From assembly GCF_011043555.1 (NCBI RefSeq), contig NZ_JAAKGS010000003.1, positions 62,001 to 126,000 on the forward strand: a stretch of DNA of 64,000 nucleotides, written 5' to 3'. The position numbers were made by a program, and so were the translations under genes. Positions 1 to 64,000 of this stretch are shown here, piece by piece. The notes below the pieces were generated by a model, which saw nothing but the letters and a program-made list of their open reading frames with translations, had not been told where the DNA came from and did no database searches. Within the stretch, counting starts at the first letter, position 1. The number at the start of each line of letters is the position of its first letter. The stretch is from Sphingobacterium sp. SGR-19. Lineage in GTDB: Bacteria; Bacteroidota; Bacteroidia; Sphingobacteriales; Sphingobacteriaceae.

Positions 1-1659
1 GATGGTGTGGTATACTCTGCCCCCGGCGTAAACGAGGAAATTCCAAACGGAAATTCTTCTATATCCGGTAATTTTACGATTGAGGACACAAAAGACTTAG
101 CTAATGTTTTAAAAGCTGGTCGTCTTCCGACTACGGCGAAAATTGTAGAGGAGGCAATAGTTGGCCCGTCACTGGGACAGGCAGCTATTGATGCCGGCGT
201 AAATTCTTCTGTTATTGCTTTAATCGTGGTCATGGCATTCATGGTTGTATATTATAATCGTGCTGGTTTAGCAGCGAATATCGCCGTATTGTTTAACGTA
301 TTCTTCTTGATGGGAATCTTGGCCTCGCTAAACGCGGTACTGACGTTACCTGGTATTGCCGGTATCGTGTTGACCATGGGAACCGCGGTAGACGCCAACG
401 TTTTGATATACGAACGAATCCGAGAAGAACTGGGATTGGGCAAATCCATCCGACAAGCAATTGCCGACGGTTATAAAAATGCCATGCCTTCCATCCTAGA
501 CTCTCAAATAACAACATTCCTCGTAGGTCTTGTATTATTTTTCTTTGGTAGCGGGCCTATCTTAGGATTTGCCACGACGTTGATGATTGGTATCATTACC
601 TCATTGTTTACGTCTATCTTTATTTCTCGCTTGATTTTCGAATACATGTTGTCCAAGGATTGGAAAATATCGGTATCATTTCCTTGGTCTGCAAATACGT
701 TAAAAAATGCAAATTTTAAATTTATTAAAAAACGGAAGCTATATTATGGCATCTCCGTTATCGCTTCTATAATCTCTATTGCGGCAATCCTTACCAAAGG
801 CTTCACGTTAGGCGTTGATTTCAGCGGCGGACGTACCTACACTGTAGCTTATGAAAAAGCGGTTGATTTAGAGGACGTACGTCAAAACCTTGACGAAGTA
901 TTTGGTTTGACAACTGAGGTCAAAACTTTTGGTAGCGAAAATCAAGTTCGCGTTACAACAACATACCATATAGAGGAAACAAGTGATGAAGCGGATGCAG
1001 AAGTATTAGCAAAATTGAACGACGGACTGTCCAAAATTGACGGCAATAGCTACGAGATCCTATCTTCGCAAAAAGTAGGTCCAAGTATCGCAACCGATAT
1101 AAAAGATAGAGCGATATGGTCGGCTGTATTCTCCGTATTAATTATTGCTGGCTATATTTTAGTACGTTTCCAAAAATGGCAGTATTCTATCGGTGCTGCA
1201 ATATCAACTATCCACGATGCGATTATTTTATTGGGTCTTTTCTCTATTTTAGATGGTATTGTTCCATTCTCATTAGATATAGACCAGCATTTCGTGGCAG
1301 CAATCTTAACCGTCATTGCTTATTCCGTAAATGATACGGTAGTTGTATTCGACCGTTTACGGGAATACTTGAATAAACCTTCTGCACACAAGGAAAATTT
1401 TGGTGATACGATTAATAACGCGATCAACTCCACCTTAAGCCGCACCATCATTACATCATTGACCATCATCTTTGTGTTGGCTGTATTGTTTGTTTTTGGT
1501 GGAGAGGTAATCAGAGGATTTTCTTTCGCCATATTAATTGGTATAGTAGTGGGTACTTATTCCTCTATTTTCCTTGCTGCGCCTTCTGTTTATGATCTTA
1601 GGAAAGGCAAAAATGCTGTAGAGCAAAAGCCAGAAAAAGCGAAAGTGATTACTCCCTAG
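1..1659 (+). CDS. secDF: Protein translocase subunit SecDF, C-terminal part (5' truncated)
   Basis: The reading frame is open from the first base, so the gene begins upstream and only about 550 C-terminal residues are visible. SecDF uses the proton gradient to help SecYEG move proteins across the inner membrane. The visible part holds the SecD membrane half, with its signature VDANVLIYERIREE, followed by a second first-periplasmic-domain-like region and the SecF half with its signature AYSVNDTVVVFDRLRE. SecD and SecF are therefore fused in one chain, which is usual in Bacteroidota. Several hydrophobic segments flank each signature. A strong hairpin terminator follows the stop codon. Identification is firm; the N-terminus cannot be judged. 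Confidence 0.96.
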   Translation, partial: DGVVYSAPGVNEEIPNGNSSISGNFTIEDTKDLANVLKAGRLPTTAKIVEEAIVGPSLGQAAIDAGVNSSVIALIVVMAFMVVYYNRAGLAANIAVLFNVFFLMGILASLNAVLTLPGIAGIVLTMGTAVDANVLIYERIREELGLGKSIRQAIADGYKNAMPSILDSQITTFLVGLVLFFFGSGPILGFATTLMIGIITSLFTSIFISRLIFEYMLSKDWKISVSFPWSANTLKNANFKFIKKRKLYYGISVIASIISIAAILTKGFTLGVDFSGGRTYTVAYEKAVDLEDVRQNLDEVFGLTTEVKTFGSENQVRVTTTYHIEETSDEADAEVLAKLNDGLSKIDGNSYEILSSQKVGPSIATDIKDRAIWSAVFSVLIIAGYILVRFQKWQYSIGAAISTIHDAIILLGLFSILDGIVPFSLDIDQHFVAAILTVIAYSVNDTVVVFDRLREYLNKPSAHKENFGDTINNAINSTLSRTIITSLTIIFVLAVLFVFGGEVIRGFSFAILIGIVVGTYSSIFLAAPSVYDLRKGKNAVEQKPEKAKVITP

Positions 1660-1686
1660 CATATACAACTATCTTGTTAACGACTC

Positions 1687-1719
1687 AAAAGGCTTCTAAT
1701 TGTCAGAAGCCTTTTTTTT
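1687..1719 (+). terminator. Rho-independent terminator of secDF
   Basis: An 11-bp stem (AAAAGGCTTCT with AGAAGCCTTTT, loop AATTGTC) is followed by a run of T on the plus strand, 28 bases after the secDF stop. Confidence 0.85.
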
Positions 1720-1757
1720 AACTCATCATTTTATCATCATTTAATCATTTCGACTAG

Positions 1758-1785
1758 TTGATTGACACAATTTTTCCTAGCTTTG
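1758..1785 (+). promoter_or_regulatory. Bacteroidota-type promoter for the thioredoxin-like lipoprotein/gapA pair
   Basis: TTG at 1758-1760, a 17-base spacer and TAGCTTTG at 1778-1785 match the TTG/N17-23/TAnnTTTG pattern of this phylum. The start codon at 1807 lies 21 bases past the element. An in-frame start at 1762 would lie inside the promoter, which argues for 1807. Confidence 0.6.
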
Positions 1786-1806
1786 GTGCGCAAATATAAT
1801 TGTAGA

Positions 1807-2400
1807 ATGAAATTTTTGATCACTAGTATCGCTATCAGCACATGCGCCTTATTCAGTGCATGCCAGTCTAACAACAATGATGCAGGAAATGCACAGCATA
1901 CGACAGACCACCAAGTGGACCAACACGAACGACAAGCCGCTACAACCTCACAGCCAATCGTACCCATGGCAAAAGAACCTGCTAAGCAGTTGCCGGACTT
2001 TAAATTCTACAAAGTCAAGTCAGGGATAGGATTTACGAATGAGGATATACCTGCCAACAGAAATACGGTATTTATCCTTTTCGATCCAAGTTGTGGTCAT
2101 TGTCAACAAGAGACTGGACTTTTAGCTAAGAATTATGAAAAACTAAAAGACGTCAACCTGTATTTCATTTCCATGAATGATCCTTCACTTATGGCTTCAT
2201 TTCTGGAAACTTTCGCCAAAGGGCTTGTCGACAAACCGAATGTCGAAGTGTTGTATGATAGAAACCAAGAATTTATTCAAAAATTCCATGTGCCTGCACA
2301 ATTTCCAGCAAATTACATATACGGGGCAAACGGTGCTTTGAAAAATAACTGGGACGGAGAAAAGGATATTGATTTTGTCATAGCTGAGTTTATAAAATAA
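1807..2400 (+). CDS. Thioredoxin-like (TlpA/AhpC-TSA fold) lipoprotein
   Basis: A 197-residue predicted lipoprotein. The first 19 residues form a signal peptide with lipobox LFSAC (Cys19), followed by a Gln/Asn/His-rich linker and a thioredoxin-like domain with the redox motif C-G-H-C at residues 96-99 inside FDPSCGHCQQET. It probably acts as a membrane-anchored thiol-disulfide exchanger on the periplasmic side. The start at 1807 is preferred over the in-frame start at 1762 because it gives a clean signal peptide and lies after the promoter. Its stop codon overlaps the gapA start by one base, so the two are probably cotranscribed. The substrate is unknown. Confidence 0.8.
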   Translation: MKFLITSIAISTCALFSACQSNNNDAGNAQHTTDHQVDQHERQAATTSQPIVPMAKEPAKQLPDFKFYKVKSGIGFTNEDIPANRNTVFILFDPSCGHCQQETGLLAKNYEKLKDVNLYFISMNDPSLMASFLETFAKGLVDKPNVEVLYDRNQEFIQKFHVPAQFPANYIYGANGALKNNWDGEKDIDFVIAEFIK

Positions 2401-3431
2401 TGAATGTAGCGATAAACGGCTTTGGGAGGATTGGGCGCAATACGTTACGCAATATCTATCGCCGAGGGCTCCAAAAGGAAATCAGAATTGTTGCTATCAA
2501 CGATTTGACCGATACTGCTACGTTAGCCCATTTGCTAAAATATGACTCCGTCCATGGACCATTCCCATTTACAGTTCATCATGATGCAGAGCATCTTTAT
2601 GTCGGGGATCAATCTATCAAAGTATTAAAAGAAAAAGATCCTTTACAGCTCCCTTGGAGTGTAATGAGCGTCGATATGGTGATCGAGTCAACGGGTGTTT
2701 TTACCAGTAGAGAAAAAGCCTCTTTACATTTGAAAGCCGGCGCGACACAAACTATCATATCAGCTCCTTCACCCGACAAAGAAGTTCCGACTGTCGTTTT
2801 GGGTGTCAACGATCTGACATTTGATTGGCAGACTCCCCTATTTTCAAACGCCTCCTGTACCACCAATAATGTCGCTCCTTTGGTGAAGATTTTGGATGAG
2901 AATTGGGGCATTAATGATGGCTACATTACTACTGTACATTCGATGACAGGAGATCAAAATCTACACGATGCTCCTCATAGGGACTTACGTAGGGCACGCG
3001 CAGCATCCTCATCGATTATACCGACAACAACAGGTGCTGCAAAAGCAATTACCAATGTGTTCCCGCATCTAGAGGGAAAACTGGGGGGGGCAGGTATACG
3101 CGTTCCTGTGCTCAATGGTTCATTAACCGATTTTACCTGTACGCTAAAGAAACAGACAACAGTAGAAGAAATCAACACTAAATTTAGAGAAGCGGCAGTA
3201 GACTCCTTAAAAGGCATTCTTTGTTATACAGAAGATCCTATTGTCTCTGTAGACATCATCAATAATCCATATTCTTGTATTTTTGATGCACAGCTTACTT
3301 CCATTGTTGGCGGATTAGTAAAAGTCGTAGGGTGGTATGATAATGAGTTTGGGTATTCCAATAGATTGGTGGATTTATTGGTTAAAGTTCACCTAATACC
3401 CCAATACCAAACAATGCAAAATCATATTTAA
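2400..3431 (+). CDS. gap: Glyceraldehyde-3-phosphate dehydrogenase, type I
   Basis: A 343-residue cytoplasmic enzyme for the phosphorylating oxidation of glyceraldehyde 3-phosphate in glycolysis or its reverse. The N-terminal Rossmann motif is INGFGRIGRN. The catalytic region SNASCTTNN places the nucleophile at Cys153 and the base at His180 (TTVHSMTGDQN). The phosphate-binding segment is TTTGAAKAI. The start overlaps the stop of the upstream lipoprotein gene by one base. The last 50 bases overlap the end of the convergent TIGR02757 gene. The GDQN and DLRRARA segments resemble GapB-like members, so this may be one of two GAPDH genes and could favour gluconeogenesis; that is inference. Confidence 0.95.
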   Translation: MNVAINGFGRIGRNTLRNIYRRGLQKEIRIVAINDLTDTATLAHLLKYDSVHGPFPFTVHHDAEHLYVGDQSIKVLKEKDPLQLPWSVMSVDMVIESTGVFTSREKASLHLKAGATQTIISAPSPDKEVPTVVLGVNDLTFDWQTPLFSNASCTTNNVAPLVKILDENWGINDGYITTVHSMTGDQNLHDAPHRDLRRARAASSSIIPTTTGAAKAITNVFPHLEGKLGGAGIRVPVLNGSLTDFTCTLKKQTTVEEINTKFREAAVDSLKGILCYTEDPIVSVDIINNPYSCIFDAQLTSIVGGLVKVVGWYDNEFGYSNRLVDLLVKVHLIPQYQTMQNHI

Positions 3432-4158
3432 CGGGATCTTCAGGATCGAAGCGCTTTAAATTTTCCGTCAATTCTACAGCGGTTTTCCAATTCACCTTAT
3501 CGGACGTAATCAATCCGAATTTACGGGCAACGCGTTCTACATGAACATCACAGGGACAGATAAGATCACGGGGTTTTATTCGATTCCATATACCAAAATC
3601 TACACCTTTATCGTCTTGGCGAACCATCCAGCGCAGGAACATATTTAAACGTTTGCAGCTGGATTTTTGCATAGGAGAACTGATATGTTTTTTGGTACGA
3701 ATGGGATGATCGGGTAACGAGAAAAAATAAGCTTTAAATTCATTCAGGCTTCGCTCCATCGAAAAAGGTTTATTCAATTGATTACCAATTAGAAAAGCAT
3801 CTTCTAATGAAGCGAAATGGCGGTAATGGAATTGCAAAAAAGAAACAAAATATAACAAATCGGTATCATTAAAAGTACGGTGCTTGAATCCTAAAAGGTT
3901 TTTCAAGTCCTCTTCTTTATGTCCTATGATGAATTCCGAAGGCTGTCCGCCAAACCGTTCGATTAATTCTGTGCATTTATTAATAATGGTTTTGCGCTGC
4001 CCCCAAGCTAAAATAGCGGCGAAGAAACCCATAATCTCGATGTCCTGCTTCTTGGCAAACAAATGAGGAATACATATCGGGTCATTTTCAATAAATGCAG
4101 GCTGGTTAAAGGACGCTACTTTGTCGTTTAAAAATTGCTTCATGTCGAAGTCTGCCAT
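3382..4158 (-). CDS. TIGR02757 family protein (DUF2400)
   Basis: A 258-residue protein with the hallmarks of the TIGR02757/DUF2400 family, which is common in Bacteroidota and has no settled function. The recognisable segments are IMGFFAAILAWGQRKTI, the mid-region RWMVRQDDKGVDFGIW and DLICPCDVHVERVARKFGL, and the C-terminal FDPEDPVKYDFALFGIGV. There is no signal peptide or membrane segment. The helical build and the PCDVH segment recall helix-hairpin-helix DNA glycosylases, but that is only an impression. It converges on gap with 50 shared bases, so both C-termini are encoded by the same DNA. Confidence 0.85.
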   Translation of the reverse strand: MADFDMKQFLNDKVASFNQPAFIENDPICIPHLFAKKQDIEIMGFFAAILAWGQRKTIINKCTELIERFGGQPSEFIIGHKEEDLKNLLGFKHRTFNDTDLLYFVSFLQFHYRHFASLEDAFLIGNQLNKPFSMERSLNEFKAYFFSLPDHPIRTKKHISSPMQKSSCKRLNMFLRWMVRQDDKGVDFGIWNRIKPRDLICPCDVHVERVARKFGLITSDKVNWKTAVELTENLKRFDPEDPVKYDFALFGIGVLGEL

Positions 4159-4227
4159 GTGCTTGATATCTATGTTCTAATTTGTATATAAAGATACCCT
4201 TTTCACAAATACACGCAATAATTTAAA

Positions 4228-4235
4228 TACCTTTG
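4228..4235 (+). promoter_or_regulatory. -7 promoter element upstream of rlmF
   Basis: TACCTTTG fits TAnnTTTG, 17 bases before the rlmF start. No clear -33 TTG is seen at the expected distance. Confidence 0.45.
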
Positions 4236-4252
4236 CATTAAATTACAAGTAT

Positions 4253-5158
4253 ATGGATTCTAAAAAGAAGAAGAACGTATTGCATCCCAGAAATATACAT
4301 CAATCCGGTTATGATTTTCCTCAGCTAACAGAAGCAAATCGGGGATTTAAAGATTATATCATCGAAACTGAATTTGGTACGGTATCGATCGATTTTGCTA
4401 ACCCGAAAGCAGTCATTGAGCTCAATAAAGCACTCTTAAAAGCTTACTATAACATACAAAACTGGTCTATTCTGAAAAATAGCCTCTGCCCTCCTATTCC
4501 AGGGCGAGCAGACTATATACACTATGTTGCCGACCTTCTTGCAGCTGATAACGACGGTGTTATCCCAACCGGGGCTCAAATAAATGTTTTGGATATCGGA
4601 ACAGGATCTTCCGTCATCTATCCTATTTTGGGCGAACGGACATACGGCTGGAAATTCCTAGGAACTGATATCGACATTGCTGCACTCAATCATGCGCGCT
4701 CTTTAGTCAAAACCAATGAGGGATTGTCGCGGAAGATCGTATTTCAACTGCAGGAAAACCGGGAACACATTTTCGAGGGTATTTTGAACAAAGAAGATTA
4801 TTTCGATCTAGTAGTTTGCAATCCTCCCTTTTTTGCTTCGCGGGAAGAAAATTGGCAAAAAACGACCAAAAAATTTCACAATGTACATAAAGGTGAAGAA
4901 GCGCTTCCGGTACAAAACTTTGGTGGACATCCCAACGAGCTCTGGTGCAAAGGTGGTGAAAGAAAATTTGTACGCGATATGATAAACGAGAGTATGCGAT
5001 TCAAAAAACAACTAGGTTGGACTACAAGCTTGGTTTCTAATAAAGAAAACTTAAAACCCCTTGTCGCCACGTTGGAATACAACAAAGCATCCCAAGTGGA
5101 AGTCATCAACATGATGCAAGGACAAAAGGCTATCCGTATTTTAGCATGGAAATGGTAG
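4253..5158 (+). CDS. rlmF: 23S rRNA (adenine(1618)-N(6))-methyltransferase RlmF
   Basis: A 301-residue class I methyltransferase close to the usual length of RlmF. RlmF transfers a methyl group from SAM to N6 of A1618 in 23S rRNA. The N-terminal HPRN-x-HQSGYDFPQL segment is typical of the family. The SAM-binding motif LDIGTGSS lies near residue 117, and the N6-adenine motif NPPFF near residue 187. It stands alone, convergent with the nfeD-like gene with only 16 bases between the stops. It is probably transcribed from the TACCTTTG element just upstream. Confidence 0.93.
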   Translation: MDSKKKKNVLHPRNIHQSGYDFPQLTEANRGFKDYIIETEFGTVSIDFANPKAVIELNKALLKAYYNIQNWSILKNSLCPPIPGRADYIHYVADLLAADNDGVIPTGAQINVLDIGTGSSVIYPILGERTYGWKFLGTDIDIAALNHARSLVKTNEGLSRKIVFQLQENREHIFEGILNKEDYFDLVVCNPPFFASREENWQKTTKKFHNVHKGEEALPVQNFGGHPNELWCKGGERKFVRDMINESMRFKKQLGWTTSLVSNKENLKPLVATLEYNKASQVEVINMMQGQKAIRILAWKW

Positions 5159-5174
5159 TGTAGAGCTTAGGCGC

Positions 5175-6539
5175 CTACACTTCACTTTTTACCGGCTTAT
5201 CCCTTAACTTCCGCACGAAAAGACTATAGTTTTCATGTTTTTCAACATATATCTCTTCTCCTACATCGATAAAACCGTCTAGTGCAACGGCATCGTACCA
5301 CACGCCATCAATCTCAATTTTACCAGCTGGTCTTAGAACCGTCCGAGCAATACCATTTTTATAAAGCAGATTCGTTTTCTGTGGAGAAGACGTATATCCC
5401 ACATCAGCTTTTTGTTCGTCTTGGAGTACCAATCGCTTAAAGGCAGAAGACCTTAGGATATTTTTCCCGAAAATAACCATTAAGATAATAGAGAGCACCA
5501 TTGCTCCTGTTACAATTAAAAATGACTCCATCAATAATCCTGGTTTGGCTAATTTAAAATCAAAAAAGTTATTGTCTACCATAGAGAAAGCAAGACCACA
5601 CAATATACATATTATACCTAATATGCCTGCAATACCAAATCCGGGTATAACAAATATCTCTAACAGCAGCAGCGCGACGCCCACGATAAATATCGCAATT
5701 TCCCAATGATCAGCTAATCCCTGCAAATACAGTGGCGCAAAAAACAACACACCGCATATAATAGCGACCACGAGTGCAAAACCGATCCCAGGCGTTTGTA
5801 ACTCAAAATAAATACCTCCAATGAGCCCTAGTATTAAGAAACCACTGACCATTGGATTAATTAAAAAAGAAATAATACGGTCCACTACGGTAACTTGGTG
5901 CTGCACTACCTCAAGATTACCTTTTTCAATTTGTTTGTAGACTTCGCCTACATCACCTACGACGGCCCGAACAATACCTGACTTCACACCTTCTGAAGCC
6001 GTTAGTGTCAACAGCTTACCATCAGGTTTCAATTGAGGGATGGAAACTTCGGGATCTACAAACGCTTCCGCTATTTTGGGATCACGTCCTTTCGCCTCCG
6101 CCGTAGCACGCATCAACCCGCGCATATAAGATTGATATTTTTCCGGCATAATCTCCCCGCTTTGGTTGACAACGCTCGCCGCCCCCATACTTCCCCCTTT
6201 TTGCATAAAAATCTCATCCGAGGCCAATGAAATCAGCGCTCCTGCCGAAGCGGCATTGTTGTTGATGTACACCACCGTATGCATAGTGGAGCCTAAAAGC
6301 TTAGTACGTATGGAATCCGCAAAATTTACCGCTCCGCCAAATGTATTCAATTCTATTAAAAACGTCTCAGCTTGGAGCTCTATTGCTTTCTGATGCGCCA
6401 AATTGACGGTTCGCCATGCGTTTGGGCCAATATTTTCTTTGATATCCACTTTATATATCTTTTGTGCCGATGCTACAGAAAGCATAACACAAAAAGTTAA
6501 AAGAAAAGCAAAAAAGGATTTCGTAATTTTGTTCATCAT
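5175..6539 (-). CDS. NfeD-family membrane-bound serine protease (ClpP class)
   Basis: A 454-residue protein with a signal peptide (cleavage near the ASAQ at residues 23-26), a ClpP/SppA-like protease domain (about 30-220) and a C-terminal NfeD part of four or five membrane segments (about 225-370) ending in an OB-fold-like soluble domain. The NNNAASAGALISLASDEI segment carries the expected catalytic Ser, and the following GGSMGAASVV segment is conserved. Full-length members of this family (such as archaeal 1510-N) cleave stomatin-type partners and are thought to act in membrane quality control. No stomatin gene is adjacent here. It is divergent from the DUF4905-like gene with 23 bases between starts. 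Confidence 0.88.
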   Translation of the reverse strand: MMNKITKSFFAFLLTFCVMLSVASAQKIYKVDIKENIGPNAWRTVNLAHQKAIELQAETFLIELNTFGGAVNFADSIRTKLLGSTMHTVVYINNNAASAGALISLASDEIFMQKGGSMGAASVVNQSGEIMPEKYQSYMRGLMRATAEAKGRDPKIAEAFVDPEVSIPQLKPDGKLLTLTASEGVKSGIVRAVVGDVGEVYKQIEKGNLEVVQHQVTVVDRIISFLINPMVSGFLILGLIGGIYFELQTPGIGFALVVAIICGVLFFAPLYLQGLADHWEIAIFIVGVALLLLEIFVIPGFGIAGILGIICILCGLAFSMVDNNFFDFKLAKPGLLMESFLIVTGAMVLSIILMVIFGKNILRSSAFKRLVLQDEQKADVGYTSSPQKTNLLYKNGIARTVLRPAGKIEIDGVWYDAVALDGFIDVGEEIYVEKHENYSLFVRKLRDKPVKSEV

Positions 6540-6562
6540 GAATTCATATTCTTGCGATAGTA

Positions 6563-7309
6563 ATGACTAAATATACGACATTTAAAGCATTTGAAAAAAA
6601 CTTTCCTTATCAAATATGGAAAATTGTTGCAGATGCAGCCTCCCGACAAATCGCGGTTGAACTCCGTGACAACGAGACGACGTGCGCCGTACTTTATGTC
6701 TTTGATTTTGAAGGGAAAGAGATGCTAGTAAATAAACAAATAGATGAGAAAGAATGGACATTGGAGGCTATCCAACATCATACCATCATTCTGAAACGTG
6801 TTGGTGACACAAAACCAGTGAAAGAGGGTATTTTATTTTTAGATATAGCAGGCACTCCCCGACGTCTATGGCAAGAATACACTTGGGTAGATACCTACCA
6901 CGGTGTTATCAAAATGAGGCATCGTAATTTCCAAAGTGGTTTTGAAGAATATATCGATATAGAAACACTGAAAAAGACTTCTGAGGCAAGAAGAATGCAA
7001 GACTATTCCAGTGCGATCAAAATGCCTGTTCCTTATAGCGGTCCCTTACCTTCCTATCTACTGCACTCGGCTATACAAGATCTGCCTTGGATCAGCCGTT
7101 CAGCAGATCGTATACTTTGGTCATATCACATCAAGGAGAATGACCATTATCGTTTAAACCTTGCTATCGCCGATACATCCAATTTATTATGGACACAATC
7201 TCTATTATCGGATATGCCCAAGATGATTCCACAGCCCTACTTTCAAATAGAAAATCAAATATTTTTAATGTCATATAATAAACGGAAAATTGTTTCGTAT
7301 TTAGTATAA
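6563..7309 (+). CDS. DUF4905-like protein of unknown function
   Basis: A 248-residue soluble protein without a signal peptide. From memory it resembles the Bacteroidota family DUF4905; I could not verify this. The visible content is repeated short beta-rich segments, many Trp/Tyr residues and short blocks such as ILWSYHIKEND, which suggests a beta-propeller-like or beta-sandwich fold. It is followed after 10 bases by the LysM/DPBB protein gene and then udk, so the three genes probably form an operon. No catalytic motif is evident. Confidence 0.6.
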   Translation: MTKYTTFKAFEKNFPYQIWKIVADAASRQIAVELRDNETTCAVLYVFDFEGKEMLVNKQIDEKEWTLEAIQHHTIILKRVGDTKPVKEGILFLDIAGTPRRLWQEYTWVDTYHGVIKMRHRNFQSGFEEYIDIETLKKTSEARRMQDYSSAIKMPVPYSGPLPSYLLHSAIQDLPWISRSADRILWSYHIKENDHYRLNLAIADTSNLLWTQSLLSDMPKMIPQPYFQIENQIFLMSYNKRKIVSYLV

Positions 7310-7319
7310 TTGTAAATAT

Positions 7320-8240
7320 ATGGGAAAAACAAAAGCTTTTTCGACCACTATAAAATTAGGTGTCATGGGGATATTATGCGCCCCCCTTTTTTTGATAGCC
7401 AAATCTGTTGATTATAACGTTAATGAACCCTTTACGGTATCCATTGCACCAGATTCAGTCGGTATGGAAGTCGTAAACGGTGAAATAAATATTATCCACC
7501 GTATTGAGCGAAAAGAAACATATTATGCGTTGAGCCGTCGATATAATATTCCGGTAAATCGTATTATGGAAGTGAACAATAAAAAGAGTCTTAGACCCGG
7601 CGATACGGTAAAAGTTCCGACTGGCCGACAAGAAGTTCCGTCAACAGTAATTTCTTCATCCACTCCTGCCAAGAAAGACCAACAGCAGGGACAACCTAAA
7701 GTGTTAACTGCATATAAAGTGGGGAAGAGTGAAACCTTGTACGCAATCTCCAGAAGATTTGGCACGACCGTGGAGGCCATCAAAAAAATGAATGAACTTC
7801 GGTCGGACTCTCTTCGGAAGGGTATCACCTTAAAAATTCCCAATGCAGATTATCGGGAGCCCATTCCAAAAGCTCCAGAACAGCCTATCGCTATCGATAC
7901 ATCATCCGCAACCGAATTAACACCGGAGCAGATCATTGCAGCAAATCGATACGGTATCCGTGAAAAACAAGAAAAAGGCATCGGTGTTTGGATCAATGAT
8001 CTCGAAACGGATGGTCAAAGTAACCTCGCTCTTCATAAAACCGCTCCTATCGGCACCATCTTAAAAATCACCAATCCAATGACACGGAATGTTACATACG
8101 CAAAAGTAGTGGGAAAATTCACAGACACATCGGAAACAAAAGATGCCATTGTGGTGCTATCAAAATCAGCTGCTGCTTATATCGGTGCGCTTGATAGAAG
8201 ATTTTTGATTGAAATAGCGTATGGAGTACCTTTACGGTAA
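7320..8240 (+). CDS. LysM protein with C-terminal RlpA-like double-psi barrel
   Basis: A 306-residue exported protein. An N-terminal hydrophobic segment (about 11-28) is a signal peptide or anchor. Two LysM peptidoglycan-binding repeats follow (about 58-100, with YYALSRRYNIP; and about 137-176, with LYAISRRFGTT). They are separated by a low-complexity linker and followed by an RlpA/DPBB-like domain (about 210-306, with GIGVWINDLE and ALHKTAPIGTILKI). It probably binds the cell wall. Whether the C-terminal domain is an active lytic transglycosylase cannot be judged. It sits between the DUF4905-like gene and udk with short gaps. Confidence 0.8.
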   Translation: MGKTKAFSTTIKLGVMGILCAPLFLIAKSVDYNVNEPFTVSIAPDSVGMEVVNGEINIIHRIERKETYYALSRRYNIPVNRIMEVNNKKSLRPGDTVKVPTGRQEVPSTVISSSTPAKKDQQQGQPKVLTAYKVGKSETLYAISRRFGTTVEAIKKMNELRSDSLRKGITLKIPNADYREPIPKAPEQPIAIDTSSATELTPEQIIAANRYGIREKQEKGIGVWINDLETDGQSNLALHKTAPIGTILKITNPMTRNVTYAKVVGKFTDTSETKDAIVVLSKSAAAYIGALDRRFLIEIAYGVPLR

Positions 8241-8262
8241 TTAAATTCAATAAGGTATATAG

Positions 8263-8886
8263 ATGGACAAACCATATGTTATCGGTATCGCGGGCAGCAG
8301 CGGATCAGGTAAAACATTCTTTCTGAAACGCTTTCTTGATCATTTTCAACCCGATCAAGTCACCCTTATTTCTCAAGACGACTATTATATTCCTGCAAAT
8401 ACCAAAACAAAGGAAGAAAACCGTTTATATAATTTTGACCAGCCTACCGCTATTAATCGAGAATCTTTCTTTCACGATATAAAACAGCTTTTCGGTGGAC
8501 ATACCGTTTATCGGCAGGAGTATACCTTTAATAATCCCGACATTACCCCTAAAATTCTCGAAATTAAACCAGCTCCGATTCTTATTGTAGAGGGATTGTT
8601 TATTTTTCATTATGAGGAGGTGAATGAGCTATTGGATTATCGAATTTTTCTCGATGCAGAAGAATCTGTTGCACTGGAAAGAAGGCTGCGACGAGATCTT
8701 ATCGAAAGAGGATATGATCACGACGATGTTATGTACAAATGGATAAATCATGTCGTGCCAGCCTATGAACAATATTTAGTTCCGTTTAAATCAATATGCG
8801 ATTTGGTTATTATCAATAATACCGACGACCCCAAAATCATCGATGAAGCTGCGCGTGAAATTTCGGTTGAACTTAAAATTATTTAA
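8263..8886 (+). CDS. udk: Uridine kinase
   Basis: A 207-residue P-loop kinase that phosphorylates uridine and cytidine in pyrimidine salvage. The Walker A motif is GSSGSGKT at residues 11-18. Other family features are SQDDYY (about 38-43), FDQPTAINRESF (about 59-70), the VEGLFIFH strand and the lid-region RRLRRDL. The length matches the family. It is the last gene of the probable DUF4905-like/LysM/udk operon, 22 bases after the LysM gene. Confidence 0.9.
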   Translation: MDKPYVIGIAGSSGSGKTFFLKRFLDHFQPDQVTLISQDDYYIPANTKTKEENRLYNFDQPTAINRESFFHDIKQLFGGHTVYRQEYTFNNPDITPKILEIKPAPILIVEGLFIFHYEEVNELLDYRIFLDAEESVALERRLRRDLIERGYDHDDVMYKWINHVVPAYEQYLVPFKSICDLVIINNTDDPKIIDEAAREISVELKII

Positions 8887-8902
8887 ATTCAATCTAAACA
8901 AT

Positions 8903-8910
8903 TATCTTTG
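8903..8910 (+). promoter_or_regulatory. -7 promoter element of the small Cys/Lys-rich protein gene
   Basis: TATCTTTG is an exact TAnnTTTG match 20 bases upstream of the ATG at 8931. It suggests the small gene has its own transcript besides readthrough from udk. Confidence 0.45.
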
Positions 8911-8930
8911 TACCTGAGATGGAGAAGATA

Positions 8931-9086
8931 ATGAACTCGTTATTTTATATAGAAGATGGGAATTCCTTTTTTGACGAAATAAAAAAGGGAATAAACAGCA
9001 ACCCAGATTTGGGATGTTGTGTCTTTAAAAAATGCTGTAAAAAATACAAACGGGGCAAACGTTGCAAGAAATGTCCGAAACGATAA
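8931..9086 (+). CDS. Small Cys/Lys-rich basic protein (51 residues)
   Basis: A short ORF directly after udk encodes 51 residues, starting MNSLLFYIEDGNSFFDE. The C-terminal half is strongly basic and cysteine-rich: a CC pair, then KKCCKKYKRGKR, then CKKCPKR at the end, giving six Cys in about 20 residues. The pattern suggests a metal-binding knuckle or a nucleic-acid-binding tail. An in-frame ATG at 8919 would add four residues, but 8931 lies at a better distance from the TATCTTTG element. I do not recognise a characterised family; I have an unverified impression that similar small ORFs occur in relatives. Confidence 0.6.
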   Translation: MNSLFYIEDGNSFFDEIKKGINSNPDLGCCVFKKCCKKYKRGKRCKKCPKR

Positions 9087-9096
9087 TTTTTGCGCA

Positions 9097-10320
9097 CTAC
9101 TCTTCCATATAATTTAAATCCTTATCGAAACTCTCTTCCAGCCTGGTCAAAGCGAAAATTGCAATTATAGACAATAGTATCGTAACAGCCATCGCCGCGT
9201 AAAGTATCCCCATTTTTGATACGAGCCAACCATATAAGAGTGTCGATGGGATCAACGCCCCCCTTACAAAATTAGGTGCTGTGGTAGCCACGGTAGCACG
9301 TAGATTCGTACCAAACTGTTCGGCAGAAATAGTAACAAATGTAGCCCAATATCCTACGCCAAGCCCTAATAAGAAAGCCAGTAACAAAAACTTATTTTCT
9401 GATATCCCCGTACTAGATAAGTACCACACGGCGAATAAAATAATTAACATTTGACAGATAAAGACCACTTTTTTTCTCGATTTGAACCACTGTGCCAATA
9501 AGCCTGCCAAGACATCGCCCAATGAAATCCCGAGGTAAGTGAACATCACGCCCTTACCTGCACTCAACGGTACTTCACTTTGTAAAGCTCGTCCGATTTC
9601 GGGCGCCTGCGTGACCAGAACTCCCACGACAAACCAGATAGGCAGCCCAATACAAAGGCAATATAGATATCGAAGGAAGCGCTCCTTCTTGGTGAACAAC
9701 ATTAATAAATTTCCTTTTACCGCATTTTGGTTATCTTGTTTTTTAAATAACCCAGATTCAAACGTTCCGACACGCAGCAACAAAAGGCAAAGCCCCATAC
9801 CGCCGCCGACAAAATAAGCCGTTCTCCAGTCAAACCATTCGGAGACATAATAGGCCAATATCGCACCTAATACGCCCAATCCTGCTACGATCATCGTGCC
9901 GTATCCACGTTTTCCTTTGTCCATACTTTCACTCACCAATGTAATCCCTGCGCCCAATTCTCCAGCAAGTCCTATACCCGCGACGAAGCGAATCCATGCA
10001 TAGGTATTTACATCTTGAACAAAGCCGTTATATATGTTAGCCAGGGAATAGAGTACTATAGATCCGAAAAGCACCTTTAGTCGTCCGAACTTATCGGCAA
10101 TAATACCCCAGATAATTCCGCCGAGCAGCAAACCCGCCATTTGCATGTTCAAAACAAACTCTCCATTGGACCGCATTTGCTCTTCCGGAATACCAATGTC
10201 CTGAAACGATTGTACCCGCACGATGGAAAAAATAATTAAATCATAAATATCCACAAAATAACCGAGTGATGCTACCAAGACCAGCAGCCATACTTTACCA
10301 GGTTTAGGGCTATTTTCCAT
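9097..10320 (-). CDS. MFS transporter
   Basis: A 407-residue inner-membrane protein with about twelve hydrophobic segments. The cytoplasmic loop between helices 2 and 3 carries the MFS motif as GIIADKFGRLKVLFGS. The WIRFVAGIGLAGELGAGITLVSE region matches helices 4-5 of the metabolite/sugar-porter type. The C-terminal half has a similar loop, AQWFKSRKK. The substrate cannot be read from sequence; organic acid or sugar porters are closest in style. The gene stands alone, divergent from the SCO/cytochrome operon. Confidence 0.87.
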   Translation of the reverse strand: MENSPKPGKVWLLVLVASLGYFVDIYDLIIFSIVRVQSFQDIGIPEEQMRSNGEFVLNMQMAGLLLGGIIWGIIADKFGRLKVLFGSIVLYSLANIYNGFVQDVNTYAWIRFVAGIGLAGELGAGITLVSESMDKGKRGYGTMIVAGLGVLGAILAYYVSEWFDWRTAYFVGGGMGLCLLLLRVGTFESGLFKKQDNQNAVKGNLLMLFTKKERFLRYLYCLCIGLPIWFVVGVLVTQAPEIGRALQSEVPLSAGKGVMFTYLGISLGDVLAGLLAQWFKSRKKVVFICQMLIILFAVWYLSSTGISENKFLLLAFLLGLGVGYWATFVTISAEQFGTNLRATVATTAPNFVRGALIPSTLLYGWLVSKMGILYAAMAVTILLSIIAIFALTRLEESFDKDLNYMEE

Positions 10321-10411
10321 AATAATTTAGCGTTGAGCGCGCAATTTACAATCTTTTCCATTTATTACAAGAATTAAACAATCATAATCCGCTTAAATAT
10401 TGCCGGAGTCC

Positions 10412-10419
10412 TATATTTG
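10412..10419 (+). promoter_or_regulatory. -7 promoter element of the lipoprotein/SCO/cytochrome c operon
   Basis: TATATTTG lies 33 bases before the start at 10453. A -33 TTG at canonical spacing is not evident. Confidence 0.45.
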
Positions 10420-10452
10420 TAACCAGAACATCAACAATAAAAAACGAACATA

Positions 10453-10887
10453 ATGAAAAAGTTCACTTTAGGTACCTTAACATTCGGTGTATTCCTTGCG
10501 AGTGCTTGCCAAAATACCACCGGACAAAACGAAGAAGCAGAAAAGCTAGCAAAACAGGCCATAGAAATACATGACGAAATCATGCCTCAGGTTTCTAACT
10601 TCAACAAACATGAAATTCTGATCGACTCTTTATTACAAAACCTATCTGTATTAAAGACCGTAGATGCAAATCTCGATACTGTGGAAGCCAGAGAAAAATT
10701 CCATACATTGAAAACAAACCTGGAATCTGCTACAGATAAAATGATGGTTTGGATGAAAGAATACGCTGCAGATAGTACGGACGTAAATTATCAAAAGACT
10801 GAAGTGGAACGTATTTCGGATTTGAAAACGGAGTTTGAACAGGTGAAATATGAAGCAGAGAGCTTACTGGTCTCCTTTAAAAAATAA
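10453..10887 (+). CDS. Predicted helical lipoprotein of unknown function
   Basis: A 144-residue lipoprotein: signal peptide with lipobox ASAC at residues 16-19, then an almost wholly alpha-helical, charged body with heptad-like spacing. Homologues in this group sometimes carry the uninformative name 'viral A-type inclusion protein'. It is the first gene of a three-gene run with the SCO protein (two bases downstream) and cytochrome c, which suggests a role near the outer face of the cytoplasmic membrane or in cytochrome oxidase assembly. The function itself is unknown. Confidence 0.75.
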   Translation: MKKFTLGTLTFGVFLASACQNTTGQNEEAEKLAKQAIEIHDEIMPQVSNFNKHEILIDSLLQNLSVLKTVDANLDTVEAREKFHTLKTNLESATDKMMVWMKEYAADSTDVNYQKTEVERISDLKTEFEQVKYEAESLLVSFKK

Positions 10888-10889
10888 CC

Positions 10890-11534
10890 ATGAAGCTTAA
10901 TCTCAAAACGTACCTAAGCGCATTTGCACTTTCTGCCACTTTCTTCGCTTGTTCGGGAACAAGTGAAAAGAAATTACCCATCATCGGCGAGCGGGAGACA
11001 GAAGAGCGGATCGTAGACGGCAAAACGATGGTTGATACGATTTATCACCAGATTCCAGCGTTTACTTTTATCAATCAGGACAGTGTAGAAATCACAGATA
11101 AGAATTTTGACAACAAAGTGTATGTTGCCAATTTCTTTTTCACGCATTGCCCAAGTATCTGCCCGACTATGCAACGCAATCTGTTAAAAGTATATGAAAA
11201 ATACAAAGGTGATGAACGGGTTGCATTTTTATCCCACAGTATAGATTTTAAATACGATTCGCCAAGCGTACTCAAATCTTATGCACAAAAATTAGGTGTT
11301 ACGAACGAACAATGGCAATTCGTAACAGGCAATAAAAAGGATATTTATGGCATCGCCGACAAATATCTCGTGTATACGAAGGAAGATGAAAATGCGCCGG
11401 GTGGCTATGACCATCAAAGTTATCTGGTATTAGTGGATCCGCAAAAACGTATCCGTGGTGCTTACGACGGAACAAATGACGAACAGGTTGCCCAGCTCTT
11501 CGACGACTTAACGATCTTGTTGAAAGAACAATAA
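10890..11534 (+). CDS. SCO1/SenC family lipoprotein
   Basis: A 214-residue lipoprotein with lipobox FFAC (Cys21) and a thioredoxin-fold SCO domain. The copper ligands of the family are all present: CPSIC (Cys87 and Cys91) and His175 in GGYDHQSYLV. SCO proteins deliver copper to the CuA site of cytochrome c oxidase or reduce its thiols. It lies between a helical lipoprotein and a cytochrome c, a setting that fits respiratory copper handling. No oxidase subunit is in the window. Confidence 0.9.
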   Translation: MKLNLKTYLSAFALSATFFACSGTSEKKLPIIGERETEERIVDGKTMVDTIYHQIPAFTFINQDSVEITDKNFDNKVYVANFFFTHCPSICPTMQRNLLKVYEKYKGDERVAFLSHSIDFKYDSPSVLKSYAQKLGVTNEQWQFVTGNKKDIYGIADKYLVYTKEDENAPGGYDHQSYLVLVDPQKRIRGAYDGTNDEQVAQLFDDLTILLKEQ

Positions 11535-11541
11535 TGAATAC

Positions 11542-11967
11542 ATGCGAAATACGATATTTTCATTAGCAGGAATAAGCATATTTCTTGGTATGCTTATTTT
11601 TTCTTGTCAACCCAATGTGAGTATCGAGACAGCACAATATGCTGTAAACGGTCAGAAGCTTTATACCACCCATTGCCAGAGTTGCCATGGTTCCAAAGGC
11701 GAGGGACTGGGGATGCTCTATCCCCCATTGACAGACACAACATATTTACAACAAAACAGAGAAAAACTGGCATGCATCGTCAAAAATGGCATGACAGGCC
11801 CTGTTGAGATTGGTGGAAAAACCTTTGAAGGTGACATGCCTGGAAACCCGCAGCTGACTAACGTCGACATCGCGTATATATTGACATACATTACTACTAC
11901 ATTCGGAAATAGTACGGAAACCTATACGCAGGAAGATGTGAAAAGCAGTCTAGAAAATTGTCTATAA
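11542..11967 (+). CDS. Membrane-anchored cytochrome c
   Basis: A 141-residue class I cytochrome c with a lipoprotein-type signal (FSC at residues 20-22). The haem-binding motif is C-Q-S-C-H at residues 45-49, and the likely axial Met is Met99 in GDMPG. The motif NGQKLYTTHCQSCHG is the common entry to a single-haem domain. It follows the SCO gene by 7 bases and is the last gene of the operon. It is probably an electron carrier at the outer face of the inner membrane. Confidence 0.9.
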   Translation: MRNTIFSLAGISIFLGMLIFSCQPNVSIETAQYAVNGQKLYTTHCQSCHGSKGEGLGMLYPPLTDTTYLQQNREKLACIVKNGMTGPVEIGGKTFEGDMPGNPQLTNVDIAYILTYITTTFGNSTETYTQEDVKSSLENCL

Positions 11968-11972
11968 AAAAG

Positions 11973-12024
11973 AAGGTTTCCAAACGGGGAGAATGGAAAC
12001 CTTACTAAACTAACCAATTATAAA
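11973..12024 (+). other. Hairpin plus AACCAATTATAA tail (copy A)
   Basis: A 10-bp stem (AAGGTTTCCA at 11973-11982 with TGGAAACCTT at 11994-12003) has a loop containing CGGG. It is followed by TAAA and AACCAATTATAA at 12012-12023. There is no T run. The same arrangement occurs at 32648-32695. It may be the 3' end of the cytochrome operon transcript, a leader for tetR, or a small RNA. Confidence 0.5.
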
Positions 12025-12159
12025 CCTAAATTATGATAGCACAAATATAAGGCTGATTCCTTGATTACGCAAACAAACTACCCCCGAAATCGCATATTTA
12101 ACGAAAAATTAACATTAGTGTAATCTTCACACTAAGCATGGTTGTTTATATAACAAATA

Positions 12160-12195
12160 TTTGACATTCGCGACCATGTTTTTTTACTACTTTTG
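12160..12195 (+). promoter_or_regulatory. Promoter of the tetR-tolC-MFP-RND operon
   Basis: TTTG at 12160-12163 and TACTTTTG at 12188-12195 resemble the phylum's -33 and -7 elements; the 24-base spacer is slightly long. The element ends 7 bases before the tetR start at 12203. Confidence 0.5.
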
Positions 12196-12202
12196 CAACC
12201 GA

Positions 12203-12778
12203 ATGAACGTTCAATTGCTAAATAAAAAAGAAGCCATTTTTGAAAGCACGCTCAAGCTCATTAATGAGCATGGTTTTCATGGCACTCCAATGAGTCAGAT
12301 TGCTGCTCATGCTAATGTGGCGACCGGCACGATTTATCACTATTTTAATTCTAAAGACGAATTGATTTTAGAACTTTTCAAGTACTGTCGGGAAAAAACA
12401 AATGAGCATATTTTCAATTTTAACGAAGATTTATCCTATAAGGAGAAGTTCTTTTACATCTGGAACCGTCTTGTGGATTATTATCTGGCACATAAAGAAA
12501 CTTTTTGGTTTATAGAACAGTTTTATTCTTCCCCATATTATGAGCTCATAAAACAAAAGAAGAGTACGTATTATGGTGTTGACAAAATGCATTTATTCTT
12601 TGAAGAAGGTATAAAATCCGGCATTATTCGAAACGTAAGTTTCTATACCTTGATATCTATCTACATCGGGTCGGCTACATCCCATGTCAAGATGGTTACC
12701 TATGGGTTTTGTAAAATGCACGTTAAAGGCCGGGAGGATTTAATTGAAATAATTTGGAATGGTGTTAAAAATCAATAA
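12203..12778 (+). CDS. TetR/AcrR family transcriptional regulator
   Basis: A 191-residue regulator. The N-terminal helix-turn-helix (about residues 7-50) reads AIFESTLKLINEHGFHGTPM...ATGTIYHYFNSKDELI, a textbook TetR domain. The rest is a helical ligand-binding domain. The start at 12203 (MNVQLLNKKE) is chosen over an upstream in-frame ATG because the promoter covers that region. It is the first gene of an RND efflux operon, two bases from tolC, so it probably represses itself and the pump. A perfect 10-bp palindrome over its start codon is a likely operator. Confidence 0.9.
   Translation: MNVQLLNKKEAIFESTLKLINEHGFHGTPMSQIAAHANVATGTIYHYFNSKDELILELFKYCREKTNEHIFNFNEDLSYKEKFFYIWNRLVDYYLAHKETFWFIEQFYSSPYYELIKQKKSTYYGVDKMHLFFEEGIKSGIIRNVSFYTLISIYIGSATSHVKMVTYGFCKMHVKGREDLIEIIWNGVKNQ
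12204..12213. promoter_or_regulatory. Candidate TetR operator over the tetR start codon
   Basis: TGAACGTTCA is a perfect palindrome with partial outer symmetry. It lies just after the -7 element and overlaps the ATG. The position suits autorepression by blocking RNA polymerase. Confidence 0.5.
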
Positions 12779-12779
12779 T

Positions 12780-14120
12780 ATGAATTTTAAAAAAGTTGCG
12801 TTATCGTTATTTCTTGCGTGCTGTGTCGCAGGATACGCACAAGCACAGTCTGTTAATAATTCGGAATCGGAGAAACTCAACAGCGAAGCAACACTGGACG
12901 AGCTAATTGACTATGCGCTGCGCAATAAAATTGAGTTAAAACAAGCATACATCGACAAAGAAATCGGAGAGCGGGAAATTGCTTCAGCTTTATCGGGCTG
13001 GTTCCCTCAAATCAATGCATCTGCTTCTTTAGTACACAACATTCAATTGCCCGCCATGGTCATTGGAGGCGAAACGATACGAATGGGACAAAGGAATACC
13101 AGTACGGTAGGGTTTCAAGCTGATCAAGCGATTCTTAGTCCCGAATTATTTCAAGCATCTCGTGCCGCCAAATATATACGTCAGCAAAACAACTTGAACC
13201 TAGAGGACACCAGAATCAACACCGTAGTAGATGTAAGCAAAGCGTATTATGACATCCTTACCTCAGAAGAAACCATTAAGATCGTTAATGAGAATATTGT
13301 CCGTTTGAAACGTCAGTACACGGAAGCCAACGCACGCTATGAAACCGGTCTGGTCGATAAAATAGATTATAAAAGAGCGCAAATATCGTTGAACAACGCC
13401 AATGCGCAATTAAAATCAGCCAACGAAGCACGCAAATTCAAATATGATTATTTGAAATCTCTTTTAAATATCCCCGCCACAGAAGAAATTTCTTTATCCT
13501 TTGTCGATCAATCGTTGGAAGCCAATATTTTACTAGATACTACAGAATTACTGCGTATTGCCAACCGTGTAGAATTCCGACAGTTGGAAACATTGAAAGA
13601 GATTCAGAAATTGAATACGCAATACCAGAAATGGAGCTTTATGCCTCGGCTGGGAGCTTATGCCAACTATAATATGAACTATTTCAATAATGAGTTTAGT
13701 CAATTATATAGAAACAATATCCCCAGTTCGTCCGTAGGCTTGTCCCTATCTCTTCCCATTTTTACTGGTACAAAACGTATACAGGAAATCCGAAGGTCAG
13801 AGCTGGAAGAAGAACGGATCGAATGGGACTTGAAAAATCTGGAAAATGTAATTAGTGCGGAGTATTCGGCTGCTATGGCAAGTTATCGTTCCAATATGAA
13901 CGAGTGGAGAAATGCGAAAGAAAACATGGAATTGTCCGAAGAAGTCTATAACACCATCAAGTTGCAATATGATGCAGGTGTGAAAACCTATCTAGAGTTA
14001 ATGACTGCCGAAAGCGATCTTCGAACTACACAATTAAACTACCTTAATGCTTTATATACTGTTCTTTCCAGCAAGTTAGACATTCAAAAAGCATTGGGTA
14101 CGGTAGACACAACGTTATAA
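12780..14120 (+). CDS. TolC family outer-membrane efflux protein
   Basis: A 446-residue exported outer-membrane factor. A signal peptide (about residues 1-22, ending AQAQ) precedes two OEP repeats, each mostly long alpha helices with short beta-strand portions, the usual TolC layout. Typical segments are GWFPQINASASL, NTVVDVSKAYYDIL, ARYETGLVDKIDY and LQYDAGVKTYLELMTAESDL. The in-frame start 21 bases earlier lies inside tetR and would spoil the signal peptide. It forms the outer-membrane channel for the adaptor and RND pump encoded downstream. Confidence 0.93.
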   Translation: MNFKKVALSLFLACCVAGYAQAQSVNNSESEKLNSEATLDELIDYALRNKIELKQAYIDKEIGEREIASALSGWFPQINASASLVHNIQLPAMVIGGETIRMGQRNTSTVGFQADQAILSPELFQASRAAKYIRQQNNLNLEDTRINTVVDVSKAYYDILTSEETIKIVNENIVRLKRQYTEANARYETGLVDKIDYKRAQISLNNANAQLKSANEARKFKYDYLKSLLNIPATEEISLSFVDQSLEANILLDTTELLRIANRVEFRQLETLKEIQKLNTQYQKWSFMPRLGAYANYNMNYFNNEFSQLYRNNIPSSSVGLSLSLPIFTGTKRIQEIRRSELEEERIEWDLKNLENVISAEYSAAMASYRSNMNEWRNAKENMELSEEVYNTIKLQYDAGVKTYLELMTAESDLRTTQLNYLNALYTVLSSKLDIQKALGTVDTTL

Positions 14121-14158
14121 AAAACACCTTATCATTCAACCAAGAAATACACGAAAAC

Positions 14159-15292
14159 ATGAATAAGAACTATTTATTTTCTGCATTAATTATAGGTTCT
14201 GCATTGTTCTGGCAATCTTGCGGCTCCAAAGACGGAGCAAAGCAACAACAAGGAGCTGCTCCGGGGGAAAGAGCTGTTCCCGTAACGACAACAACCGTTG
14301 AGAAACAGATCGTTTCAGGTATCAAAACCTATCCAGCTAGCGTTGTTCCTCTTCAGGAAGCCGATCTGTTGGCAGAAGTATCCGGCTATGTGACGAAAAT
14401 ATATGTAGCGGACGGCGCAACTGTAAAACAAGGACAACCCTTATATGAAATTGACCGTATCCGTTATCAAGCAGCTGTAGATCAAGCAAAAGCCAATTTA
14501 GAAATTGCAAGAGCAAATCTTCTACGCGTCGAAAAGGATTTAACACGCTACCAAACACTTGCGGAGCAAGATGCGATTGCAAAACAGACCTTGGACTACG
14601 CTTTAACAGATGTAAGCAACCAAAAAGCACAAGTACAAGCGGCACAAGCAGCGCTAACAACTGCGCAGACCAATTTGGGACGATCAATTATACGTGCGCC
14701 GTTCAGCGGTGCTGTGGGAATTTCCCAAGTACGTACAGGTGCGTTGGTTTCTCCCGGTACCACACTTCTGAATACAATCAGTGCGATCGACCCTATCGCC
14801 GTTGAATTCCAAATCAGCGAAAGGGAGATTTCCGAATTTGCAGCTTACCAGTCCGGCAAATCATCTACCGAAATCAGCGTTTCTTTACCGGATAGAAGCA
14901 CGTACACCCATGCCGGAAAAATTGCCACCATCGATAGAGCAGTTGATCCTACTACAGGACGATTAAAGGTACGTGCATCATTCAGCAATCCGCAAAACGA
15001 TTTGCGTGCAGGTATGAACCTCACGATGAATGTGAGGAGCACTTCGGCTACCGAACAATTGGTGATTCCGTTTAAAGCAGTACAGGATCAGTTAGGTGTG
15101 TATAACGTATACGTGGTAAACGACAGTAGCCAAGCGGAGATACGTCCGGTGGAGCTCGGCTTAAAACTACAAGATAAAGTGGTAGTCAATTCAGGTGTAG
15201 AAGCAGGAGATAGAATTGTTGTCGATGGCATCCTGAATGTACGAAGTGGAGCAAAAGTTGTTGAAAAAGAACCGGAGACAAGTAAGCAGTAA
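14159..15292 (+). CDS. RND efflux periplasmic adaptor (MFP, AcrA-like) lipoprotein
   Basis: A 377-residue adaptor anchored by a lipid on Cys21 (WQSC). It has the standard order: a lipoyl-like half motif (about 66-105, VSGYVTKIYVADGATVKQGQPLYEID), an alpha-hairpin (about 105-170), the second lipoyl half (TNLGRSIIRAPFSGAVG), a beta-barrel, and a membrane-proximal domain with VDPTTGRLKVRASF and VIPFKAVQ. It links the RND pump to the TolC-like channel. It lies between those two genes. Confidence 0.93.
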   Translation: MNKNYLFSALIIGSALFWQSCGSKDGAKQQQGAAPGERAVPVTTTTVEKQIVSGIKTYPASVVPLQEADLLAEVSGYVTKIYVADGATVKQGQPLYEIDRIRYQAAVDQAKANLEIARANLLRVEKDLTRYQTLAEQDAIAKQTLDYALTDVSNQKAQVQAAQAALTTAQTNLGRSIIRAPFSGAVGISQVRTGALVSPGTTLLNTISAIDPIAVEFQISEREISEFAAYQSGKSSTEISVSLPDRSTYTHAGKIATIDRAVDPTTGRLKVRASFSNPQNDLRAGMNLTMNVRSTSATEQLVIPFKAVQDQLGVYNVYVVNDSSQAEIRPVELGLKLQDKVVVNSGVEAGDRIVVDGILNVRSGAKVVEKEPETSKQ

Positions 15293-15372
15293 CAGGTGAT
15301 CGGTTAACAGTAGTAAAACAATAAATCACGCGTCACGAACGAAGAGTTACGAATCTCAATAAGAAATAAAAA

Positions 15373-18300
15373 ATGATATCAGAAGTTTTTATAAGAAGGC
15401 CCGTCACGGCAATCGTTATCTCTATATTGATTATGATTATAGGTACGATTTCCATCATGACGTTGCCTATCAGTCAATATCCATCTATCGCTCCTCCCAC
15501 CGTTACAGTAACGGCAAACTATACTGGTGCGGATGCGCAAACCGTTGAACAGACGGTGACAACACCGATAGAAAGCCAGATTAACGGTACGCCGGGCATG
15601 ATCTACATGTCTTCTAATAGTACATCAAACGGGCAGTCGAGTATTACGGTTACTTTTGAAGTTGGTACAGATATCGATATCGCCACACTCGATGTACAAA
15701 ATCGTGTCGGCATTGCCGAGCCGGCCTTACCAGAAGCTGTACGTCGTTTAGGGGTAACTACACGTAAAGCGAATACAGACATCTTGATGCTTGTCTCGTT
15801 AGTGTCGCCGAACGGAACACGGGATGATAAGTTTTTAGCTAACTATGCGAACTTATACGTTCGCGATGCGATCATGCGGGTTAAAGGTGTGGGTGATGTA
15901 ACTGCCTTCGGCCAACCCTTCTCGATGCGGATATGGCTCGATGCCAACAAATTAGCCGCATTAAACTTAACTCCCGCAGACGTTTCCAGTGCGATAGCAG
16001 AACAAAACTTACGTATGCCAGGTGGTTCCGTGGGTGCTCCACCTCAACACAACTCGCAAGTATTCGAATATCCGGTTATCACTGACTCTGATTTATCTTC
16101 TGAAGAGGATTTCGAAGAAATTATCGTCAAAACAAATCCTAACGACGGTTCCATTGTACAATTAAAAGACGTGGCGAGAGTAGAACTAGGTTCATTCGCA
16201 TATGCTACGACGACAAGGGTGGACGGCATGGTTTCCACCGGGATGATGGTCGCCCAAACACCTGGAGGAAATGCTGTAGAAACAGCGGACGGTATTTACG
16301 CGGCATTGGAGAACTTGAAGAAATCCTTCCCCGAAGATGTAGATTACGTTGTGGGATACGAAACAGTTTCTGTAGTCAACGCATCTATCTCCTCCGTTAT
16401 CCATACGTTGATAGAAGCATTGATATTGGTTACTGTGGTTGTGTTTTTCTTCCTGCAATCTTGGAGGGCAACATTGATTCCCGTACTCGCCATTCCAGTA
16501 TCCATTGTAGGGACATTTATCTTCTTTACCCTGTTCGGGTTTTCGATTAACAACCTTACCTTGCTGGCGTTCGTATTGGCTATTGGTATCGTAGTGGATG
16601 ATGCCATCGTGGTCGTGGAGGCTGTGCAGCATTATATCGACCATTACAAGATGGATGCGAAAGAAGCAACTCGACATGCGATGAAAGATATAACCGCTCC
16701 GGTAATTGCCATTGGTTTTATCTTGGCTGCCGTATTCGTACCGGTTGGTTTCATTCCCGGAATGGTCGGACAGCTCTACCAACAGTTCGCTATTACGATT
16801 GCTGTGTCCGTATTGTTATCTGCCTTTATCGCACTTTCCCTTACACCCGCGTTGTGTTCGATTATGATGAGACCTACCGCGGTCAACAAAGATGCTAAAG
16901 GCTTGAATAAATTCTTTTACAAATATAATCTGTGGTTCGATCGTGTCACCTACAGGTATTCTAAAGGCGTAAAAGCTGTTATACGCAAAGCACCATTAGC
17001 ACTCATTATTCTATTATGCTTATATGTAGGCACCGGCTACATGTTTAGTGTAAAGCCAACAGGGTTTATTCCTACCGAAGATAACGGAATGTTCTTTGCG
17101 GGTGTAACTTTACCTGAAGGAGCTTCTGCAAGTCGTACAGCAGCGGTGCTTGACGAAATTGAGGCCGATCTGCGTAAAGATTTTCCAGAAATCAAACATG
17201 TCACGCTTATTTCGGGTATTAATATATTAAACCGTTCTTTTAAATCAAATGGAGCGACTTTATTCGTTTCGCTGAAACCGTGGGCTGAACGAACACGAAC
17301 TGCCGCCGAGGTGACGGGAGCTATTATGGCTAAATATGGCGGGTATGACAAAGCGAGTGTCTTGGCCGTAACTCCTCCGGCTATTCCGGGACTTGGCGCA
17401 TCGGGAGGTTTCTCTATGATGATACAAGACCATCAAACGGTGGATATCAAACAATTTGAAGGGGTTGTCAGACAATTTTTGGGAGCGGTAAACCAACGTC
17501 CGGAAATAGGCATGGCGTACACCCTATTCAACTCGAACTCTCCTAACTTTAAGATTACGGTTAACAGAGAACAGGCAAAAAGAATGGCTGTTCCCGTATC
17601 ATCGGTTTATAGTACCATTTCTGCCTATTTAGGTTCGGCATATGTAAATGATTTCACGCGCTACGGACGTAATTTCCGTGTGGTCACACAGGCCGATCAA
17701 GATTTCCGGATGAACATTGAGGATCTCAATAAGTTATTTGTCAATAATGTCCGAGGGGAATCTGTTCCATTAAGTACACTGATCAGCTGGGACCTGGTAC
17801 AAAATCCGTCCATCATCAACCACTATAACATTTTTCGAAGTATAGAAGTGAGCGGTTCCGCCGCTCCTGGATATAGCTCCGGAGATGCACTTCGCGCTTT
17901 GGAAGAGGTTGCTGCTCAAACTTTGCCTGACGGATATGGATACGATTTTTCCGGTATTTCCTTGCAAGAAAAACAATCTGGTAACATGACGGTCATGATT
18001 TTTGCCTTATGTATTGTATTTGTGTTCTTGCTATTGGCCTCCCTTTATGAAAGTTGGTCTGTTCCATTCTCCATTTTATTATCTGTACCTATCGGGGTAT
18101 TCGGCGCTATCTTGACGTTGTTGTTTATCCCTGCTTTGGATAACAATATTTATGCACAGATCGGTTTAGTCACTATTATTGGTCTGGCATCAAAAAATGC
18201 CATTCTTATTGTAGAGTTTGCGAAAGAACGGGTCGATATCGGCATGCCGTTAATGGACGCAACACTAGATGCTGTGAAGTTGAGATTAAGACCGATCATC

Positions 18301-18546
18301 ATGACGTCCTTTGCCTTTATCCTAGGGATTATCCCGTTGATGTTGTCAACCGGAGCCGGCGCCTTCTCTCGCCAAACAATTGGTTGGACAGTGTTTGGCG
18401 GCATGAGCGTTGCCACATTGCTGGGAATATTTATCATCCCGGTGCTATTTTACGTAATCACCAGAATGGCTTACGGGAAGAAAAAGCTTGCTGAATTGGA
18501 AGCTAATTTCGATCCTGAAAAAGCAAAGAATTTAAGTTCGCATTAA
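15373..18546 (+). CDS. RND multidrug efflux pump, HAE1/AcrB type
   Basis: A 1057-residue inner-membrane proton antiporter of full AcrB length. The N-terminus MISEVFIRRPVTAIVISILIM is characteristic. Membrane segment 4 carries the proton-relay pair Asp409-Asp410 in GIVVDDAIVVVEAV. The C-terminal half repeats the topology, with GLASKNAILIVEFA and LRLRPIIMTSFAFILG. Such pumps export hydrophobic drugs, detergents or dyes through a tripartite complex; the substrate here is unknown. It is the last gene of the tetR operon and ends in a strong terminator. Confidence 0.96.
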   Translation: MISEVFIRRPVTAIVISILIMIIGTISIMTLPISQYPSIAPPTVTVTANYTGADAQTVEQTVTTPIESQINGTPGMIYMSSNSTSNGQSSITVTFEVGTDIDIATLDVQNRVGIAEPALPEAVRRLGVTTRKANTDILMLVSLVSPNGTRDDKFLANYANLYVRDAIMRVKGVGDVTAFGQPFSMRIWLDANKLAALNLTPADVSSAIAEQNLRMPGGSVGAPPQHNSQVFEYPVITDSDLSSEEDFEEIIVKTNPNDGSIVQLKDVARVELGSFAYATTTRVDGMVSTGMMVAQTPGGNAVETADGIYAALENLKKSFPEDVDYVVGYETVSVVNASISSVIHTLIEALILVTVVVFFFLQSWRATLIPVLAIPVSIVGTFIFFTLFGFSINNLTLLAFVLAIGIVVDDAIVVVEAVQHYIDHYKMDAKEATRHAMKDITAPVIAIGFILAAVFVPVGFIPGMVGQLYQQFAITIAVSVLLSAFIALSLTPALCSIMMRPTAVNKDAKGLNKFFYKYNLWFDRVTYRYSKGVKAVIRKAPLALIILLCLYVGTGYMFSVKPTGFIPTEDNGMFFAGVTLPEGASASRTAAVLDEIEADLRKDFPEIKHVTLISGINILNRSFKSNGATLFVSLKPWAERTRTAAEVTGAIMAKYGGYDKASVLAVTPPAIPGLGASGGFSMMIQDHQTVDIKQFEGVVRQFLGAVNQRPEIGMAYTLFNSNSPNFKITVNREQAKRMAVPVSSVYSTISAYLGSAYVNDFTRYGRNFRVVTQADQDFRMNIEDLNKLFVNNVRGESVPLSTLISWDLVQNPSIINHYNIFRSIEVSGSAAPGYSSGDALRALEEVAAQTLPDGYGYDFSGISLQEKQSGNMTVMIFALCIVFVFLLLASLYESWSVPFSILLSVPIGVFGAILTLLFIPALDNNIYAQIGLVTIIGLASKNAILIVEFAKERVDIGMPLMDATLDAVKLRLRPIIMTSFAFILGIIPLMLSTGAGAFSRQTIGWTVFGGMSVATLLGIFIIPVLFYVITRMAYGKKKLAELEANFDPEKAKNLSSH

Positions 18547-18551
18547 TAGAA

Positions 18552-18589
18552 AAAAAAGAGCTGTCCAGAAAAGGTCAGCTCTTTTTTTT
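18552..18589 (+). terminator. Terminator of the efflux operon
   Basis: A 12-bp stem (AAAAAAGAGCTG at 18552-18563, CAGCTCTTTTTT at 18576-18587) ends in a T run. Confidence 0.85.
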
Positions 18590-18706
18590 AAACCTCCTAG
18601 TCCTGTTTCCAACGTTGTGCGATATAATATATTGTTATATGAATTGCTGACTAAAGAAATAATCACAAAATGCATCTTAAAAACTAAACTTTTTCTACCT
18701 TTTAAT

Positions 18707-19459
18707 ATGTTATTTCTTTTAAGAAGCTTTAAATTATTTGTATGTATAATGCTATCATCGTCTTGTGCCCCCGATATAAATGAACCCGATAGACAAGTGG
18801 TACAAACGGATCGGATAATCAAGTTCTCGGGCTATGACTGGATTGTTCGCACATCGGACGATGAAAGAGTCGGCCCTGGACCGAACTACTTTTCAGATTC
18901 GGAAGATAATGTATGGGTTGATGAGAATGGCAGATTACATCTGAAGATTGTGCAGCGCGGGGGTATCTGGTATTGTTCTGGAATAATCCTAAAACAATCT
19001 CTAGGTTATGGCCAATATGTTTTTTATCTAGCTAGTGATGTAAGCAAATTAGACCAACATGCTGTAGGAGGCTTGTTTACTTATCTCAATGATGAAGAAG
19101 AAATAGATATTGAGTTTTCGAGGTGGTCAGATCCGGAAAACCAAGATTCCCAATTTGCCATACAACCGGCAGATCGTTCCGGCAACAAAGAACGCTATGA
19201 TTTGAACTTATTAACGGAACATTCGACCCATTCTTTTAATTGGCAACGGGATAGAATCGATTTTTTCAGTCGTCAGGGACACGGCTTATCCGTTGATGAA
19301 AACAACCGAATCCATGAATGGACTTACAAAGGAAACGACATTCCATCACATAAAGGCACGGAACGTTTACGACTCAATCTCTGGTTGTTCCGTGGCCAAG
19401 TTCCTTCGGATGCTAAGGAACAGGAAATGATCATCGAGAAAGTAGAATTTATAAAGTAA
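18707..19459 (+). CDS. Glycoside hydrolase family 16-like lipoprotein
   Basis: A 250-residue lipoprotein when started at ATG 18707: signal peptide with lipobox SSSC (Cys20). An in-frame GTG at 18617 would add 30 unlikely residues before the signal. The concanavalin-like body carries the GH16 active-site motif E-I-D-I-E at residues 132-136, with the nucleophile and acid/base glutamates and the central Asp all present. Other family blocks are YGQYVFYLASDVSK and the Trp-rich RLNLWLFRGQ near the end. It should cleave or bind a beta-1,3/1,4-linked glucan or galactan at the cell surface. The substrate is not predictable, and no carbohydrate cluster surrounds it. Confidence 0.75.
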   Translation: MLFLLRSFKLFVCIMLSSSCAPDINEPDRQVVQTDRIIKFSGYDWIVRTSDDERVGPGPNYFSDSEDNVWVDENGRLHLKIVQRGGIWYCSGIILKQSLGYGQYVFYLASDVSKLDQHAVGGLFTYLNDEEEIDIEFSRWSDPENQDSQFAIQPADRSGNKERYDLNLLTEHSTHSFNWQRDRIDFFSRQGHGLSVDENNRIHEWTYKGNDIPSHKGTERLRLNLWLFRGQVPSDAKEQEMIIEKVEFIK

Positions 19460-19466
19460 TATCAAT

Positions 19467-19505
19467 AAAGGATTTCCGATTTGCTAGACATTTCGGAAAT
19501 CTTTT
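19467..19505 (+). terminator. Terminator of the GH16-like gene
   Basis: The stem GATTTCCGA (19471-19479) with TCGGAAATC (19493-19501), extended by AAAG/TTTT pairing, is followed by CTTTTAT. Confidence 0.65.
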
Positions 19506-19532
19506 ATACTTATTTTTAGATTGGATCCTTTA

Positions 19533-20246
19533 TTAATCTGCTTTAAACCCTACAAAAGATGCAAAGCATAAGTGCTTATGTAAAATATCAACTTGTTTAA
19601 AGCCAACTTTTTCTAGTAACTGTAGTTGGTACATTAAACTGCGAGGGGAATCTTCTTTTTCGATATAAGCGAATACGTGATCTCTGTATTGTTCGTCTTT
19701 CAAATCTGTTAAATATTTCCCATACAGATCATCGTAAATGTAACGTTGTAAGGTGATATCAGCTTGATGAACCAAATCAAATACCCAGACACTACCTCCA
19801 TCGTTTAGTAAATCGAATAACTTTTTAAATGCGGTTTCCCAGTCCTCATCGTCTCGAAGATGGTGCAATACTGCCGTTGCAATAATCACGTCAAACTTTT
19901 TTGTTCCAAAATCAACTGATCTAAAATCACCTTTGAGCGTATTTACTTTACCAGTCGCCACCTCACCTACCCTTTCCAATGCCTTATCTAACATCGGTTG
20001 ACTTAAATCTAACAACGTGACATCGATATTCGTTATCTTTTGCGATAACTTTACCATATAATTCCCCGCGCCACAACCGATGTCTAATACAGTACCGAGT
20101 TTAGGATAACGACGCGAAATAGCTTCCGTTATAAGTTCCATATTAAACGAAGCATCCAATGTCGTCTGCTGCCCGGTTTCCAGCTGAGAAAAACGCTCAA
20201 CGTCCTTATCAAAACGCTCTTCTATTTCCTGAATGGTGGATTTCAT
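19533..20246 (-). CDS. Class I SAM-dependent methyltransferase
   Basis: A 237-residue soluble protein with a complete Rossmann-like methyltransferase core. Motif I is VLDIGCGAGNYMVKL (about residues 54-68), motif II is VTLLDLSQPML, and motif post-I/IV is FDVIIATAVLHHL. The closest style is the Methyltransf_25/UbiE group of small-molecule methyltransferases. The substrate is unknown. It is a single gene, transcribed toward the GH16-like gene, with a 232-base AT-rich gap upstream that holds no other gene. Confidence 0.82.
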   Translation of the reverse strand: MKSTIQEIEERFDKDVERFSQLETGQQTTLDASFNMELITEAISRRYPKLGTVLDIGCGAGNYMVKLSQKITNIDVTLLDLSQPMLDKALERVGEVATGKVNTLKGDFRSVDFGTKKFDVIIATAVLHHLRDDEDWETAFKKLFDLLNDGGSVWVFDLVHQADITLQRYIYDDLYGKYLTDLKDEQYRDHVFAYIEKEDSPRSLMYQLQLLEKVGFKQVDILHKHLCFASFVGFKAD

Positions 20247-20478
20247 CTTTTTATTTGTTTTAACAAATTCTCTAAATTTGTCAATAATACTAAAAATAAT
20301 ATAAAGCTGCCTAAGAGCCCGCTTTTCTTCATGAGGACGTTTACTCTTATAGCGGAATTGGTAAGTGTTATATAATTTTACGTCATCGGAAAGCTACATT
20401 CTATAAAATATAAAGAGGTAAAATACAGGGGAAACAGATCGGATTTATTACTTTTATAGGAAACAAAAAAATGAAAAA

Positions 20479-20988
20479 ATGATCGACAAACTTCAACAAC
20501 TAATCCAACAGACAACAACCCAAGAGGTTGACAGGAATAGCAACATCGCTAATGATCTGACTGGCAATGTAGCTACGGAAACAGGTTCATCTTTGCTTGA
20601 CGGCTTAAAATCAGCCGTTTCGAGCGGAAATTTAGGTGATTTGACCAATATGCTTGGTAATACAGATAAAAATGCCTTGACATCTAATCCTATCGTAAAA
20701 AATATCATTTCCTCACTCACCTCAAAATTGGGTACAAATGTAGGATTAGACAGTCACACAGCGAGCGGGTTTGCCAGCTCTATTATCCCACAGATCATCA
20801 GTATAGTTTCCAGCAAAGTGCAAAGCGGAGATTTCAATATCAGTGACATTTTAAGTTCCCTTACCGGTGGCGGTACAGGCTCTGCCTTAGATCAGAACGG
20901 TGATGGTAAAGTCGGAATTGATGACGCTATAAGCGCGGTTACAAAAGGAAAATTAGGAGACGCGCTAGGCGGACTGTTTAAAAAGTAA
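20479..20988 (+). CDS. Hypothetical protein with a C-terminal EF-hand/dockerin-like calcium loop
   Basis: A 169-residue protein without a signal peptide. The body is a Ser/Gly/Asn-rich amphipathic helical region with repeated LxDxLxS(A/S)VSSG and SSLxxKLG-like segments, reminiscent of DUF937-type proteins. The end carries one Ca-binding loop, DQNGDGKVGIDDAISA (about residues 138-153), with ligands at the EF-hand positions 1, 3, 5 and 12. The start at 20479 is preceded by a three-codon ATG frame at 20471 that overlaps it. The function is unknown; calcium binding is inferred from the loop only. Confidence 0.7.
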   Translation: MIDKLQQLIQQTTTQEVDRNSNIANDLTGNVATETGSSLLDGLKSAVSSGNLGDLTNMLGNTDKNALTSNPIVKNIISSLTSKLGTNVGLDSHTASGFASSIIPQIISIVSSKVQSGDFNISDILSSLTGGGTGSALDQNGDGKVGIDDAISAVTKGKLGDALGGLFKK

Positions 20989-21000
20989 ATTTAAGCATGC

Positions 21001-21840
21001 ATGAGACTATATACCATCGAGACTGGATTCTTTAAGTTGGACGGGGGCGCTATGTTTGGTGTGGTGCCAAAATCATTATGGCAACGCACCAATCCTGCCG
21101 ATGAACGCAATCTATGTACCTGGACGAATAGATTGCTCCTCATTGAGGACGGCAAACTGCTAATTTTGGTGGACACCGCCATCGGCGATAAGCAGGATGA
21201 AAAGTTTTTTAGTCACTATTTTCTTCACGGGGATGCCACACTCGATGCTTCATTGGCAAAACATGGTTTCCACCGCAATGATATTACCGATGTTATTCTT
21301 ACACACCTTCACTTCGATCATTGCGGCGGCGCCATCAAACGAGAAGGCGAACGTCTTCTTCCGGCTTTCAAAAATGCACGTTTCTGGAGCAACGAAAAAC
21401 ATTGGGAATGGGCGATACACCCGAACGCTAGAGAAAAAGCGTCATTTCTCCGAGAGAACATTCTTCCTATACAAGAAAGCGGTCAGTTGCACTTTATAAA
21501 AGAGGGAGAATCTTTTTTACCTCATATTGATATCCGTTATGCCTATGGGCATACCGAATCCATGATGCTTCCACAAATCCGCTACCGTGGAAAGACAATT
21601 CTATACATGGCAGATTTACTACCCTCTGTGGGGCATATTCCTCTTCCCTATGTAATGGGGTATGATGTTCGGCCGCTGACCACCATGGAAGAACGAAAAC
21701 ATTACTGGCAGGAAATCGTAGATAATGAATATATATTGTTTCTGGAGCATGATCCCATCAATGCGTGCTGTACACTCCAACATACCGAAAAGGGTGTTCG
21801 CCTAAAAGAGACTTTCCGGTTGGAAGATATGTTTGGTTAA
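21001..21840 (+). CDS. MBL-fold metallo-hydrolase
   Basis: A 279-residue soluble metallo-beta-lactamase-fold enzyme. The metal motif is HLHFDHCGG (about residues 102-110), preceded by LILVDTAIGDK. A further His in the Y-A-Y-G-H-T segment and the final ligand in LFLEHD complete the site. The substrate is unknown; similar proteins are annotated as generic MBL hydrolases or lactonase-like. It follows the EF-hand gene by 12 bases, but a functional link is not evident. Confidence 0.83.
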   Translation: MRLYTIETGFFKLDGGAMFGVVPKSLWQRTNPADERNLCTWTNRLLLIEDGKLLILVDTAIGDKQDEKFFSHYFLHGDATLDASLAKHGFHRNDITDVILTHLHFDHCGGAIKREGERLLPAFKNARFWSNEKHWEWAIHPNAREKASFLRENILPIQESGQLHFIKEGESFLPHIDIRYAYGHTESMMLPQIRYRGKTILYMADLLPSVGHIPLPYVMGYDVRPLTTMEERKHYWQEIVDNEYILFLEHDPINACCTLQHTEKGVRLKETFRLEDMFG

Positions 21841-21866
21841 GTTTGCTTTAAAGCGTATTTTTCACA

Positions 21867-22283
21867 TCATACCTGTTCTATATTCTCCGCATAACAATAC
21901 CCTTCTATATTGTCTGTACGGACGAGCCACCAATAGACGTTAGCGCGACTAACGACCGTGACTATCTCTCCTTTTTTTATTTTACCGATAGTAGGTAATT
22001 CAACTCCTGGACCTTTGTGAACATGTAAGATCGGATCTTCCATAAATAGCCTTGCTTTACAACCTTTTACCGTCGAGAGAACGTCGATATCCAATAAAAC
22101 CTCACTGGAAATAAAATTAGGATCAATTTGGCTATAGATGTCCCATAGCTTATTTTTTGCTTCGGCATTTGGCGCCACGCCGCGGATAATAAGAACACGG
22201 TTATGTTCCATAAACTGCAGATCCTCGACGATTAAATCCTCTGCTGCATTTAAAAGTGTTTTATATTTATCGATTAGCGTCAT
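21867..22283 (-). CDS. BON-like/SH3b two-domain protein
   Basis: A 138-residue protein. The N-terminal half (about 1-70) has a short alpha/beta pattern like a BON or LysM-BON domain (VLIIRGVAPNAEAKNKLWDIY). The C-terminal half (about 75-138) is a bacterial SH3 domain: LHVHKGPGVELPTIGKIKKGEIVTVV and WWLVRTDNIEGYCYAENI. No signal peptide is visible, which is unusual for an SH3b protein. It is transcribed on the minus strand, 113 bases downstream of the GreA-like gene. The function is unknown. Confidence 0.65.
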   Translation of the reverse strand: MTLIDKYKTLLNAAEDLIVEDLQFMEHNRVLIIRGVAPNAEAKNKLWDIYSQIDPNFISSEVLLDIDVLSTVKGCKARLFMEDPILHVHKGPGVELPTIGKIKKGEIVTVVSRANVYWWLVRTDNIEGYCYAENIEQV

Positions 22284-22396
22284 CGTAAGACATTATTAGT
22301 CAGATTGAACAAAGCTTTGAATGCTGTAAACCTTACAAGATCGTTTCTGATTATGGAACAATAAACCCAGTAGATTGTTTGAAATTCTACCGCCCT

Positions 22397-22849
22397 TTAG
22401 TAAATAGCTGTTATTCGTTGTTTCGTACCGTTAAAGATAATCTCGTTCCCCACTTTGCATTCCAGTAACAACTTACCTATAGGTGAAGAAGGCGAAATCA
22501 CCATAAAGCGCATACCATTAACGTGTTGCTCTCCCAAGCTGATGGCAACGAAATAGGCTACCTGCTCCGTCACGACTATCGCACCTATCTCTGCCTTTTC
22601 TTTTATATCAATATTTATTTTTTGCAACAAAATCCAGTCCTTTTTTGCCTGCGACAGCTGCATGTGATAGCGGTTCAAATCTTGTTGTATCATCTCACGC
22701 GATGTCTCATATTTGTCGCCGGCGCTACTCTTAGTGTCGCTTTCTATTGCCTCCTGGGCTTGTTTTAATGCGAGCGTGATTTCCTTCACTCGGCCTTCAG
22801 TTCGCTTAAAACAATGGTCTAATAGTTTCTTTTTTATTTCAGTATCCAT
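22397..22849 (-). CDS. GreA/GreB-like protein (often misnamed 3-oxoacyl-ACP synthase)
   Basis: A 150-residue protein when started at 22849 (MDTEIKKKLL). The N-terminal half is a charged helical region that could form the GreA coiled coil. The C-terminal half is a GreA/GreB-type FKBP-like domain with MRFMVISPSSPIGKLLLECKVGNEI. This matches the family's SPxSPxGxALLGKxxGD signature. A longer frame from TTG at 22897 starts inside the terminator of the upstream lipoprotein gene, so it is rejected. Bacteroidota relatives are sometimes labelled 3-oxoacyl-ACP synthase, which the sequence does not support. It may modulate RNA polymerase, but the acidic tip residues are not obvious. Confidence 0.75.
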   Translation of the reverse strand: MDTEIKKKLLDHCFKRTEGRVKEITLALKQAQEAIESDTKSSAGDKYETSREMIQQDLNRYHMQLSQAKKDWILLQKINIDIKEKAEIGAIVVTEQVAYFVAISLGEQHVNGMRFMVISPSSPIGKLLLECKVGNEIIFNGTKQRITAIY

Positions 22850-22870
22850 ATTGGTAGAAAACTTACAAAA

Positions 22871-22894
22871 AACCTCCTGAATAATCAGGAGGTT
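22871..22894 (-). terminator. Terminator of the LEA-like lipoprotein gene
   Basis: A perfect 10-bp stem (AACCTCCTGA with TCAGGAGGTT, loop ATAA) is followed on the minus strand by six T. It separates the lipoprotein gene from the GreA-like gene. Confidence 0.85.
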
Positions 22895-22953
22895 CAAAGA
22901 TTTATCTTATAGCTAGGCTAGCTAACTCTTAAATAAACAGAAAAATCGTTTTT

Positions 22954-23514
22954 CTAGCGATTCTTTAAATCATTTAATTTTTTTTCAGCGTCGTCGGCAA
23001 CTTTATTTGCTTTCTCTCCGGTTTTTTCTACCGCGTTATCGATAGCCTTTCCCGTAGCATCCGCTGCCTCCTTTGTCGCGTCGATCGTTTTATCATATGC
23101 TCTATCTAGTGCGTTTCCCGTGGACTCGGCAGCATTCTTGGTTGCATCGATAGCCTTATTTGTCCCTTCTTCGATTTTAAGGCCAGCTTCACGCGCAGTT
23201 GCTTTTGTTTTGTCCCAAAAGGTATTCGCCTCATCCAGCGCCTTGCGAGCGTCCTCTTCAGCGCGTTTATCGCCTTTTCGGACAGCTTCATCCAAATCAG
23301 CTTTTGCTTTATTCACCCTGTCTTCTGCCTTTGCTAACTCTTCTCTCAAAACAGCTTCTGCGTGATCTTGATGGCCCTCTAGCGTTTCCAATGTTTGATC
23401 CAACTTTTCACCAGCCGTCATCTCATTATCCGTATCATTATTTTTGGTATTGTTGTTACACGACGTAGCAATGATAGTACCTGCAACTGCTGCGATTAAC
23501 ATTAATTTTTTCAT
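22954..23514 (-). CDS. Ala/Lys-rich LEA/apolipoprotein-like lipoprotein
   Basis: A 186-residue lipoprotein: signal peptide and lipobox ATSC (Cys19), an Asn/Asp-rich linker, then a continuous amphipathic helix rich in Ala, Lys, Glu and Asp. The part after about residue 110 shows 22-residue (two 11-mer) repeats built on AIDATKxAAxxTGxAxD, like group 3 LEA proteins or apolipoproteins. There are no membrane segments. Such proteins often accompany desiccation or envelope stress, but no stress gene adjoins it. It has its own terminator. The function is inferred only from composition. Confidence 0.75.
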   Translation of the reverse strand: MKKLMLIAAVAGTIIATSCNNNTKNNDTDNEMTAGEKLDQTLETLEGHQDHAEAVLREELAKAEDRVNKAKADLDEAVRKGDKRAEEDARKALDEANTFWDKTKATAREAGLKIEEGTNKAIDATKNAAESTGNALDRAYDKTIDATKEAADATGKAIDNAVEKTGEKANKVADDAEKKLNDLKNR

Positions 23515-23582
23515 GTCTTTCTCCTTTAATTATAATTTTGATAGTTAATAGTTTAAATAAACAATTACTATACCAAAAAGTA

Positions 23583-24467
23583 CTATTTAGAATAGACCGT
23601 ACCTTTTGCAGCCTCTAGCGTATTTTTTAATAGTCCTACAATGGTCATCAGCCCTACACCACCGGGAACAGGCGTTATCCATGACGATTTCTTAGATACC
23701 TCGTCAAAATCAACGTCCCCATAAAGTTTAAAACCCGATTTCGTCTCCCCAGATTCCTCCCGGTTAATGCCTACATCGATTACAACAGCGCCTTCTTTTA
23801 CCATATCCGCTGTAACAAAGTGTTTACGGCCAATAGCAGCTATGATAATATCTCCTGCAAATACCTCTTCTTTTAGATTTGCTGTACGGCTATGGGTTAA
23901 TGTCACGGTACAGTTTCCTGGATTACTGTTACGAGCCAATAAAATACTCATCGGTGATCCTACAATATTACTACGACCGACCACTACCGCTTTCTTACCC
24001 GCAGTATCAATACCATAATACTCGAGCATTAGCATAATGCCATAAGGTGTAGCCGGTATAAAACAAGGCAGATTGCGTTGCATTCGCCCTAAATTAATAG
24101 GGTGGAAACCATCCACATCTTTACGATAATCGATGGTTTCCGTAATCTTTTCCGGATCAATATGCCGCGGCAACGGCAGCTGTACAATCAGCCCATCAAT
24201 ATTCGAATCTTGATTGATCTCCTTTATTTTAGCGATTAGTTCGTCCTCCGTAACATCCACGTCATAGCGAATATTCGTCGATTCAAAACCAACGAGCTCA
24301 CAATTGCGCATCTTACTGGCTACATAGGTTTCGCTTCCTCCATCATTTCCCACCAAAATCGCTACCAAATGAGGTTTTCGTCCCGATTTTGCTGTAAATG
24401 CTGCTGCTTCCTTTTTTATATCTTCCTTTATTTTTGCCGATACCAGCTTTCCGTCTAATAAATTCAT
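23583..24467 (-). CDS. folD: FolD methylenetetrahydrofolate dehydrogenase/cyclohydrolase
   Basis: A 294-residue bifunctional enzyme of one-carbon metabolism. It interconverts 5,10-methylene- and 5,10-methenyl-THF with NADP and hydrolyses the latter to 10-formyl-THF. Signatures are [14 protein letters not shown] (with the catalytic Tyr and Lys near residues 52-56), [23 protein letters not shown] for cofactor binding, and [12 protein letters not shown] near the C-terminus. It lies 22 bases downstream of lepA on the same strand and is probably cotranscribed. Confidence 0.96.
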
Positions 24468-24489
24468 TTATATACGTATTATCTGCTTC

Positions 24490-26280
24490 TTAATCCAATT
24501 TCAAAACTGCCATGAATGCGGATTGTGGAATTTCCACGTTCCCTACCTGACGCATTCTCTTTTTACCTTTTTTCTGTTTTTCCAACAATTTACGTTTTCG
24601 GGAGATATCGCCTCCGTAACATTTTGCGGTTACATCTTTACGTAAAGCGGAAATTGTTTCCCGCGCGATGATTTTCGCTCCGATGGAGGCCTGTATACGG
24701 ATTTCAAATTGCTGACGTGGCAAAAGTTCTTTTAATTTTTCACAAATCTTCTTTCCAAAATCATAGGCATTACTTCGGTGGATAAGAGACGATAAGGCAT
24801 CTACAGGCTCATCGTTTAGCCGAATATCGAGTTTTACTAAATCCGACTGCCGATATCCGATTTGGTGATAATCGAATGATGCGTATCCTTTAGAAATCGT
24901 CTTCAATTTATCATAAAAATCAAAAACGATTTCGCCCATAGGCATTTCAAAAGTCAGTTCTACACGATCTGACGTTAGATAGGATTGATTGATAATTGTG
25001 CCTCTTTTTTGGATACACAACGACATCACCGGGCCTACAAAGTCTGCCTTGGTGATCACATTCGCTTTGATATAAGGTTCTTCGATAAAATCCAATTTAC
25101 TAGGATCGGGCAAATCCGATGGATTATGCACAATAACCTCTTTTTTATCTTTCGTAAGAAATGCACGGTAGGACACGTTTGGTACGGTAGTAATCACCGT
25201 CATATTGAACTCCCGTTCTAGACGCTCCTGAATAATCTCCATGTGGAGCATACCCAAAAAACCACATCGAAAACCGAATCCCAATGCAGCCGAAGATTCC
25301 GGCTCAAAAACCAGCGAAGCATCATTCAACTGCAAACGGTGCATAGATTCCCGAAGTTCTTCATAATCTTCCGTATCAACGGGGTAAATACCTGCAAAAA
25401 CCATTGGCTTAACCTCTTCAAAACCTTTAATTGCTTCTGTACAAGGTCTGTCGCGATGCGTAATGGTATCTCCCACTTTCACTTCGCGTGCTTCTTTAAT
25501 ACCGGAAATAATATAACCTACGTCACCTGTTTTTATAACATTTTTAGCAACTTGATTAAGCTTAAGTGTACCTATTTCGTCTGCAAAATATTCTTTTCCA
25601 GTCGCCACGAATTTCACACGGTCGCCTTTTCGGATTTCACCGTTTTCAACCTTAAAATAAGCCATAATTCCTCTAAAAGAATTAAAGACAGAATCAAAAA
25701 TTAAGGCTTGCAGAGGTGCGTTCGGATCTCCAACCGGAGGTGGAATGCGCTCCACAATGGCGCTTAAAATATCAGGCACACCCATTCCGGTCTTACCGGA
25801 AGCTGGTATAATTTCTTCGCGCTTACCGCCGATCAAGTCGATAATTTGATCTTTCACCTCCTCAGGCATAGCGCCCGGCAAGTCCATTTTATTCAATATC
25901 GGGATGATTTCCAGATCGTGCTCCAAAGCGAGATATAAATTGGATATCGTCTGCGCTTGAATGCCCTGAGAAGCATCCACAATTAGCAATGCCCCCTCAC
26001 ATGCCGCAATTGAGCGCGAAACCTCATAAGAGAAATCGACGTGCCCGGGAGTATCAATTAAGTTCAAAATATATTGCTCGCCATCTTTGGTATATTCCAT
26101 TTGAATAGCGTGCGATTTAATCGTTATCCCACGTTCACGCTCCAAATCCATATTGTCCAACAGTTGCGCTTGTGCCTCCCGTTGTGTAATGGTGTTGGTA
26201 AACTCCAACAGGCGATCGGCCAATGTGCTCTTCCCGTGGTCGATATGGGCGATAATACAAAAATTACGTATATGCTTCAT
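24490..26280 (-). CDS. lepA: Elongation factor 4 (LepA)
   Basis: A 596-residue translational GTPase of standard LepA length. G1 is [10 protein letters not shown]3 is DTPGHVDF and G4 is NKMDLP. EF-G-like domains II, III and V follow, and the C-terminus carries the LepA-specific [24 protein letters not shown] segment. LepA binds the ribosome and assists translocation or biogenesis under stress. It is the first gene of a probable lepA-folD operon. Confidence 0.97.
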
Positions 26281-26308
26281 ACAGGTCCTTATCCAATATT
26301 CTAATTCG

Positions 26309-26316
26309 CAAAGATA
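26309..26316 (-). promoter_or_regulatory. -7 promoter element of lepA
   Basis: On the minus strand this reads TATCTTTG, 28 bases upstream of the lepA start. No clear -33 TTG is seen. Confidence 0.45.
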
Positions 26317-26400
26317 AATTTTTTAAAGCAGATATTGGTGGTAAAAACGGGAAGAGGCCATAAAAAAGCAGCAACATTTGTAAATTTGCTTTAAATAGCG

Positions 26401-26429
26401 AAAAGACCGATAAAAATCGGCCTTTCTCG
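26401..26429 (-). terminator. Terminator of amt
   Basis: A stem of AAAGACCGAT-like arms with ATCGGCCTTT (one wobble) and an AAA loop lies 34 bases past the amt stop. On the minus strand it ends TCTTTTC. Confidence 0.6.
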
Positions 26430-26462
26430 TTGTTTAGTTAGTAATAATATCTTTAATATCGA

Positions 26463-27800
26463 TCAATTATTAGCATCATATGAGAGCCGCTCACCGTGCT
26501 GGGATAAATCCAATCCTTCTTCCTCTTCCTGTTCGCTGACGCGTAACGGTGTAATCGTGTCTGTCACCTTTAAAAGAATGAAAGCCATCAATAAAATAAA
26601 CACAATAGATCCTAAAAGACCAATAAGGTGTGCGAAAAACAAATCAGTCTCGCCGTAAAACAACCCATTCGCTTCCACGGCTCCATTGATAGCGGAATGT
26701 GCAAATACCCCGGTTAATACCATACCAACCATTCCGCCCACGCCATGGCTTGGAAATACGTCCAACGTATCATCAATGTTCGATTTTGTACGCCAGTCAA
26801 TCAACAAACGACTTACAATCGCAGCAACGGCACCAATAACAATAGAATGTGGAATGCTCACAAATCCTGCAGCGGGCGTGATGGCCACCAAGCCTACGAC
26901 AACACCAATACAAGTCCCCATTGCCGAAGGTTTAATACCTCTAGCGGCGTCAAATAAGATATACATAATCGCTGCCGCACCAGAGGCTGCAGTGGTGGTT
27001 GCCATGGCTGTTGCAGCCAATGCGTCCGCCGCAAAAGCTGAACCTGCATTGAAACCAAACCACCCAAACCAAAGTAGTCCCGTTCCCAAGAGAACATAGG
27101 TTATTCTCGCAGGCGTATGTTCTTTCGCTGTTTTACCTTGTTTCAAATAAATTGCGGAAGCTAAAGCGGTCAATCCAGCAGACATGTGCACGACGGTTCC
27201 GCCAGCAAAATCTAACACACCCAACTGAAGCAATATCCCATCCGGATGCCATGTTGCGTGAGCCAGTGGCGCATAAATAAAAATAAAGAATAAACAAATA
27301 AAAAGAATGTAGGATGTAAAACGGATACGTTCAGCAAAAGCTCCTGTAATAAGTGCCGGCGTTATGATGGCAAATTTAAGCTGAAACATTGCAAACAATA
27401 CAAACGGAATATTAGGAGCGCCTGCCCAAGGCGCGCGATCTAACACACCGTTAAACATAAAGAATGTTGCTGGATTTCCGATAATCCCCCCAACGGATTC
27501 TCCGAATACCAAGCTGAATCCAAACGCAAACCACAAGACGGCTACGACCGCCATACAAATAAAACTTTGTAGCATTGTCGAGATAACGTTTCTTTTTTTG
27601 ACCATTCCACCGTAAAAATAAGCCAGACCCGGGGTCATGATCAAAACAAGTGCTGTTGATGTTAACATCCAAGCCACATCTGCCGAATTATACTCATGTT
27701 CAACCGATCCAGTCGGTAAAGCTGGGTTAAAAAATGCAATAACCACCAAAACAACCATCAACAAGAATGGTAAAAACGACTTTTTTTGATATATAGACAT
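26463..27800 (-). CDS. amt: Ammonium transporter (Amt family)
   Basis: A 445-residue inner-membrane channel for ammonium with about eleven hydrophobic segments after a signal-like N-terminus. Family signatures are AWMLTSTALVLIMTPGLAYFYGG near the start, DFAGGTVVHMSAGLTALASA, and the pore-histidine region FPSHGVGGMVGMVLTGVFA. The frame is open for 66 more codons upstream, but that extension is a Phe/Leu/Cys-rich translation of AT-rich leader, so the start at 27800 (MSIYQKK) is chosen. The Amt partner gene glnK (P-II) is not adjacent. Confidence 0.94.
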   Translation of the reverse strand: MSIYQKKSFLPFLLMVVLVVIAFFNPALPTGSVEHEYNSADVAWMLTSTALVLIMTPGLAYFYGGMVKKRNVISTMLQSFICMAVVAVLWFAFGFSLVFGESVGGIIGNPATFFMFNGVLDRAPWAGAPNIPFVLFAMFQLKFAIITPALITGAFAERIRFTSYILFICLFFIFIYAPLAHATWHPDGILLQLGVLDFAGGTVVHMSAGLTALASAIYLKQGKTAKEHTPARITYVLLGTGLLWFGWFGFNAGSAFAADALAATAMATTTAASGAAAIMYILFDAARGIKPSAMGTCIGVVVGLVAITPAAGFVSIPHSIVIGAVAAIVSRLLIDWRTKSNIDDTLDVFPSHGVGGMVGMVLTGVFAHSAINGAVEANGLFYGETDLFFAHLIGLLGSIVFILLMAFILLKVTDTITPLRVSEQEEEEGLDLSQHGERLSYDANN

Positions 27801-27936
27801 ACGTTCATAATTTTTATAAAGCAATAATATGAAAAAATTATAAAAAACAAGATTTTTATTCATAAAACATACAAAAAACGTAAATAAATCAAATAACCAT
27901 AATAAAAAACAATAAAAATGAAATAAAAACACCCAA

Positions 27937-27944
27937 CAAACATA
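27937..27944 (-). promoter_or_regulatory. Possible -7 promoter element of amt
   Basis: Minus-strand TATGTTTG fits TAnnTTTG, about 137 bases upstream of the amt start, within a strand-skewed AT-rich leader. No -33 element stands out, so this is tentative. Confidence 0.3.
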
Positions 27945-28013
27945 AAAACATATCCTTTTTAATATATAAAAACACAAAAACATCACAAAAAAAAGCATTC
28001 CGCATAAACAAAA

Positions 28014-28040
28014 AAAGGGTAAACTTCATGTTTACCCTTT
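28014..28040 (-). terminator. Terminator of murA
   Basis: A perfect 11-bp stem (AAAGGGTAAAC with GTTTACCCTTT, loop TTCAT) is followed by seven T on the minus strand, 19 bases past the murA stop. Confidence 0.85.
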
Positions 28041-28058
28041 TCTCCCTTATGGCTCAAC

Positions 28059-29378
28059 CTATACTTGCGGCACCTCTATTCTTCGAATGTCGGCTCCTAA
28101 AGCCCGTAATCTTTCCTCAATATCCTGGTATCCACGTTCAATTTGGTCTATATTATATATAATAGACCTTCCTTGTGCTGATAAAGCAGCGATCAAAAGA
28201 GAAACTCCTGCTCGAATATCCGGTGAAGTCATTTCAATACCTCTTAATTTCACCTGTTTATTTAACCCGATGACAGTTGCACGGTGTGGGTCACAAAGAA
28301 TAATTTGCGCTCCCATATCAATCAGTTTATCCACAAAGAATAAACGGCTTTCGAACATCTTTTGGTGAACCAATACATTGCCTTTTGCTTGAATAGCGGT
28401 TACCAAGACAATACTCAAGAGATCCGGAGTGAAGCCCGGCCATGGTGCATCTGCAACCGTCAATATAGAGCCGTCGATAAAGGTTTCAATTTCATAGGAG
28501 TCTTGCGCAGGAATAAAAATATCATCGCCACGCAGCTCAAACTGTATCCCCAGTTTCGCGAATACGGTCGGAATGATACCTAGTTCCGAAAAACAAACAT
28601 CCTTAATCGTAATTTCTGAACCCGTCATCGCCGCCATACCGATAAAAGATCCGATTTCAATCATATCCGGCAACATACGATGAGTCGTTCCTTGCAATCT
28701 ATCAACACCTTCAATCGTCAACAAGTTTGACCCAATACCCGATATTTTAGCGCCCATACGATTCAACATTTTACACAGTTGCTGCAAATAAGGTTCGCAA
28801 GCAGCATTGTAAATCGTGGTGATTCCTTTAGCTAACACAGCAGCCATTACCATGTTTGCCGTACCGGTCACCGAAGCCTCATCCATCAGGATATACGCAC
28901 CTTTTAATTCCGAAGCATCTACATTGAAAAAATTTTTCTCCGCATCGTAAACGAATTTTGCACCTAATTTCTCAAATCCCAGAAAATGCGTATCCAATCG
29001 GCGTCGACCAATCTTATCCCCACCCGGTTTGGGAATCGCCGCCTTTCCAAAACGGGCCAACAAAGGGCCGACAATCATAATAGAACCACGCAACCCCCCA
29101 CCTTTGTGCTTAAACTCTTCTGATTGAAAATAATCTATGTTGATGTTTTTTGCTTCGAACGAATAGGTATCTTTATTGATCCGGTTAACAGATACACCCA
29201 ATGCCTCTAACAGGTCAATCAATTTATTCACATCTTTGATATCGGGAATATTGCTTATGACTACCTTTTCCTCAGTGAGTAACACAGCAGATAGAATCTG
29301 TAATGCTTCGTTTTTTGCTCCCTGGGGAATAATCTCTCCCTTTAATTTCTTTCCACCGATTATTTCAAATGCGCTCAT
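28059..29378 (-). CDS. murA: UDP-N-acetylglucosamine 1-carboxyvinyltransferase, Asp variant
   Basis: A 439-residue EPSP-synthase-fold enzyme that adds enolpyruvate to UDP-GlcNAc in the first committed step of peptidoglycan synthesis. The N-terminal GGKKLKGEIIPQGAKNEAL and the later DEASVTGTANMVMAAVLA segment are typical. The active-site loop reads PGGDKIGRRRLD, with Asp121 where enterobacterial MurA has the catalytic Cys115. In other bacteria this Cys-to-Asp form keeps activity and is insensitive to fosfomycin. It lies downstream of the DUF4290 gene on the same strand and ends at a strong terminator. Confidence 0.95.
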   Translation of the reverse strand: MSAFEIIGGKKLKGEIIPQGAKNEALQILSAVLLTEEKVVISNIPDIKDVNKLIDLLEALGVSVNRINKDTYSFEAKNINIDYFQSEEFKHKGGGLRGSIMIVGPLLARFGKAAIPKPGGDKIGRRRLDTHFLGFEKLGAKFVYDAEKNFFNVDASELKGAYILMDEASVTGTANMVMAAVLAKGITTIYNAACEPYLQQLCKMLNRMGAKISGIGSNLLTIEGVDRLQGTTHRMLPDMIEIGSFIGMAAMTGSEITIKDVCFSELGIIPTVFAKLGIQFELRGDDIFIPAQDSYEIETFIDGSILTVADAPWPGFTPDLLSIVLVTAIQAKGNVLVHQKMFESRLFFVDKLIDMGAQIILCDPHRATVIGLNKQVKLRGIEMTSPDIRAGVSLLIAALSAQGRSIIYNIDQIERGYQDIEERLRALGADIRRIEVPQV

Positions 29379-29475
29379 CTTTTATTATCGTATATTAATA
29401 TTAAAAAAAACAGAGAGCAACCGGATAACGACTTTCGCCACACAATTGCCCTCCTAATAAAACAGTCAAAATAGT

Positions 29476-30171
29476 TTATCTCCTATACGAAACTTTTTTA
29501 GAACCATTTTTTTTCTTCACCATATTTTTTTTGCCACTGCTTTTTTGATTATTACTTTTTTGGTTATTGTTAGCGCTAGTGGTAGTCCCACCTTTTGTCC
29601 GGCTGCCCGGAGGCGGAGTTTTAAAATCAAGTTTAGTCAATACCGTATCGGCAGGCAATGCCAGTTGCCCGTTAGAAAGTTCAGTCAGATTCTGGATGAT
29701 ATGTTCATCTTGCACTGTATCCTTATTCCAAGTCATATAAGCCATCTTCATGAAATTAGCGATAGATAAAGCCATACGTTCCCTATTTTCTGGAGCAGGC
29801 ATAGCGAGCGCTTTTTCAATCATGCGTTCAATGGTATGACCATAATGTTTGTAACGAATGGCATGTTGCGGATAATCCAGCAGCTCAGGTTTCTTGTGAA
29901 TAGCATCACGTGCTGGAACGGGATATGGAGAATCCACATCGATCTTAAAATCAGAGATGATATGTAAATGATCCCATAGCTTATGCTTAAAATCTGAAAC
30001 ATCTCGCAGATGTGGATTCAATACGCCCATCATGTCGATAACGACTTGCGCATATCGGTTTCTCTCCTCTTTCGTTGGAAGCGTGCATATATAGTCTACC
30101 ATATTTTGCACATTTCTTCCATATTCTGCCAAAATTAATTTTGGCCGGGTACTATTGTAGTCGAAATCCAT
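29476..30171 (-). CDS. DUF4290 domain-containing protein
   Basis: A 231-residue soluble protein. The first 180 residues form the DUF4290 domain, known only from Bacteroidota and functionally uncharacterised (LAEYGRNVQNMVDYICTLPTKEERN, DFKHKLWDHLHIISDFKIDVDSPYP). The C-terminal tail of about 40 residues is a disordered, Lys/Asn/Ser-rich basic stretch (such as SSGKKNMVKKKNGSKK), which could contact nucleic acid. It is upstream of murA with a 97-base gap. Confidence 0.85.
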   Translation of the reverse strand: MDFDYNSTRPKLILAEYGRNVQNMVDYICTLPTKEERNRYAQVVIDMMGVLNPHLRDVSDFKHKLWDHLHIISDFKIDVDSPYPVPARDAIHKKPELLDYPQHAIRYKHYGHTIERMIEKALAMPAPENRERMALSIANFMKMAYMTWNKDTVQDEHIIQNLTELSNGQLALPADTVLTKLDFKTPPPGSRTKGGTTTSANNNQKSNNQKSSGKKNMVKKKNGSKKVSYRR

Positions 30172-30231
30172 AAAGTGTAGTTTTACGCTTAGAAAACGTT
30201 ATATAAGCGCAGTTTATTATTTTATCTGTTA

Positions 30232-32505
30232 TTATACTATTCTAAGTTTTGCAAATTTAAGCAACAATTGTTTCTGCCCCAACTCTTTAAAGAAAATAGT
30301 TGCTTTTATATCCGGTCGGTTACCTTCGAGATTCACTACCTTTCCAAATCCGAACCGTTCGTGCTCTACCTCCATTCCCACTTGCAGTGCAGATGTATCT
30401 GATGGGGCAAAGCCTGCTGTGGGTACGTGTGCCTTCGGCAATATCGAAGTCGTTTTGACCATTTTCGGCTTTGGTTTCGAAAATGATTCCGTATCTTTCT
30501 GCTTCCAGGCCATACGCTCCGATTGAAAACTTCCACCAGTCTCCATCATGGTATTCCGCGGTTTAAAGTCGAGTTCCAGACAGGCCGGATTCAGCTCATC
30601 TAAGAAACGGCTGGGCTCACAGTTGTTGAGTGTTCCCCAGCGATAACGCGATGTAGCATAGGATAAATGTAGTTTTTTCTCCGCACGTGTCACCGCTACA
30701 TAAAAAAGTCGTCTTTCTTCCTCTAGTTCCGAACGGGAATTGAGAGAGAGTTGCGAAGGGAACAAGTTCTCTTCCAAACCAACAATAAATACTACCGGAA
30801 ATTCCAACCCTTTTGACGCATGTATCGTCATCAAGGACACGGTGTCTGCATTCGGATCTTTGTCGTTATCATCATTGGTCAATAAGGCCACATCCTGCAT
30901 AAATACATCAAGACCTTTTTCTTCAATGTCTTCACGTTCTGAAAACTCCTTGATACCATTCAACAATTCTTGGATATTTTCGTAACGACTAAGCCCCTCC
31001 ACCGATTTATCTTCATAAAGGTCTTTCAATATACCAGCATGTTGTGCAATATGCATGGCCGTATCAAACGCCGAGTTGGTTTTTGCTACAGCCTGGAAAC
31101 TTTGAATCATCAGCCCAAAATTGCCTACCGCATTCGCGCTTCGTCCATCAAGAAACATTTGTGCATTCACAACTACATCCCACAATCGATATTGTTGCTG
31201 GTCTGCAGCGACCAAAATTTTCTCTAATGTGGTATCTCCTATCCCTCTACGTGGATAGTTGATGACCCGCTTTAATGCTTCTTCGTCATTGGGGTTGAAC
31301 GTCAAACGAAAATACGCAATGAGGTCTTTGATTTCTTTACGTTGATAGAACGATGTACCGCCATATAATTTATAAGGAACATTGATTTTTCGCAGTGCCT
31401 CCTCCATCGCGCGGGATTGCGCATTTGTCCGATACAAAATAGCGAAATCTTTATATTGTAGATTTTTTAATGTGCGTTCTTGCGCAATGGCTTCCGCTAC
31501 AATTTTCCCCTCCTCGTTGTCAGAAAATGCACGTACGACTTTGATTTTCTCCCCATCCTCATTTTCTGAAAAAACATTCTTTTCCAACTGATTTTGGTTC
31601 TTCTCAATCACGCTATTTGCTGCGTTGACAATCATTTTTGTGGAGCGGTAGTTCTGCTCTAGTTTAAAAACCTGAACGTCTGGATAATCCTTTTGGAAAT
31701 TTAGGATATTTTGAATATTCGCACCACGGAATGCATAGATACTCTGCGCATCATCTCCTACCACACAGATATTTTCATTTACTGCCGCTAGCCTTTTTAC
31801 AATAAGATATTGGGAAAAATTTGTATCCTGATACTCATCCACCATCAAATACTTAAATTGATGTTGGTATTTGTGCAGCACTTCCGGATACTTATTCAGC
31901 AGTACATTCGTTTTAAACAAAAGATCGTCAAAATCCATGGCCCCCGCCCGATAACAACGTTGTGCATAGGTCATGTATATCTGCCCCATCTGCGGACGTC
32001 CATTTGCAATGTCTTCAGCCATAATGGCCTCGTTCTTATTGTATTCTTGAGGAGATATCAGATTATTTTTAGCCGAAGAAATACGCCCGTATACATGGTT
32101 GGCATTGTATAGCTTATCATCGAGGTTCATCTCTTTTAGAATAGCACGGATCAAACTTTTTGTGTCATCCGTATCATATATCGTAAAATTCCGGGGATAG
32201 CCGATAAGCTCCGCTTCTACACGGAGAATACGCGCAAATACAGAGTGGAAAGTTCCCATCCATATATTCTTTGCCTCCTGCCCTACAACCTTCATGATAC
32301 GTTCCCGCATCTCCTTTGCCGCTTTGTTGGTAAAGGTAAGCACTAAGATATTAAATGGGTCCACACCCTTCCGAATCAAATGGGCTACACGATAGGTAAT
32401 CACGCGCGTCTTTCCCGAACCCGCACCGGCAACAATCATCACTGGTCCTTTCGTCTGCTCCACAGCTGCCCGTTGCGAAGGGTTTAATCCTGCTAAATAA
32501 TCCAA
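30232..32505 (-). CDS. UvrD/PcrA-type ATP-dependent DNA helicase
   Basis: A 757-residue superfamily 1A 3'-5' helicase. Walker A is AGAGSGKTRVITYR (about residues 27-40), motif II is VDEYQDTN, motif III is GDDAQSIYAFRGA, motif IV is LEQNYRSTKMI, and motif VI is VAVTRAEKKL. The C-terminal HERFGFGKVVNLEG segment is a Tudor-like RNA-polymerase-binding region typical of PcrA/UvrD. It should act in repair and in removing obstacles from DNA. It is followed by the DUF4290 gene. Confidence 0.94.
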   Translation of the reverse strand: MDYLAGLNPSQRAAVEQTKGPVMIVAGAGSGKTRVITYRVAHLIRKGVDPFNILVLTFTNKAAKEMRERIMKVVGQEAKNIWMGTFHSVFARILRVEAELIGYPRNFTIYDTDDTKSLIRAILKEMNLDDKLYNANHVYGRISSAKNNLISPQEYNKNEAIMAEDIANGRPQMGQIYMTYAQRCYRAGAMDFDDLLFKTNVLLNKYPEVLHKYQHQFKYLMVDEYQDTNFSQYLIVKRLAAVNENICVVGDDAQSIYAFRGANIQNILNFQKDYPDVQVFKLEQNYRSTKMIVNAANSVIEKNQNQLEKNVFSENEDGEKIKVVRAFSDNEEGKIVAEAIAQERTLKNLQYKDFAILYRTNAQSRAMEEALRKINVPYKLYGGTSFYQRKEIKDLIAYFRLTFNPNDEEALKRVINYPRRGIGDTTLEKILVAADQQQYRLWDVVVNAQMFLDGRSANAVGNFGLMIQSFQAVAKTNSAFDTAMHIAQHAGILKDLYEDKSVEGLSRYENIQELLNGIKEFSEREDIEEKGLDVFMQDVALLTNDDNDKDPNADTVSLMTIHASKGLEFPVVFIVGLEENLFPSQLSLNSRSELEEERRLFYVAVTRAEKKLHLSYATSRYRWGTLNNCEPSRFLDELNPACLELDFKPRNTMMETGGSFQSERMAWKQKDTESFSKPKPKMVKTTSILPKAHVPTAGFAPSDTSALQVGMEVEHERFGFGKVVNLEGNRPDIKATIFFKELGQKQLLLKFAKLRIV

Positions 32506-32816
32506 AATTTTCTCCTAATTTTTATGACAAGCATTAACAAAAAGTAGCGGTAAAATTAAGAAAAATAATTGAGTGTTATAGCGTTTATCGCAAGATGATG
32601 GTTTAAAAATGCGCCAAAGCTTTCGCAAACGTGCCCGCTAAAATAATAAAGGTTTCTAGCCGGGCGACTAGAAACCTTTGTAAAACCAATTATAACTTAC
32701 CGCCATGCTCTAGCGGCCTGAATTATGAACTACTAATTTAGAAACAACTATACACTTATGCAAGAGATTTTTTATATTTTTAGAAAAAATCGAAAGGACT
32801 ATTAATCTCTTTTTAA
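32506..32816. other. Intergenic region between pcrA and the SelW-like gene
   Basis: A 311-base divergent intergenic stretch with no ORF worth calling. It holds the hairpin/AACCAATTATAA element (copy B) and, further on, a small CCGC/GCGG hairpin (32700-32716). The rest is AT-rich. No TAnnTTTG element with good spacing was found for either gene. Confidence 0.6.
32648..32695 (+). other. Hairpin plus AACCAATTATAA tail (copy B)
   Basis: A perfect 12-bp stem (AAAGGTTTCTAG at 32648-32659, CTAGAAACCTTT at 32668-32679) has a loop containing CGGG. It is followed by TAAA and AACCAATTATAA at 32684-32695. The layout matches copy A at 11973-12024. There is no T run on the plus strand. Confidence 0.5.
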
Positions 32817-33095
32817 ATGAAACCCACTATTACCATTTTATATTGCCCCAAATGCGGATGGATGCTCCGGTCTGCTTACATGGCGCAAGAGTTGTTAACA
32901 ACGTTCGTAGATGACCTTTATGGTATCACTTTGGTACCAAGCGAGATCAACGGACGATTTTCTATAGCAATTGATGGCGAAGTTATTTTTGACAGAAAGA
33001 AAGAAGGTCGGTTTCCGGAAATCAAAGAACTAAAGCAGTTAGTCCGGAATATCATCAATCCAGACAAAGATTTGGGACATTCTGACAAGAAATAA
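32817..33095 (+). CDS. SelT/SelW/SelH (Rdx) family thioredoxin-like protein
   Basis: A 92-residue protein with the Rdx fold. The redox motif C-P-K-C is at residues 10-13 in ILYCPKCGWMLRSAYMAQELL; animal members have selenocysteine at the second position, here Cys. The second half has the typical VPSEINGRFSIAIDGEVIFDRKKEGRFPE pattern. It is cytoplasmic and of unknown function, probably a small thiol oxidoreductase. It precedes sbcD by 71 bases on the same strand. Confidence 0.85.
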   Translation: MKPTITILYCPKCGWMLRSAYMAQELLTTFVDDLYGITLVPSEINGRFSIAIDGEVIFDRKKEGRFPEIKELKQLVRNIINPDKDLGHSDKK

Positions 33096-33166
33096 GGAGA
33101 TGGCATAATTTTCGTTAACTTTAATTTTAATTTCTAATAACACAGGACAGAATAAAAAAAGCGTTA

Positions 33167-34393
33167 ATGAAGATATTACATACTAGCGACTGGCACTTAG
33201 GCAAACGGTTGGATTATTTCTCGAGATTGGAAGAGCAGCGCGCGGTATTAACTGAAATATGTGAAATAGCAGACGAAGAAAGTGTAGACGCTGTTATCGT
33301 GGCCGGCGATCTTTTCGACGCTTTCAACCCACCTGTCGAAGCCGTTGAACTCCTTTATAAAACATTGCGGCAGCTTAGCCGTGAAGGGCAGCGTCCGGTC
33401 ATCGCTATAGCCGGAAACCACGATAGTGCAGACCGCATCGACGCACCCGATGTACTTGCCCGTGAATGTGGAATCATTTTTATCGGTTACCCGCAGGCAA
33501 CTATTCAACCCTTTCATACCAAGAATGGTTTCTCTATTCATGCAACAACAACAGGGTTTCTAGAGATATCCTTATCCCGATATAACTATCCGTTGCGTAT
33601 TATCCACACGCCATTTGCCAATGAACTTCGATTAAAGCAATTCCTAGGACTGGACGATAAGGCACAACAACTCAACGAGCTTTTAAGAAAACACTGGCTC
33701 ACCATCGGAAATATGTATTGTGACAATCAAGGCGTCAACTTGTTAACCACGCATTTATATATGTTACAGCGCGGCGGAGAAATATCGGAAGAGCCCGAAG
33801 GAGAAAAACCCATTAAGGTAGGACACGCTGATCTCGTATATTCCGATGCTATCCCACCGCAAATTCAATACACCGCATTGGGGCATCTCCATCGGTTTCA
33901 GAATATCGGCGATGAAAATCGTCCAGTAGTTTATCCAAGTAGCCCGCTTGCCTACTCTTTTTCGGAGGCAGGACAGGCAAAAGGCGTTGTCATTGTAGAC
34001 GTTGTTCCGGAGCAGCCCGCGCAATATCAATTCGTTCCACTTTCTTCGGGAAAGAAACTACATCGTAAACAATTTAAGGACATCGATGCTGCCGTATTAT
34101 GGTTAAACGAAAATCCCGATACGCTCGTCGAGCTGACACTGATGACTGATACTTTCCTCAGTTCTGCCGACATGAAACGAATACACGAAGCACACGACGG
34201 TATTATTCATATCATCCCCGTTGTACAACAAACAACAATCAATCAAACGCATATCCAATCCGTCAATCTCGACCAAAATATTGACGTACTTTTTAAGGAT
34301 TATTTTCAGCATCGACTGGGACAAGAGCCTAATGGGGAGTTGATGGACTTGTTAAACGAGGTCATTCATTGTGAAACGGAAACGGAGGATTAA
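33167..34393 (+). CDS. sbcD: Exonuclease subunit SbcD
   Basis: A 408-residue Mre11-type nuclease. The metallophosphoesterase motifs are all present: HTSDWHLGK (residues 4-12), AGDLFDAF (about 47-54), GNHDSAD (about 85-91) and LGHLHRFQ further on. With SbcC it forms an ATP-dependent nuclease that cleaves hairpins and processes double-strand ends. The stop is two bases before the sbcC start, so they form an operon. Confidence 0.94.
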   Translation: MKILHTSDWHLGKRLDYFSRLEEQRAVLTEICEIADEESVDAVIVAGDLFDAFNPPVEAVELLYKTLRQLSREGQRPVIAIAGNHDSADRIDAPDVLARECGIIFIGYPQATIQPFHTKNGFSIHATTTGFLEISLSRYNYPLRIIHTPFANELRLKQFLGLDDKAQQLNELLRKHWLTIGNMYCDNQGVNLLTTHLYMLQRGGEISEEPEGEKPIKVGHADLVYSDAIPPQIQYTALGHLHRFQNIGDENRPVVYPSSPLAYSFSEAGQAKGVVIVDVVPEQPAQYQFVPLSSGKKLHRKQFKDIDAAVLWLNENPDTLVELTLMTDTFLSSADMKRIHEAHDGIIHIIPVVQQTTINQTHIQSVNLDQNIDVLFKDYFQHRLGQEPNGELMDLLNEVIHCETETED

Positions 34394-34395
34394 GC

Positions 34396-37300
34396 ATGCT
34401 ACCACTTTATTTAAGCATAGAAGGATTATATTCTTATCGAAATAAACAAGAGATTGATTTTACCCGTTTGACTGAAGCCGGCCTATTTGGCATTTTTGGA
34501 AAAGTAGGTTCGGGAAAATCCAGCATAATCGAGGCCATTAGCTTTGTTTTATATGGAGAGACGGAAAGACTAAACAAACAGGAGAAAAGAGCTTATAATA
34601 TGCTCAACCTTCGCTCAGATGTCGCCAATATCGTGTTCGAGTTTCTGAATTACGAAGGACGGAAGTTCCGATTCACCGCGCAATGGAAACGAAGGAAAAA
34701 GTTTGAGGACACTACATCCTTAGAACGCTACGCCTATGAATGGAAAGATGGCGCATGGATACCGTTGGATTCGAACGATGGTACGCTTGTAACACAGCTC
34801 ACCTATCCCAATTTCCGGCGTACGATTATTATTCCACAAGGACAATTTAAAGAATTTCTGGAATTACGAGGTAAGGACAGGTCCGAGATGATGAAAGACA
34901 TCTTTAACTTAGATCGTTTTGATCTGGGACCTAAAGTGGCGATCCTGCAACGGCAGAATAACAGCAAATTGGAACAATTAAATGGGGCACTTTCTGGTTT
35001 TGACGCGGTCAGTTTGGAAATATTGGACAGCAAACAGCAGGAACTTGAAACGGCGAAACGGCATCTTGCTTCGGTAAAAGAGGAAACCGCATTGCTGGAA
35101 AAAGAGGTCAGCCGGCTTATGGAGAGCAAAAAAAAGCGGGACGAATTAGTGCAGAAAAAAGAAGATGTACAAGAGTATCTGCTAGAACAACCTCGAATAA
35201 TCCAGCTGGAAAAAGAATTGCGGACGTATGAGATCACCCAATCAGCTTTTAGGGAAATTCTAAATACTACGCATAACTTAAACAAGGAAAAGGAACAACT
35301 TACCCATAAAATCGAACAACTTACGGTGCGGAAGAGCGAAGTCTTAAATCGCTTGGAAAAAGAAGAGACGGAATGGGAAAAGATAGCGCCAGCTTATCAG
35401 CAATTAGATTTTTTTAAAGCGGAGAGCGAAGACCTAAAGGTGCTTATCGATATCCTTCAAAACAAGACACAACAGGAAAAGCTTAGTAAACGCTTGCAAG
35501 ATGGGAAACCCTATCTCTTACAAGCCCAAGACGAAGAAAAAAAACTTTTGGCGTCTATAGAAAGCGAGGAGAAACGACTAGATGAGCTTAAAAATACCCG
35601 GGTTGACACATCGGTATTACTGACGCTGGAATCTTGGTATCAAACTGATGACAATATCGGCTCTGCTATCGTCGAACTAAAAGCACAGCGTCAACAGCTT
35701 CAGAACGAATTGATACAAACAACGAAAATTTTCGAAGAACAGTCGACCTCAATCGACGATTGGGAATCCGTTTTACTCCAACAAGAAACAAAATTAAATG
35801 CCGAGCTTACTTCCCTGCAACGGGAGGAAACACATTTGAAAGTGCAAGCGAAACTATCGGAATTTGCCGGTAGCTTAGCCGAGGGACAACCGTGTCCGCT
35901 GTGTGGTGCATTAGATCATCCCAACCCGATGGCAAACCACGACATGGCCACCAAGATACAGGACGTAATGGACAAGCAAATAGAAGTAAAGCAGCACCAA
36001 CAGCAGCTCAAAGCAAGTTATCAAGCTTTAACAGCTACATCTATACGGTGGCGGGATAAGAAAACACAGTTAACACAATCCGAAACTAACGTGCAAAACA
36101 TGGAGGAGAAACTTAAAATCCATCGTGAACAATTTCGATGGGAAGAGTTTTCTCCTACGGACAAAACGGCCTTTCTCGCCTATAAAGATAAAAACTACCT
36201 CGCAGAAACCCATATCAAATCGGGCGAAGCGAATTTGAAAAATCTCCGTGTACAGTGGCAAACCTGCCAATTGAAGATAGAAAAATACAAAAACTCCCTT
36301 GCAGAATTTGAACAAAGTGTGACGGTATTAGATCAGTTAAACCGACAAAATATACGGCAAATAAAGAGGTTAAAACCAACTGACTTTGAACACGTTGATG
36401 AAACGGGACTCTTAAACAAAAAACAGGAAACTGAAAAAAAGATTACGTTCCTGGAAGACAGTCATAAACGGCTCTCTGAATCTATTCAATCTTTAAGAAC
36501 GGAATTCGCACATATCAACGGTGAGCGAGCCGCATCAAAAGAACGATTCCAACAGCTTTACCAACAACTCAACAGTAAGCAAGCAGAAATCTCTACGTTA
36601 CTGAAGGAACATGGCTACAGTGATATTATCCAGGTACAACATATCCTTCAAAAGAATATGGATGTAGATAGCAGCCGTAAAACTATACAGGAGTTCAATT
36701 TAAACCTACAAGTCCTTTTACGCAACATTGCCGAGTTGGAAAAAAGTGTCGCTCTTGATGCTTACGGTGAATCGATCTATCAAGAGAAGACTACGCTTTA
36801 CGCTTTAAAGCGTGAAGAGTTGGAATTACAGATTCGCGTAACAGGAGCTTTAGAAAAAGAACACGCCCGTTTACGTGTGGAATTTGAGAAAAAAGAAAAA
36901 TTATTGGAAGAATACGAGAAGCTGGCACTCCGAAAAAGCAATTTGACCACTTTGGAAAACCTTTTCCGTGGATCGGGCTTCGTCAACTATGTATCCAGCA
37001 TACATTTGCAACGTTTGTGCGAAATTGCCAACCAACGTTTTCATCGTTTGACAAAAAATAATCTAAGCCTCACTATGAATGAAAACAATGAATTTGAGGT
37101 CGTAGATTTCTTGCACAACGGTTTTAAACGCTCTGTAAAAACACTTTCAGGAGGACAAGCCTTTCAGGCCTCGCTCTGTCTTGCCCTCGCATTGGCAGAA
37201 AGCATCCAATCGATGAACAAGGCAGACAAGAATTTCTTCTTCATCGATGAAGGTTTTGGCACCCAGGATCCCGAAAGTATGAATACCGTATTTGAAACAT

Positions 37301-37431
37301 TGCAATATCTGAATAGGGATAACCGTATCGTCGGTATTATTTCCCATGTCGAGGAGCTAAAAGAACGGATTCCGCGGGCTATTACCGTAGTGAACGATAT
37401 AGAAAAGGGAAGTCAGTTAACGTACCATTGA
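34396..37431 (+). CDS. sbcC: Exonuclease subunit SbcC
   Basis: A 1011-residue SMC/Rad50-type ATPase. Walker A is GKVGSGKSSIIE (about residues 35-46). Two long coiled coils flank a zinc-hook motif C-P-L-C near residues 499-502, almost exactly mid-chain. The signature LSGGQAFQASL and Walker B FFFIDEGFG complete the C-terminal head. It dimerises through the hook and powers the SbcD nuclease. ispD follows after 7 bases. Confidence 0.95.
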   Translation: MLPLYLSIEGLYSYRNKQEIDFTRLTEAGLFGIFGKVGSGKSSIIEAISFVLYGETERLNKQEKRAYNMLNLRSDVANIVFEFLNYEGRKFRFTAQWKRRKKFEDTTSLERYAYEWKDGAWIPLDSNDGTLVTQLTYPNFRRTIIIPQGQFKEFLELRGKDRSEMMKDIFNLDRFDLGPKVAILQRQNNSKLEQLNGALSGFDAVSLEILDSKQQELETAKRHLASVKEETALLEKEVSRLMESKKKRDELVQKKEDVQEYLLEQPRIIQLEKELRTYEITQSAFREILNTTHNLNKEKEQLTHKIEQLTVRKSEVLNRLEKEETEWEKIAPAYQQLDFFKAESEDLKVLIDILQNKTQQEKLSKRLQDGKPYLLQAQDEEKKLLASIESEEKRLDELKNTRVDTSVLLTLESWYQTDDNIGSAIVELKAQRQQLQNELIQTTKIFEEQSTSIDDWESVLLQQETKLNAELTSLQREETHLKVQAKLSEFAGSLAEGQPCPLCGALDHPNPMANHDMATKIQDVMDKQIEVKQHQQQLKASYQALTATSIRWRDKKTQLTQSETNVQNMEEKLKIHREQFRWEEFSPTDKTAFLAYKDKNYLAETHIKSGEANLKNLRVQWQTCQLKIEKYKNSLAEFEQSVTVLDQLNRQNIRQIKRLKPTDFEHVDETGLLNKKQETEKKITFLEDSHKRLSESIQSLRTEFAHINGERAASKERFQQLYQQLNSKQAEISTLLKEHGYSDIIQVQHILQKNMDVDSSRKTIQEFNLNLQVLLRNIAELEKSVALDAYGESIYQEKTTLYALKREELELQIRVTGALEKEHARLRVEFEKKEKLLEEYEKLALRKSNLTTLENLFRGSGFVNYVSSIHLQRLCEIANQRFHRLTKNNLSLTMNENNEFEVVDFLHNGFKRSVKTLSGGQAFQASLCLALALAESIQSMNKADKNFFFIDEGFGTQDPESMNTVFETLQYLNRDNRIVGIISHVEELKERIPRAITVVNDIEKGSQLTYH

Positions 37432-37438
37432 TTTTAAT

Positions 37439-38131
37439 ATGCAAAATAGATACGCCATTATTGTTGCGGGAGGTTCGGGAAGCCGGATGAAAAGTAATTT
37501 GCCAAAGCAGTTTCTGCTTCTTGATGGCAAACCGATAGCTATGCATACGCTGGAAAGGTTTTCCAATACCGAAAATGAACTTCGATTGATATTGGTTTTG
37601 CACGCAGATATGTTCTCGTTTTGGGATGAGTTGTGCGAAAAATATGATTTTCAGATACCTCATACTGTCATTGCCGGTGGGGACACGCGTTTCCAAAGTG
37701 TCAGGAATGGTATACATTATATTGCAGAACAACAACATCAGTTTCTTGACAATACACTCATCGCCATTCATGATGCCGCCCGTCCTGTGGTTACATCGGA
37801 AACGATAGATACCTGTTTTGAACAAACCGTCGTCCACGCCGCTACCGTATTGGCGGTACCGAGTACAAATTCTATTCGACAGGGAAATGTGGAAGAAAAC
37901 AGGGCATTGGATAGAGAGAATATATGGATAGTACAGACGCCCCAAACATTTCAGGGACATATTTTACATCAGGCTTTTCAACAAGATGAATTACCGGCGT
38001 TTACGGATGATGCTTCCGTAGTAGAAAAATTGGGCTATAGCATACATCTTATTCCCGGTGATCATCGAAATATAAAAATCACCTTCCCGGAAGATATTTC
38101 CATAGCCCAATTTTTTCTAAAAAATCTTTAA
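37439..38131 (+). CDS. ispD: 2-C-methyl-D-erythritol 4-phosphate cytidylyltransferase
   Basis: A 230-residue enzyme of the non-mevalonate isoprenoid pathway. It joins MEP to CTP to form CDP-ME. Signatures are the N-terminal IIVAGGSGSRMKSNLPKQF nucleotide loop, AIHDAARPVV in the middle and TPQTFQGHILHQAF later, ending with the NIKITFPEDISIA region. The length is normal. It lies just behind sbcC; no other isoprenoid gene is in the window. Confidence 0.95.
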   Translation: MQNRYAIIVAGGSGSRMKSNLPKQFLLLDGKPIAMHTLERFSNTENELRLILVLHADMFSFWDELCEKYDFQIPHTVIAGGDTRFQSVRNGIHYIAEQQHQFLDNTLIAIHDAARPVVTSETIDTCFEQTVVHAATVLAVPSTNSIRQGNVEENRALDRENIWIVQTPQTFQGHILHQAFQQDELPAFTDDASVVEKLGYSIHLIPGDHRNIKITFPEDISIAQFFLKNL

Positions 38132-38135
38132 CTTA

Positions 38136-38288
38136 TTAGGCTGCTCCCCGTATAACACGTAGAAGAATAGCAATAACAGCAATGACCAGGAGGATATGAA
38201 TGATACCTCCTGAAGCGTATCCGCCAAAAAAGCTAACGGCCCAAATAATAACCAAAATAACTGCGATTAAATAAAGAATATTTCCCAT
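38136..38288 (-). CDS. lmo0937-type small membrane protein (50 residues)
   Basis: A short minus-strand ORF encodes MGNILYLIAVILVIIWAVSF followed by FGGYASGGIIHILLVIAVIAILLRVIRGAA. It has two hydrophobic segments (about 4-22 and 28-43) joined by a Gly-rich turn, and a basic end. This matches the lmo0937 family of tiny two-helix membrane proteins, which recur near stress genes in many bacteria but have no assigned function. The stop lies only four bases beyond the convergent ispD stop. Confidence 0.85.
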   Translation of the reverse strand: MGNILYLIAVILVIIWAVSFFGGYASGGIIHILLVIAVIAILLRVIRGAA

Positions 38289-38372
38289 GACGTATAGAAA
38301 TTAAATTAACACTATTTTCTATTATAGAACAGGGAATTATCAGAAAAGTTTTAGCATGTGACCTTGTTTGCT

Positions 38373-39143
38373 TTATTGAACATCAATAACCAGTCTATCA
38401 TAAGCTACTCGGATACCCTCTGGAAGAGTCCTCTCGATATCAGCATGTTTTCCAAATCGATGGCTGATATGCGTTAAATAAGTTGTTTTGGCCTCTATTT
38501 CTTCGGCAAATGTGATTGCTTCTTCTTTCGTGAAATGGGATATATGCGGTTCTTCCTGCAAAGCATTTACCACCAAGGTATCGACACCTTTCAACAAAGA
38601 CCGTGATTCCTCCGAAACGGTTTTCGCATCTGTTATATAGGCAAAGTTCCCGATACGAAACCCCATTACCGGCATCTTATAATGCATCACTTCGATAGGT
38701 ATAAAACTTTGCGTACTTACACGGAAGGTTTCTCCTGCCACAATCGGCCGAAGTTCCAATCGAGGCATGCCCGGATATTTCTGTTCGCCAAAAGCATAAT
38801 AAAACTCACGCTTAAGCGATTCATGTGTGAGAACCGTTCCATATACGGGAATAGATTGTTGTTGTTTATAGTTAAAAGCACGGACATCATCCATACCCGC
38901 TGTATGGTCTTTATGAGCGTGCGTAATCAGTACCGCATCTAAGTGACATACATCTTCCCGCAACATCTGGTAACGAAAGTCTGGCCCGGTATCGACAACA
39001 ATATTCGTATCATCATCCAATTGGATCATAATGGACGCACGCAGGCGCTTATCACGTGTATCGGTAGACTGGCACACCGCACACTGGCACGCGATAACGG
39101 GCACGCCCTGGGAAGTTCCGGTACCTAAAAAAGTTATTCTCAA
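38373..39143 (-). CDS. PhnP-like MBL-fold metallo-hydrolase
   Basis: A 256-residue metallo-beta-lactamase-fold enzyme. The N-terminal LGTGTSQGVPVIACQCAVCQS contains the extra Cys zinc cluster seen in PhnP-type phosphodiesterases. The active-site motif is THAHKDHTAGMDD, and the C-terminal ligand is in LTHISHRFG. Close family members hydrolyse cyclic phosphates such as phosphoribosyl 1,2-cyclic phosphate, but here there is no phosphonate operon. Its start overlaps the end of the preceding small gene by 4 bases. Confidence 0.85.
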   Translation of the reverse strand: MRITFLGTGTSQGVPVIACQCAVCQSTDTRDKRLRASIMIQLDDDTNIVVDTGPDFRYQMLREDVCHLDAVLITHAHKDHTAGMDDVRAFNYKQQQSIPVYGTVLTHESLKREFYYAFGEQKYPGMPRLELRPIVAGETFRVSTQSFIPIEVMHYKMPVMGFRIGNFAYITDAKTVSEESRSLLKGVDTLVVNALQEEPHISHFTKEEAITFAEEIEAKTTYLTHISHRFGKHADIERTLPEGIRVAYDRLVIDVQ

Positions 39144-39412
39144 AGCGTTGCCTCTTCTTTCTTGATCAACTTATAAAATTCGCTCTTCTTTTCGTCCAAT
39201 AGCGATACGTCTACCTCCATATCACGCAATAATTGGATTAACGACTGAATCCTGACCTCTAAGTTTGAAAACTTGTTAACAACGATAACCCGCGTATTTT
39301 GAAGTACACACGCACCTGTACGAAAAGAACCTTTTTCATACCGAACCCGATAACCCAACGCGGCAAAAAGGTCTTCTATTTTTCCTAAATTATGTTGAGT
39401 GAATGCTAGCAC
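39140..39412 (-). CDS. Conserved small hypothetical protein (90 residues)
   Basis: A 90-residue soluble protein with an alpha/beta appearance: TQHNLGKIEDLFAALGYRV, then FRTGACVLQNTRVIVVNKF, then a charged C-terminal helix. No signal peptide, membrane segment or known motif is visible. It overlaps the downstream PhnP-like gene by 4 bases (ATGA), so translation of the two is probably coupled. I do not recognise a characterised family. Confidence 0.7.
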   Translation of the reverse strand: MLAFTQHNLGKIEDLFAALGYRVRYEKGSFRTGACVLQNTRVIVVNKFSNLEVRIQSLIQLLRDMEVDVSLLDEKKSEFYKLIKKEEATL

Positions 39413-39459
39413 AAATCTAAATTATAAAACTTTATCCTATTATCAGGTAGTAGTATACC

Positions 39460-40455
39460 CTATTTTTTCCACACAACGCACTTTATATAGTTATCCATCA
39501 AACCTAATCCGTAGGCTACAAGCTGTGTATATGCAGCCACGACTCCCAGTCCGGCGACACGAATGTTTTTTGTGGTAAACCAAGCGTGTAAAAATAACAA
39601 CAAAGTATAAACCACAAACACGATATTGCCAATTCTGCAAAGCAGCGGTAATACCGGAATTTTCCCAAGCCCCCCAAAATTGATCAGATTTAATAATATC
39701 AAGCTGCATAGACCAAATATAAAAGCAGCTGGCAGCGCGTGCACCAACTTCAGTTCTCGAGGAAAAAGCTTATAAATATCTATACGTCCTTTTCCGAAAC
39801 CATAGGTTTGCTTAAAAAATTGCTCAAATGTCGCTCTACGTTTATGATATACAAATGCTTCCGGAATTAGTCCAACACGAAATCCCTGTTGAATCATTCG
39901 GATGCTAAATTCAATATCCTCCGAACGACGGGATAATCTAAACCCCTGTGTTTGTTCATAAACTTTTCTGGATATCCCCATATTAAAACTCCGGGGATGA
40001 AACTGGCCCACATGTTGCTTATTTCCCCGGATCCCTCCTGTGGTAAACGGGCTGGTCATCGAATAGGATATCGCTTTTTGAATATCGGTAAAGGATGGAT
40101 GTGCAGCATCTGGTCCTCCAAAAGCATCCCAACCGCCACGTTGTATGCCATTAGCTACTTGTCGTAAATAATCCTGCGGTACAATAATGTCCGAATCAAA
40201 AACGATAAAATAGTCTCCCTTTGCTTTTACAAAACCAAAATTACGTGCAAACCCCTGCCCCTCGTTTTTCTTCTCATAATAATGGATATCCAACCTAGGG
40301 CGGTAACTTTCCACGACATGTTTGGCAGGCTTCGATGAGCCATCCTCCACCACAATGACCTCAAAGGGTGAATATCGTTGCTGGGTTAATGATTCCAACA
40401 GCTCGTCAATTTCTTGTGGCCGGTCGTACAAAGGAATCACAATCGAGAAAAACAT
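39460..40455 (-). CDS. Glycosyltransferase family 2, membrane-anchored
   Basis: A 331-residue GT2 enzyme. The nucleotide-sugar domain begins IVIPLYDRPQEIDELLESL, with VVEDGSS and the metal motif DSD (VFDSDIIVP). The acceptor region contains RRSEDIEFSIRM. The C-terminal third (about 230-325) has two or three membrane segments. It probably transfers a sugar during envelope polysaccharide or glycolipid synthesis. It is the last gene of a tight operon, three bases after another GT2. Confidence 0.87.
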   Translation of the reverse strand: MFFSIVIPLYDRPQEIDELLESLTQQRYSPFEVIVVEDGSSKPAKHVVESYRPRLDIHYYEKKNEGQGFARNFGFVKAKGDYFIVFDSDIIVPQDYLRQVANGIQRGGWDAFGGPDAAHPSFTDIQKAISYSMTSPFTTGGIRGNKQHVGQFHPRSFNMGISRKVYEQTQGFRLSRRSEDIEFSIRMIQQGFRVGLIPEAFVYHKRRATFEQFFKQTYGFGKGRIDIYKLFPRELKLVHALPAAFIFGLCSLILLNLINFGGLGKIPVLPLLCRIGNIVFVVYTLLLFLHAWFTTKNIRVAGLGVVAAYTQLVAYGLGLMDNYIKCVVWKK

Positions 40456-40458
40456 ACG

Positions 40459-41409
40459 TTAAATTTCTTTTTCGATGTGGTACTGGTTTCGTTCGGTCGA
40501 ATTGCGGGAAACAAGTTCAGCAATGAAACCGGTCAGAAACAATTGCGTCCCGATCAGAATAGCTACAAGAGAAAGATAAAACAACGGTTGATCCGTAATA
40601 TTTCGATATACGGTGCCTTCGGCTATGCTTCTCAGTTTTTCAAATATTAAGTAACAAGTTATAACAAAACCTATTACGAAGCTCAACACACCGATAGTTC
40701 CGAAAAAATGCATTGGACGTTTACCGAACTTCCCAACAAAAAAGATAGAAAGCAAGTCTAAGAAACCTTTAACAAAGCGCCCTGGCCCGAATTTCGTCGT
40801 TCCATATTTACGTGGATAATGCTTAACGATTTGTTCTTGTATATTCCTAAATCCTGCCCATTTCGCCAAGACCGGTATATAACGGTGCATTTCCCCGTAC
40901 ACCTCGACACTTTTTACCACCTCTTTGCGATATGCCTTTAATCCACAATTGAAATCATGTAGATTGTGGATTCCCGACATGCTACGTGTTACGGAATTGA
41001 ACAGTTTTGTGGGAATCGTTTTGGTCAACGGATCGTAACGCTTCTGCTTCCAACCCGACACCAAATCGGCACCACGGTTCTTTATCCGGTCATATAACTC
41101 CGGAATCTCATCAGGACTATCCTGTAAATCAGCATCCATGGTAATCACGACATCCCCCTGGGCGGCATTGAATCCCACATTTAAGGCCGCTGATTTACCG
41201 TAATTCCGACGGAACTTAATTCCTATAATCTGTTCTTGTTGTAATTTAAGTCCTTCAATTACCTTCCAGGAAGTGTCATTGCTGCCATCATCCACCAAAA
41301 TAATTTCATAGGAAAAACCGTGTTCGTCCATCACTCGACGGATCCATGCTGTTAGCTCAGGTAACGATTCTTCTTCGTTATATAAAGGAACAACAACCGA
41401 TATATCCAT
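40459..41409 (-). CDS. Glycosyltransferase family 2 (DPM1/ArnC-like)
   Basis: A 316-residue polyprenyl-phosphate-type GT2 enzyme. The first half reads VVVPLYNEEESLPELTAWIR, VDDGSNDTS, RRNYGKSAALNVGF and MDADLQDSPDEIPEL, all family hallmarks, including the metal-binding DADLQD. Two long membrane segments lie at about 230-255 and 275-300. It should load a sugar onto a polyprenyl phosphate. The start at 41409 is one base after the DUF4199 stop; an in-frame start 54 bases earlier lies within that gene and is rejected. Confidence 0.9.
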   Translation of the reverse strand: MDISVVVPLYNEEESLPELTAWIRRVMDEHGFSYEIILVDDGSNDTSWKVIEGLKLQQEQIIGIKFRRNYGKSAALNVGFNAAQGDVVITMDADLQDSPDEIPELYDRIKNRGADLVSGWKQKRYDPLTKTIPTKLFNSVTRSMSGIHNLHDFNCGLKAYRKEVVKSVEVYGEMHRYIPVLAKWAGFRNIQEQIVKHYPRKYGTTKFGPGRFVKGFLDLLSIFFVGKFGKRPMHFFGTIGVLSFVIGFVITCYLIFEKLRSIAEGTVYRNITDQPLFYLSLVAILIGTQLFLTGFIAELVSRNSTERNQYHIEKEI

Positions 41410-41410
41410 A

Positions 41411-42049
41411 TTAGCCTTCCTCTGACTTATAGTGCCCTTCACTATTCGTTTGATTCGGGTCATTCTGTACAGGTAAAAAACCGGGTCTCTCCCGTTTGAG
41501 GATAGCAGCGAGAATCAATGCGAAAACGAAATACATAATTAACGCTATACCTAGACCCTTAAGGTTCTGCCCAATAGAAAACTCCCGTAGCTCATCCCTT
41601 TGCTTTTCTAGATCTGCCACCTGTTTATCGATAAGATCATCATCTGCTCCTATGCTTTCCATGGTCTCAATCGTCAAATTGATTGTCTTATCGAAAACGA
41701 TTTGCTGTGGCTCAGGATTGGCTAAGTTGAACAAAGCCCCCCCTACTGTAGATATAATAACCGAAATCGCCAACATGACAAATATACCTTTCAGCGCTTG
41801 GCTAAAATTCCAAAAACCACCGGCTACTTTTCTCAATAATACAGCAAAATATGCCGATAGCGCGATCATGAGTACGAAAGAAACACTCCCTGTGACGATA
41901 GAACTTATCTTAAAATCCGAGCTATTTACCAACACATACATGGATACAATGCTGATCACCAAAGAGATGATGCCTAGATAAACTCCGTATTTAATACCTT
42001 CTTTTTTTACTTCTTCCGAAGGAAAAGTTGAATTAAAATCGTGATTCAT
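41411..42049 (-). CDS. DUF4199 domain-containing membrane protein
   Basis: A 212-residue protein with four hydrophobic segments (about 22-45, 52-72, 85-108 and 165-187). An extracytoplasmic charged helical region (about 115-155) lies between the third and fourth. This matches DUF4199, a Bacteroidota membrane family of unknown function. It sits in the pyrC-like/acidic protein/DUF4199/GT2/GT2 run with gaps of 1-4 bases. Confidence 0.85.
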   Translation of the reverse strand: MNHDFNSTFPSEEVKKEGIKYGVYLGIISLVISIVSMYVLVNSSDFKISSIVTGSVSFVLMIALSAYFAVLLRKVAGGFWNFSQALKGIFVMLAISVIISTVGGALFNLANPEPQQIVFDKTINLTIETMESIGADDDLIDKQVADLEKQRDELREFSIGQNLKGLGIALIMYFVFALILAAILKRERPGFLPVQNDPNQTNSEGHYKSEEG

Positions 42050-42052
42050 AAT

Positions 42053-42721
42053 TTATTTATTAAAGTTTACAATAATCTGGTAAATAGCCCCGTCCAATGG
42101 CTTATTGTCGGAAGCGTCTAGATATTCCGTCATCTGCTCCTCTTCGGGATATGGTTCGTTAAAGAAAGACATTAACGGATAAAACAGCTCTTTTAATTCA
42201 TCCTGCGAAGACAGCGATGAAGCTACTTTATTTATTTCGGCGAAAGTACTATCTACTAAAATCTGATTAGCGATTATTTTCTCATAAATAGCATATTCAT
42301 CCTGAAACTCATCTTCTTCGACCAATAGAAATTCCTTTAGATAGTCGTCCAGAGAAGGATCAATATCTTCATCCTCACACTCCTGCAGATAGAGAAACAT
42401 GTTTAATAATTCGGTGCCCCTATCGATTGTCTCTTCTTCAATAGCTTCCCATTCTGGCGAATCCAAATAATCTTCTTCCAATTTCTTCACATCCTCTGCA
42501 AAGAAATGGACCATCAATAAATCGAAGTAGATCTCCCGAAGCTCTTCAAATCGTTGATGATCATCAAAGGCCACATCCAACGCTTGTACTTTTTCTATAA
42601 AAGGTGCTTCTTTATCAAAAGCTTGTTGCAATGCCATCTCAAAAGTTCCTGCATCAATTCCTTCGGTCTGTGCGTACGTGCTAATTCCAGCATGAAACGC
42701 TTTTTTTACTTTTGCATCCAT
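42053..42721 (-). CDS. Acidic conserved hypothetical protein
   Basis: A 222-residue, very acidic soluble protein (for example VEEDEFQDEYAIYEK, ECEDEDIDPSLDDYL). It is almost entirely alpha-helical by pattern, with no Cys-rich motif, signal or membrane segment. I do not recognise a family. It is four bases downstream of the dihydroorotase-like gene and three bases upstream of the DUF4199 gene, so it is certainly part of that operon. It may be a protein-interaction module. Confidence 0.75.
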   Translation of the reverse strand: MDAKVKKAFHAGISTYAQTEGIDAGTFEMALQQAFDKEAPFIEKVQALDVAFDDHQRFEELREIYFDLLMVHFFAEDVKKLEEDYLDSPEWEAIEEETIDRGTELLNMFLYLQECEDEDIDPSLDDYLKEFLLVEEDEFQDEYAIYEKIIANQILVDSTFAEINKVASSLSSQDELKELFYPLMSFFNEPYPEEEQMTEYLDASDNKPLDGAIYQIIVNFNK

Positions 42722-42724
42722 ATC

Positions 42725-43993
42725 TTATTTAATTTCAACCAATTGACCATGGTTAATTACTACTTTCACTTTACCTCTTAATTCTTGACCAAGCATAGGA
42801 CTATTTTCCGATTTTGATTTATTTGTATTGGTATCCAGCATCCATTTTTCGTTCATATTAAACAGTACCAAATTGGCTTCGCTCCCTACTTCAAGTGTAG
42901 GAATTTCTTTTCCAACGACCTGTCTGGGCTGTACAACCAAATATCGAACAATATCGTCAGCGTTAAATCCCGCTTCAATTAAAAAAGGTAGTGTTGTCTG
43001 TAAACCCAAAATGCCTTCTTTTGCAATATGAAACTCTACATTCTTATACTCCACTTCGTGTGGTGTATGTTGTGAAACAACTGCATCTATTGTCCCTTCT
43101 TTCAATCCTTTTAAAAGCGCTTTTATATCCTTCTTGGTCCGTAAAGGCGGATTCACCTTAAAATTACTGTCAAAACCTACCACTTCTTCATCGGTGTACA
43201 CCAAGTTATGGGCGGCGACATCGCAGGTCACGTTCAATCCTTTCGCTTTTGCCTTTTTTATCAAATCTACTGATTCTGCCGCAGAAATGCTCGTAAAATG
43301 AATACGGGCATCGTTATACTCGGCCAGGAATAAGTCGCGAGATACCATGAGCGATTCCGCCAGGTTTGGCTTCCCTTTCATGCCCAGATAGGTGCTCATT
43401 TTCCCTTCATTCATTTGGTGCCCGCCAGCAACAGACGCGTCTTCTGGAAAAGAGATGACTAATCCCTCAAATCCTTTCGCATACAACAACGCCCGTCCCA
43501 TTAAACCGGCCTGTTGAACGGCATGATCTCCGTCACTGAAAGCAATTGCTCCCGCTAGCTGCATATCATATAATTCTGCGAGTTCTTTTCCTTCACGTCT
43601 TTTGCTTATTGTACCAACAGGGTATACATCAACTATATTTCCTTTAGCAGAATTAACGACTAACGCTACTTCTGAACGACTATGGATGGGCGGGTTCGTG
43701 TTGGGATAGACAGCGACTCCAGTATATCCTCCTGCTGCGGCAGCTGCTGTACCGGTTATGATGTCTTCTTTAGTTTCCAGACCCGGTTCGCCAAAATTAG
43801 CATGCAAATCAAAAAAACCGGCTGAAACAATAGCGCCTTTTCCGTCTATAACACGTATTTGTTTATTCGTCTGCTTTATGCGCGGCGCTATACGACTAAT
43901 ATTTCCCGATTCAATAAGTATATCAACGATATTACCGTTCTGCGGATGACCGGGCACTATAAGCTGAGCGGAAGAAATCAATATATTATCCAT
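42725..43993 (-). CDS. Dihydroorotase-like protein lacking several metal ligands (PyrC' type)
   Basis: A 422-residue member of the dihydroorotase/amidohydrolase family, first gene of a five-gene operon. Overall alignment to class I dihydroorotase is clear, for example FFDLHANFGEPGLETKED, AGGYTGVAVYPNTNPP, FKVNPPLRTKKDI and FGLxGLQTT-like EGILGLQTTLPFL. The active-site ligands are eroded: the first H-x-H is H64-A-N66; the His of H-x-E-D is replaced in S-F-P-E-D (181-185); the His of HVS is Ser235; and the Asp of DHAPH is Gln308. Noncatalytic PyrC' proteins that scaffold aspartate transcarbamoylase are known in Pseudomonas, and this may be similar. Confidence 0.85.
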   Translation of the reverse strand: MDNILISSAQLIVPGHPQNGNIVDILIESGNISRIAPRIKQTNKQIRVIDGKGAIVSAGFFDLHANFGEPGLETKEDIITGTAAAAAGGYTGVAVYPNTNPPIHSRSEVALVVNSAKGNIVDVYPVGTISKRREGKELAELYDMQLAGAIAFSDGDHAVQQAGLMGRALLYAKGFEGLVISFPEDASVAGGHQMNEGKMSTYLGMKGKPNLAESLMVSRDLFLAEYNDARIHFTSISAAESVDLIKKAKAKGLNVTCDVAAHNLVYTDEEVVGFDSNFKVNPPLRTKKDIKALLKGLKEGTIDAVVSQHTPHEVEYKNVEFHIAKEGILGLQTTLPFLIEAGFNADDIVRYLVVQPRQVVGKEIPTLEVGSEANLVLFNMNEKWMLDTNTNKSKSENSPMLGQELRGKVKVVINHGQLVEIK

Positions 43994-44048
43994 GAATAAT
44001 ATTTAAACAAAGTAATGAGAAAAGTGTAAATTAAAATGGTGGGTAAAT

Positions 44049-44135
44049 AAAACGTATAACGGAACAAACCAATGCTGCTTTGCCTGAGATAAACCAATGA
44101 AATATGGAATACGACTATCCAATTTTATACGTTTT
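44049..44135. repeat. 11-bp inverted repeat upstream of the dihydroorotase-like gene
   Basis: AAAACGTATAA (44049-44059) pairs with TTATACGTTTT (44125-44135). A direct repeat AAACCAATG occurs twice between the arms. It lies in a 201-base gap without a gene. The role is unknown. Confidence 0.4.
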
Positions 44136-44171
44136 TTCATTGAAAAACAAATGTACAAAATATATCGAAAC

Positions 44172-44192
44172 ACCGATATTGAAAATATCGGT
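44172..44192. terminator. Hairpin downstream of ubiX
   Basis: ACCGATATT and AATATCGGT form a 9-bp stem with a GAA loop directly after the ubiX stop. The T run is better on the plus strand; on the minus strand only GTTT follows. Confidence 0.5.
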
Positions 44193-44194
44193 TT

Positions 44195-44767
44195 TTATTG
44201 CTGATCGCCCCAAGCGTAGCTAGCCACGTCAATACCACCTAGAGAAAGTACCCTGTCTATCACTGTAGCGGCTAGTTCTTCGAATGTTTTGGGAAGGCTG
44301 TAGAACGATGGACTTGCTGGACAAATAATCCCTCCTGCCTGCGTTACCACATTCATGTTTTGTATATGAATGGTACTCAATGGTGTCTCACGTGTAACTA
44401 GTACTAATTTTCTACGTTCTTTTAATACCACGTCTGCCGCCCGGGTAGTTAAATCGGAAGATATTCCTTGCGCAATACGTCCCAACGTACCCATAGAGCA
44501 CGGACAAACGATCATCGTTTCAAAACGTGCGGAACCAGAAGCAAACGGTGCCATAAAATCGCTCTTGTTATAAAAAGTGAAAGGATACTGTTGATAATCA
44601 TCGTTGCCTAATTCAAATTTCCACACATCTTTTGCGTTGTCAGACATCACGACGCCCACTTCCGCCACCTGATCATCCAGTTTGCTTAATTTATCCAACA
44701 ACACCTTTGCGTATATTGATCCGCTAGCACCGGTAATAGCAACAATTATTTTCTTTTTCTGCTTCAT
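44195..44767 (-). CDS. UbiX-family flavin prenyltransferase
   Basis: A 190-residue flavoprotein. Motifs are IIVAITGASGSIYAKVLLDKL (residues 6-26), the SGSARFETMIVCPCSMGTLGRIA segment that binds FMN, and RRKLVLVTRETPLSTIHIQNM. UbiX makes prenylated FMN for the UbiD decarboxylases. No ubiD gene is adjacent, so the partner must be elsewhere. The length is normal. Confidence 0.9.
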   Translation of the reverse strand: MKQKKKIIVAITGASGSIYAKVLLDKLSKLDDQVAEVGVVMSDNAKDVWKFELGNDDYQQYPFTFYNKSDFMAPFASGSARFETMIVCPCSMGTLGRIAQGISSDLTTRAADVVLKERRKLVLVTRETPLSTIHIQNMNVVTQAGGIICPASPSFYSLPKTFEELAATVIDRVLSLGGIDVASYAWGDQQ

Positions 44768-44843
44768 AACATTCTAGACAAAGCTACTAAAAAAGGAAGG
44801 TTTTCTTTATATATTTTTTGTGTCGCTCAAGCCGTGACCGGCT

Positions 44844-45169
44844 TTTCCTTTTTTTCTCTCAAAAAAAGGAAACAAAAAAAGTCGCCACTTTAAAACTTTG
44901 ATAAGATGGGTACTACAAAAATGATATTTCTACAGTTATCAAAGTTTTACATGTGGCAATAAGGGGTTAAGGATGGGATAATACAATTGCATGAACCCTC
45001 TCTTAACATTAAAATACCGCATCCGAATGTTTTACAACTGTACAAACTTATTTTTAGTACTATCCCTAATGTAAAACATTCGAAGCGGTGAGCTTTTTGC
45101 TTCTTTTTCGCGGGGAAAAAGAAGATGAAAAAATTTGATTAAAGAAGACCTTCGATATAAAAATCGAAG
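44844..45169. repeat. Cluster of five hairpins, including two 74-bp inverted repeats
   Basis: In a 422-base gap between ubiX and the glycosylase gene, five inverted repeats follow each other. A 12-bp T/A stem is at 44844-44872. IR1 (44884-44957) has outer arms GCCAC/GTGGC and inner arms TAAAACTTTGATAA. IR2 (45016-45089) has outer arms ACCGC/GCGGT and inner arms CGAATGTTTTACA. A 10-bp stem, CTTCTTTTTC, is at 45100-45124. A 7-bp stem, CTTCGAT, is at 45150-45169. IR1 and IR2 have the same length and layout. No ORF is present. Confidence 0.75.
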
Positions 45170-45189
45170 ATTTTCTCTAAATTCGAACC

Positions 45190-45681
45190 ATGTTCAAAAA
45201 ATCATTCGCGCCCATTATTCCCGAAAAAAGTAAACTTCTAATTTTAGGCTCTCTGCCCGGAGATAAATCATTGCAAGAAAACCAATACTATGCACATCCC
45301 CAAAATCGCTTTTGGAAAACCTTGGCATTGCTCCTATCCGCACCTGTTCCAATAGATTATTCTAGTCGAGTTGATCTGTTACACCGACACGGTATTGCAC
45401 TATGGGATGTCTGCGAAGCGGCTATTCGAAAGGGTAGTATGGATACCGACATCTTGGAGGAAAGTCCCAACAAAATAGACCAATTGCTTCAAGATAATCC
45501 CGATGTCAAGACCGTTTGCTTCAATGGCCAAAAAGCACAGAAGCTATTCGACAAATATTTTAAACGAACCGCCGGCATCCAATATATCACACTTCCGAGT
45601 ACTAGCCCCGCAAATGCCAGTTTTAATCAAGAGCGACTGCTAGGCGCTTGGGAGATTGTCGGCAAGATCGTTACATCCTAA
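45190..45681 (+). CDS. DNA-deoxyinosine/uracil glycosylase (UDG superfamily)
   Basis: A 163-residue enzyme of the UDG superfamily, close to the family named DNA-deoxyinosine glycosylase. Motif A region is LLILGSLPGDKSLQENQYYAHPQNRFWK (residues 17-44), and motif B is LPSTSPANASF. It should remove hypoxanthine or uracil from DNA during base excision repair. It is a single gene with hairpin-rich noncoding DNA on both sides. Confidence 0.85.
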   Translation: MFKKSFAPIIPEKSKLLILGSLPGDKSLQENQYYAHPQNRFWKTLALLLSAPVPIDYSSRVDLLHRHGIALWDVCEAAIRKGSMDTDILEESPNKIDQLLQDNPDVKTVCFNGQKAQKLFDKYFKRTAGIQYITLPSTSPANASFNQERLLGAWEIVGKIVTS

Positions 45682-46038
45682 CTGGAACTTCATCCCACAA
45701 AAGTGGGCTTCCTATGGAAGCGTAAAACGCTAGAAAGCAAGTTTTTTTCTGTTTTTAGCTACACAATTAGTGAAATAAAATTAACTGAACATAAAATAAA
45801 ACTCCCCCTCAACCGGTTTTCCAAGAGAAAAGACGCTCCAACAAAATGACGACGGCAACTTTTTCAAAGCAAGGTTTGTTTTTGGATAGTGACGGCGGTC
45901 GTTTGTCTAAAACAAACTTTCTTTTTGCAAAACCGAACGTTCCGTTTTTTAAATGACCGCGATCATTTTGAGGGGTTTGAATCCAAAAAAGCCGACATCC
46001 TAAGATGCCGGCTTTCCTATCAAGCTATGAAAAGCTTT
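45682..46038. other. Noncoding region with small inverted repeats
   Basis: A 357-base stretch after the glycosylase gene without a supported ORF. It contains CCCAC/GTGGG (45694-45707), GTTTGTTTT/AAAACAAAC (45874-45917) with a nested GTTTGT/ACAAAC, and a near-match GCGGTCGTTT/AAATGACCGC that encloses part of it. A terminator for the convergent HU-like remnant lies at its end. Confidence 0.6.
45985..46015 (-). terminator. Terminator of the HU-like remnant
   Basis: A 12-bp stem with one mismatch (AAGCCGACATC region with GATGCCGGCTT, loop CTAA) ends in six T on the minus strand, 24 bases past the stop. Confidence 0.75.
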
Positions 46039-46263
46039 TTATTCTATTTTCTTGAAAGTTAAATCGGTCATTACATTTCTGCTACGTCCGCCATTCTGGA
46101 ACAATACCCGTCTACGGTGGATATTAGCGTCCGTTACCTCGTCCGCTGTTTCACTGCTCACGCTGCCCGACCCTAAGTGGAAAGAGCCAAGACTGCCCAA
46201 ACGGATAATATAACCTCCGAAGATATTGCACGGGATTTCCTGTATATTGAACTTAATTGCCAT
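46039..46263 (-). pseudogene. Internally deleted HU-like (HU-HIG type) DNA-binding protein
   Basis: A 74-residue ORF. Its start MAIKFNIQ matches the usual beginning of Bacteroidota HU-like 'HIG' proteins, and the rest (GGYIIRLGSLGSFHLGSGSVSSETADEV and the C-terminal LTFKKIE) matches their second half. The 50-60 residues between, which carry the dimerisation helices (normally a segment like REIAERIAEISTVS), are missing, and the junction is at about residue 10. The ORF still has a promoter-like element, a clean start and its own terminator, so the product may be expressed. The family match is from memory. Confidence 0.6.
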
Positions 46264-46383
46264 ATTATTTTAAATTTTAAAATTTAACATCGGTATCGGT
46301 CTACGCGCCATCGGCGAGCTCTTTGCGTTGGCATTTCCGATATCTTTTTCTTTGTTCTTCCTCCTCGCGAAGTGACGACTGCA

Positions 46384-46391
46384 CAAAACTA
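46384..46391 (-). promoter_or_regulatory. -7 promoter element of the HU-like remnant
   Basis: Minus-strand TAGTTTTG fits TAnnTTTG. TTTG of the minus strand at 46416-46419 lies 24 bases upstream and may be the -33 element. The predicted leader is about 115 bases. Confidence 0.45.
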
Positions 46392-46411
46392 CAACACCAT
46401 CCAAATCTCTA

Positions 46412-46474
46412 TGTCCAAAATGGCCGAAAATGGCCGAAATGGCAACAAATGTCCGAAAATGGTCGAAATGTCCA
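46412..46474. repeat. Six 10-bp-phased repeats of TGGCCGAAA
   Basis: Units of 9-10 bases (TGTCCAAAA, TGGCCGAAAA, TGGCCGAAA, TGGCAACAAA, TGTCCGAAAA, TGGTCGAAA, then TGTCC) follow without interruption. The spacing is one helical turn. The array lies in the divergent region between the HU-like remnant and the PurM-like gene, just upstream of the remnant's -7 element. The rest of the 310-base gap (46264-46573) holds no gene. Confidence 0.6.
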
Positions 46475-46557
46475 GTAGTGTATCACCCACCTCACCGACT
46501 GTTTTCTCCATATAGCGAATTTTTATCTTTCCGTTATAGGAATATCATTGGGTTTAT

Positions 46558-46565
46558 TATTTTTG
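46558..46565 (+). promoter_or_regulatory. -7 promoter element of the PurM-like operon
   Basis: TATTTTTG ends 8 bases before the ATG at 46574, which implies a nearly leaderless transcript. It decides against the 48-codon longer frame from 46430. Confidence 0.4.
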
Positions 46566-46573
46566 CACATACG

Positions 46574-47752
46574 ATGTCAGACTTAAAATACAACCAAAGG
46601 GGTGTGTCCGCAGGTAAAGAGGATGTACACAACGCGATCAAGAACATTGACAAGGGATTATTCCCGAAAGCTTTCTGTAAAATCATCCCCGACATACTAG
46701 GGGGCGACGAAGCTTGGTGCAACATTATGCACGCTGATGGCGCCGGCACCAAATCCTCATTGGCTTATGTATACTGGAAAGAAACCGGTGATAGCTCCGT
46801 TTGGCGTGGTATTGCTCAGGACGCCATTATTATGAATCTAGATGATCTGCTTTGTGTAGGAGCCGTCGATAATATCTTACTCTCATCTACTATTGGACGA
46901 AACAAAAATCTTATTCCGGGAGAAGTCATCGCCGAAATCATCAACGGCACGGAGGATATCCTTGCGGAATTGCGACATTTAGGTATCGGCATCTACTCTA
47001 CCGGAGGAGAAACTGCCGACGTCGGTGATTTAGTGCGTACCATTATTGTAGACAGCACCGTAATGTGCCGTATGAAACGGGAGGATGTCATTTCTAATCA
47101 CCGCATTAAGGCTGGAAACGTTGTTGTAGGATTAGCATCATATGGACAAGCAAGCTATGAAAAAGAATATAACGGCGGCATGGGTTCCAATGGTTTGACA
47201 TCTGCTCGCCACGATGTTTTTCATAAATATGTAGCGGAAAAGTATCCCGAAAGTTACGATCCTGCTGTTCCTTATGAATTGGTATTTTCTGGCAGTTGCA
47301 ATTTAACCGATCCGATAAAAATAAATGAAAACGAAGATGTAACCGCCGGCAAGCTTGTCCTCTCGCCTACCCGCACGTATGCTCCCGTCATCAAGACAAT
47401 TCTCGACAAATATCGTCAGCAAATTGATGGGATGGTTCACTGTTCCGGAGGGGCACAAACCAAAGTATTACATTTTGTTGAAGAGGTGCATGTCATCAAG
47501 GATAATTTATTTCCTACTCCGCCACTGTTTGACCTCATTCAAAAACAGTCCAACACGGCTTGGGAAGAGATGTATAAGGTCTTTAACATGGGACATCGTA
47601 TGGAACTGTATGTTCCGCAAGAAATTGCCGAGGGTATCATCAGTATATCCAAATCGTTTGGCATCGCAGCACAAATTATCGGCCGTGTAGAAGAGGCCAC
47701 CTCAAAGAAAGTTACTATTCGCTCGCCACACGGGGAGTTTATTTATGAGTGA
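46574..47752 (+). CDS. AIR synthase-related protein (PurM-like)
   Basis: A 392-residue ATP-grasp-independent PurM/PurL-fold enzyme, probably phosphoribosylformylglycinamidine cyclo-ligase in this phylum. It begins MSDLKYNQRGVSAGKEDV; the family nucleotide-binding features are HADGAGTKSSLAYVYWKETG, DLLCVGAVDNILLSSTIGRN, GGETADVGDLVRT and the C-terminal NMGHRMELYVP. It makes AIR from FGAM in purine synthesis if it is PurM. The start at 46574 excludes a low-quality 48-residue extension that would run through the repeat array. It is followed after 13 bases by the retropepsin-like gene and rimK. Confidence 0.88.
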   Translation: MSDLKYNQRGVSAGKEDVHNAIKNIDKGLFPKAFCKIIPDILGGDEAWCNIMHADGAGTKSSLAYVYWKETGDSSVWRGIAQDAIIMNLDDLLCVGAVDNILLSSTIGRNKNLIPGEVIAEIINGTEDILAELRHLGIGIYSTGGETADVGDLVRTIIVDSTVMCRMKREDVISNHRIKAGNVVVGLASYGQASYEKEYNGGMGSNGLTSARHDVFHKYVAEKYPESYDPAVPYELVFSGSCNLTDPIKINENEDVTAGKLVLSPTRTYAPVIKTILDKYRQQIDGMVHCSGGAQTKVLHFVEEVHVIKDNLFPTPPLFDLIQKQSNTAWEEMYKVFNMGHRMELYVPQEIAEGIISISKSFGIAAQIIGRVEEATSKKVTIRSPHGEFIYE

Positions 47753-47765
47753 GGAGCGAGGATAA

Positions 47766-48176
47766 ATGCAAGAGAAACGTATCATTGGCCGCATAGAAAC
47801 AGTAAATCTCCCAGAGCTGGGGCTCTATAATATTTGTGCAAAAGTGGATACGGGTGCGGAGACCTCTGTGCTACATTGCAACGAATATAAAATTTTTGAA
47901 AAAGATGGACATCGTTATATCCGATGCACTATCCAGGGACACCCCGACTTTACTTTTCTCATCCATCGGGAACGCGTCGTGAAAAGCTCTTTCGGACAAT
48001 CCGAAACAAGACATATTTTTATAACGAAGATAAAATTGTTCAACAAGCTATTCGACATTAAATTATCTGTCAGAGACCGTTCCTCTATGTCCTATCCTAT
48101 GCTGTTGGGCAGAAACTTCATTAGCGGTAAATTCTTAGTCGATGTATCACACGACCATCTGGCAAAGAATATATAA
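47766..48176 (+). CDS. Retropepsin-like 'ATP-dependent zinc protease' family protein
   Basis: A 136-residue protein of the family commonly annotated as ATP-dependent zinc protease (DUF785), which has a retropepsin-like fold. The aspartic-protease motif is DTGAETS in AKVDTGAETSVLHCN (about residues 29-43). The C-terminal MLLGRNFISGKFLVDVS matches the family. Members are regularly encoded with RimK, as here, where rimK starts 56 bases downstream; they may trim or regulate glutamylated S6. The protease activity of the group is not well shown. Confidence 0.85.
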   Translation: MQEKRIIGRIETVNLPELGLYNICAKVDTGAETSVLHCNEYKIFEKDGHRYIRCTIQGHPDFTFLIHRERVVKSSFGQSETRHIFITKIKLFNKLFDIKLSVRDRSSMSYPMLLGRNFISGKFLVDVSHDHLAKNI

Positions 48177-48232
48177 CGATACGCCGAAACTTATATAAGA
48201 CTCATCTGTTTTAACTATAAAAAATACTTCCC

Positions 48233-49168
48233 GTGAATATTGCTGTATTATCAACAAATAAAAATCTCTATTCGACCAAACGTTTAGTCGAAGCCGTTCA
48301 ATCCCGTGGACACCATTGCGTAGTCATCGACCACAGCAAATGCTACGTGGGCATTCAACAGGGAAAACCTACTATTCATTATAAAGGACAAGATTTATCC
48401 CATATTGACGCCATTATCCCACGAATTGGCTCCTCACTGACCTTCTACGGTTCGGCTATCGTGCGTCAGTTTGAAGTAATGGGTGTCGTATCCGCCAACC
48501 CAAGTCAAGCTATTACCCGTTCTCGGGATAAATTGCGTTGCATGCAGATTTTGTCGGGCGCTGGCCTCGGTCTTCCCATTACCGGCTTCGCTCGCTCGGT
48601 TTCCGACGTAGACGATTTGATCAGCATGGTGGGTGGCGCACCATTGGTTATTAAGCTATTGGAAGGAACACAGGGTATAGGTGTTGTATTGGCGGAAACG
48701 AAGAAAGCCGCCTCTTCGGTTATCGAAGCCTTCTATGGCCTGGGCAACAACATCTTGATACAGGAATATATTAAAGAAGCGAAAGGTACAGATATCCGGG
48801 CTTTTGTTGTGGATGGAAAAGTAGTGGGAGCTATGAAACGTACGGCTAAGGAAGGCGAGTTCCGCTCGAATCTCCACCGCGGCGGAAGTGCTGAAATTGT
48901 AAAGCTGACACGTGCAGAAAAACAGACAGCGGTATCCGCAGCCAAAGCTATGGGGCTCACCGTAGCAGGCGTAGACATGCTTCCCTCAGCACGTGGACCA
49001 CTTATTCTGGAAGTCAATTCATCACCTGGATTAGAAGGAATTGAAACCGCCACGGGGAAAGATATCGCCAGCGAGATTGTGAAGTACCTAGAAGGTCAAT
49101 ATGCGGTTACGCAGGCTGCCAAGACCGTTAATATAAAACGCAAGGTAAAAAAAGAGAGCAAATTGTAA
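48233..49168 (+). CDS. rimK: RimK-type glutamate ligase (ribosomal protein S6 modification)
   Basis: A 311-residue ATP-grasp ligase. The start codon is GTG ([21 protein letters not shown]), matching the N-terminus of RimK. The central [20 protein letters not shown], the ATP-grasp [20 protein letters not shown] and [18 protein letters not shown], and the [15 protein letters not shown] magnesium/product site are all present. RimK adds glutamates to the C-terminus of ribosomal protein S6. It is the third gene of the PurM-like operon and ends in a basic tail (KRKVKKES). Confidence 0.92.
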
Positions 49169-49197
49169 ACTCGTTATTTTTAATCTTTCCAAATATG

Positions 49198-49215
49198 TAC
49201 TATGCTAGCATAGTA
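49198..49215. promoter_or_regulatory. 18-bp perfect palindrome upstream of the Fe-S oxidoreductase genes
   Basis: TACTATGCTAGCATAGTA is a perfect inverted repeat. Its end lies 14 bases before the -7 element at 49230, so it covers the -33 region. The position suits an operator for a dimeric regulator. No cognate regulator gene is adjacent. Confidence 0.5.
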
Positions 49216-49229
49216 TTAAACCATATCAT

Positions 49230-49237
49230 TATATTTG
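49230..49237 (+). promoter_or_regulatory. -7 promoter element of the Fe-S oxidoreductase operon
   Basis: TATATTTG lies 23 bases before the start at 49261, and just downstream of the palindrome. Confidence 0.5.
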
Positions 49238-49260
49238 TGTAGAAACCAACTAAAATAGTT

Positions 49261-50553
49261 ATGATGGGGCAAATCATCTTCTTTTGTTTGTTTATGATCG
49301 CTGTAGCGGTCTTCATTCGAAACGCTCGCCATATCTACAGAAACATTAAGTGCGGCAAGGCCGTAAACCGAAGTGACAGGCCAGCTAAACGCTTAAAACT
49401 GATGCTTCTGGTCGCTTTCGGACAGAAAAAGATGTTCAAGAAGCCACTGGCCGCCCTATTGCATTTAGGCGTATATTTAGGTTTCTGCATTATTAACATC
49501 GAGATGTTGGAAATCATCATCGACGGGTTATTCGGCACACATCGTGTATTTTCCTCGTTAGGATCGGTTTATAACGGTCTTATATACGCTTTTGAGTGGA
49601 TAGCTTTTGCGGTACTACTTAGTTGCGTTATCTTTCTTGTTCGACGAAATGCACTTCATATTTATCGTTTTGGCGGTCGAGAGCTCAAAAACTGGCCAAA
49701 GACAGACGCCAATCTTATTTTAATTGCGGAGATTTTACTTATGACAGCGTTTCTTTTCATGAACGCTGCCGACTTTAAACTTCAACAACTTAACCACCCT
49801 TCCTATCATCACGCAGGTGCGTTTCCCATCAGCCAGTTTCTACTTCCTTTATTGCCGGAATCAGCGTCTCAATTGGTGGGAATAGAAAGATTCTCCTGGT
49901 GGTTCCATATTATCGGGGTATTAGCCTTCTTAAACTACCTCCCTATATCAAAACATTTGCATATTATTCTAGCTTTCCCGAACACCTATTTTTCGAAATT
50001 AGAGCCAAAGGGTAAATTCAACAATATGCCTGCCGTAACCGAAGAAGTGAAAGTAATGCTGGACCCATCGCTTCCCCCACCCACAGGAGAAGTTAACCGG
50101 TTTGGCGTTAGGGACGTGCAGGATCTCACCTGGAAAAATCTTCTGGATGCCTACACCTGTACCGAATGTGGCCGCTGTACGGCGGTCTGCCCGGCCAACA
50201 TCACAGGCAAGCTTTTGTCACCTCGCAAAATCATGATGGACACCCGGGATCGGTTAGCGGAAGTAGGACAAAATATGGTAAAAAACGGGGATTTTCAAGA
50301 CGATAACAAATCGTTGATCGATACCTATATTACGAGAGAAGAAATATGGGCATGCACAACGTGCAACGCCTGTGTTGAAGCTTGCCCGGTCAATATCGAT
50401 CCGTTGGAGATTATCATCGGATTACGCCAATATGCAGTAATGGAGGAATCACAAGCACCTGCAAGTATCAACGCCATGTTTGGCAATCTAGAAAATAACG
50501 GAGCACCTTGGAAATATGCACAAGCGGATCGTGCAAATTGGACAAATCAATAA
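49261..50553 (+). CDS. Membrane-bound Fe-S protein, HdrC/HdrE-like fusion
   Basis: A 430-residue protein. The N-terminal 240 residues have about five membrane segments, resembling the haem-b-binding membrane subunit of heterodisulfide reductase or nitrate reductase. The C-terminal part has two 4Fe-4S motifs: CTECGRCTAVCPAN (about residues 300-313) and CTTCNACVEACPVN (about 365-378). It should carry electrons from the quinone pool to the partner encoded next. The pair occurs together in many Bacteroidota without the rest of a methanogen-type complex. The ORF ends 10 bases before the partner's start. Confidence 0.87.
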   Translation: MMGQIIFFCLFMIAVAVFIRNARHIYRNIKCGKAVNRSDRPAKRLKLMLLVAFGQKKMFKKPLAALLHLGVYLGFCIINIEMLEIIIDGLFGTHRVFSSLGSVYNGLIYAFEWIAFAVLLSCVIFLVRRNALHIYRFGGRELKNWPKTDANLILIAEILLMTAFLFMNAADFKLQQLNHPSYHHAGAFPISQFLLPLLPESASQLVGIERFSWWFHIIGVLAFLNYLPISKHLHIILAFPNTYFSKLEPKGKFNNMPAVTEEVKVMLDPSLPPPTGEVNRFGVRDVQDLTWKNLLDAYTCTECGRCTAVCPANITGKLLSPRKIMMDTRDRLAEVGQNMVKNGDFQDDNKSLIDTYITREEIWACTTCNACVEACPVNIDPLEIIIGLRQYAVMEESQAPASINAMFGNLENNGAPWKYAQADRANWTNQ

Positions 50554-50563
50554 CAACGAACTT

Positions 50564-51358
50564 ATGGAGACACCATTTCATATCCCTACAGTAGCAGAAA
50601 TGACAGCAAAAGGCGAACGTCCGGATCTTTTGTTTTGGGTCGGATGCGCAGGTAGTTTCGATGAACGCGCCCAGCGTATTACCAAATCCATTTGTAAGAT
50701 TCTACAACATGTAGGCATCAAATACGCCATCTTAGGTACAGAAGAAAATTGCACGGGCGATCCGGCAAAAAGAGCGGGAAACGAGTTTCTCTTTCAGATG
50801 CAGGCAATGATGAATATCGAGGTATTATATGGGTATGAAATAACGAAGATTGTCACGGCATGTCCTCATTGTTTCAATACACTTAAAAATGAATATCCAG
50901 ATTTGGGTGGTAATTTTGAAGTCATCCATCATACCCAACTTATCCAGTCGTTAATAGCCGATGGAAAACTCAAACCCGCCGATGGAAATGAATTTAAAGG
51001 AAAACGTATTACCTACCATGATCCCTGTTATTTAGGTCGTGCCAATGAGGTCTATGAAGCACCCCGGAAGGTGCTGGAAATACTTGACGCAGATCTAGTT
51101 GAACTAAAACGCTGTAGAAGTAACGGTCTGTGCTGTGGCGCAGGTGGTGCGCAGATGTTCAAAGAACCGGAAGCGGGAAAAAAAGATGTCAACATAGAAC
51201 GTGTGGAAGATGTGATCGAATCGAAGGCAACCATAGTTGCTGCCGCTTGTCCGTTCTGTATGACCATGCTACGGGACGGTGTTAAAGCGAAAGAAAAAGA
51301 ACAAGAGATTCAGGTGCTGGATGTTGCTGAGATTACCGCCAAAGCGAATAAGCTTTAA
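50564..51358 (+). CDS. Cysteine-rich-domain (CCG) Fe-S oxidoreductase, HdrB-like
   Basis: A 264-residue soluble protein with two CCG domains: CAGSFDERAQ and CPHCFNTLKNEYP in the first, and HDPCYLGRANEVY, LCCGAGGAQMF and CPFCMTM in the second. Two CCG domains bind a noncubane cluster pair in HdrB-type subunits that reduce or oxidise thiols. The start at 50564 (METPFHI) is preferred to an in-frame ATG at 50516, which overlaps the upstream gene by 38 bases. It forms a unit with the membrane Fe-S protein. The electron acceptor is unknown. Confidence 0.87.
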   Translation: METPFHIPTVAEMTAKGERPDLLFWVGCAGSFDERAQRITKSICKILQHVGIKYAILGTEENCTGDPAKRAGNEFLFQMQAMMNIEVLYGYEITKIVTACPHCFNTLKNEYPDLGGNFEVIHHTQLIQSLIADGKLKPADGNEFKGKRITYHDPCYLGRANEVYEAPRKVLEILDADLVELKRCRSNGLCCGAGGAQMFKEPEAGKKDVNIERVEDVIESKATIVAAACPFCMTMLRDGVKAKEKEQEIQVLDVAEITAKANKL

Positions 51359-51431
51359 CGTTAAAAAAATATCTCGTCAAACTTCATTTAACAGTACGAT
51401 AAGGGCATTGTTTGCCATTTGGTTTATCTTT

Positions 51432-52276
51432 TTATGCTATAGCTTTTCTCAACGTTTCGATGTCGATTTTCTTCATTTTGTAAAAAGCAGCACTCACTTT
51501 GGGTGCGAGTTGGGGGTCGGTCATCCAAACGATTAATTGTTTGGGAACTACCTGCCACCAAACCCCAAATTTATCGCGAATCCATCCACATTGGCTTTCT
51601 TCCCCTCCATCGGCAAAAGCATTCCAGAACCGATCAATTTCTTCTTGGGTTTCACATTCAATGAACATGGAATTTCCCCAAGAAAATTGAAAATCAGGCC
51701 CATTTCCGCCGTCCATCACCGCCATAACACAATCATCCAATACAAACTGTGCGTGCATCACCAAGCCTTTCATCTCCCCTTCTTGGTGTTTCATCACACC
51801 GTCTAATTTGCTGTTTTCAAACAGCTTCACATAAAAAATCAATGCTTCTTCTGCCCTACCATTGTACTCCTGAGTGAACATATAAGTCGGAATAAATTTT
51901 TGTCCGTGTACATCGTCGTTTACTTTCCCAAAATAAAGTTGCCACGAAACACCAAATTTGTCTTGAATCCAGCCGTATTTTTCGCTCCATTCGTATTTAT
52001 CTAGCTGCATCAGCACTTTTCCGCCATCAGATAGTTTGTTCCAGATGTTTTCCAGTTCGTCTTTATCTTCTAAAACAGCCATAAACGAAACAGCAGGGTT
52101 CGGCTTGACTTCCGGTCCGCCATTCAGCGCAAGAAACTTTTGTCCACTCAGTTCAAATGTGACGACCATTTGCGTGTCTGTCGTAATTTTTCCATCGCCG
52201 AAGATATCGATATAGAATTGAGCAGCATCTTTTCCGTCCTTGTCGAACCAGATGCAGGGTAAATATTCTTCTTCAT
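51432..52276 (-). CDS. PhnB-like VOC superfamily protein, apparent frameshift near the start
   Basis: The intact frame encodes 245 residues (51432-52169) with two VOC/PhnB-like domains: FELSGQKFLALNGGP, VSWQLYFG and WTxxFG-like KFGVSWQ in the first, and the same fold repeated from about residue 90 (PTYMFTQEYNGRAEEALIFYVKLF). The missing first strand is encoded upstream in two frames: ATG at 52276 gives MKKNIYP, then after a shift near 52256-52259 the frame CIWFDKDGKDAAQFYIDIFG joins the main frame. A single missing T would explain this. It may be a sequencing error or a real mutation. The family function is glyoxalase/dioxygenase-like and undefined here. Confidence 0.7.
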
Positions 52277-52296
52277 GACATTGAATATAAATCGTT

Positions 52297-52734
52297 TCAG
52301 CTTTTCATAAAATCAAATGCACCTTTTCTTAAATGGATACCGTATTCTAACCAAGCTTTCATGCAAGCCAGAAAGTTAGCCCATCCCTCGCTTTGACCGA
52401 TTGCCCATTTGATGCCTTCATCATCAGACTGATGTCCTTCTTCAAAAACGCGCACAACCGTATCGCCCTTCGCCAGCGATTCTAGTTTGATTTCTACGAC
52501 CGAATCTGGATCCCAGACAAAGGAAATATATTCGTTTTCTCTGATTTCCCTTATCGAGACCGGGAAACTATCTTCAAATTCCGGAAATTCCCAATGAATT
52601 TCTTGCCCAGACTTCATACGTCCCGAACTTTTGGAAATAAAATAATTTACCATAATTTCCGGATCCACGATACTCTCAAAAACCTCTTCTATTGGCTTTT
52701 GTATTCCGATGGATGCTTTTGCTGTTACTTTCAT
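52297..52734 (-). CDS. SRPBCC (AHSA1-like) protein
   Basis: A 145-residue START-like protein. Recognisable features are the N-terminal strand VTAKASIGIQKPIEEVFESIVDPEIM, the WEFPEFEDSFPVSIREIRENEYISFVWD sheet and the C-terminal helix GWANFLACMKAWLEYGI. This is the AHSA1/SRPBCC fold, which often holds small hydrophobic ligands or acts as a co-chaperone. It is directly upstream of the VOC gene on the same strand; such pairs are common but their role is undefined. Confidence 0.83.
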   Translation of the reverse strand: MKVTAKASIGIQKPIEEVFESIVDPEIMVNYFISKSSGRMKSGQEIHWEFPEFEDSFPVSIREIRENEYISFVWDPDSVVEIKLESLAKGDTVVRVFEEGHQSDDEGIKWAIGQSEGWANFLACMKAWLEYGIHLRKGAFDFMKS

Positions 52735-52893
52735 GTTACAATAATTTTTTAAGTTGTCAAAAACTTAAGGATAGTATATATCCGAAATGACAAGTTCCAA
52801 ATATTTTTAATGAAAAGTCTTTCCATAGGACAAGAAAATAGGACCTTATAAATATCCAGCAAATTATTAAAGTATAAACTGGAATATAAAAAC

Positions 52894-52915
52894 AAAGAGG
52901 TCATTTGACCTCTTT
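52894..52915 (-). terminator. Terminator of the tRNA-Leu transcript
   Basis: A perfect 10-bp stem (AAAGAGGTCA with TGACCTCTTT) lies 21 bases past the tRNA. On the minus strand GTTTTTA follows. Confidence 0.7.
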
Positions 52916-52935
52916 AACAGTTGATTATTTGATTG

Positions 52936-53019
52936 TGCCCAGGAGCAGATTCGAACTGCCACGCCCTTGCGAGCGCCACCCCCTCAAGATGGTGCGTCTA
53001 CCAATTTCGCCACCTGGGC
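52936..53019 (-). tRNA. tRNA-Leu (GAG anticodon)
   Basis: On the minus strand an 84-base class II tRNA reads GCCCAGG at the 5' end and CCTGGGCA at the 3' end, forming the acceptor stem. The D arm contains AAATTGGTAGACGC. The anticodon stem CCATC/GGTGG encloses the loop TTGAGGG with anticodon GAG. The long variable arm is CGCTCGCAAGGGCG, and the T arm contains GTTCGAATC. CCA is not encoded. Confidence 0.95.
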
Positions 53020-53081
53020 ATTGCGTTAGCAAAAGTAATGCTTTTTAGGACATTTGAAAAAGATTTTCGGCAATTTTGCGA

Positions 53082-53960
53082 TTATTTCTGTAAGTTATTG
53101 TCTATCAAAGTTTGGATGATTCCATCTACTAATCCTACCCTAGGAGCTACAATATTCTTCAAACGACCTACCCTCATAATAGTAAGGAAAATCTCCGCAG
53201 CCGGAATAATAACATCAGCCCTATCCTGCTTTAATCCCAGCACATGGATACGGTCTTTAAGAGAATAAGCATTCAAGTGTTGATAAATAGCTCTAAGCTT
53301 AGCATAGGACATTGGTTTGTCAGCCTTGTCGTTGGCAATCCGCGAAAGCTTGTTGATATTCCCTCCAGTTCCGATACCATATATTTGTTTATACTTTTTG
53401 GTATGATCTTTTATCCATCGTCTCATATCATCCCAAGTATCGGGACTGTCTTGGTTGTCTAATATTCGTATAGTTCCTAAATTAAAAGATTTGGAAGCTA
53501 CAAGCGTTCCATCCGCGAAAAGAGAAATCTCTGTACTTCCTCCTCCCACATCAATATAGAGATAAACTTTGTCAGCATCCATCTTATCCTGAAGATGGCT
53601 ATTATAAATAATTTTAGCTTCCTTGCTGCCGTCTATGATTTGAATATCGACTCCCACTTTTTTACATGCTTTTACAATATCCGCTCCATTGTCCGCATCC
53701 CGCATGGCAGAAGTAGCACAGGCCATATAGTCAGAAACACGATAAACATCCATCAAATTGCGAAAAGCTTGCATCGTTTTCACCATATTATCAAATTTAG
53801 TTTTCGATATATGATGATCTATAAATGCATCATCTCCCAAACGCAAGGGTACACGAATAAGTGCCTCTTTCTTAAATTCAACAGGCGTAGTTTCAGGATT
53901 AACCTCTGCAATCAATAATCTAACGGCGTTAGATCCGATGTCTATAGCTCCGTATCTCAC
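53082..53960 (-). CDS. Ppx/GppA-family phosphatase
   Basis: A 292-residue ASKHA-fold enzyme of the single-module type. The first phosphate motif is IDIGSNAVRLLIAE (residues 6-19), and the second is YIDVGGGSTEISLF. ATSAMRDADNG is the usual middle motif. Such enzymes hydrolyse inorganic polyphosphate or pppGpp. The HD domain of larger Ppx proteins is absent. No polyphosphate kinase gene is nearby. Confidence 0.87.
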   Translation of the reverse strand: MRYGAIDIGSNAVRLLIAEVNPETTPVEFKKEALIRVPLRLGDDAFIDHHISKTKFDNMVKTMQAFRNLMDVYRVSDYMACATSAMRDADNGADIVKACKKVGVDIQIIDGSKEAKIIYNSHLQDKMDADKVYLYIDVGGGSTEISLFADGTLVASKSFNLGTIRILDNQDSPDTWDDMRRWIKDHTKKYKQIYGIGTGGNINKLSRIANDKADKPMSYAKLRAIYQHLNAYSLKDRIHVLGLKQDRADVIIPAAEIFLTIMRVGRLKNIVAPRVGLVDGIIQTLIDNNLQK

Positions 53961-54102
53961 AGATAAAATTTTTGATGGTTTTGATTATAACTTTAATAAT
54001 GTACAATATTAACAAATCCAATATTAATATTGTATTAAGTTAATGTATCATTTTATTTTTATCCTTTCTATTATCTTTACAAAAAAAATCAAACATTAGT
54101 CT

Positions 54103-55182
54103 ATGTCTACAAAAGAACAGAAAATAGCAAGTTTTGACCCCTCACAACCGGGATTGGCCGGTGCTAGTATCTATGGTTTACCCTTTACTGCAGAAGAAAG
54201 TGAAATTATCGTCGTGCCGGTTCCTTGGGAAGTAACCGTTAGTTATGGTGCGGGAGCATCACTGGGCCCGGAAGCTATTATGGAAGCGTCCTTTCAAGTA
54301 GACCTACTTCATCAAGAATTTCCCGAACTATGGAAACTCGGCATCTATCTGGACAAAGCTCCTGAACATTGGCTATCCAATAACAAACGGTACAAAGCGT
54401 TAGCCCAACCCATTATTGAAGCTCTGGAAGCAGGAAAGGATATTGAACAAAGCCCCGAACTACAAACAGATTTAGCCGTTATCAACGAAGCTTGTGAGAC
54501 GTTAAATAGTGCTTTACATCAACGGGTGTCAAATTGGTTGGAAAAAGGGAAAAAAGTAATCCTGCTCGGCGGCGACCATTCTACTCCTTTGGGATATTAC
54601 CGTGCTTTAGCGGATAGATATCATGATTTCGGTATTCTCCATTTTGATGCCCACATGGATTTACGCATCGCTTATGAAGGTTTTACCTATTCGCATGCGT
54701 CTATTATGTACAATGCCATTCAGCTACCCCAAGTCAGCAAATTGATCCAAGTAGGGATACGTGACTTCTGTGAACAAGAGGTTTCCGTTATAAGATCGTC
54801 TGACAAAATACATGTTTTTACAGATTCAGACCTCAAAGCAAAACAATTTGAGGGGAAAACCTGGCGACAACAAGTAGATGAAGTTATCAATTTACTTCCC
54901 GACAATGTGGCTGTGAGTTTCGATATCGACGCCTTATATCGTTGGTACTGTCCCAACACTGGCACACCTGTTCCAGGAGGACTATCTTATGAGGAAGTGA
55001 CCTATATGCTGAGCGCTCTGGCTAATTCTGACAAACGCATTATTGGAATTGACCTGGTCGAAGTCTCGCCTGGCGAGACCGATGAATGGGACGGGAATGT
55101 CGGTGCACGGCTCTTATTCCATCTATGTGGGGTAATGGCAAAAAGTAACGGATTACATACAGGTACCGCTATTACTTTTTAA
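54103..55182 (+). CDS. Arginase/formimidoylglutamase family ureohydrolase
   Basis: A 359-residue binuclear-manganese hydrolase. All metal motifs are intact: GGDHS (His159), DAHMD (Asp182, His184, Asp186) and FDID (Asp274, Asp276), followed by CPNTGTPVPGG. The family includes arginase, agmatinase, guanidinobutyrase and formimidoylglutamase; the substrate cannot be chosen from these motifs. The gene is alone; the nearest promoter-like element is TATCTTTA about 25 bases upstream. Confidence 0.87.
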   Translation: MSTKEQKIASFDPSQPGLAGASIYGLPFTAEESEIIVVPVPWEVTVSYGAGASLGPEAIMEASFQVDLLHQEFPELWKLGIYLDKAPEHWLSNNKRYKALAQPIIEALEAGKDIEQSPELQTDLAVINEACETLNSALHQRVSNWLEKGKKVILLGGDHSTPLGYYRALADRYHDFGILHFDAHMDLRIAYEGFTYSHASIMYNAIQLPQVSKLIQVGIRDFCEQEVSVIRSSDKIHVFTDSDLKAKQFEGKTWRQQVDEVINLLPDNVAVSFDIDALYRWYCPNTGTPVPGGLSYEEVTYMLSALANSDKRIIGIDLVEVSPGETDEWDGNVGARLLFHLCGVMAKSNGLHTGTAITF

Positions 55183-55282
55183 AAAGTAATATGCATTCAG
55201 GCAGACTACGGTCTGCCTTTGTTATATTTTTCTCTCCATTCTTTTCTTGCCTTATGGCAAGACGTTCCCTTCTCCAAGCGCT

Positions 55283-55290
55283 TATCTTTG
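55283..55290 (+). promoter_or_regulatory. -7 promoter element of the VOC protein gene
   Basis: TATCTTTG lies 23 bases before ATG 55314. It supports that start and not the in-frame ATG at 55191. Confidence 0.45.
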
Positions 55291-55313
55291 ATGTAAACAA
55301 AACATCTAAGATC

Positions 55314-55754
55314 ATGACAAGACTACACGCTTACCTCAACTTTAATGGAAACTGTGAAGAAGCTTTTCAGTTTTATCAAACTGTTTTCGGTGGATCATTA
55401 TTAGGCATCCATCGATTTGGAGATATGCCAGCCGATCCTAATTTTAGTGTCCCGGAGGCAGACAAGAATAAAATCATGCACACGGCATTACAAATTAACG
55501 AACATGCGATGATCATGGGTTCAGACTGCATTGAGAGTTTTGGTCAAAAAGCTGTATTTGGCACATCCAACTATATTATGCTAGACACCGACTCACCCGA
55601 ACAGGCTCGGGAACTACACCACAAACTCAGCGTAAGTGCCCAAACAATGGAAATGGATTTAGGCGAAACATTCTTCGCTGAGCTGTTCTCTTCCTTTATA
55701 GATCAGTTCGGTATTGCTTGGATGATTCATTACGAGGGTAACAAAACAATGTAA
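55314..55754 (+). CDS. VOC family (PhnB-like) protein
   Basis: A 146-residue single-unit PhnB-type VOC protein. It opens LHAYLNFNGNCEEAFQFYQTVFGG, followed by GIHRFGDMP, KIMHTALQINEHAMIMGSD and the final DQFGIAWMIHYE, which are the standard family blocks. The ORF is open for another 41 codons upstream, but that part is low-quality and precedes the promoter element. No substrate can be inferred. Confidence 0.85.
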   Translation: MTRLHAYLNFNGNCEEAFQFYQTVFGGSLLGIHRFGDMPADPNFSVPEADKNKIMHTALQINEHAMIMGSDCIESFGQKAVFGTSNYIMLDTDSPEQARELHHKLSVSAQTMEMDLGETFFAELFSSFIDQFGIAWMIHYEGNKTM

Positions 55755-55937
55755 TAATCGATTTCGGCTTCAAAAGCTTATTTTCTAAGGAAAAAAAAAT
55801 TATTATTATTTAGGATTAATTTTGGTTTAAACGATATTATATTTATATTCGAACCGAAGCAACGATAAGCCTAATGCAACTATAGAAGGGTAGGATATAG
55901 ATAATTGAGATAAAAAACGATATTGTTATCTAAAATT

Positions 55938-55945
55938 TATATTTG
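55938..55945 (+). promoter_or_regulatory. -7 promoter element of the HU gene
   Basis: TATATTTG lies 47 bases before the HU start. A matching -33 element is not clear. Confidence 0.45.
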
Positions 55946-55992
55946 TGGCATAGAATTAGTACATACACTATAAATCTTAAACTTGAATAATA

Positions 55993-56289
55993 ATGAACAA
56001 AACAGACTTGATTAAGCATATTGCCAGCGAGGCTGGAATTACGCAGTCACAAGCAGAGAAAGCCGTTAACAGTTTTACAGGCGCTGTATCTACATCTTTA
56101 GCAAAAGGAGAAAACGTTACCTTGATTGGTTTTGGAACTTTTGGTATATCTGATCGTGCTGCTCGCAACGGTAGAAACCCACAAACTGGTGCTACTATCA
56201 AAATAGCTGCGAAAAAACTTCCGAAATTTACAGCAGGCAAAGCCCTTAAGGAAGCGGTAGACGCTCCTAAAAAAGGAAAGAAAAAATAG
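55993..56289 (+). CDS. HU-family DNA-binding protein
   Basis: A 98-residue histone-like protein of standard type. It begins [28 protein letters not shown] and has the [43 protein letters not shown] beta-arm region, with the conserved Arg and Pro at the DNA-inserting tip. The C-terminus has a Lys-rich tail. It should bend and compact DNA as a dimer. The stop codon directly abuts a very long hairpin. Confidence 0.94.
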
Positions 56290-56348
56290 GTAAGTTGTTC
56301 AAAAAAAAATAGGGAGCTTTGCTCCCTACTTTTTTTTGAACAACTTAC
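56290..56348 (+). terminator. Unusually long terminator hairpin of the HU gene
   Basis: A 28-bp stem with one mismatch and a TTT loop begins directly after the stop codon (GTAAGTTGTTC, nine A, TAGGGAGC; then GCTCCCTA, C, eight T, GAACAACTTAC). It contains a conventional terminator (TAGGGAGC/GCTCCCTA with a T run) inside a longer symmetric stem, so it could act in both directions. Confidence 0.75.
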
Positions 56349-56349
56349 G

Positions 56350-56395
56350 GCAGCCCCGTTTGACGTGTATACTTAGCGGATTTTAACGAGGCTGC
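56350..56395 (+). other. Second hairpin after the HU gene
   Basis: GCAGCCCCGTT (56350-56360) pairs with AACGAGGCTGC (56385-56395) with one mismatch. It is followed by GTAAGTTG, which repeats the outer arm of the HU hairpin. Confidence 0.45.
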
Positions 56396-56425
56396 GTAAG
56401 TTGGGGATCTTTATCGACTTTAACA

Positions 56426-56525
56426 GTGGTAGGTAAGTCTCTGTGTTTTTTCCGTTCATACCGGCTGTGTGTCATAAAGTTTGTGTTGTAAACACACTAC
56501 AAACGGACACATAGACTACTACCAC
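56426..56525 (+). ncRNA. Candidate rod-like small RNA (possible 6S-type)
   Basis: In the 533-base gap between HU and the XRE gene, outer arms GTGGTAG/CTACCAC enclose GTCT/AGAC, TGTGT/ACACA and CC/GG with small internal loops. A 25-base 5'-side bulge and a terminal TTTGT/ACAAA hairpin follow. The rod is 100 bases long. A terminator at 56590 follows. The shape recalls 6S RNA, including the 6S-Flavo class, but this is not confirmed. No good promoter element was seen. Confidence 0.35.
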
Positions 56526-56589
56526 CTATCACCAAATGATAATCTTTCCGTCCTACTTTTTATCAATATATAAAGAACAATTCGATATT

Positions 56590-56612
56590 AAGGGAGCAAA
56601 CTCTCCCTTTTT
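56590..56612 (+). terminator. Terminator behind the candidate small RNA
   Basis: A 7-bp stem AAGGGAG/CTCCCTT with a 6-base loop is followed by TTTTT. There is no ORF upstream to need it apart from HU, which has its own terminator; this supports a noncoding transcript. Confidence 0.6.
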
Positions 56613-56822
56613 GACGTTTCAAAAATATTAAGCAAATCTTTTTATAAGATTAACATTCAGTTCAACCCTAGCCAACTATTTAGTTACATAAATGCACATA
56701 TTCGGTTTGCATAGACTAAGATATAGGGTACATTTCAAATATACAACATATTTTATTAAAAGCAAATACCCATCTAATTTTATTTATACAATATTTGCGC
56801 AAACAATGATTCTATTTGCGAG

Positions 56823-57296
56823 GTGCTACGTATCAACCGGGATATACTTATTAGCATCGGCGCGGAACTTCGTGTCCGACGCGAAGCATTGTCTTACTCA
56901 CAGAATGACATCGCTAATATGACAGGACTTACTGTCAATACAGTCTCTGCCTTGGAAAAAGGAAAGGGCTCTACATTAAACAATTTCTTACTTATTTGCC
57001 GTGCTCTAAAAATACAACCCAAGGATGTTTTTGCAAATGATATAGATCTAACGCCGCTCTACAAATTACCACCATCAACGAAGCGCCGAATCGATATTAC
57101 TAAAAAACTCAACGAACTAGTCAACAATAGCGACTTCTTCTATACACCTAAACGCGTTGCAGAAGTTATCGAAAAACTGAAATCGGACAAAAGCGAAAGC
57201 AATAAATTCTCGGTTTACCTCACCGGCTACTGCAAAGAAGGGGAATTGGAATATATCAAGGAGGGCAACATCAAACGCTATGTAAAAAAGAAATAA
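56823..57296 (+). CDS. XRE-family transcriptional regulator
   Basis: A 157-residue protein started at GTG 56823 (MLRINRDILISIGAELRVRREAL). The helix-turn-helix (about residues 15-70) reads LRVRREALSYSQNDIANMTGLTVNTVSALEKGKGSTLNNFL. The rest (about 85-157) is basic and rich in Lys, with no clear effector domain. An ATG at 56806 is in another frame. It precedes the SusC/SusD pair by 370 bases, and may or may not control it. Confidence 0.8.
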   Translation: MLRINRDILISIGAELRVRREALSYSQNDIANMTGLTVNTVSALEKGKGSTLNNFLLICRALKIQPKDVFANDIDLTPLYKLPPSTKRRIDITKKLNELVNNSDFFYTPKRVAEVIEKLKSDKSESNKFSVYLTGYCKEGELEYIKEGNIKRYVKKK

Positions 57297-57666
57297 GTCT
57301 GCTGGATACTTGAACGCTAACAATAACTGCTTTCTGCGGATAATGAGATAAACAACTAGACTTATATTAGCTTGATTAGGATAATGATCATGATGACAAT
57401 TCAAGAATCAATCGGGCATTAATAAATTTATAATCGCTACCGGAAAGTTTACATTATGCTTTTCGATCAGGATCTCGTGGCGGGTGACACTCGTTACTAC
57501 ATCATAGAGAAAAAAATAATTGCATAACAAACCGCAAATAAAGACTACTAAATCTATATATATTATTTATATTTGCACCGCAAACTAAAGAAAGCGGAAA
57601 CACCCGGCTGTTATGATACCAGCAAGTGTTCGCGCTGAAACAATTTTAATTTTAAATGCCGTATAT
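57297..57666. other. Upstream region of the susC-like gene
   Basis: A 370-base stretch without a supported gene. It holds the -7 element TATATTTG at 57568 and a near-repeat of CCGCAAATAAAG (57531 onward) and CCGCAAACTAAAG (57578 onward) on either side of it. Nothing else stands out. Confidence 0.55.
57568..57575 (+). promoter_or_regulatory. -7 promoter element of the susC/susD pair
   Basis: TATATTTG lies 91 bases before ATG 57667, leaving a leader of about 85 bases. No -33 TTG is clear. Confidence 0.45.
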
Positions 57667-60600
57667 ATGTCTAGAATTACAACACGTTTTTATGCTTATC
57701 TGACACTTTTGTTGTTTTTAAGCTTCTCTCCGTCTCTTCGTGGCCAAACACGCACTATACAAGGGACAGTTAAAGATGCGTTTACCGGAGAACCTTTAGC
57801 AGGTGTAAGTATTCAGGTTTCTGATCAACTAAACAGCACGTCTACCCAACGAGATGGACGTTACAACTTAGCAGTTGACGATTCCGCTATCGAACTGACA
57901 TTTTCATATCTGGGTTATGACACGCAACGTCTTCCTCTCACTTCTTCCACAATTGACGTATTGATGGAAGCGTCAAGTAAGGACTTAGACGAGGTCGTAG
58001 TTGTAGCCTATGGAACATCGCGCAGAGGAAATATCACAGGATCCGTCAGTACGATTAACAACAAACAGCTTGAAAATCGGCAAGTTTCTGACATTTCAAA
58101 AGCCTTTGAAGGACAGGTTCCCGGATTACAGTCTGTAGCTTCGTCGGGGCAACCCGGCACAGGGGCTACCATTCGTATCCGTGGAATAGGTTCCATTAAT
58201 GCTTCAGCTGACCCGCTCTATGTAGTCGATGGCAGTCCCTATATGGGCGATATCAATGCCATCAATCCGAATGATATTCAATCCGTCAGCGTTTTAAAGG
58301 ATGCAGCCTCCAGTGCACTTTATGGTTCACGAGGTGCAAATGGAGTCATCATTATTACGACGAAAAGCGGACAAGCGGGCGAAAAAGCTGCTATTAACGT
58401 CAACTTTACCCAAGGCGTAACAAATCGAGCAGTTAAAGATTACGAACAGGTAACAACAGACGAGTATTTTATGCTATATTGGGAAGCACTTCGCAATAAA
58501 AATCTTTCCAGCAACCTCAGTCCGGAACAGGCTGCCAGAAATGCCAGCAGTACCTTGCTTACTGACTTAAATATTAATCCGTATGGACCAGATTATCCCC
58601 AACCCGTTGGGCTAGATGGGCAGTTAGTAGCTGGGGCAAGACCCTTATGGAACGACAACTGGGCCGACGTATTACAACGCACAGGCAGCCGCACACAAGC
58701 TGATCTTAATTTGAGCGGTGGCGGCGAAAACCACACCTATTTTATATCGGGTGGTTATCTGAATGAAAATGGAATCGCGATTGAATCCGGTTATAGGCGC
58801 TATAATGTACGATCAAACATTGACGCGAAGCTACGCCCTTGGCTGAACGCTGGGGTTAACTTTGCCGGAAGTAGCTCACTTCAAAAGTATCCGCAATCGG
58901 AAGACAGTAACACAGCAAACATTATCAATTTCTCCCGACTTGTGCCTTCTTTTTATCCGTATTATAAACGAAACCCAGATGGCAGTTACGAGACGGATGC
59001 GTATGATAATAAAATTTGGGATTTTGGTGACTACCGCCCTAGCGGAGCAACTCCTCGAAACAATTTGGCTGCATCCCTCCCGCTGGATAAAAACGATATT
59101 CTCCGAGAAAACGTTTCCACTCGGGCATATTTAGAGGCCGTATTGCACCCGGCATTAAAATTTCGGTCCACCTATAGCGTGGATTACATCAACTCCAACA
59201 CGCACGATTACACCAATCCGCTCTACGGCAACTCCGTCGACCGTGGAGGAACGGTATACAAATCCAATGGACGTACCGTGGGACAAACTTGGAACAACAT
59301 CTTGACTTTCGACAAGCAATTTGGCGACCATCACCTCAACGTACTAGCGGGGCACGAATATTATGATTTCCATTCAACCAATATTAGCGGAGATCGTGAA
59401 CGTTTCGTCTTACCCGGGTTTTATGAACCTATTGCTGCATCACAATTGAATTCATTTACAGGGTCATCCTCCGATTATAGGTTATTGAGTTTTTTGGGGC
59501 GAGCGGAATATAGCTATCTAAACCGTTATCATCTTTCAGCTTCTTTGCGAACCGACGGTTCATCTCGATTTGCACCAGAAAGTCGATGGGGTACGTTTTG
59601 GTCCGTCGGTGGTTCATGGAAAATAGCAGAAGAAAGCTTCTTCCAAGACAAGACACTCATCAACCAACTCACCTTACGCGCGAGCTATGGCGGCCAGGGA
59701 AATGATAATCTCGGAACATACTATGCGCATCAAGGTTTATATACAATAGCCAATAATTTAGGCCGAGGAGGTACGATAACTAATCGCCTTCCTACACCAG
59801 ATTTAAAATGGGAAACAAATCTCAATTTAAATCTCGGTTTAGATATTGCCATACTCCAGAATCGGATCTCGTTGTCTGCGGAGTATTTTAACAGACAAAG
59901 CAAGGATCTCCTATTTACTATGCCGCTACCACCGTCGTCCGGCTATAGCGGATATGATGCAAATATAGGTTCCATGAAAAATACAGGTTTCGATATAGAT
60001 TTACGCACGATACCCGTTAGAACTTCGGATTTTAGGTGGAACCTAGACGTAAATTTCTCTCATTATCGCAACCAGATAACGGAACTCCCCACCGAAAACA
60101 ACGAACCCTTAGACGCAGGAAATAAACTTTTACGCATCGGAGGTTCTATTTATGATTTTTATATTCCCGAATGGGCTGGTGTAGATCCAGAGAATGGGAA
60201 TCCATTATGGTACCTAGCTGATGAGGATGGCAACAGAAGCAACAGGACGACTTCAATCCATGGAGATGCAGGGAGATTTATACAAGGGAGTTCGCTACCC
60301 AAGCTTGTAGGCGGTATAAATAACAGTTTTTCCTATAAAAGCATAGATTTGTCTGCACTGCTAAGCTTTAGTATCGGCGGTCAGGTTTTAGACAATGATT
60401 ATCTAATGATTATGCATAATGGGAATACGCCCGGTCGCGCTTGGAGCACGGAGATCTTAAACCGTTGGACACCTGAAAATACGGAAACCGACGTGCCGCG
60501 TTTGACGACCGACAACTTGAGTTGGACGTCTACCTCTACCCGATTCCTCTATAGTGGAACATATGCTCGCTTGAAGAATGTTAGTATCGGATACACAATC

Positions 60601-60780
60601 CCCCAATCCGTCCTATCACGCATAGGAATAGGCAACTTACGGATCTTTGCGCTAGCAGAAAACATATTCACTTTTTATGGACATAAGGGTATGGATCCTG
60701 AGCAAACTGTAAATGGAGCAACCTATTATCGATATCCTGCTATACGCACTATTTCTGGCGGGTTACAAATGGGACTATAA
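57667..60780 (+). CDS. SusC/RagA-family TonB-linked outer-membrane protein
   Basis: A 1037-residue TonB-dependent receptor. It has a signal peptide (about residues 1-29), an N-terminal carboxypeptidase-regulatory-like domain (IQGTVKDAFTGEPLAGVSIQVSD), and a plug with the SusC signatures (GQVPGLQSVASSGQPGTGA, IRIRGIGSINASADPLYVVDGSP). The C-terminal part is a long beta-barrel ending with an aromatic-rich segment. The start at 57667 replaces an in-frame ATG 54 bases upstream, which would precede the signal peptide. It imports a nutrient bound by the SusD partner encoded next, probably a glycan or peptide; no hydrolase or regulator (hybrid two-component or ECF) adjoins, so the substrate cannot be told. 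Confidence 0.95.
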   Translation: MSRITTRFYAYLTLLLFLSFSPSLRGQTRTIQGTVKDAFTGEPLAGVSIQVSDQLNSTSTQRDGRYNLAVDDSAIELTFSYLGYDTQRLPLTSSTIDVLMEASSKDLDEVVVVAYGTSRRGNITGSVSTINNKQLENRQVSDISKAFEGQVPGLQSVASSGQPGTGATIRIRGIGSINASADPLYVVDGSPYMGDINAINPNDIQSVSVLKDAASSALYGSRGANGVIIITTKSGQAGEKAAINVNFTQGVTNRAVKDYEQVTTDEYFMLYWEALRNKNLSSNLSPEQAARNASSTLLTDLNINPYGPDYPQPVGLDGQLVAGARPLWNDNWADVLQRTGSRTQADLNLSGGGENHTYFISGGYLNENGIAIESGYRRYNVRSNIDAKLRPWLNAGVNFAGSSSLQKYPQSEDSNTANIINFSRLVPSFYPYYKRNPDGSYETDAYDNKIWDFGDYRPSGATPRNNLAASLPLDKNDILRENVSTRAYLEAVLHPALKFRSTYSVDYINSNTHDYTNPLYGNSVDRGGTVYKSNGRTVGQTWNNILTFDKQFGDHHLNVLAGHEYYDFHSTNISGDRERFVLPGFYEPIAASQLNSFTGSSSDYRLLSFLGRAEYSYLNRYHLSASLRTDGSSRFAPESRWGTFWSVGGSWKIAEESFFQDKTLINQLTLRASYGGQGNDNLGTYYAHQGLYTIANNLGRGGTITNRLPTPDLKWETNLNLNLGLDIAILQNRISLSAEYFNRQSKDLLFTMPLPPSSGYSGYDANIGSMKNTGFDIDLRTIPVRTSDFRWNLDVNFSHYRNQITELPTENNEPLDAGNKLLRIGGSIYDFYIPEWAGVDPENGNPLWYLADEDGNRSNRTTSIHGDAGRFIQGSSLPKLVGGINNSFSYKSIDLSALLSFSIGGQVLDNDYLMIMHNGNTPGRAWSTEILNRWTPENTETDVPRLTTDNLSWTSTSTRFLYSGTYARLKNVSIGYTIPQSVLSRIGIGNLRIFALAENIFTFYGHKGMDPEQTVNGATYYRYPAIRTISGGLQMGL

Positions 60781-60810
60781 ACGATATAAAAATATTAAAA
60801 ACACAGAAAA

Positions 60811-62298
60811 ATGAAACTAACATACATTTATATTGCAATCTTGACGTTATCGGTCTCGACGTCTTGCAGCGACATACTCGATACCGCTCCCACTGACGCT
60901 GTTGTGGATACCGAAATTTACAAATCAACGGAGAATATCGAAACTGTTATAGAGGGCACATGGAGATACCTGAACGACACTTATTTTACCTACGCCAATC
61001 CGGGTTATACCGCGTTCATGCGAACGAGTGACGCCATGGGAAACGACGTAGCTGTTACCACCAAATACGGCTACCGAGATGCGTACACCTTTAACGAGAT
61101 GATCAATTCAACGGCATATCGTGTAAGGTCACTCTGGACCTTATTATATAAGGTAATTGACAACACAAACAATGTTATCCATAGAGTCGATGCTGCCGAA
61201 GGCAGTGACGCGGACAAGGAGCTTTTGAAAGGACAGGCAAAAGCGCTGCGAGCATTTTGTTATCTCAATCTAGCTTCCTTCTATCAATTCAGTTACCAAA
61301 AAGATAAAAATGCGTTAACAGTACCTATCTACACCGAACCAACGACCCGGGAAACGAAAGGAAAGCCACGAGCAAGCTTGGAAGATATCTACCATCTAGT
61401 CTTGAATGATCTTAATGACGCATCTACGCTATTGGAAGATTACGAACGTCACAACAAATACCGAATTGATAACCATGTCGTACAAGGATTATTGGCTAGG
61501 ACTTATTTGAATATGGGATTATGGGAAGAGGCAGCCGAAGCAGCAGAGAATGCAAAAGAAGGGTATGACCTTATGACAGGCGAGGCCTACGGGCAAGGGT
61601 TTAATGATGTGGGAAATACCGAATGGATCTGGGGACACGTGCAAACTAGTGAACAAAATACCGCAAGCTATACATTCCATTATTTGGATGTTTCCTCTTC
61701 TGGCTCTTATTATTTTAGTTATATGGCCGACCCTTATTTTAAAGATTTATTTGATCCGAACGATATCCGTTATCAGCTCTTCGAATGGGACGGTGAACCT
61801 GGAAGAGAAGGTTTTTTGCGATACAAAAAATTTAAATTCAAATCTAATCTAATTGGTGATATCGTATACATGAGATCCGCTGAAATGTGGTTAATTGCAG
61901 CCGAGGGTTATGCCCGTGGGGGACAGACAGCAAAAGCAATAGCAGCGCTCAACACCTTGAGGACAGCAAGAACTGCTCCGCTTTATTCAAGTGCTTCCGG
62001 AGACTTAATCGATGAAATACTTATAGAACGTCGGAAAGAACTATGGGGAGAAGGTTTTGCCCTTTCTGATATTATCCGCACCCAGAGATCGGTTATACGA
62101 AAAGCATTTTTAAACAATGATGGCACCCCCATCCAAGTCGAGGTTACCACACCGGATGGTGAGTTAAAAAAAGTAAACGGGCAGGGGCATCGCGTTGTTA
62201 ATTTTCCTGATGGCAAAGCTTTCACAGCCAACAGTCGCTATTATATTTTTGCAATTCCAGACGACGAGATCCGCAGGAATCCTAATCTGAACAATTAA
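60811..62298 (+). CDS. SusD/RagB-family outer-membrane lipoprotein
   Basis: A 495-residue lipoprotein (lipobox STSC, Cys19). It is alpha-helical with TPR-like repeats, as in SusD. Family segments are the LKGQAKALRAFCYLNLASFYQF block (about residues 147-168), the DNHVVQGLLARTYLNMGLW block and the C-terminal MRSAEMWLIAAEGYARGG, ERRKELWGEGFALSDIIR and FAIPDDEIRRNPNL blocks. It caps the SusC barrel and binds the substrate at the cell surface. It follows susC by 30 bases. Confidence 0.95.
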   Translation: MKLTYIYIAILTLSVSTSCSDILDTAPTDAVVDTEIYKSTENIETVIEGTWRYLNDTYFTYANPGYTAFMRTSDAMGNDVAVTTKYGYRDAYTFNEMINSTAYRVRSLWTLLYKVIDNTNNVIHRVDAAEGSDADKELLKGQAKALRAFCYLNLASFYQFSYQKDKNALTVPIYTEPTTRETKGKPRASLEDIYHLVLNDLNDASTLLEDYERHNKYRIDNHVVQGLLARTYLNMGLWEEAAEAAENAKEGYDLMTGEAYGQGFNDVGNTEWIWGHVQTSEQNTASYTFHYLDVSSSGSYYFSYMADPYFKDLFDPNDIRYQLFEWDGEPGREGFLRYKKFKFKSNLIGDIVYMRSAEMWLIAAEGYARGGQTAKAIAALNTLRTARTAPLYSSASGDLIDEILIERRKELWGEGFALSDIIRTQRSVIRKAFLNNDGTPIQVEVTTPDGELKKVNGQGHRVVNFPDGKAFTANSRYYIFAIPDDEIRRNPNLNN

Positions 62299-62305
62299 TT
62301 CATTA

Positions 62306-62344
62306 AAAAAGAGGCGATCCGAGAAAATCTGGATTGCCTCTTTC
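62306..62344. terminator. Bidirectional terminator between susD and the TPR gene
   Basis: The stem AAAGAGGC/GCCTCTTT, extended by ATCC/GGAT with one mismatch, is flanked by A on the left and T on the right. It sits between convergent genes. Confidence 0.75.
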
Positions 62345-62359
62345 ATCACACAGATATCG

Positions 62360-63031
62360 CTATTTTAAATTATCCCGATAAACTTTCGCTTTTTTCACCT
62401 CCGTTTGGATGTCTTTACGGGAAGCATCATAGCTAAGTACTTTTTCATAATCAGTTACAGCCTTGTTATAAGCATCTGTCGCTTTCGCTTTATTATAATT
62501 AGCTGCTCCCGATGTCCCGGTCAAAATACCAAGGTCACGATAGGCTATCGCTCTATTTTGATACAGTTTCGCATCATTTGGTGTAATTGCTACCGCTTTG
62601 CTATAATCCTCGATAGCAGTTTTTAATAATTGCTCTTTTGCGGCATTGTCTAATTTACTTCCATTCGCAACCGCCAAATTGCTACTTGCCTTACCTTTAT
62701 AATAATAGGCTGAAGTATGTTTAGGGTCTAAGGAGATGACTTTTTTAAATGTTTCGATAGCCTTATTATAATCTCCATTATGGAATTGAGAATATCCCAA
62801 TAAATATTGTACGTCTGGATCGTTTGCTTCCGTAGGAAGTGCTTTTTGTAAGTGGGAAGCTGCTGATTTAAAATCGCCTTCCAATAACGCTTTCTGACCT
62901 AAACGAACATTTGGATTGCTATGCTGAGCTTGCTCCTGTCCCTGAACTGTTAATGTAAATAAAGCAAGTGTAGCCGAAGCTAAGCCTAATTTCACTGCTC
63001 TCCATGGGTTACTCAAAAATCTCCGTTTCAT
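62360..63031 (-). CDS. TPR-repeat protein, exported
   Basis: A 223-residue protein with an N-terminal signal peptide (about 14-32) and four or more TPR units: LGQKALLEGDFKSAASHLQKAL, VQYLLGYSQFHNGDYNKAIETFKKVI, SAYYYKGKASSNLA and LYQNRAIAYRDLG. These are helical repeats that bind other proteins. It is transcribed toward susD and is alone. The function is unknown. Confidence 0.83.
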   Translation of the reverse strand: MKRRFLSNPWRAVKLGLASATLALFTLTVQGQEQAQHSNPNVRLGQKALLEGDFKSAASHLQKALPTEANDPDVQYLLGYSQFHNGDYNKAIETFKKVISLDPKHTSAYYYKGKASSNLAVANGSKLDNAAKEQLLKTAIEDYSKAVAITPNDAKLYQNRAIAYRDLGILTGTSGAANYNKAKATDAYNKAVTDYEKVLSYDASRKDIQTEVKKAKVYRDNLK

Positions 63032-63314
63032 ATAATTTGTTTTATTCTATGCTAATTTTTATTACGCACTATTTCATTGGAATAAATGTCTGCTAAATAG
63101 TTTAACAACACAATGCGAAGTTATAAACATTTCCACATTTTATTTATAACATAATGTTTTTGTCATCTGCCTTTTTAACAGGTTTCCCTGTTTACTTAAC
63201 ATAAATGATACCAAATTTTAAAGTTGGCATTTCTCTTGCACATACTGATTCCATAATTACTATCTCAGAAATCAGTTAAAATTCTGACAGATTGTCGGAA
63301 GAACACACGCATAT

Positions 63315-64000
63315 ATGAATAAAAACGACACATTTGATATCAAACACGTATTTTCTGTCATAAACGAAGACACGGAGTTTTTTCCGTTGTTAAGCTCGCA
63401 GGATGAAGAAGAGATGACGAAAGCGGATATACCTGAAATATTACCTATACTCCCCTTAAGGAACACAGTGCTTTTCCCTGGCGTAGTCATCCCCATTACA
63501 GTGGGGCGTGACAAATCCATTAAATTAGTAAAGGAAGCTTATAAAGGGGATCGCACGATTGGTGTCGTGTCTCAAAAAGACATGAGTATCGAAGAACCTA
63601 CGCTAGATCAACTCCATAAAATCGGTACTGCGGCTAATATCATTAAAATTTTGCAAATGCCCGATGGAAATACTACAGTAATCATCCAGGGCAAGCAGCG
63701 ATTTAAGATAACGGAGATGGTCTCTGCTGATCCCTATTTAAAAGCAAAAGTGGAACGTGTAGCAGAAGATAAACCCAAAGTATCGAGCAGAGAATTTAAA
63801 GCCTTGATCTCGTCTATTAAGGAGATGGCACTGCAAATTATCCAGCTCTCGCCTAATCTTCCCAGTGAAGCTGGTCTAGCAATTAAAAATATTGAGAGTC
63901 CGACATTTCTGGTGAATTTTATTTCCTCGAATATGTCTCTGGAGATTGAACAGAAACAAGAACTGTTAGAGACAAAAGACTTTGTGAAACGCGCTAAAAT
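63315..64000 (+). CDS. lon: ATP-dependent protease Lon, N-terminal part (3' truncated)
   Basis: The ORF opens at 63315 and has no stop before the window ends, so only 228 codons are visible. After about 40 leader residues (MNKNDTFDIKHVF...), the Lon substrate-binding domain is clear: LPILPLRNTVLFPGVVIPITVGR, then RTIGVVSQKDMSIE, and the IQGKQRFKITEM strand. The ATPase and protease domains must lie downstream. The leader of about 45 acidic residues before the LPILPLRN motif is typical of Bacteroidota Lon. Confidence 0.9.
   Translation, partial: MNKNDTFDIKHVFSVINEDTEFFPLLSSQDEEEMTKADIPEILPILPLRNTVLFPGVVIPITVGRDKSIKLVKEAYKGDRTIGVVSQKDMSIEEPTLDQLHKIGTAANIIKILQMPDGNTTVIIQGKQRFKITEMVSADPYLKAKVERVAEDKPKVSSREFKALISSIKEMALQIIQLSPNLPSEAGLAIKNIESPTFLVNFISSNMSLEIEQKQELLETKDFVKRAK

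Follow-up and report, generated by a model that had tools for sequence, protein, structure and literature searches.

A high-copy, modular hairpin repeat of Sphingobacteriaceae, seen at a locus between ubiX and a deoxyinosine-glycosylase gene

Two inverted repeats of the same length, built on the same plan from different stem sequences, lie in Sphingobacterium sp. SGR-19 between a ubiX gene on the minus strand and a divergently transcribed deoxyinosine-glycosylase gene on the plus strand. What kind of element they form, and whether its structure is kept as RNA or as DNA, are the questions that this locus raises. In this report, we analysed a stretch of 64,000 nucleotides around it (the window) and found that the feature is probably one copy of a high-copy, non-coding, modular, hairpin-forming, non-autonomous mobile repeat family of Sphingobacteriaceae. 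That the family is a dispersed repeat with structure at the level of DNA is nearly certain, and it is likely to have spread as a mobile element; we infer, further, that an enzyme reads its folded strand.

The element at the ubiX locus

A sequence-only reading of this DNA had described two 74-bp inverted repeats with their stems, bulges and loops, flanked by two T/A hairpins and a third small stem. All of these features are present, and the inverted repeats, IR1 and IR2, were placed correctly to the base (Table 1). IR1 reads GCCAC tt TAAAACTTTGATAA (31 nt) TTATCAAAGTTTTA cat GTGGC; IR2, on the minus strand, reads ACCGC tt CGAATGTTTTACA (33 nt) TGTAAAACATTCG gat GCGGT. The two belong to one family, as loop and bulges align once IR2 is reverse-complemented. 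The present analysis adds three points to that reading. IR1 and IR2 are homologues that face in opposite directions; the element reaches further, with terminal motifs at both edges; and the repeat is dispersed. The equal length that the reading had stressed is exact here and common in the clade, but it is not constant across species.

Table 1. Coordinates of the element and its neighbouring genes, as window positions
Feature	Coordinates	Strand	Basis or remark
UbiX family flavin prenyltransferase	44195..44767	-	TIGR00421, E 1.8e-55
TAAAAA, left copy of 6-bp direct repeat	44788..44793	.	comparison with G015, G060
Left terminal motif GAAGGTTTTCTTTA	44796..44809	+	present in minority of copies
Small hairpin hp0, GTCGC TCAAGCC GTGAC	44822..44838	+	sequence
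Half-element 1: T hairpin, U unit class A, tail	44842..44985	+	model R1, 135 bits
T/A hairpin of half-element 1, TTTCCTTTTTTT / AAAAAAAGGAAA	44844..44872	+	sequence
IR1, a U unit with 5-bp outer stem, 2/3 bulge, 14-bp inner stem and 31-nt loop	44884..44957	+	
Tail of half-element 1, ends ..GGTTAAGGATGGGATAATACA	44958..44985	+	
Half-element 2: T hairpin, U unit class B, tail	44987..45130	-	opposite orientation
IR2, a U unit with 5-bp outer stem, 2/3 bulge, 13-bp inner stem and 33-nt loop	45016..45089	-	
T/A hairpin of half-element 2, CTTCTTTTT CGCGGGG AAAAAGAAG	45100..45124	-	sequence
Right terminal motif GAAGGTCTTCTTTA	45140..45153	-	one mismatch to left motif
Third small stem CTTCGAT / ATCGAAG	45150..45169	.	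overlaps right edge of element
TAAAAA, right copy of 6-bp direct repeat	45158..45163	.	comparison with G015, G060
DNA-deoxyinosine glycosylase (UDG superfamily)	45190..45681	+	TIGR04274, E 7e-56; PF03167

Each inverted repeat is what we term a U unit, in which a 5-bp outer stem, a 2-nt bulge (usually TT or TG), the inner stem, a loop, the returning inner stem, a 3-nt bulge (GAT, CAT, GAG and others) and the returning outer stem follow one another. Loops span about 23-37 nt across units and share the motifs GGGATAGTAC ... TGTACAGT and variants of them. The U unit sits in a half-element of about 143 nt, composed of a T/A-rich hairpin, an A-run, the unit itself and a tail that terminates near GGATGGTGCA. 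The two half-elements of the window stand tail to tail and abut at position 44986; the match of half-element 2 to the covariance model R1 (44988-45130) scores 148 bits. The small hairpin hp0 belongs to a minority of copies, being found in 26 of 214 U flanks.

The inverted repeats are hard to ascribe to chance. When 44844-45169 was shuffled 20,000 times with its dinucleotides preserved, at least one perfect 13-bp inverted repeat with a loop of 15-60 nt arose in only 43 of the shuffles, whereas the actual region holds two independent ones of that class. As single-stranded DNA, the 371-nt stretch 44790-45160 folds with z = -7.9. The window has just one other perfect inverted repeat of at least 13 bp with a loop of 20-45 nt; it is found at 56290-56348, and its stem is about 19 bp long.

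A dispersed family and the turnover of its sites

The sequence-only reading proposed searching the genome and its relatives by sequence and with a covariance model, and a lone copy without conservation in relatives would have spoken against it. The searches decisively gave the reverse, many dispersed copies with conservation in relatives. A blastn search with the 241-nt core gives 57 matches in the 4.6-Mb genome, and the covariance model of the half-element, built from 43 copies of this genome, gives 86 at E<=0.01, the weakest few being marginal. Close congeners have from 44 to at least 53 model matches per genome, and other Sphingobacterium fewer or none. Across the family, matches occur in 42 of 301 Sphingobacteriaceae genomes and 7 of 25 genera. 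Sequences were inspected from four of these seven genera, including Olivibacter and the genus of the window; they have a common architecture and different stem sequences, and several carry a second arm of the C type described below. Among the matches listed, named records with pattern matches place the repeat family in Sphingobacterium, and pattern matches outside Sphingobacteriaceae come to about the number expected by chance. A blastn search of phage and plasmid collections gave no match, and neither did a pattern search of viral contigs. In 1.6 Mb of S. chuzhouense (G015), 16 of 18 loci lie outside predicted ORFs, which by a simple caller make up 92% of the DNA, and no gene orientation is obviously preferred among these 18 loci. 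Thus, as in a MITE, this is a short non-coding repeat with many dispersed copies.

The canonical element is larger than the half-element and consists of a U unit and a second arm, C, of about 215 nt, which is partly pseudoknotted and terminates in another T/A hairpin. The genome holds lone half-elements, inverted pairs of the window type, and half-elements followed by a C arm; the last arrangement also occurs in distant species, and its U-C order has polarity. Extra hairpin modules are inserted in some copies.

The ubiX-glycosylase site is occupied in seven of nine clade members: SGR-19 itself, S. haloxyli, S. micropteri, S. phlebotomi, G073, S. arenae and sp. FBM7-1. S. arenae (G014) has the U classes in reversed order, G073 carries a different second arm, and in S. 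haloxyli most of one unit has been lost. S. chuzhouense and S. corticibacterium (G060) have an identical clean 52-nt spacer, equal to a 370-bp deletion between TAAAAA repeats. As these hexamers lie on both sides of the window copy and the empty sites resemble a deletion between them, a single deletion between the 6-bp repeats accounts for such sites better than the reading that they predate an insertion. An interpretation of TAAAAA as a target duplication was given up, since an element is also present at that place in S. arenae, G073 and sp. FBM7-1, but without that arrangement. The comparison therefore indicates that occupation of this site is old and that the copy can be dispensed with; its modules seem to have been exchanged or flipped in place. 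Because two relatives have lost the element cleanly, the window copy is probably a passenger between the ubiX and glycosylase genes. The small stem at its right edge, CTTCGAT..ATCGAAG, has the loop ATAAAA in the lineage of SGR-19 and the inverted form TTTTAT in G073 and S. arenae (L112, L113).

Turnover was also seen at other sites. Where both flanks of an own site align to S. chuzhouense, the element is present in both genomes at 9 sites and only here at 13 (n=22; these are unique sites against the 1.6 Mb of G015, with redundant loci merged by hand), and the two genomes diverge by roughly 10%. These observations bear on the idea that the repeat is a protein-binding or nucleoid-organising site, similar to a BIME, that is kept at many intergenic places and has no mobility of its own. 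Some 50-90 mostly intergenic copies per genome, a constraint that acts on DNA, and a ubiX site that stays occupied across most of the clade while its modules change would all suit such a role. High site turnover between close species would not, nor would the many other Sphingobacterium species without a match, the tandem copies, the variable modules and the many copies that are without one arm. We therefore regard a binding site as unlikely.

Covariation at the level of DNA

The same architecture in different sequences had been taken to suggest covariation, and the alignment bears this out: among the 43 own-genome copies, 10 of 16 pairs change on both sides. Across 114 U units from many species, the 2008 stem cells comprise 1912 Watson-Crick pairs, 13 G-T (0.65%) and 35 A-C (1.7%); 8 further U units without clear structure are excluded from this count, and the cells are not independent because the copies are related. 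The stem finder treated G-T and A-C both as mismatches, so that the ratio of G-T to A-C is unbiased; mismatches at stem ends are, however, undercounted. By comparison, tRNAs found in the DNA of the same bacteria have G-T in 17 of 256 cells (6.6%) and no A-C. Since a G-T on one strand is an A-C on the other, neither strand resembles a selected RNA.

The C arm follows the same rule. Its columns flip from G-C to A-T with few wobbles, and the G-T total by RNAalifold (30 of 1144) overstates wobble in the core stems, as that program favours G-U columns. In its T hairpin, the loop is paired with a CTTGAY that lies upstream, either as CTTGAC:GTCAAG or as CTTGAT:ATCAAG; mixed combinations were never seen, and two copies have other changes. 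Stem covariation that is nearly without wobble speaks for a constraint that acts on DNA and not on RNA.

One option of the sequence-only reading, a structured RNA family, finds no support in this evidence: G-U pairs are almost absent on either strand, and Rfam has no family at its gathering cut-off for the window element, only chance-level matches below it. An RNA family was accordingly rejected on the wobble count and the Rfam result. In its general form, the idea is that a structured non-coding RNA, regulatory or attenuator-like, has been dispersed upstream of and between genes. It would account for the strongly covarying structure, for the pseudoknot-like pairing beside T/A-rich stems in the C arm and for the polarity of the U-C order; it fits poorly with the G-T frequency far below that of tRNAs, the inverted pairs of units, the lack of a single preferred gene orientation and the loss of the ubiX-site element in two species. 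We judge it decidedly improbable.

Ends, the enzyme and comparison with known repeats

If the family is mobile, its ends and its enzyme become important. With at most one mismatch, GAAGGTTTTCTTTA has 12 matches in the genome, 9 of them at an outer element edge, including both edges of the window copy. The terminal motif is found in 24 of 214 flanks outside U units (11%; 1.3 expected) and in 17 of 88 flanks outside C arms (19%; 0.4 expected). The terminally repeated copies are a minority, because similarity among most copies ends at the T hairpin. No general terminal inverted repeats were detected: in 105 elements with two arms, the left and right ends were as complementary to each other as those of mismatched pairs, in a test that trimmed 40 nt and so misses the window's own motif pair. 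Element junctions, defined against S. chuzhouense, are AT-rich and have neither a consistent target duplication nor precise boundaries.

No Y1 transposase (PF01797; IS200, RAYT) was found in the genome of SGR-19 or in eight element-rich congeners (G008, G014, G015, G021, G032, G035, G060 and G073), and no Y2 transposase (IS91) in the same nine genomes; Y1 occurs in 13 of 61 Sphingobacterium genomes. REP/RAYT and IS91-type Y2 mobilisation were rejected because these genes are absent. Nor was a gene between a U unit and a C arm, or within a pair of terminal motifs, found in the genome of SGR-19, a draft of 32 contigs; the pair of motifs itself was found nowhere else in it.

A rival possibility is that the family is debris. 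It would then be an old MITE family with no current mobility or function, its palindromes perfected by quasi-palindrome correction (template switching) and its copies shuffled by recombination between them. Such correction during replication could produce Watson-Crick-only covariation without any selected function, and the variable modules at the ubiX site, with their reversed order in S. arenae, as well as the negative searches for Y1, Y2 and gene-bearing copies, are in keeping with it. Features that it does not readily explain are the conservation of unpaired parts of the U unit (the asymmetric bulge and the loop motif GGATAGTGC ... TACAG), an architecture conserved across genera, and the 13 of 22 sites occupied only here against a genome divergence of roughly 10%. 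Passive debris thus seems quite unlikely to us.

A mobile family remains our preferred reading. Its non-autonomous copies would be spread by a recombinase or transposase acting in trans, and the candidate enzyme would recognise folded DNA, either as single-stranded hairpins or as extruded cruciforms. Such recognition would be the reason that pairing, the 2/3-base bulge and the loop motifs are kept while stem sequence drifts. The full version of this proposal, in which hairpin and pseudoknotted ends of folded DNA are read by their shape and the enzyme belongs neither to the Y1 nor to the Y2 HUH transposases, is tentative, and we hold it with low confidence. Integron attC sites and the ends of IS200-IS605 elements are also imperfect hairpins with extrahelical bases, in which the fold matters more than the sequence. 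The resemblance is limited to this kind of constraint: Y1 is absent, and the attC core motifs were not seen by eye.

The sequence-only reading had also offered a palindromic, REP-like element or the ends of a small mobile element. In general form this stands, the copies being dispersed palindromes, but the strict features of REPs are lacking: there is no terminal GTAG tag, the size is very different and the Y1/RAYT transposase is absent. REPs measure 20-40 bp, and CGTC families, with stems of 8-9 bp and loops of 4-5 nt, are without a known dedicated transposase and have been reported in Bacteroidetes (PMC3733652). The present family is like REPs and BIMEs in its dispersed palindromes, its singletons and inverted dimers and its covarying subfamilies, and its unit contains CTCGTCGC. 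However, the CGTC inside CTCGTCGC extends into the outer stem and does not qualify as a REP tag, and a U unit of 74 nt with a loop of more than 30 nt, a half-element of about 143 nt, a second hairpin and the lack of a Y1 gene in the nine element-rich genomes set the family apart. It resembles MITEs in being short, AT-rich, non-coding, high-copy and structured, with terminal inverted GAAGGTTTTCTTTA in some copies; unlike in MITEs, the terminal motif is present in a minority of flanks, and no parent IS with such ends was found in the own genome.

BOX, of Streptococcus pneumoniae, is a modular, non-coding repeat of about 100 copies per genome with extensive predicted secondary structure; it is confined to the species and its relatives, has no gene of its own and forms subtypes with alternative modules (PMC3049150). 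Terminal inverted repeats and target duplications have been described for it, and some copies are expressed and potentially active as RNA (PMC3049150). The family described here is likewise modular, non-coding, high-copy, folded and geneless, with units that occur as U, U-U and U-C, with other second arms and in tandem. Its sequences and modules differ from those of BOX, its terminal repeats are found in a minority of copies, and its pairing points to DNA. On the best reading, its closest counterparts in kind are pneumococcal BOX elements and MITEs. No matching family or description was found in Rfam or in the literature on Sphingobacterium repeats that our search covered, which excludes most subscription journals.

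The many copies across Sphingobacteriaceae offer unusually clean natural material for the study of structure that is kept in DNA and not in RNA, since bulges and loops stay recognisable although unpaired. Should an enzyme acting in trans read the folds, the family would in effect represent a new system of hairpin-DNA transposition or recombination in Sphingobacteriaceae; if there is no such enzyme, it becomes a test case for templated palindrome correction. In practical terms, many Sphingobacterium genomes contain this large intergenic feature.

Several further modules and arrangements were noted. A dispersed hairpin module of the approximate form ACCGACCAACGGGAGCTCATGAACACCAAAATAAACAC..GTTCATAA or AACCGAGCTTGCGAGCTCACCGAAGG lies between the T hairpin and the U unit or beside elements at L015, L021, L028, L037, L039, L200, L202 and L215, and at L113 (a ubiX site). 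At L010, L012, L038 and L044, a hairpin module of about 45 nt, GATGCGTCCC..CCGCACTT..GCATCGAGAATAGTT, takes the place of part of the U unit. Second arms of a third type, different from both U and C and sharing the pattern AAGGCATG..hairpin..TGTGTGGGATGGGCTTGTGCGACA, occur at L112 (the ubiX site of G073) and L381 (G260). Finally, some species have tandem arrays of U units or part-units (L155 3225-3852, L168 2337-3110 and L144 6809-7249), and the period of the array at L155 is about 162 nt.
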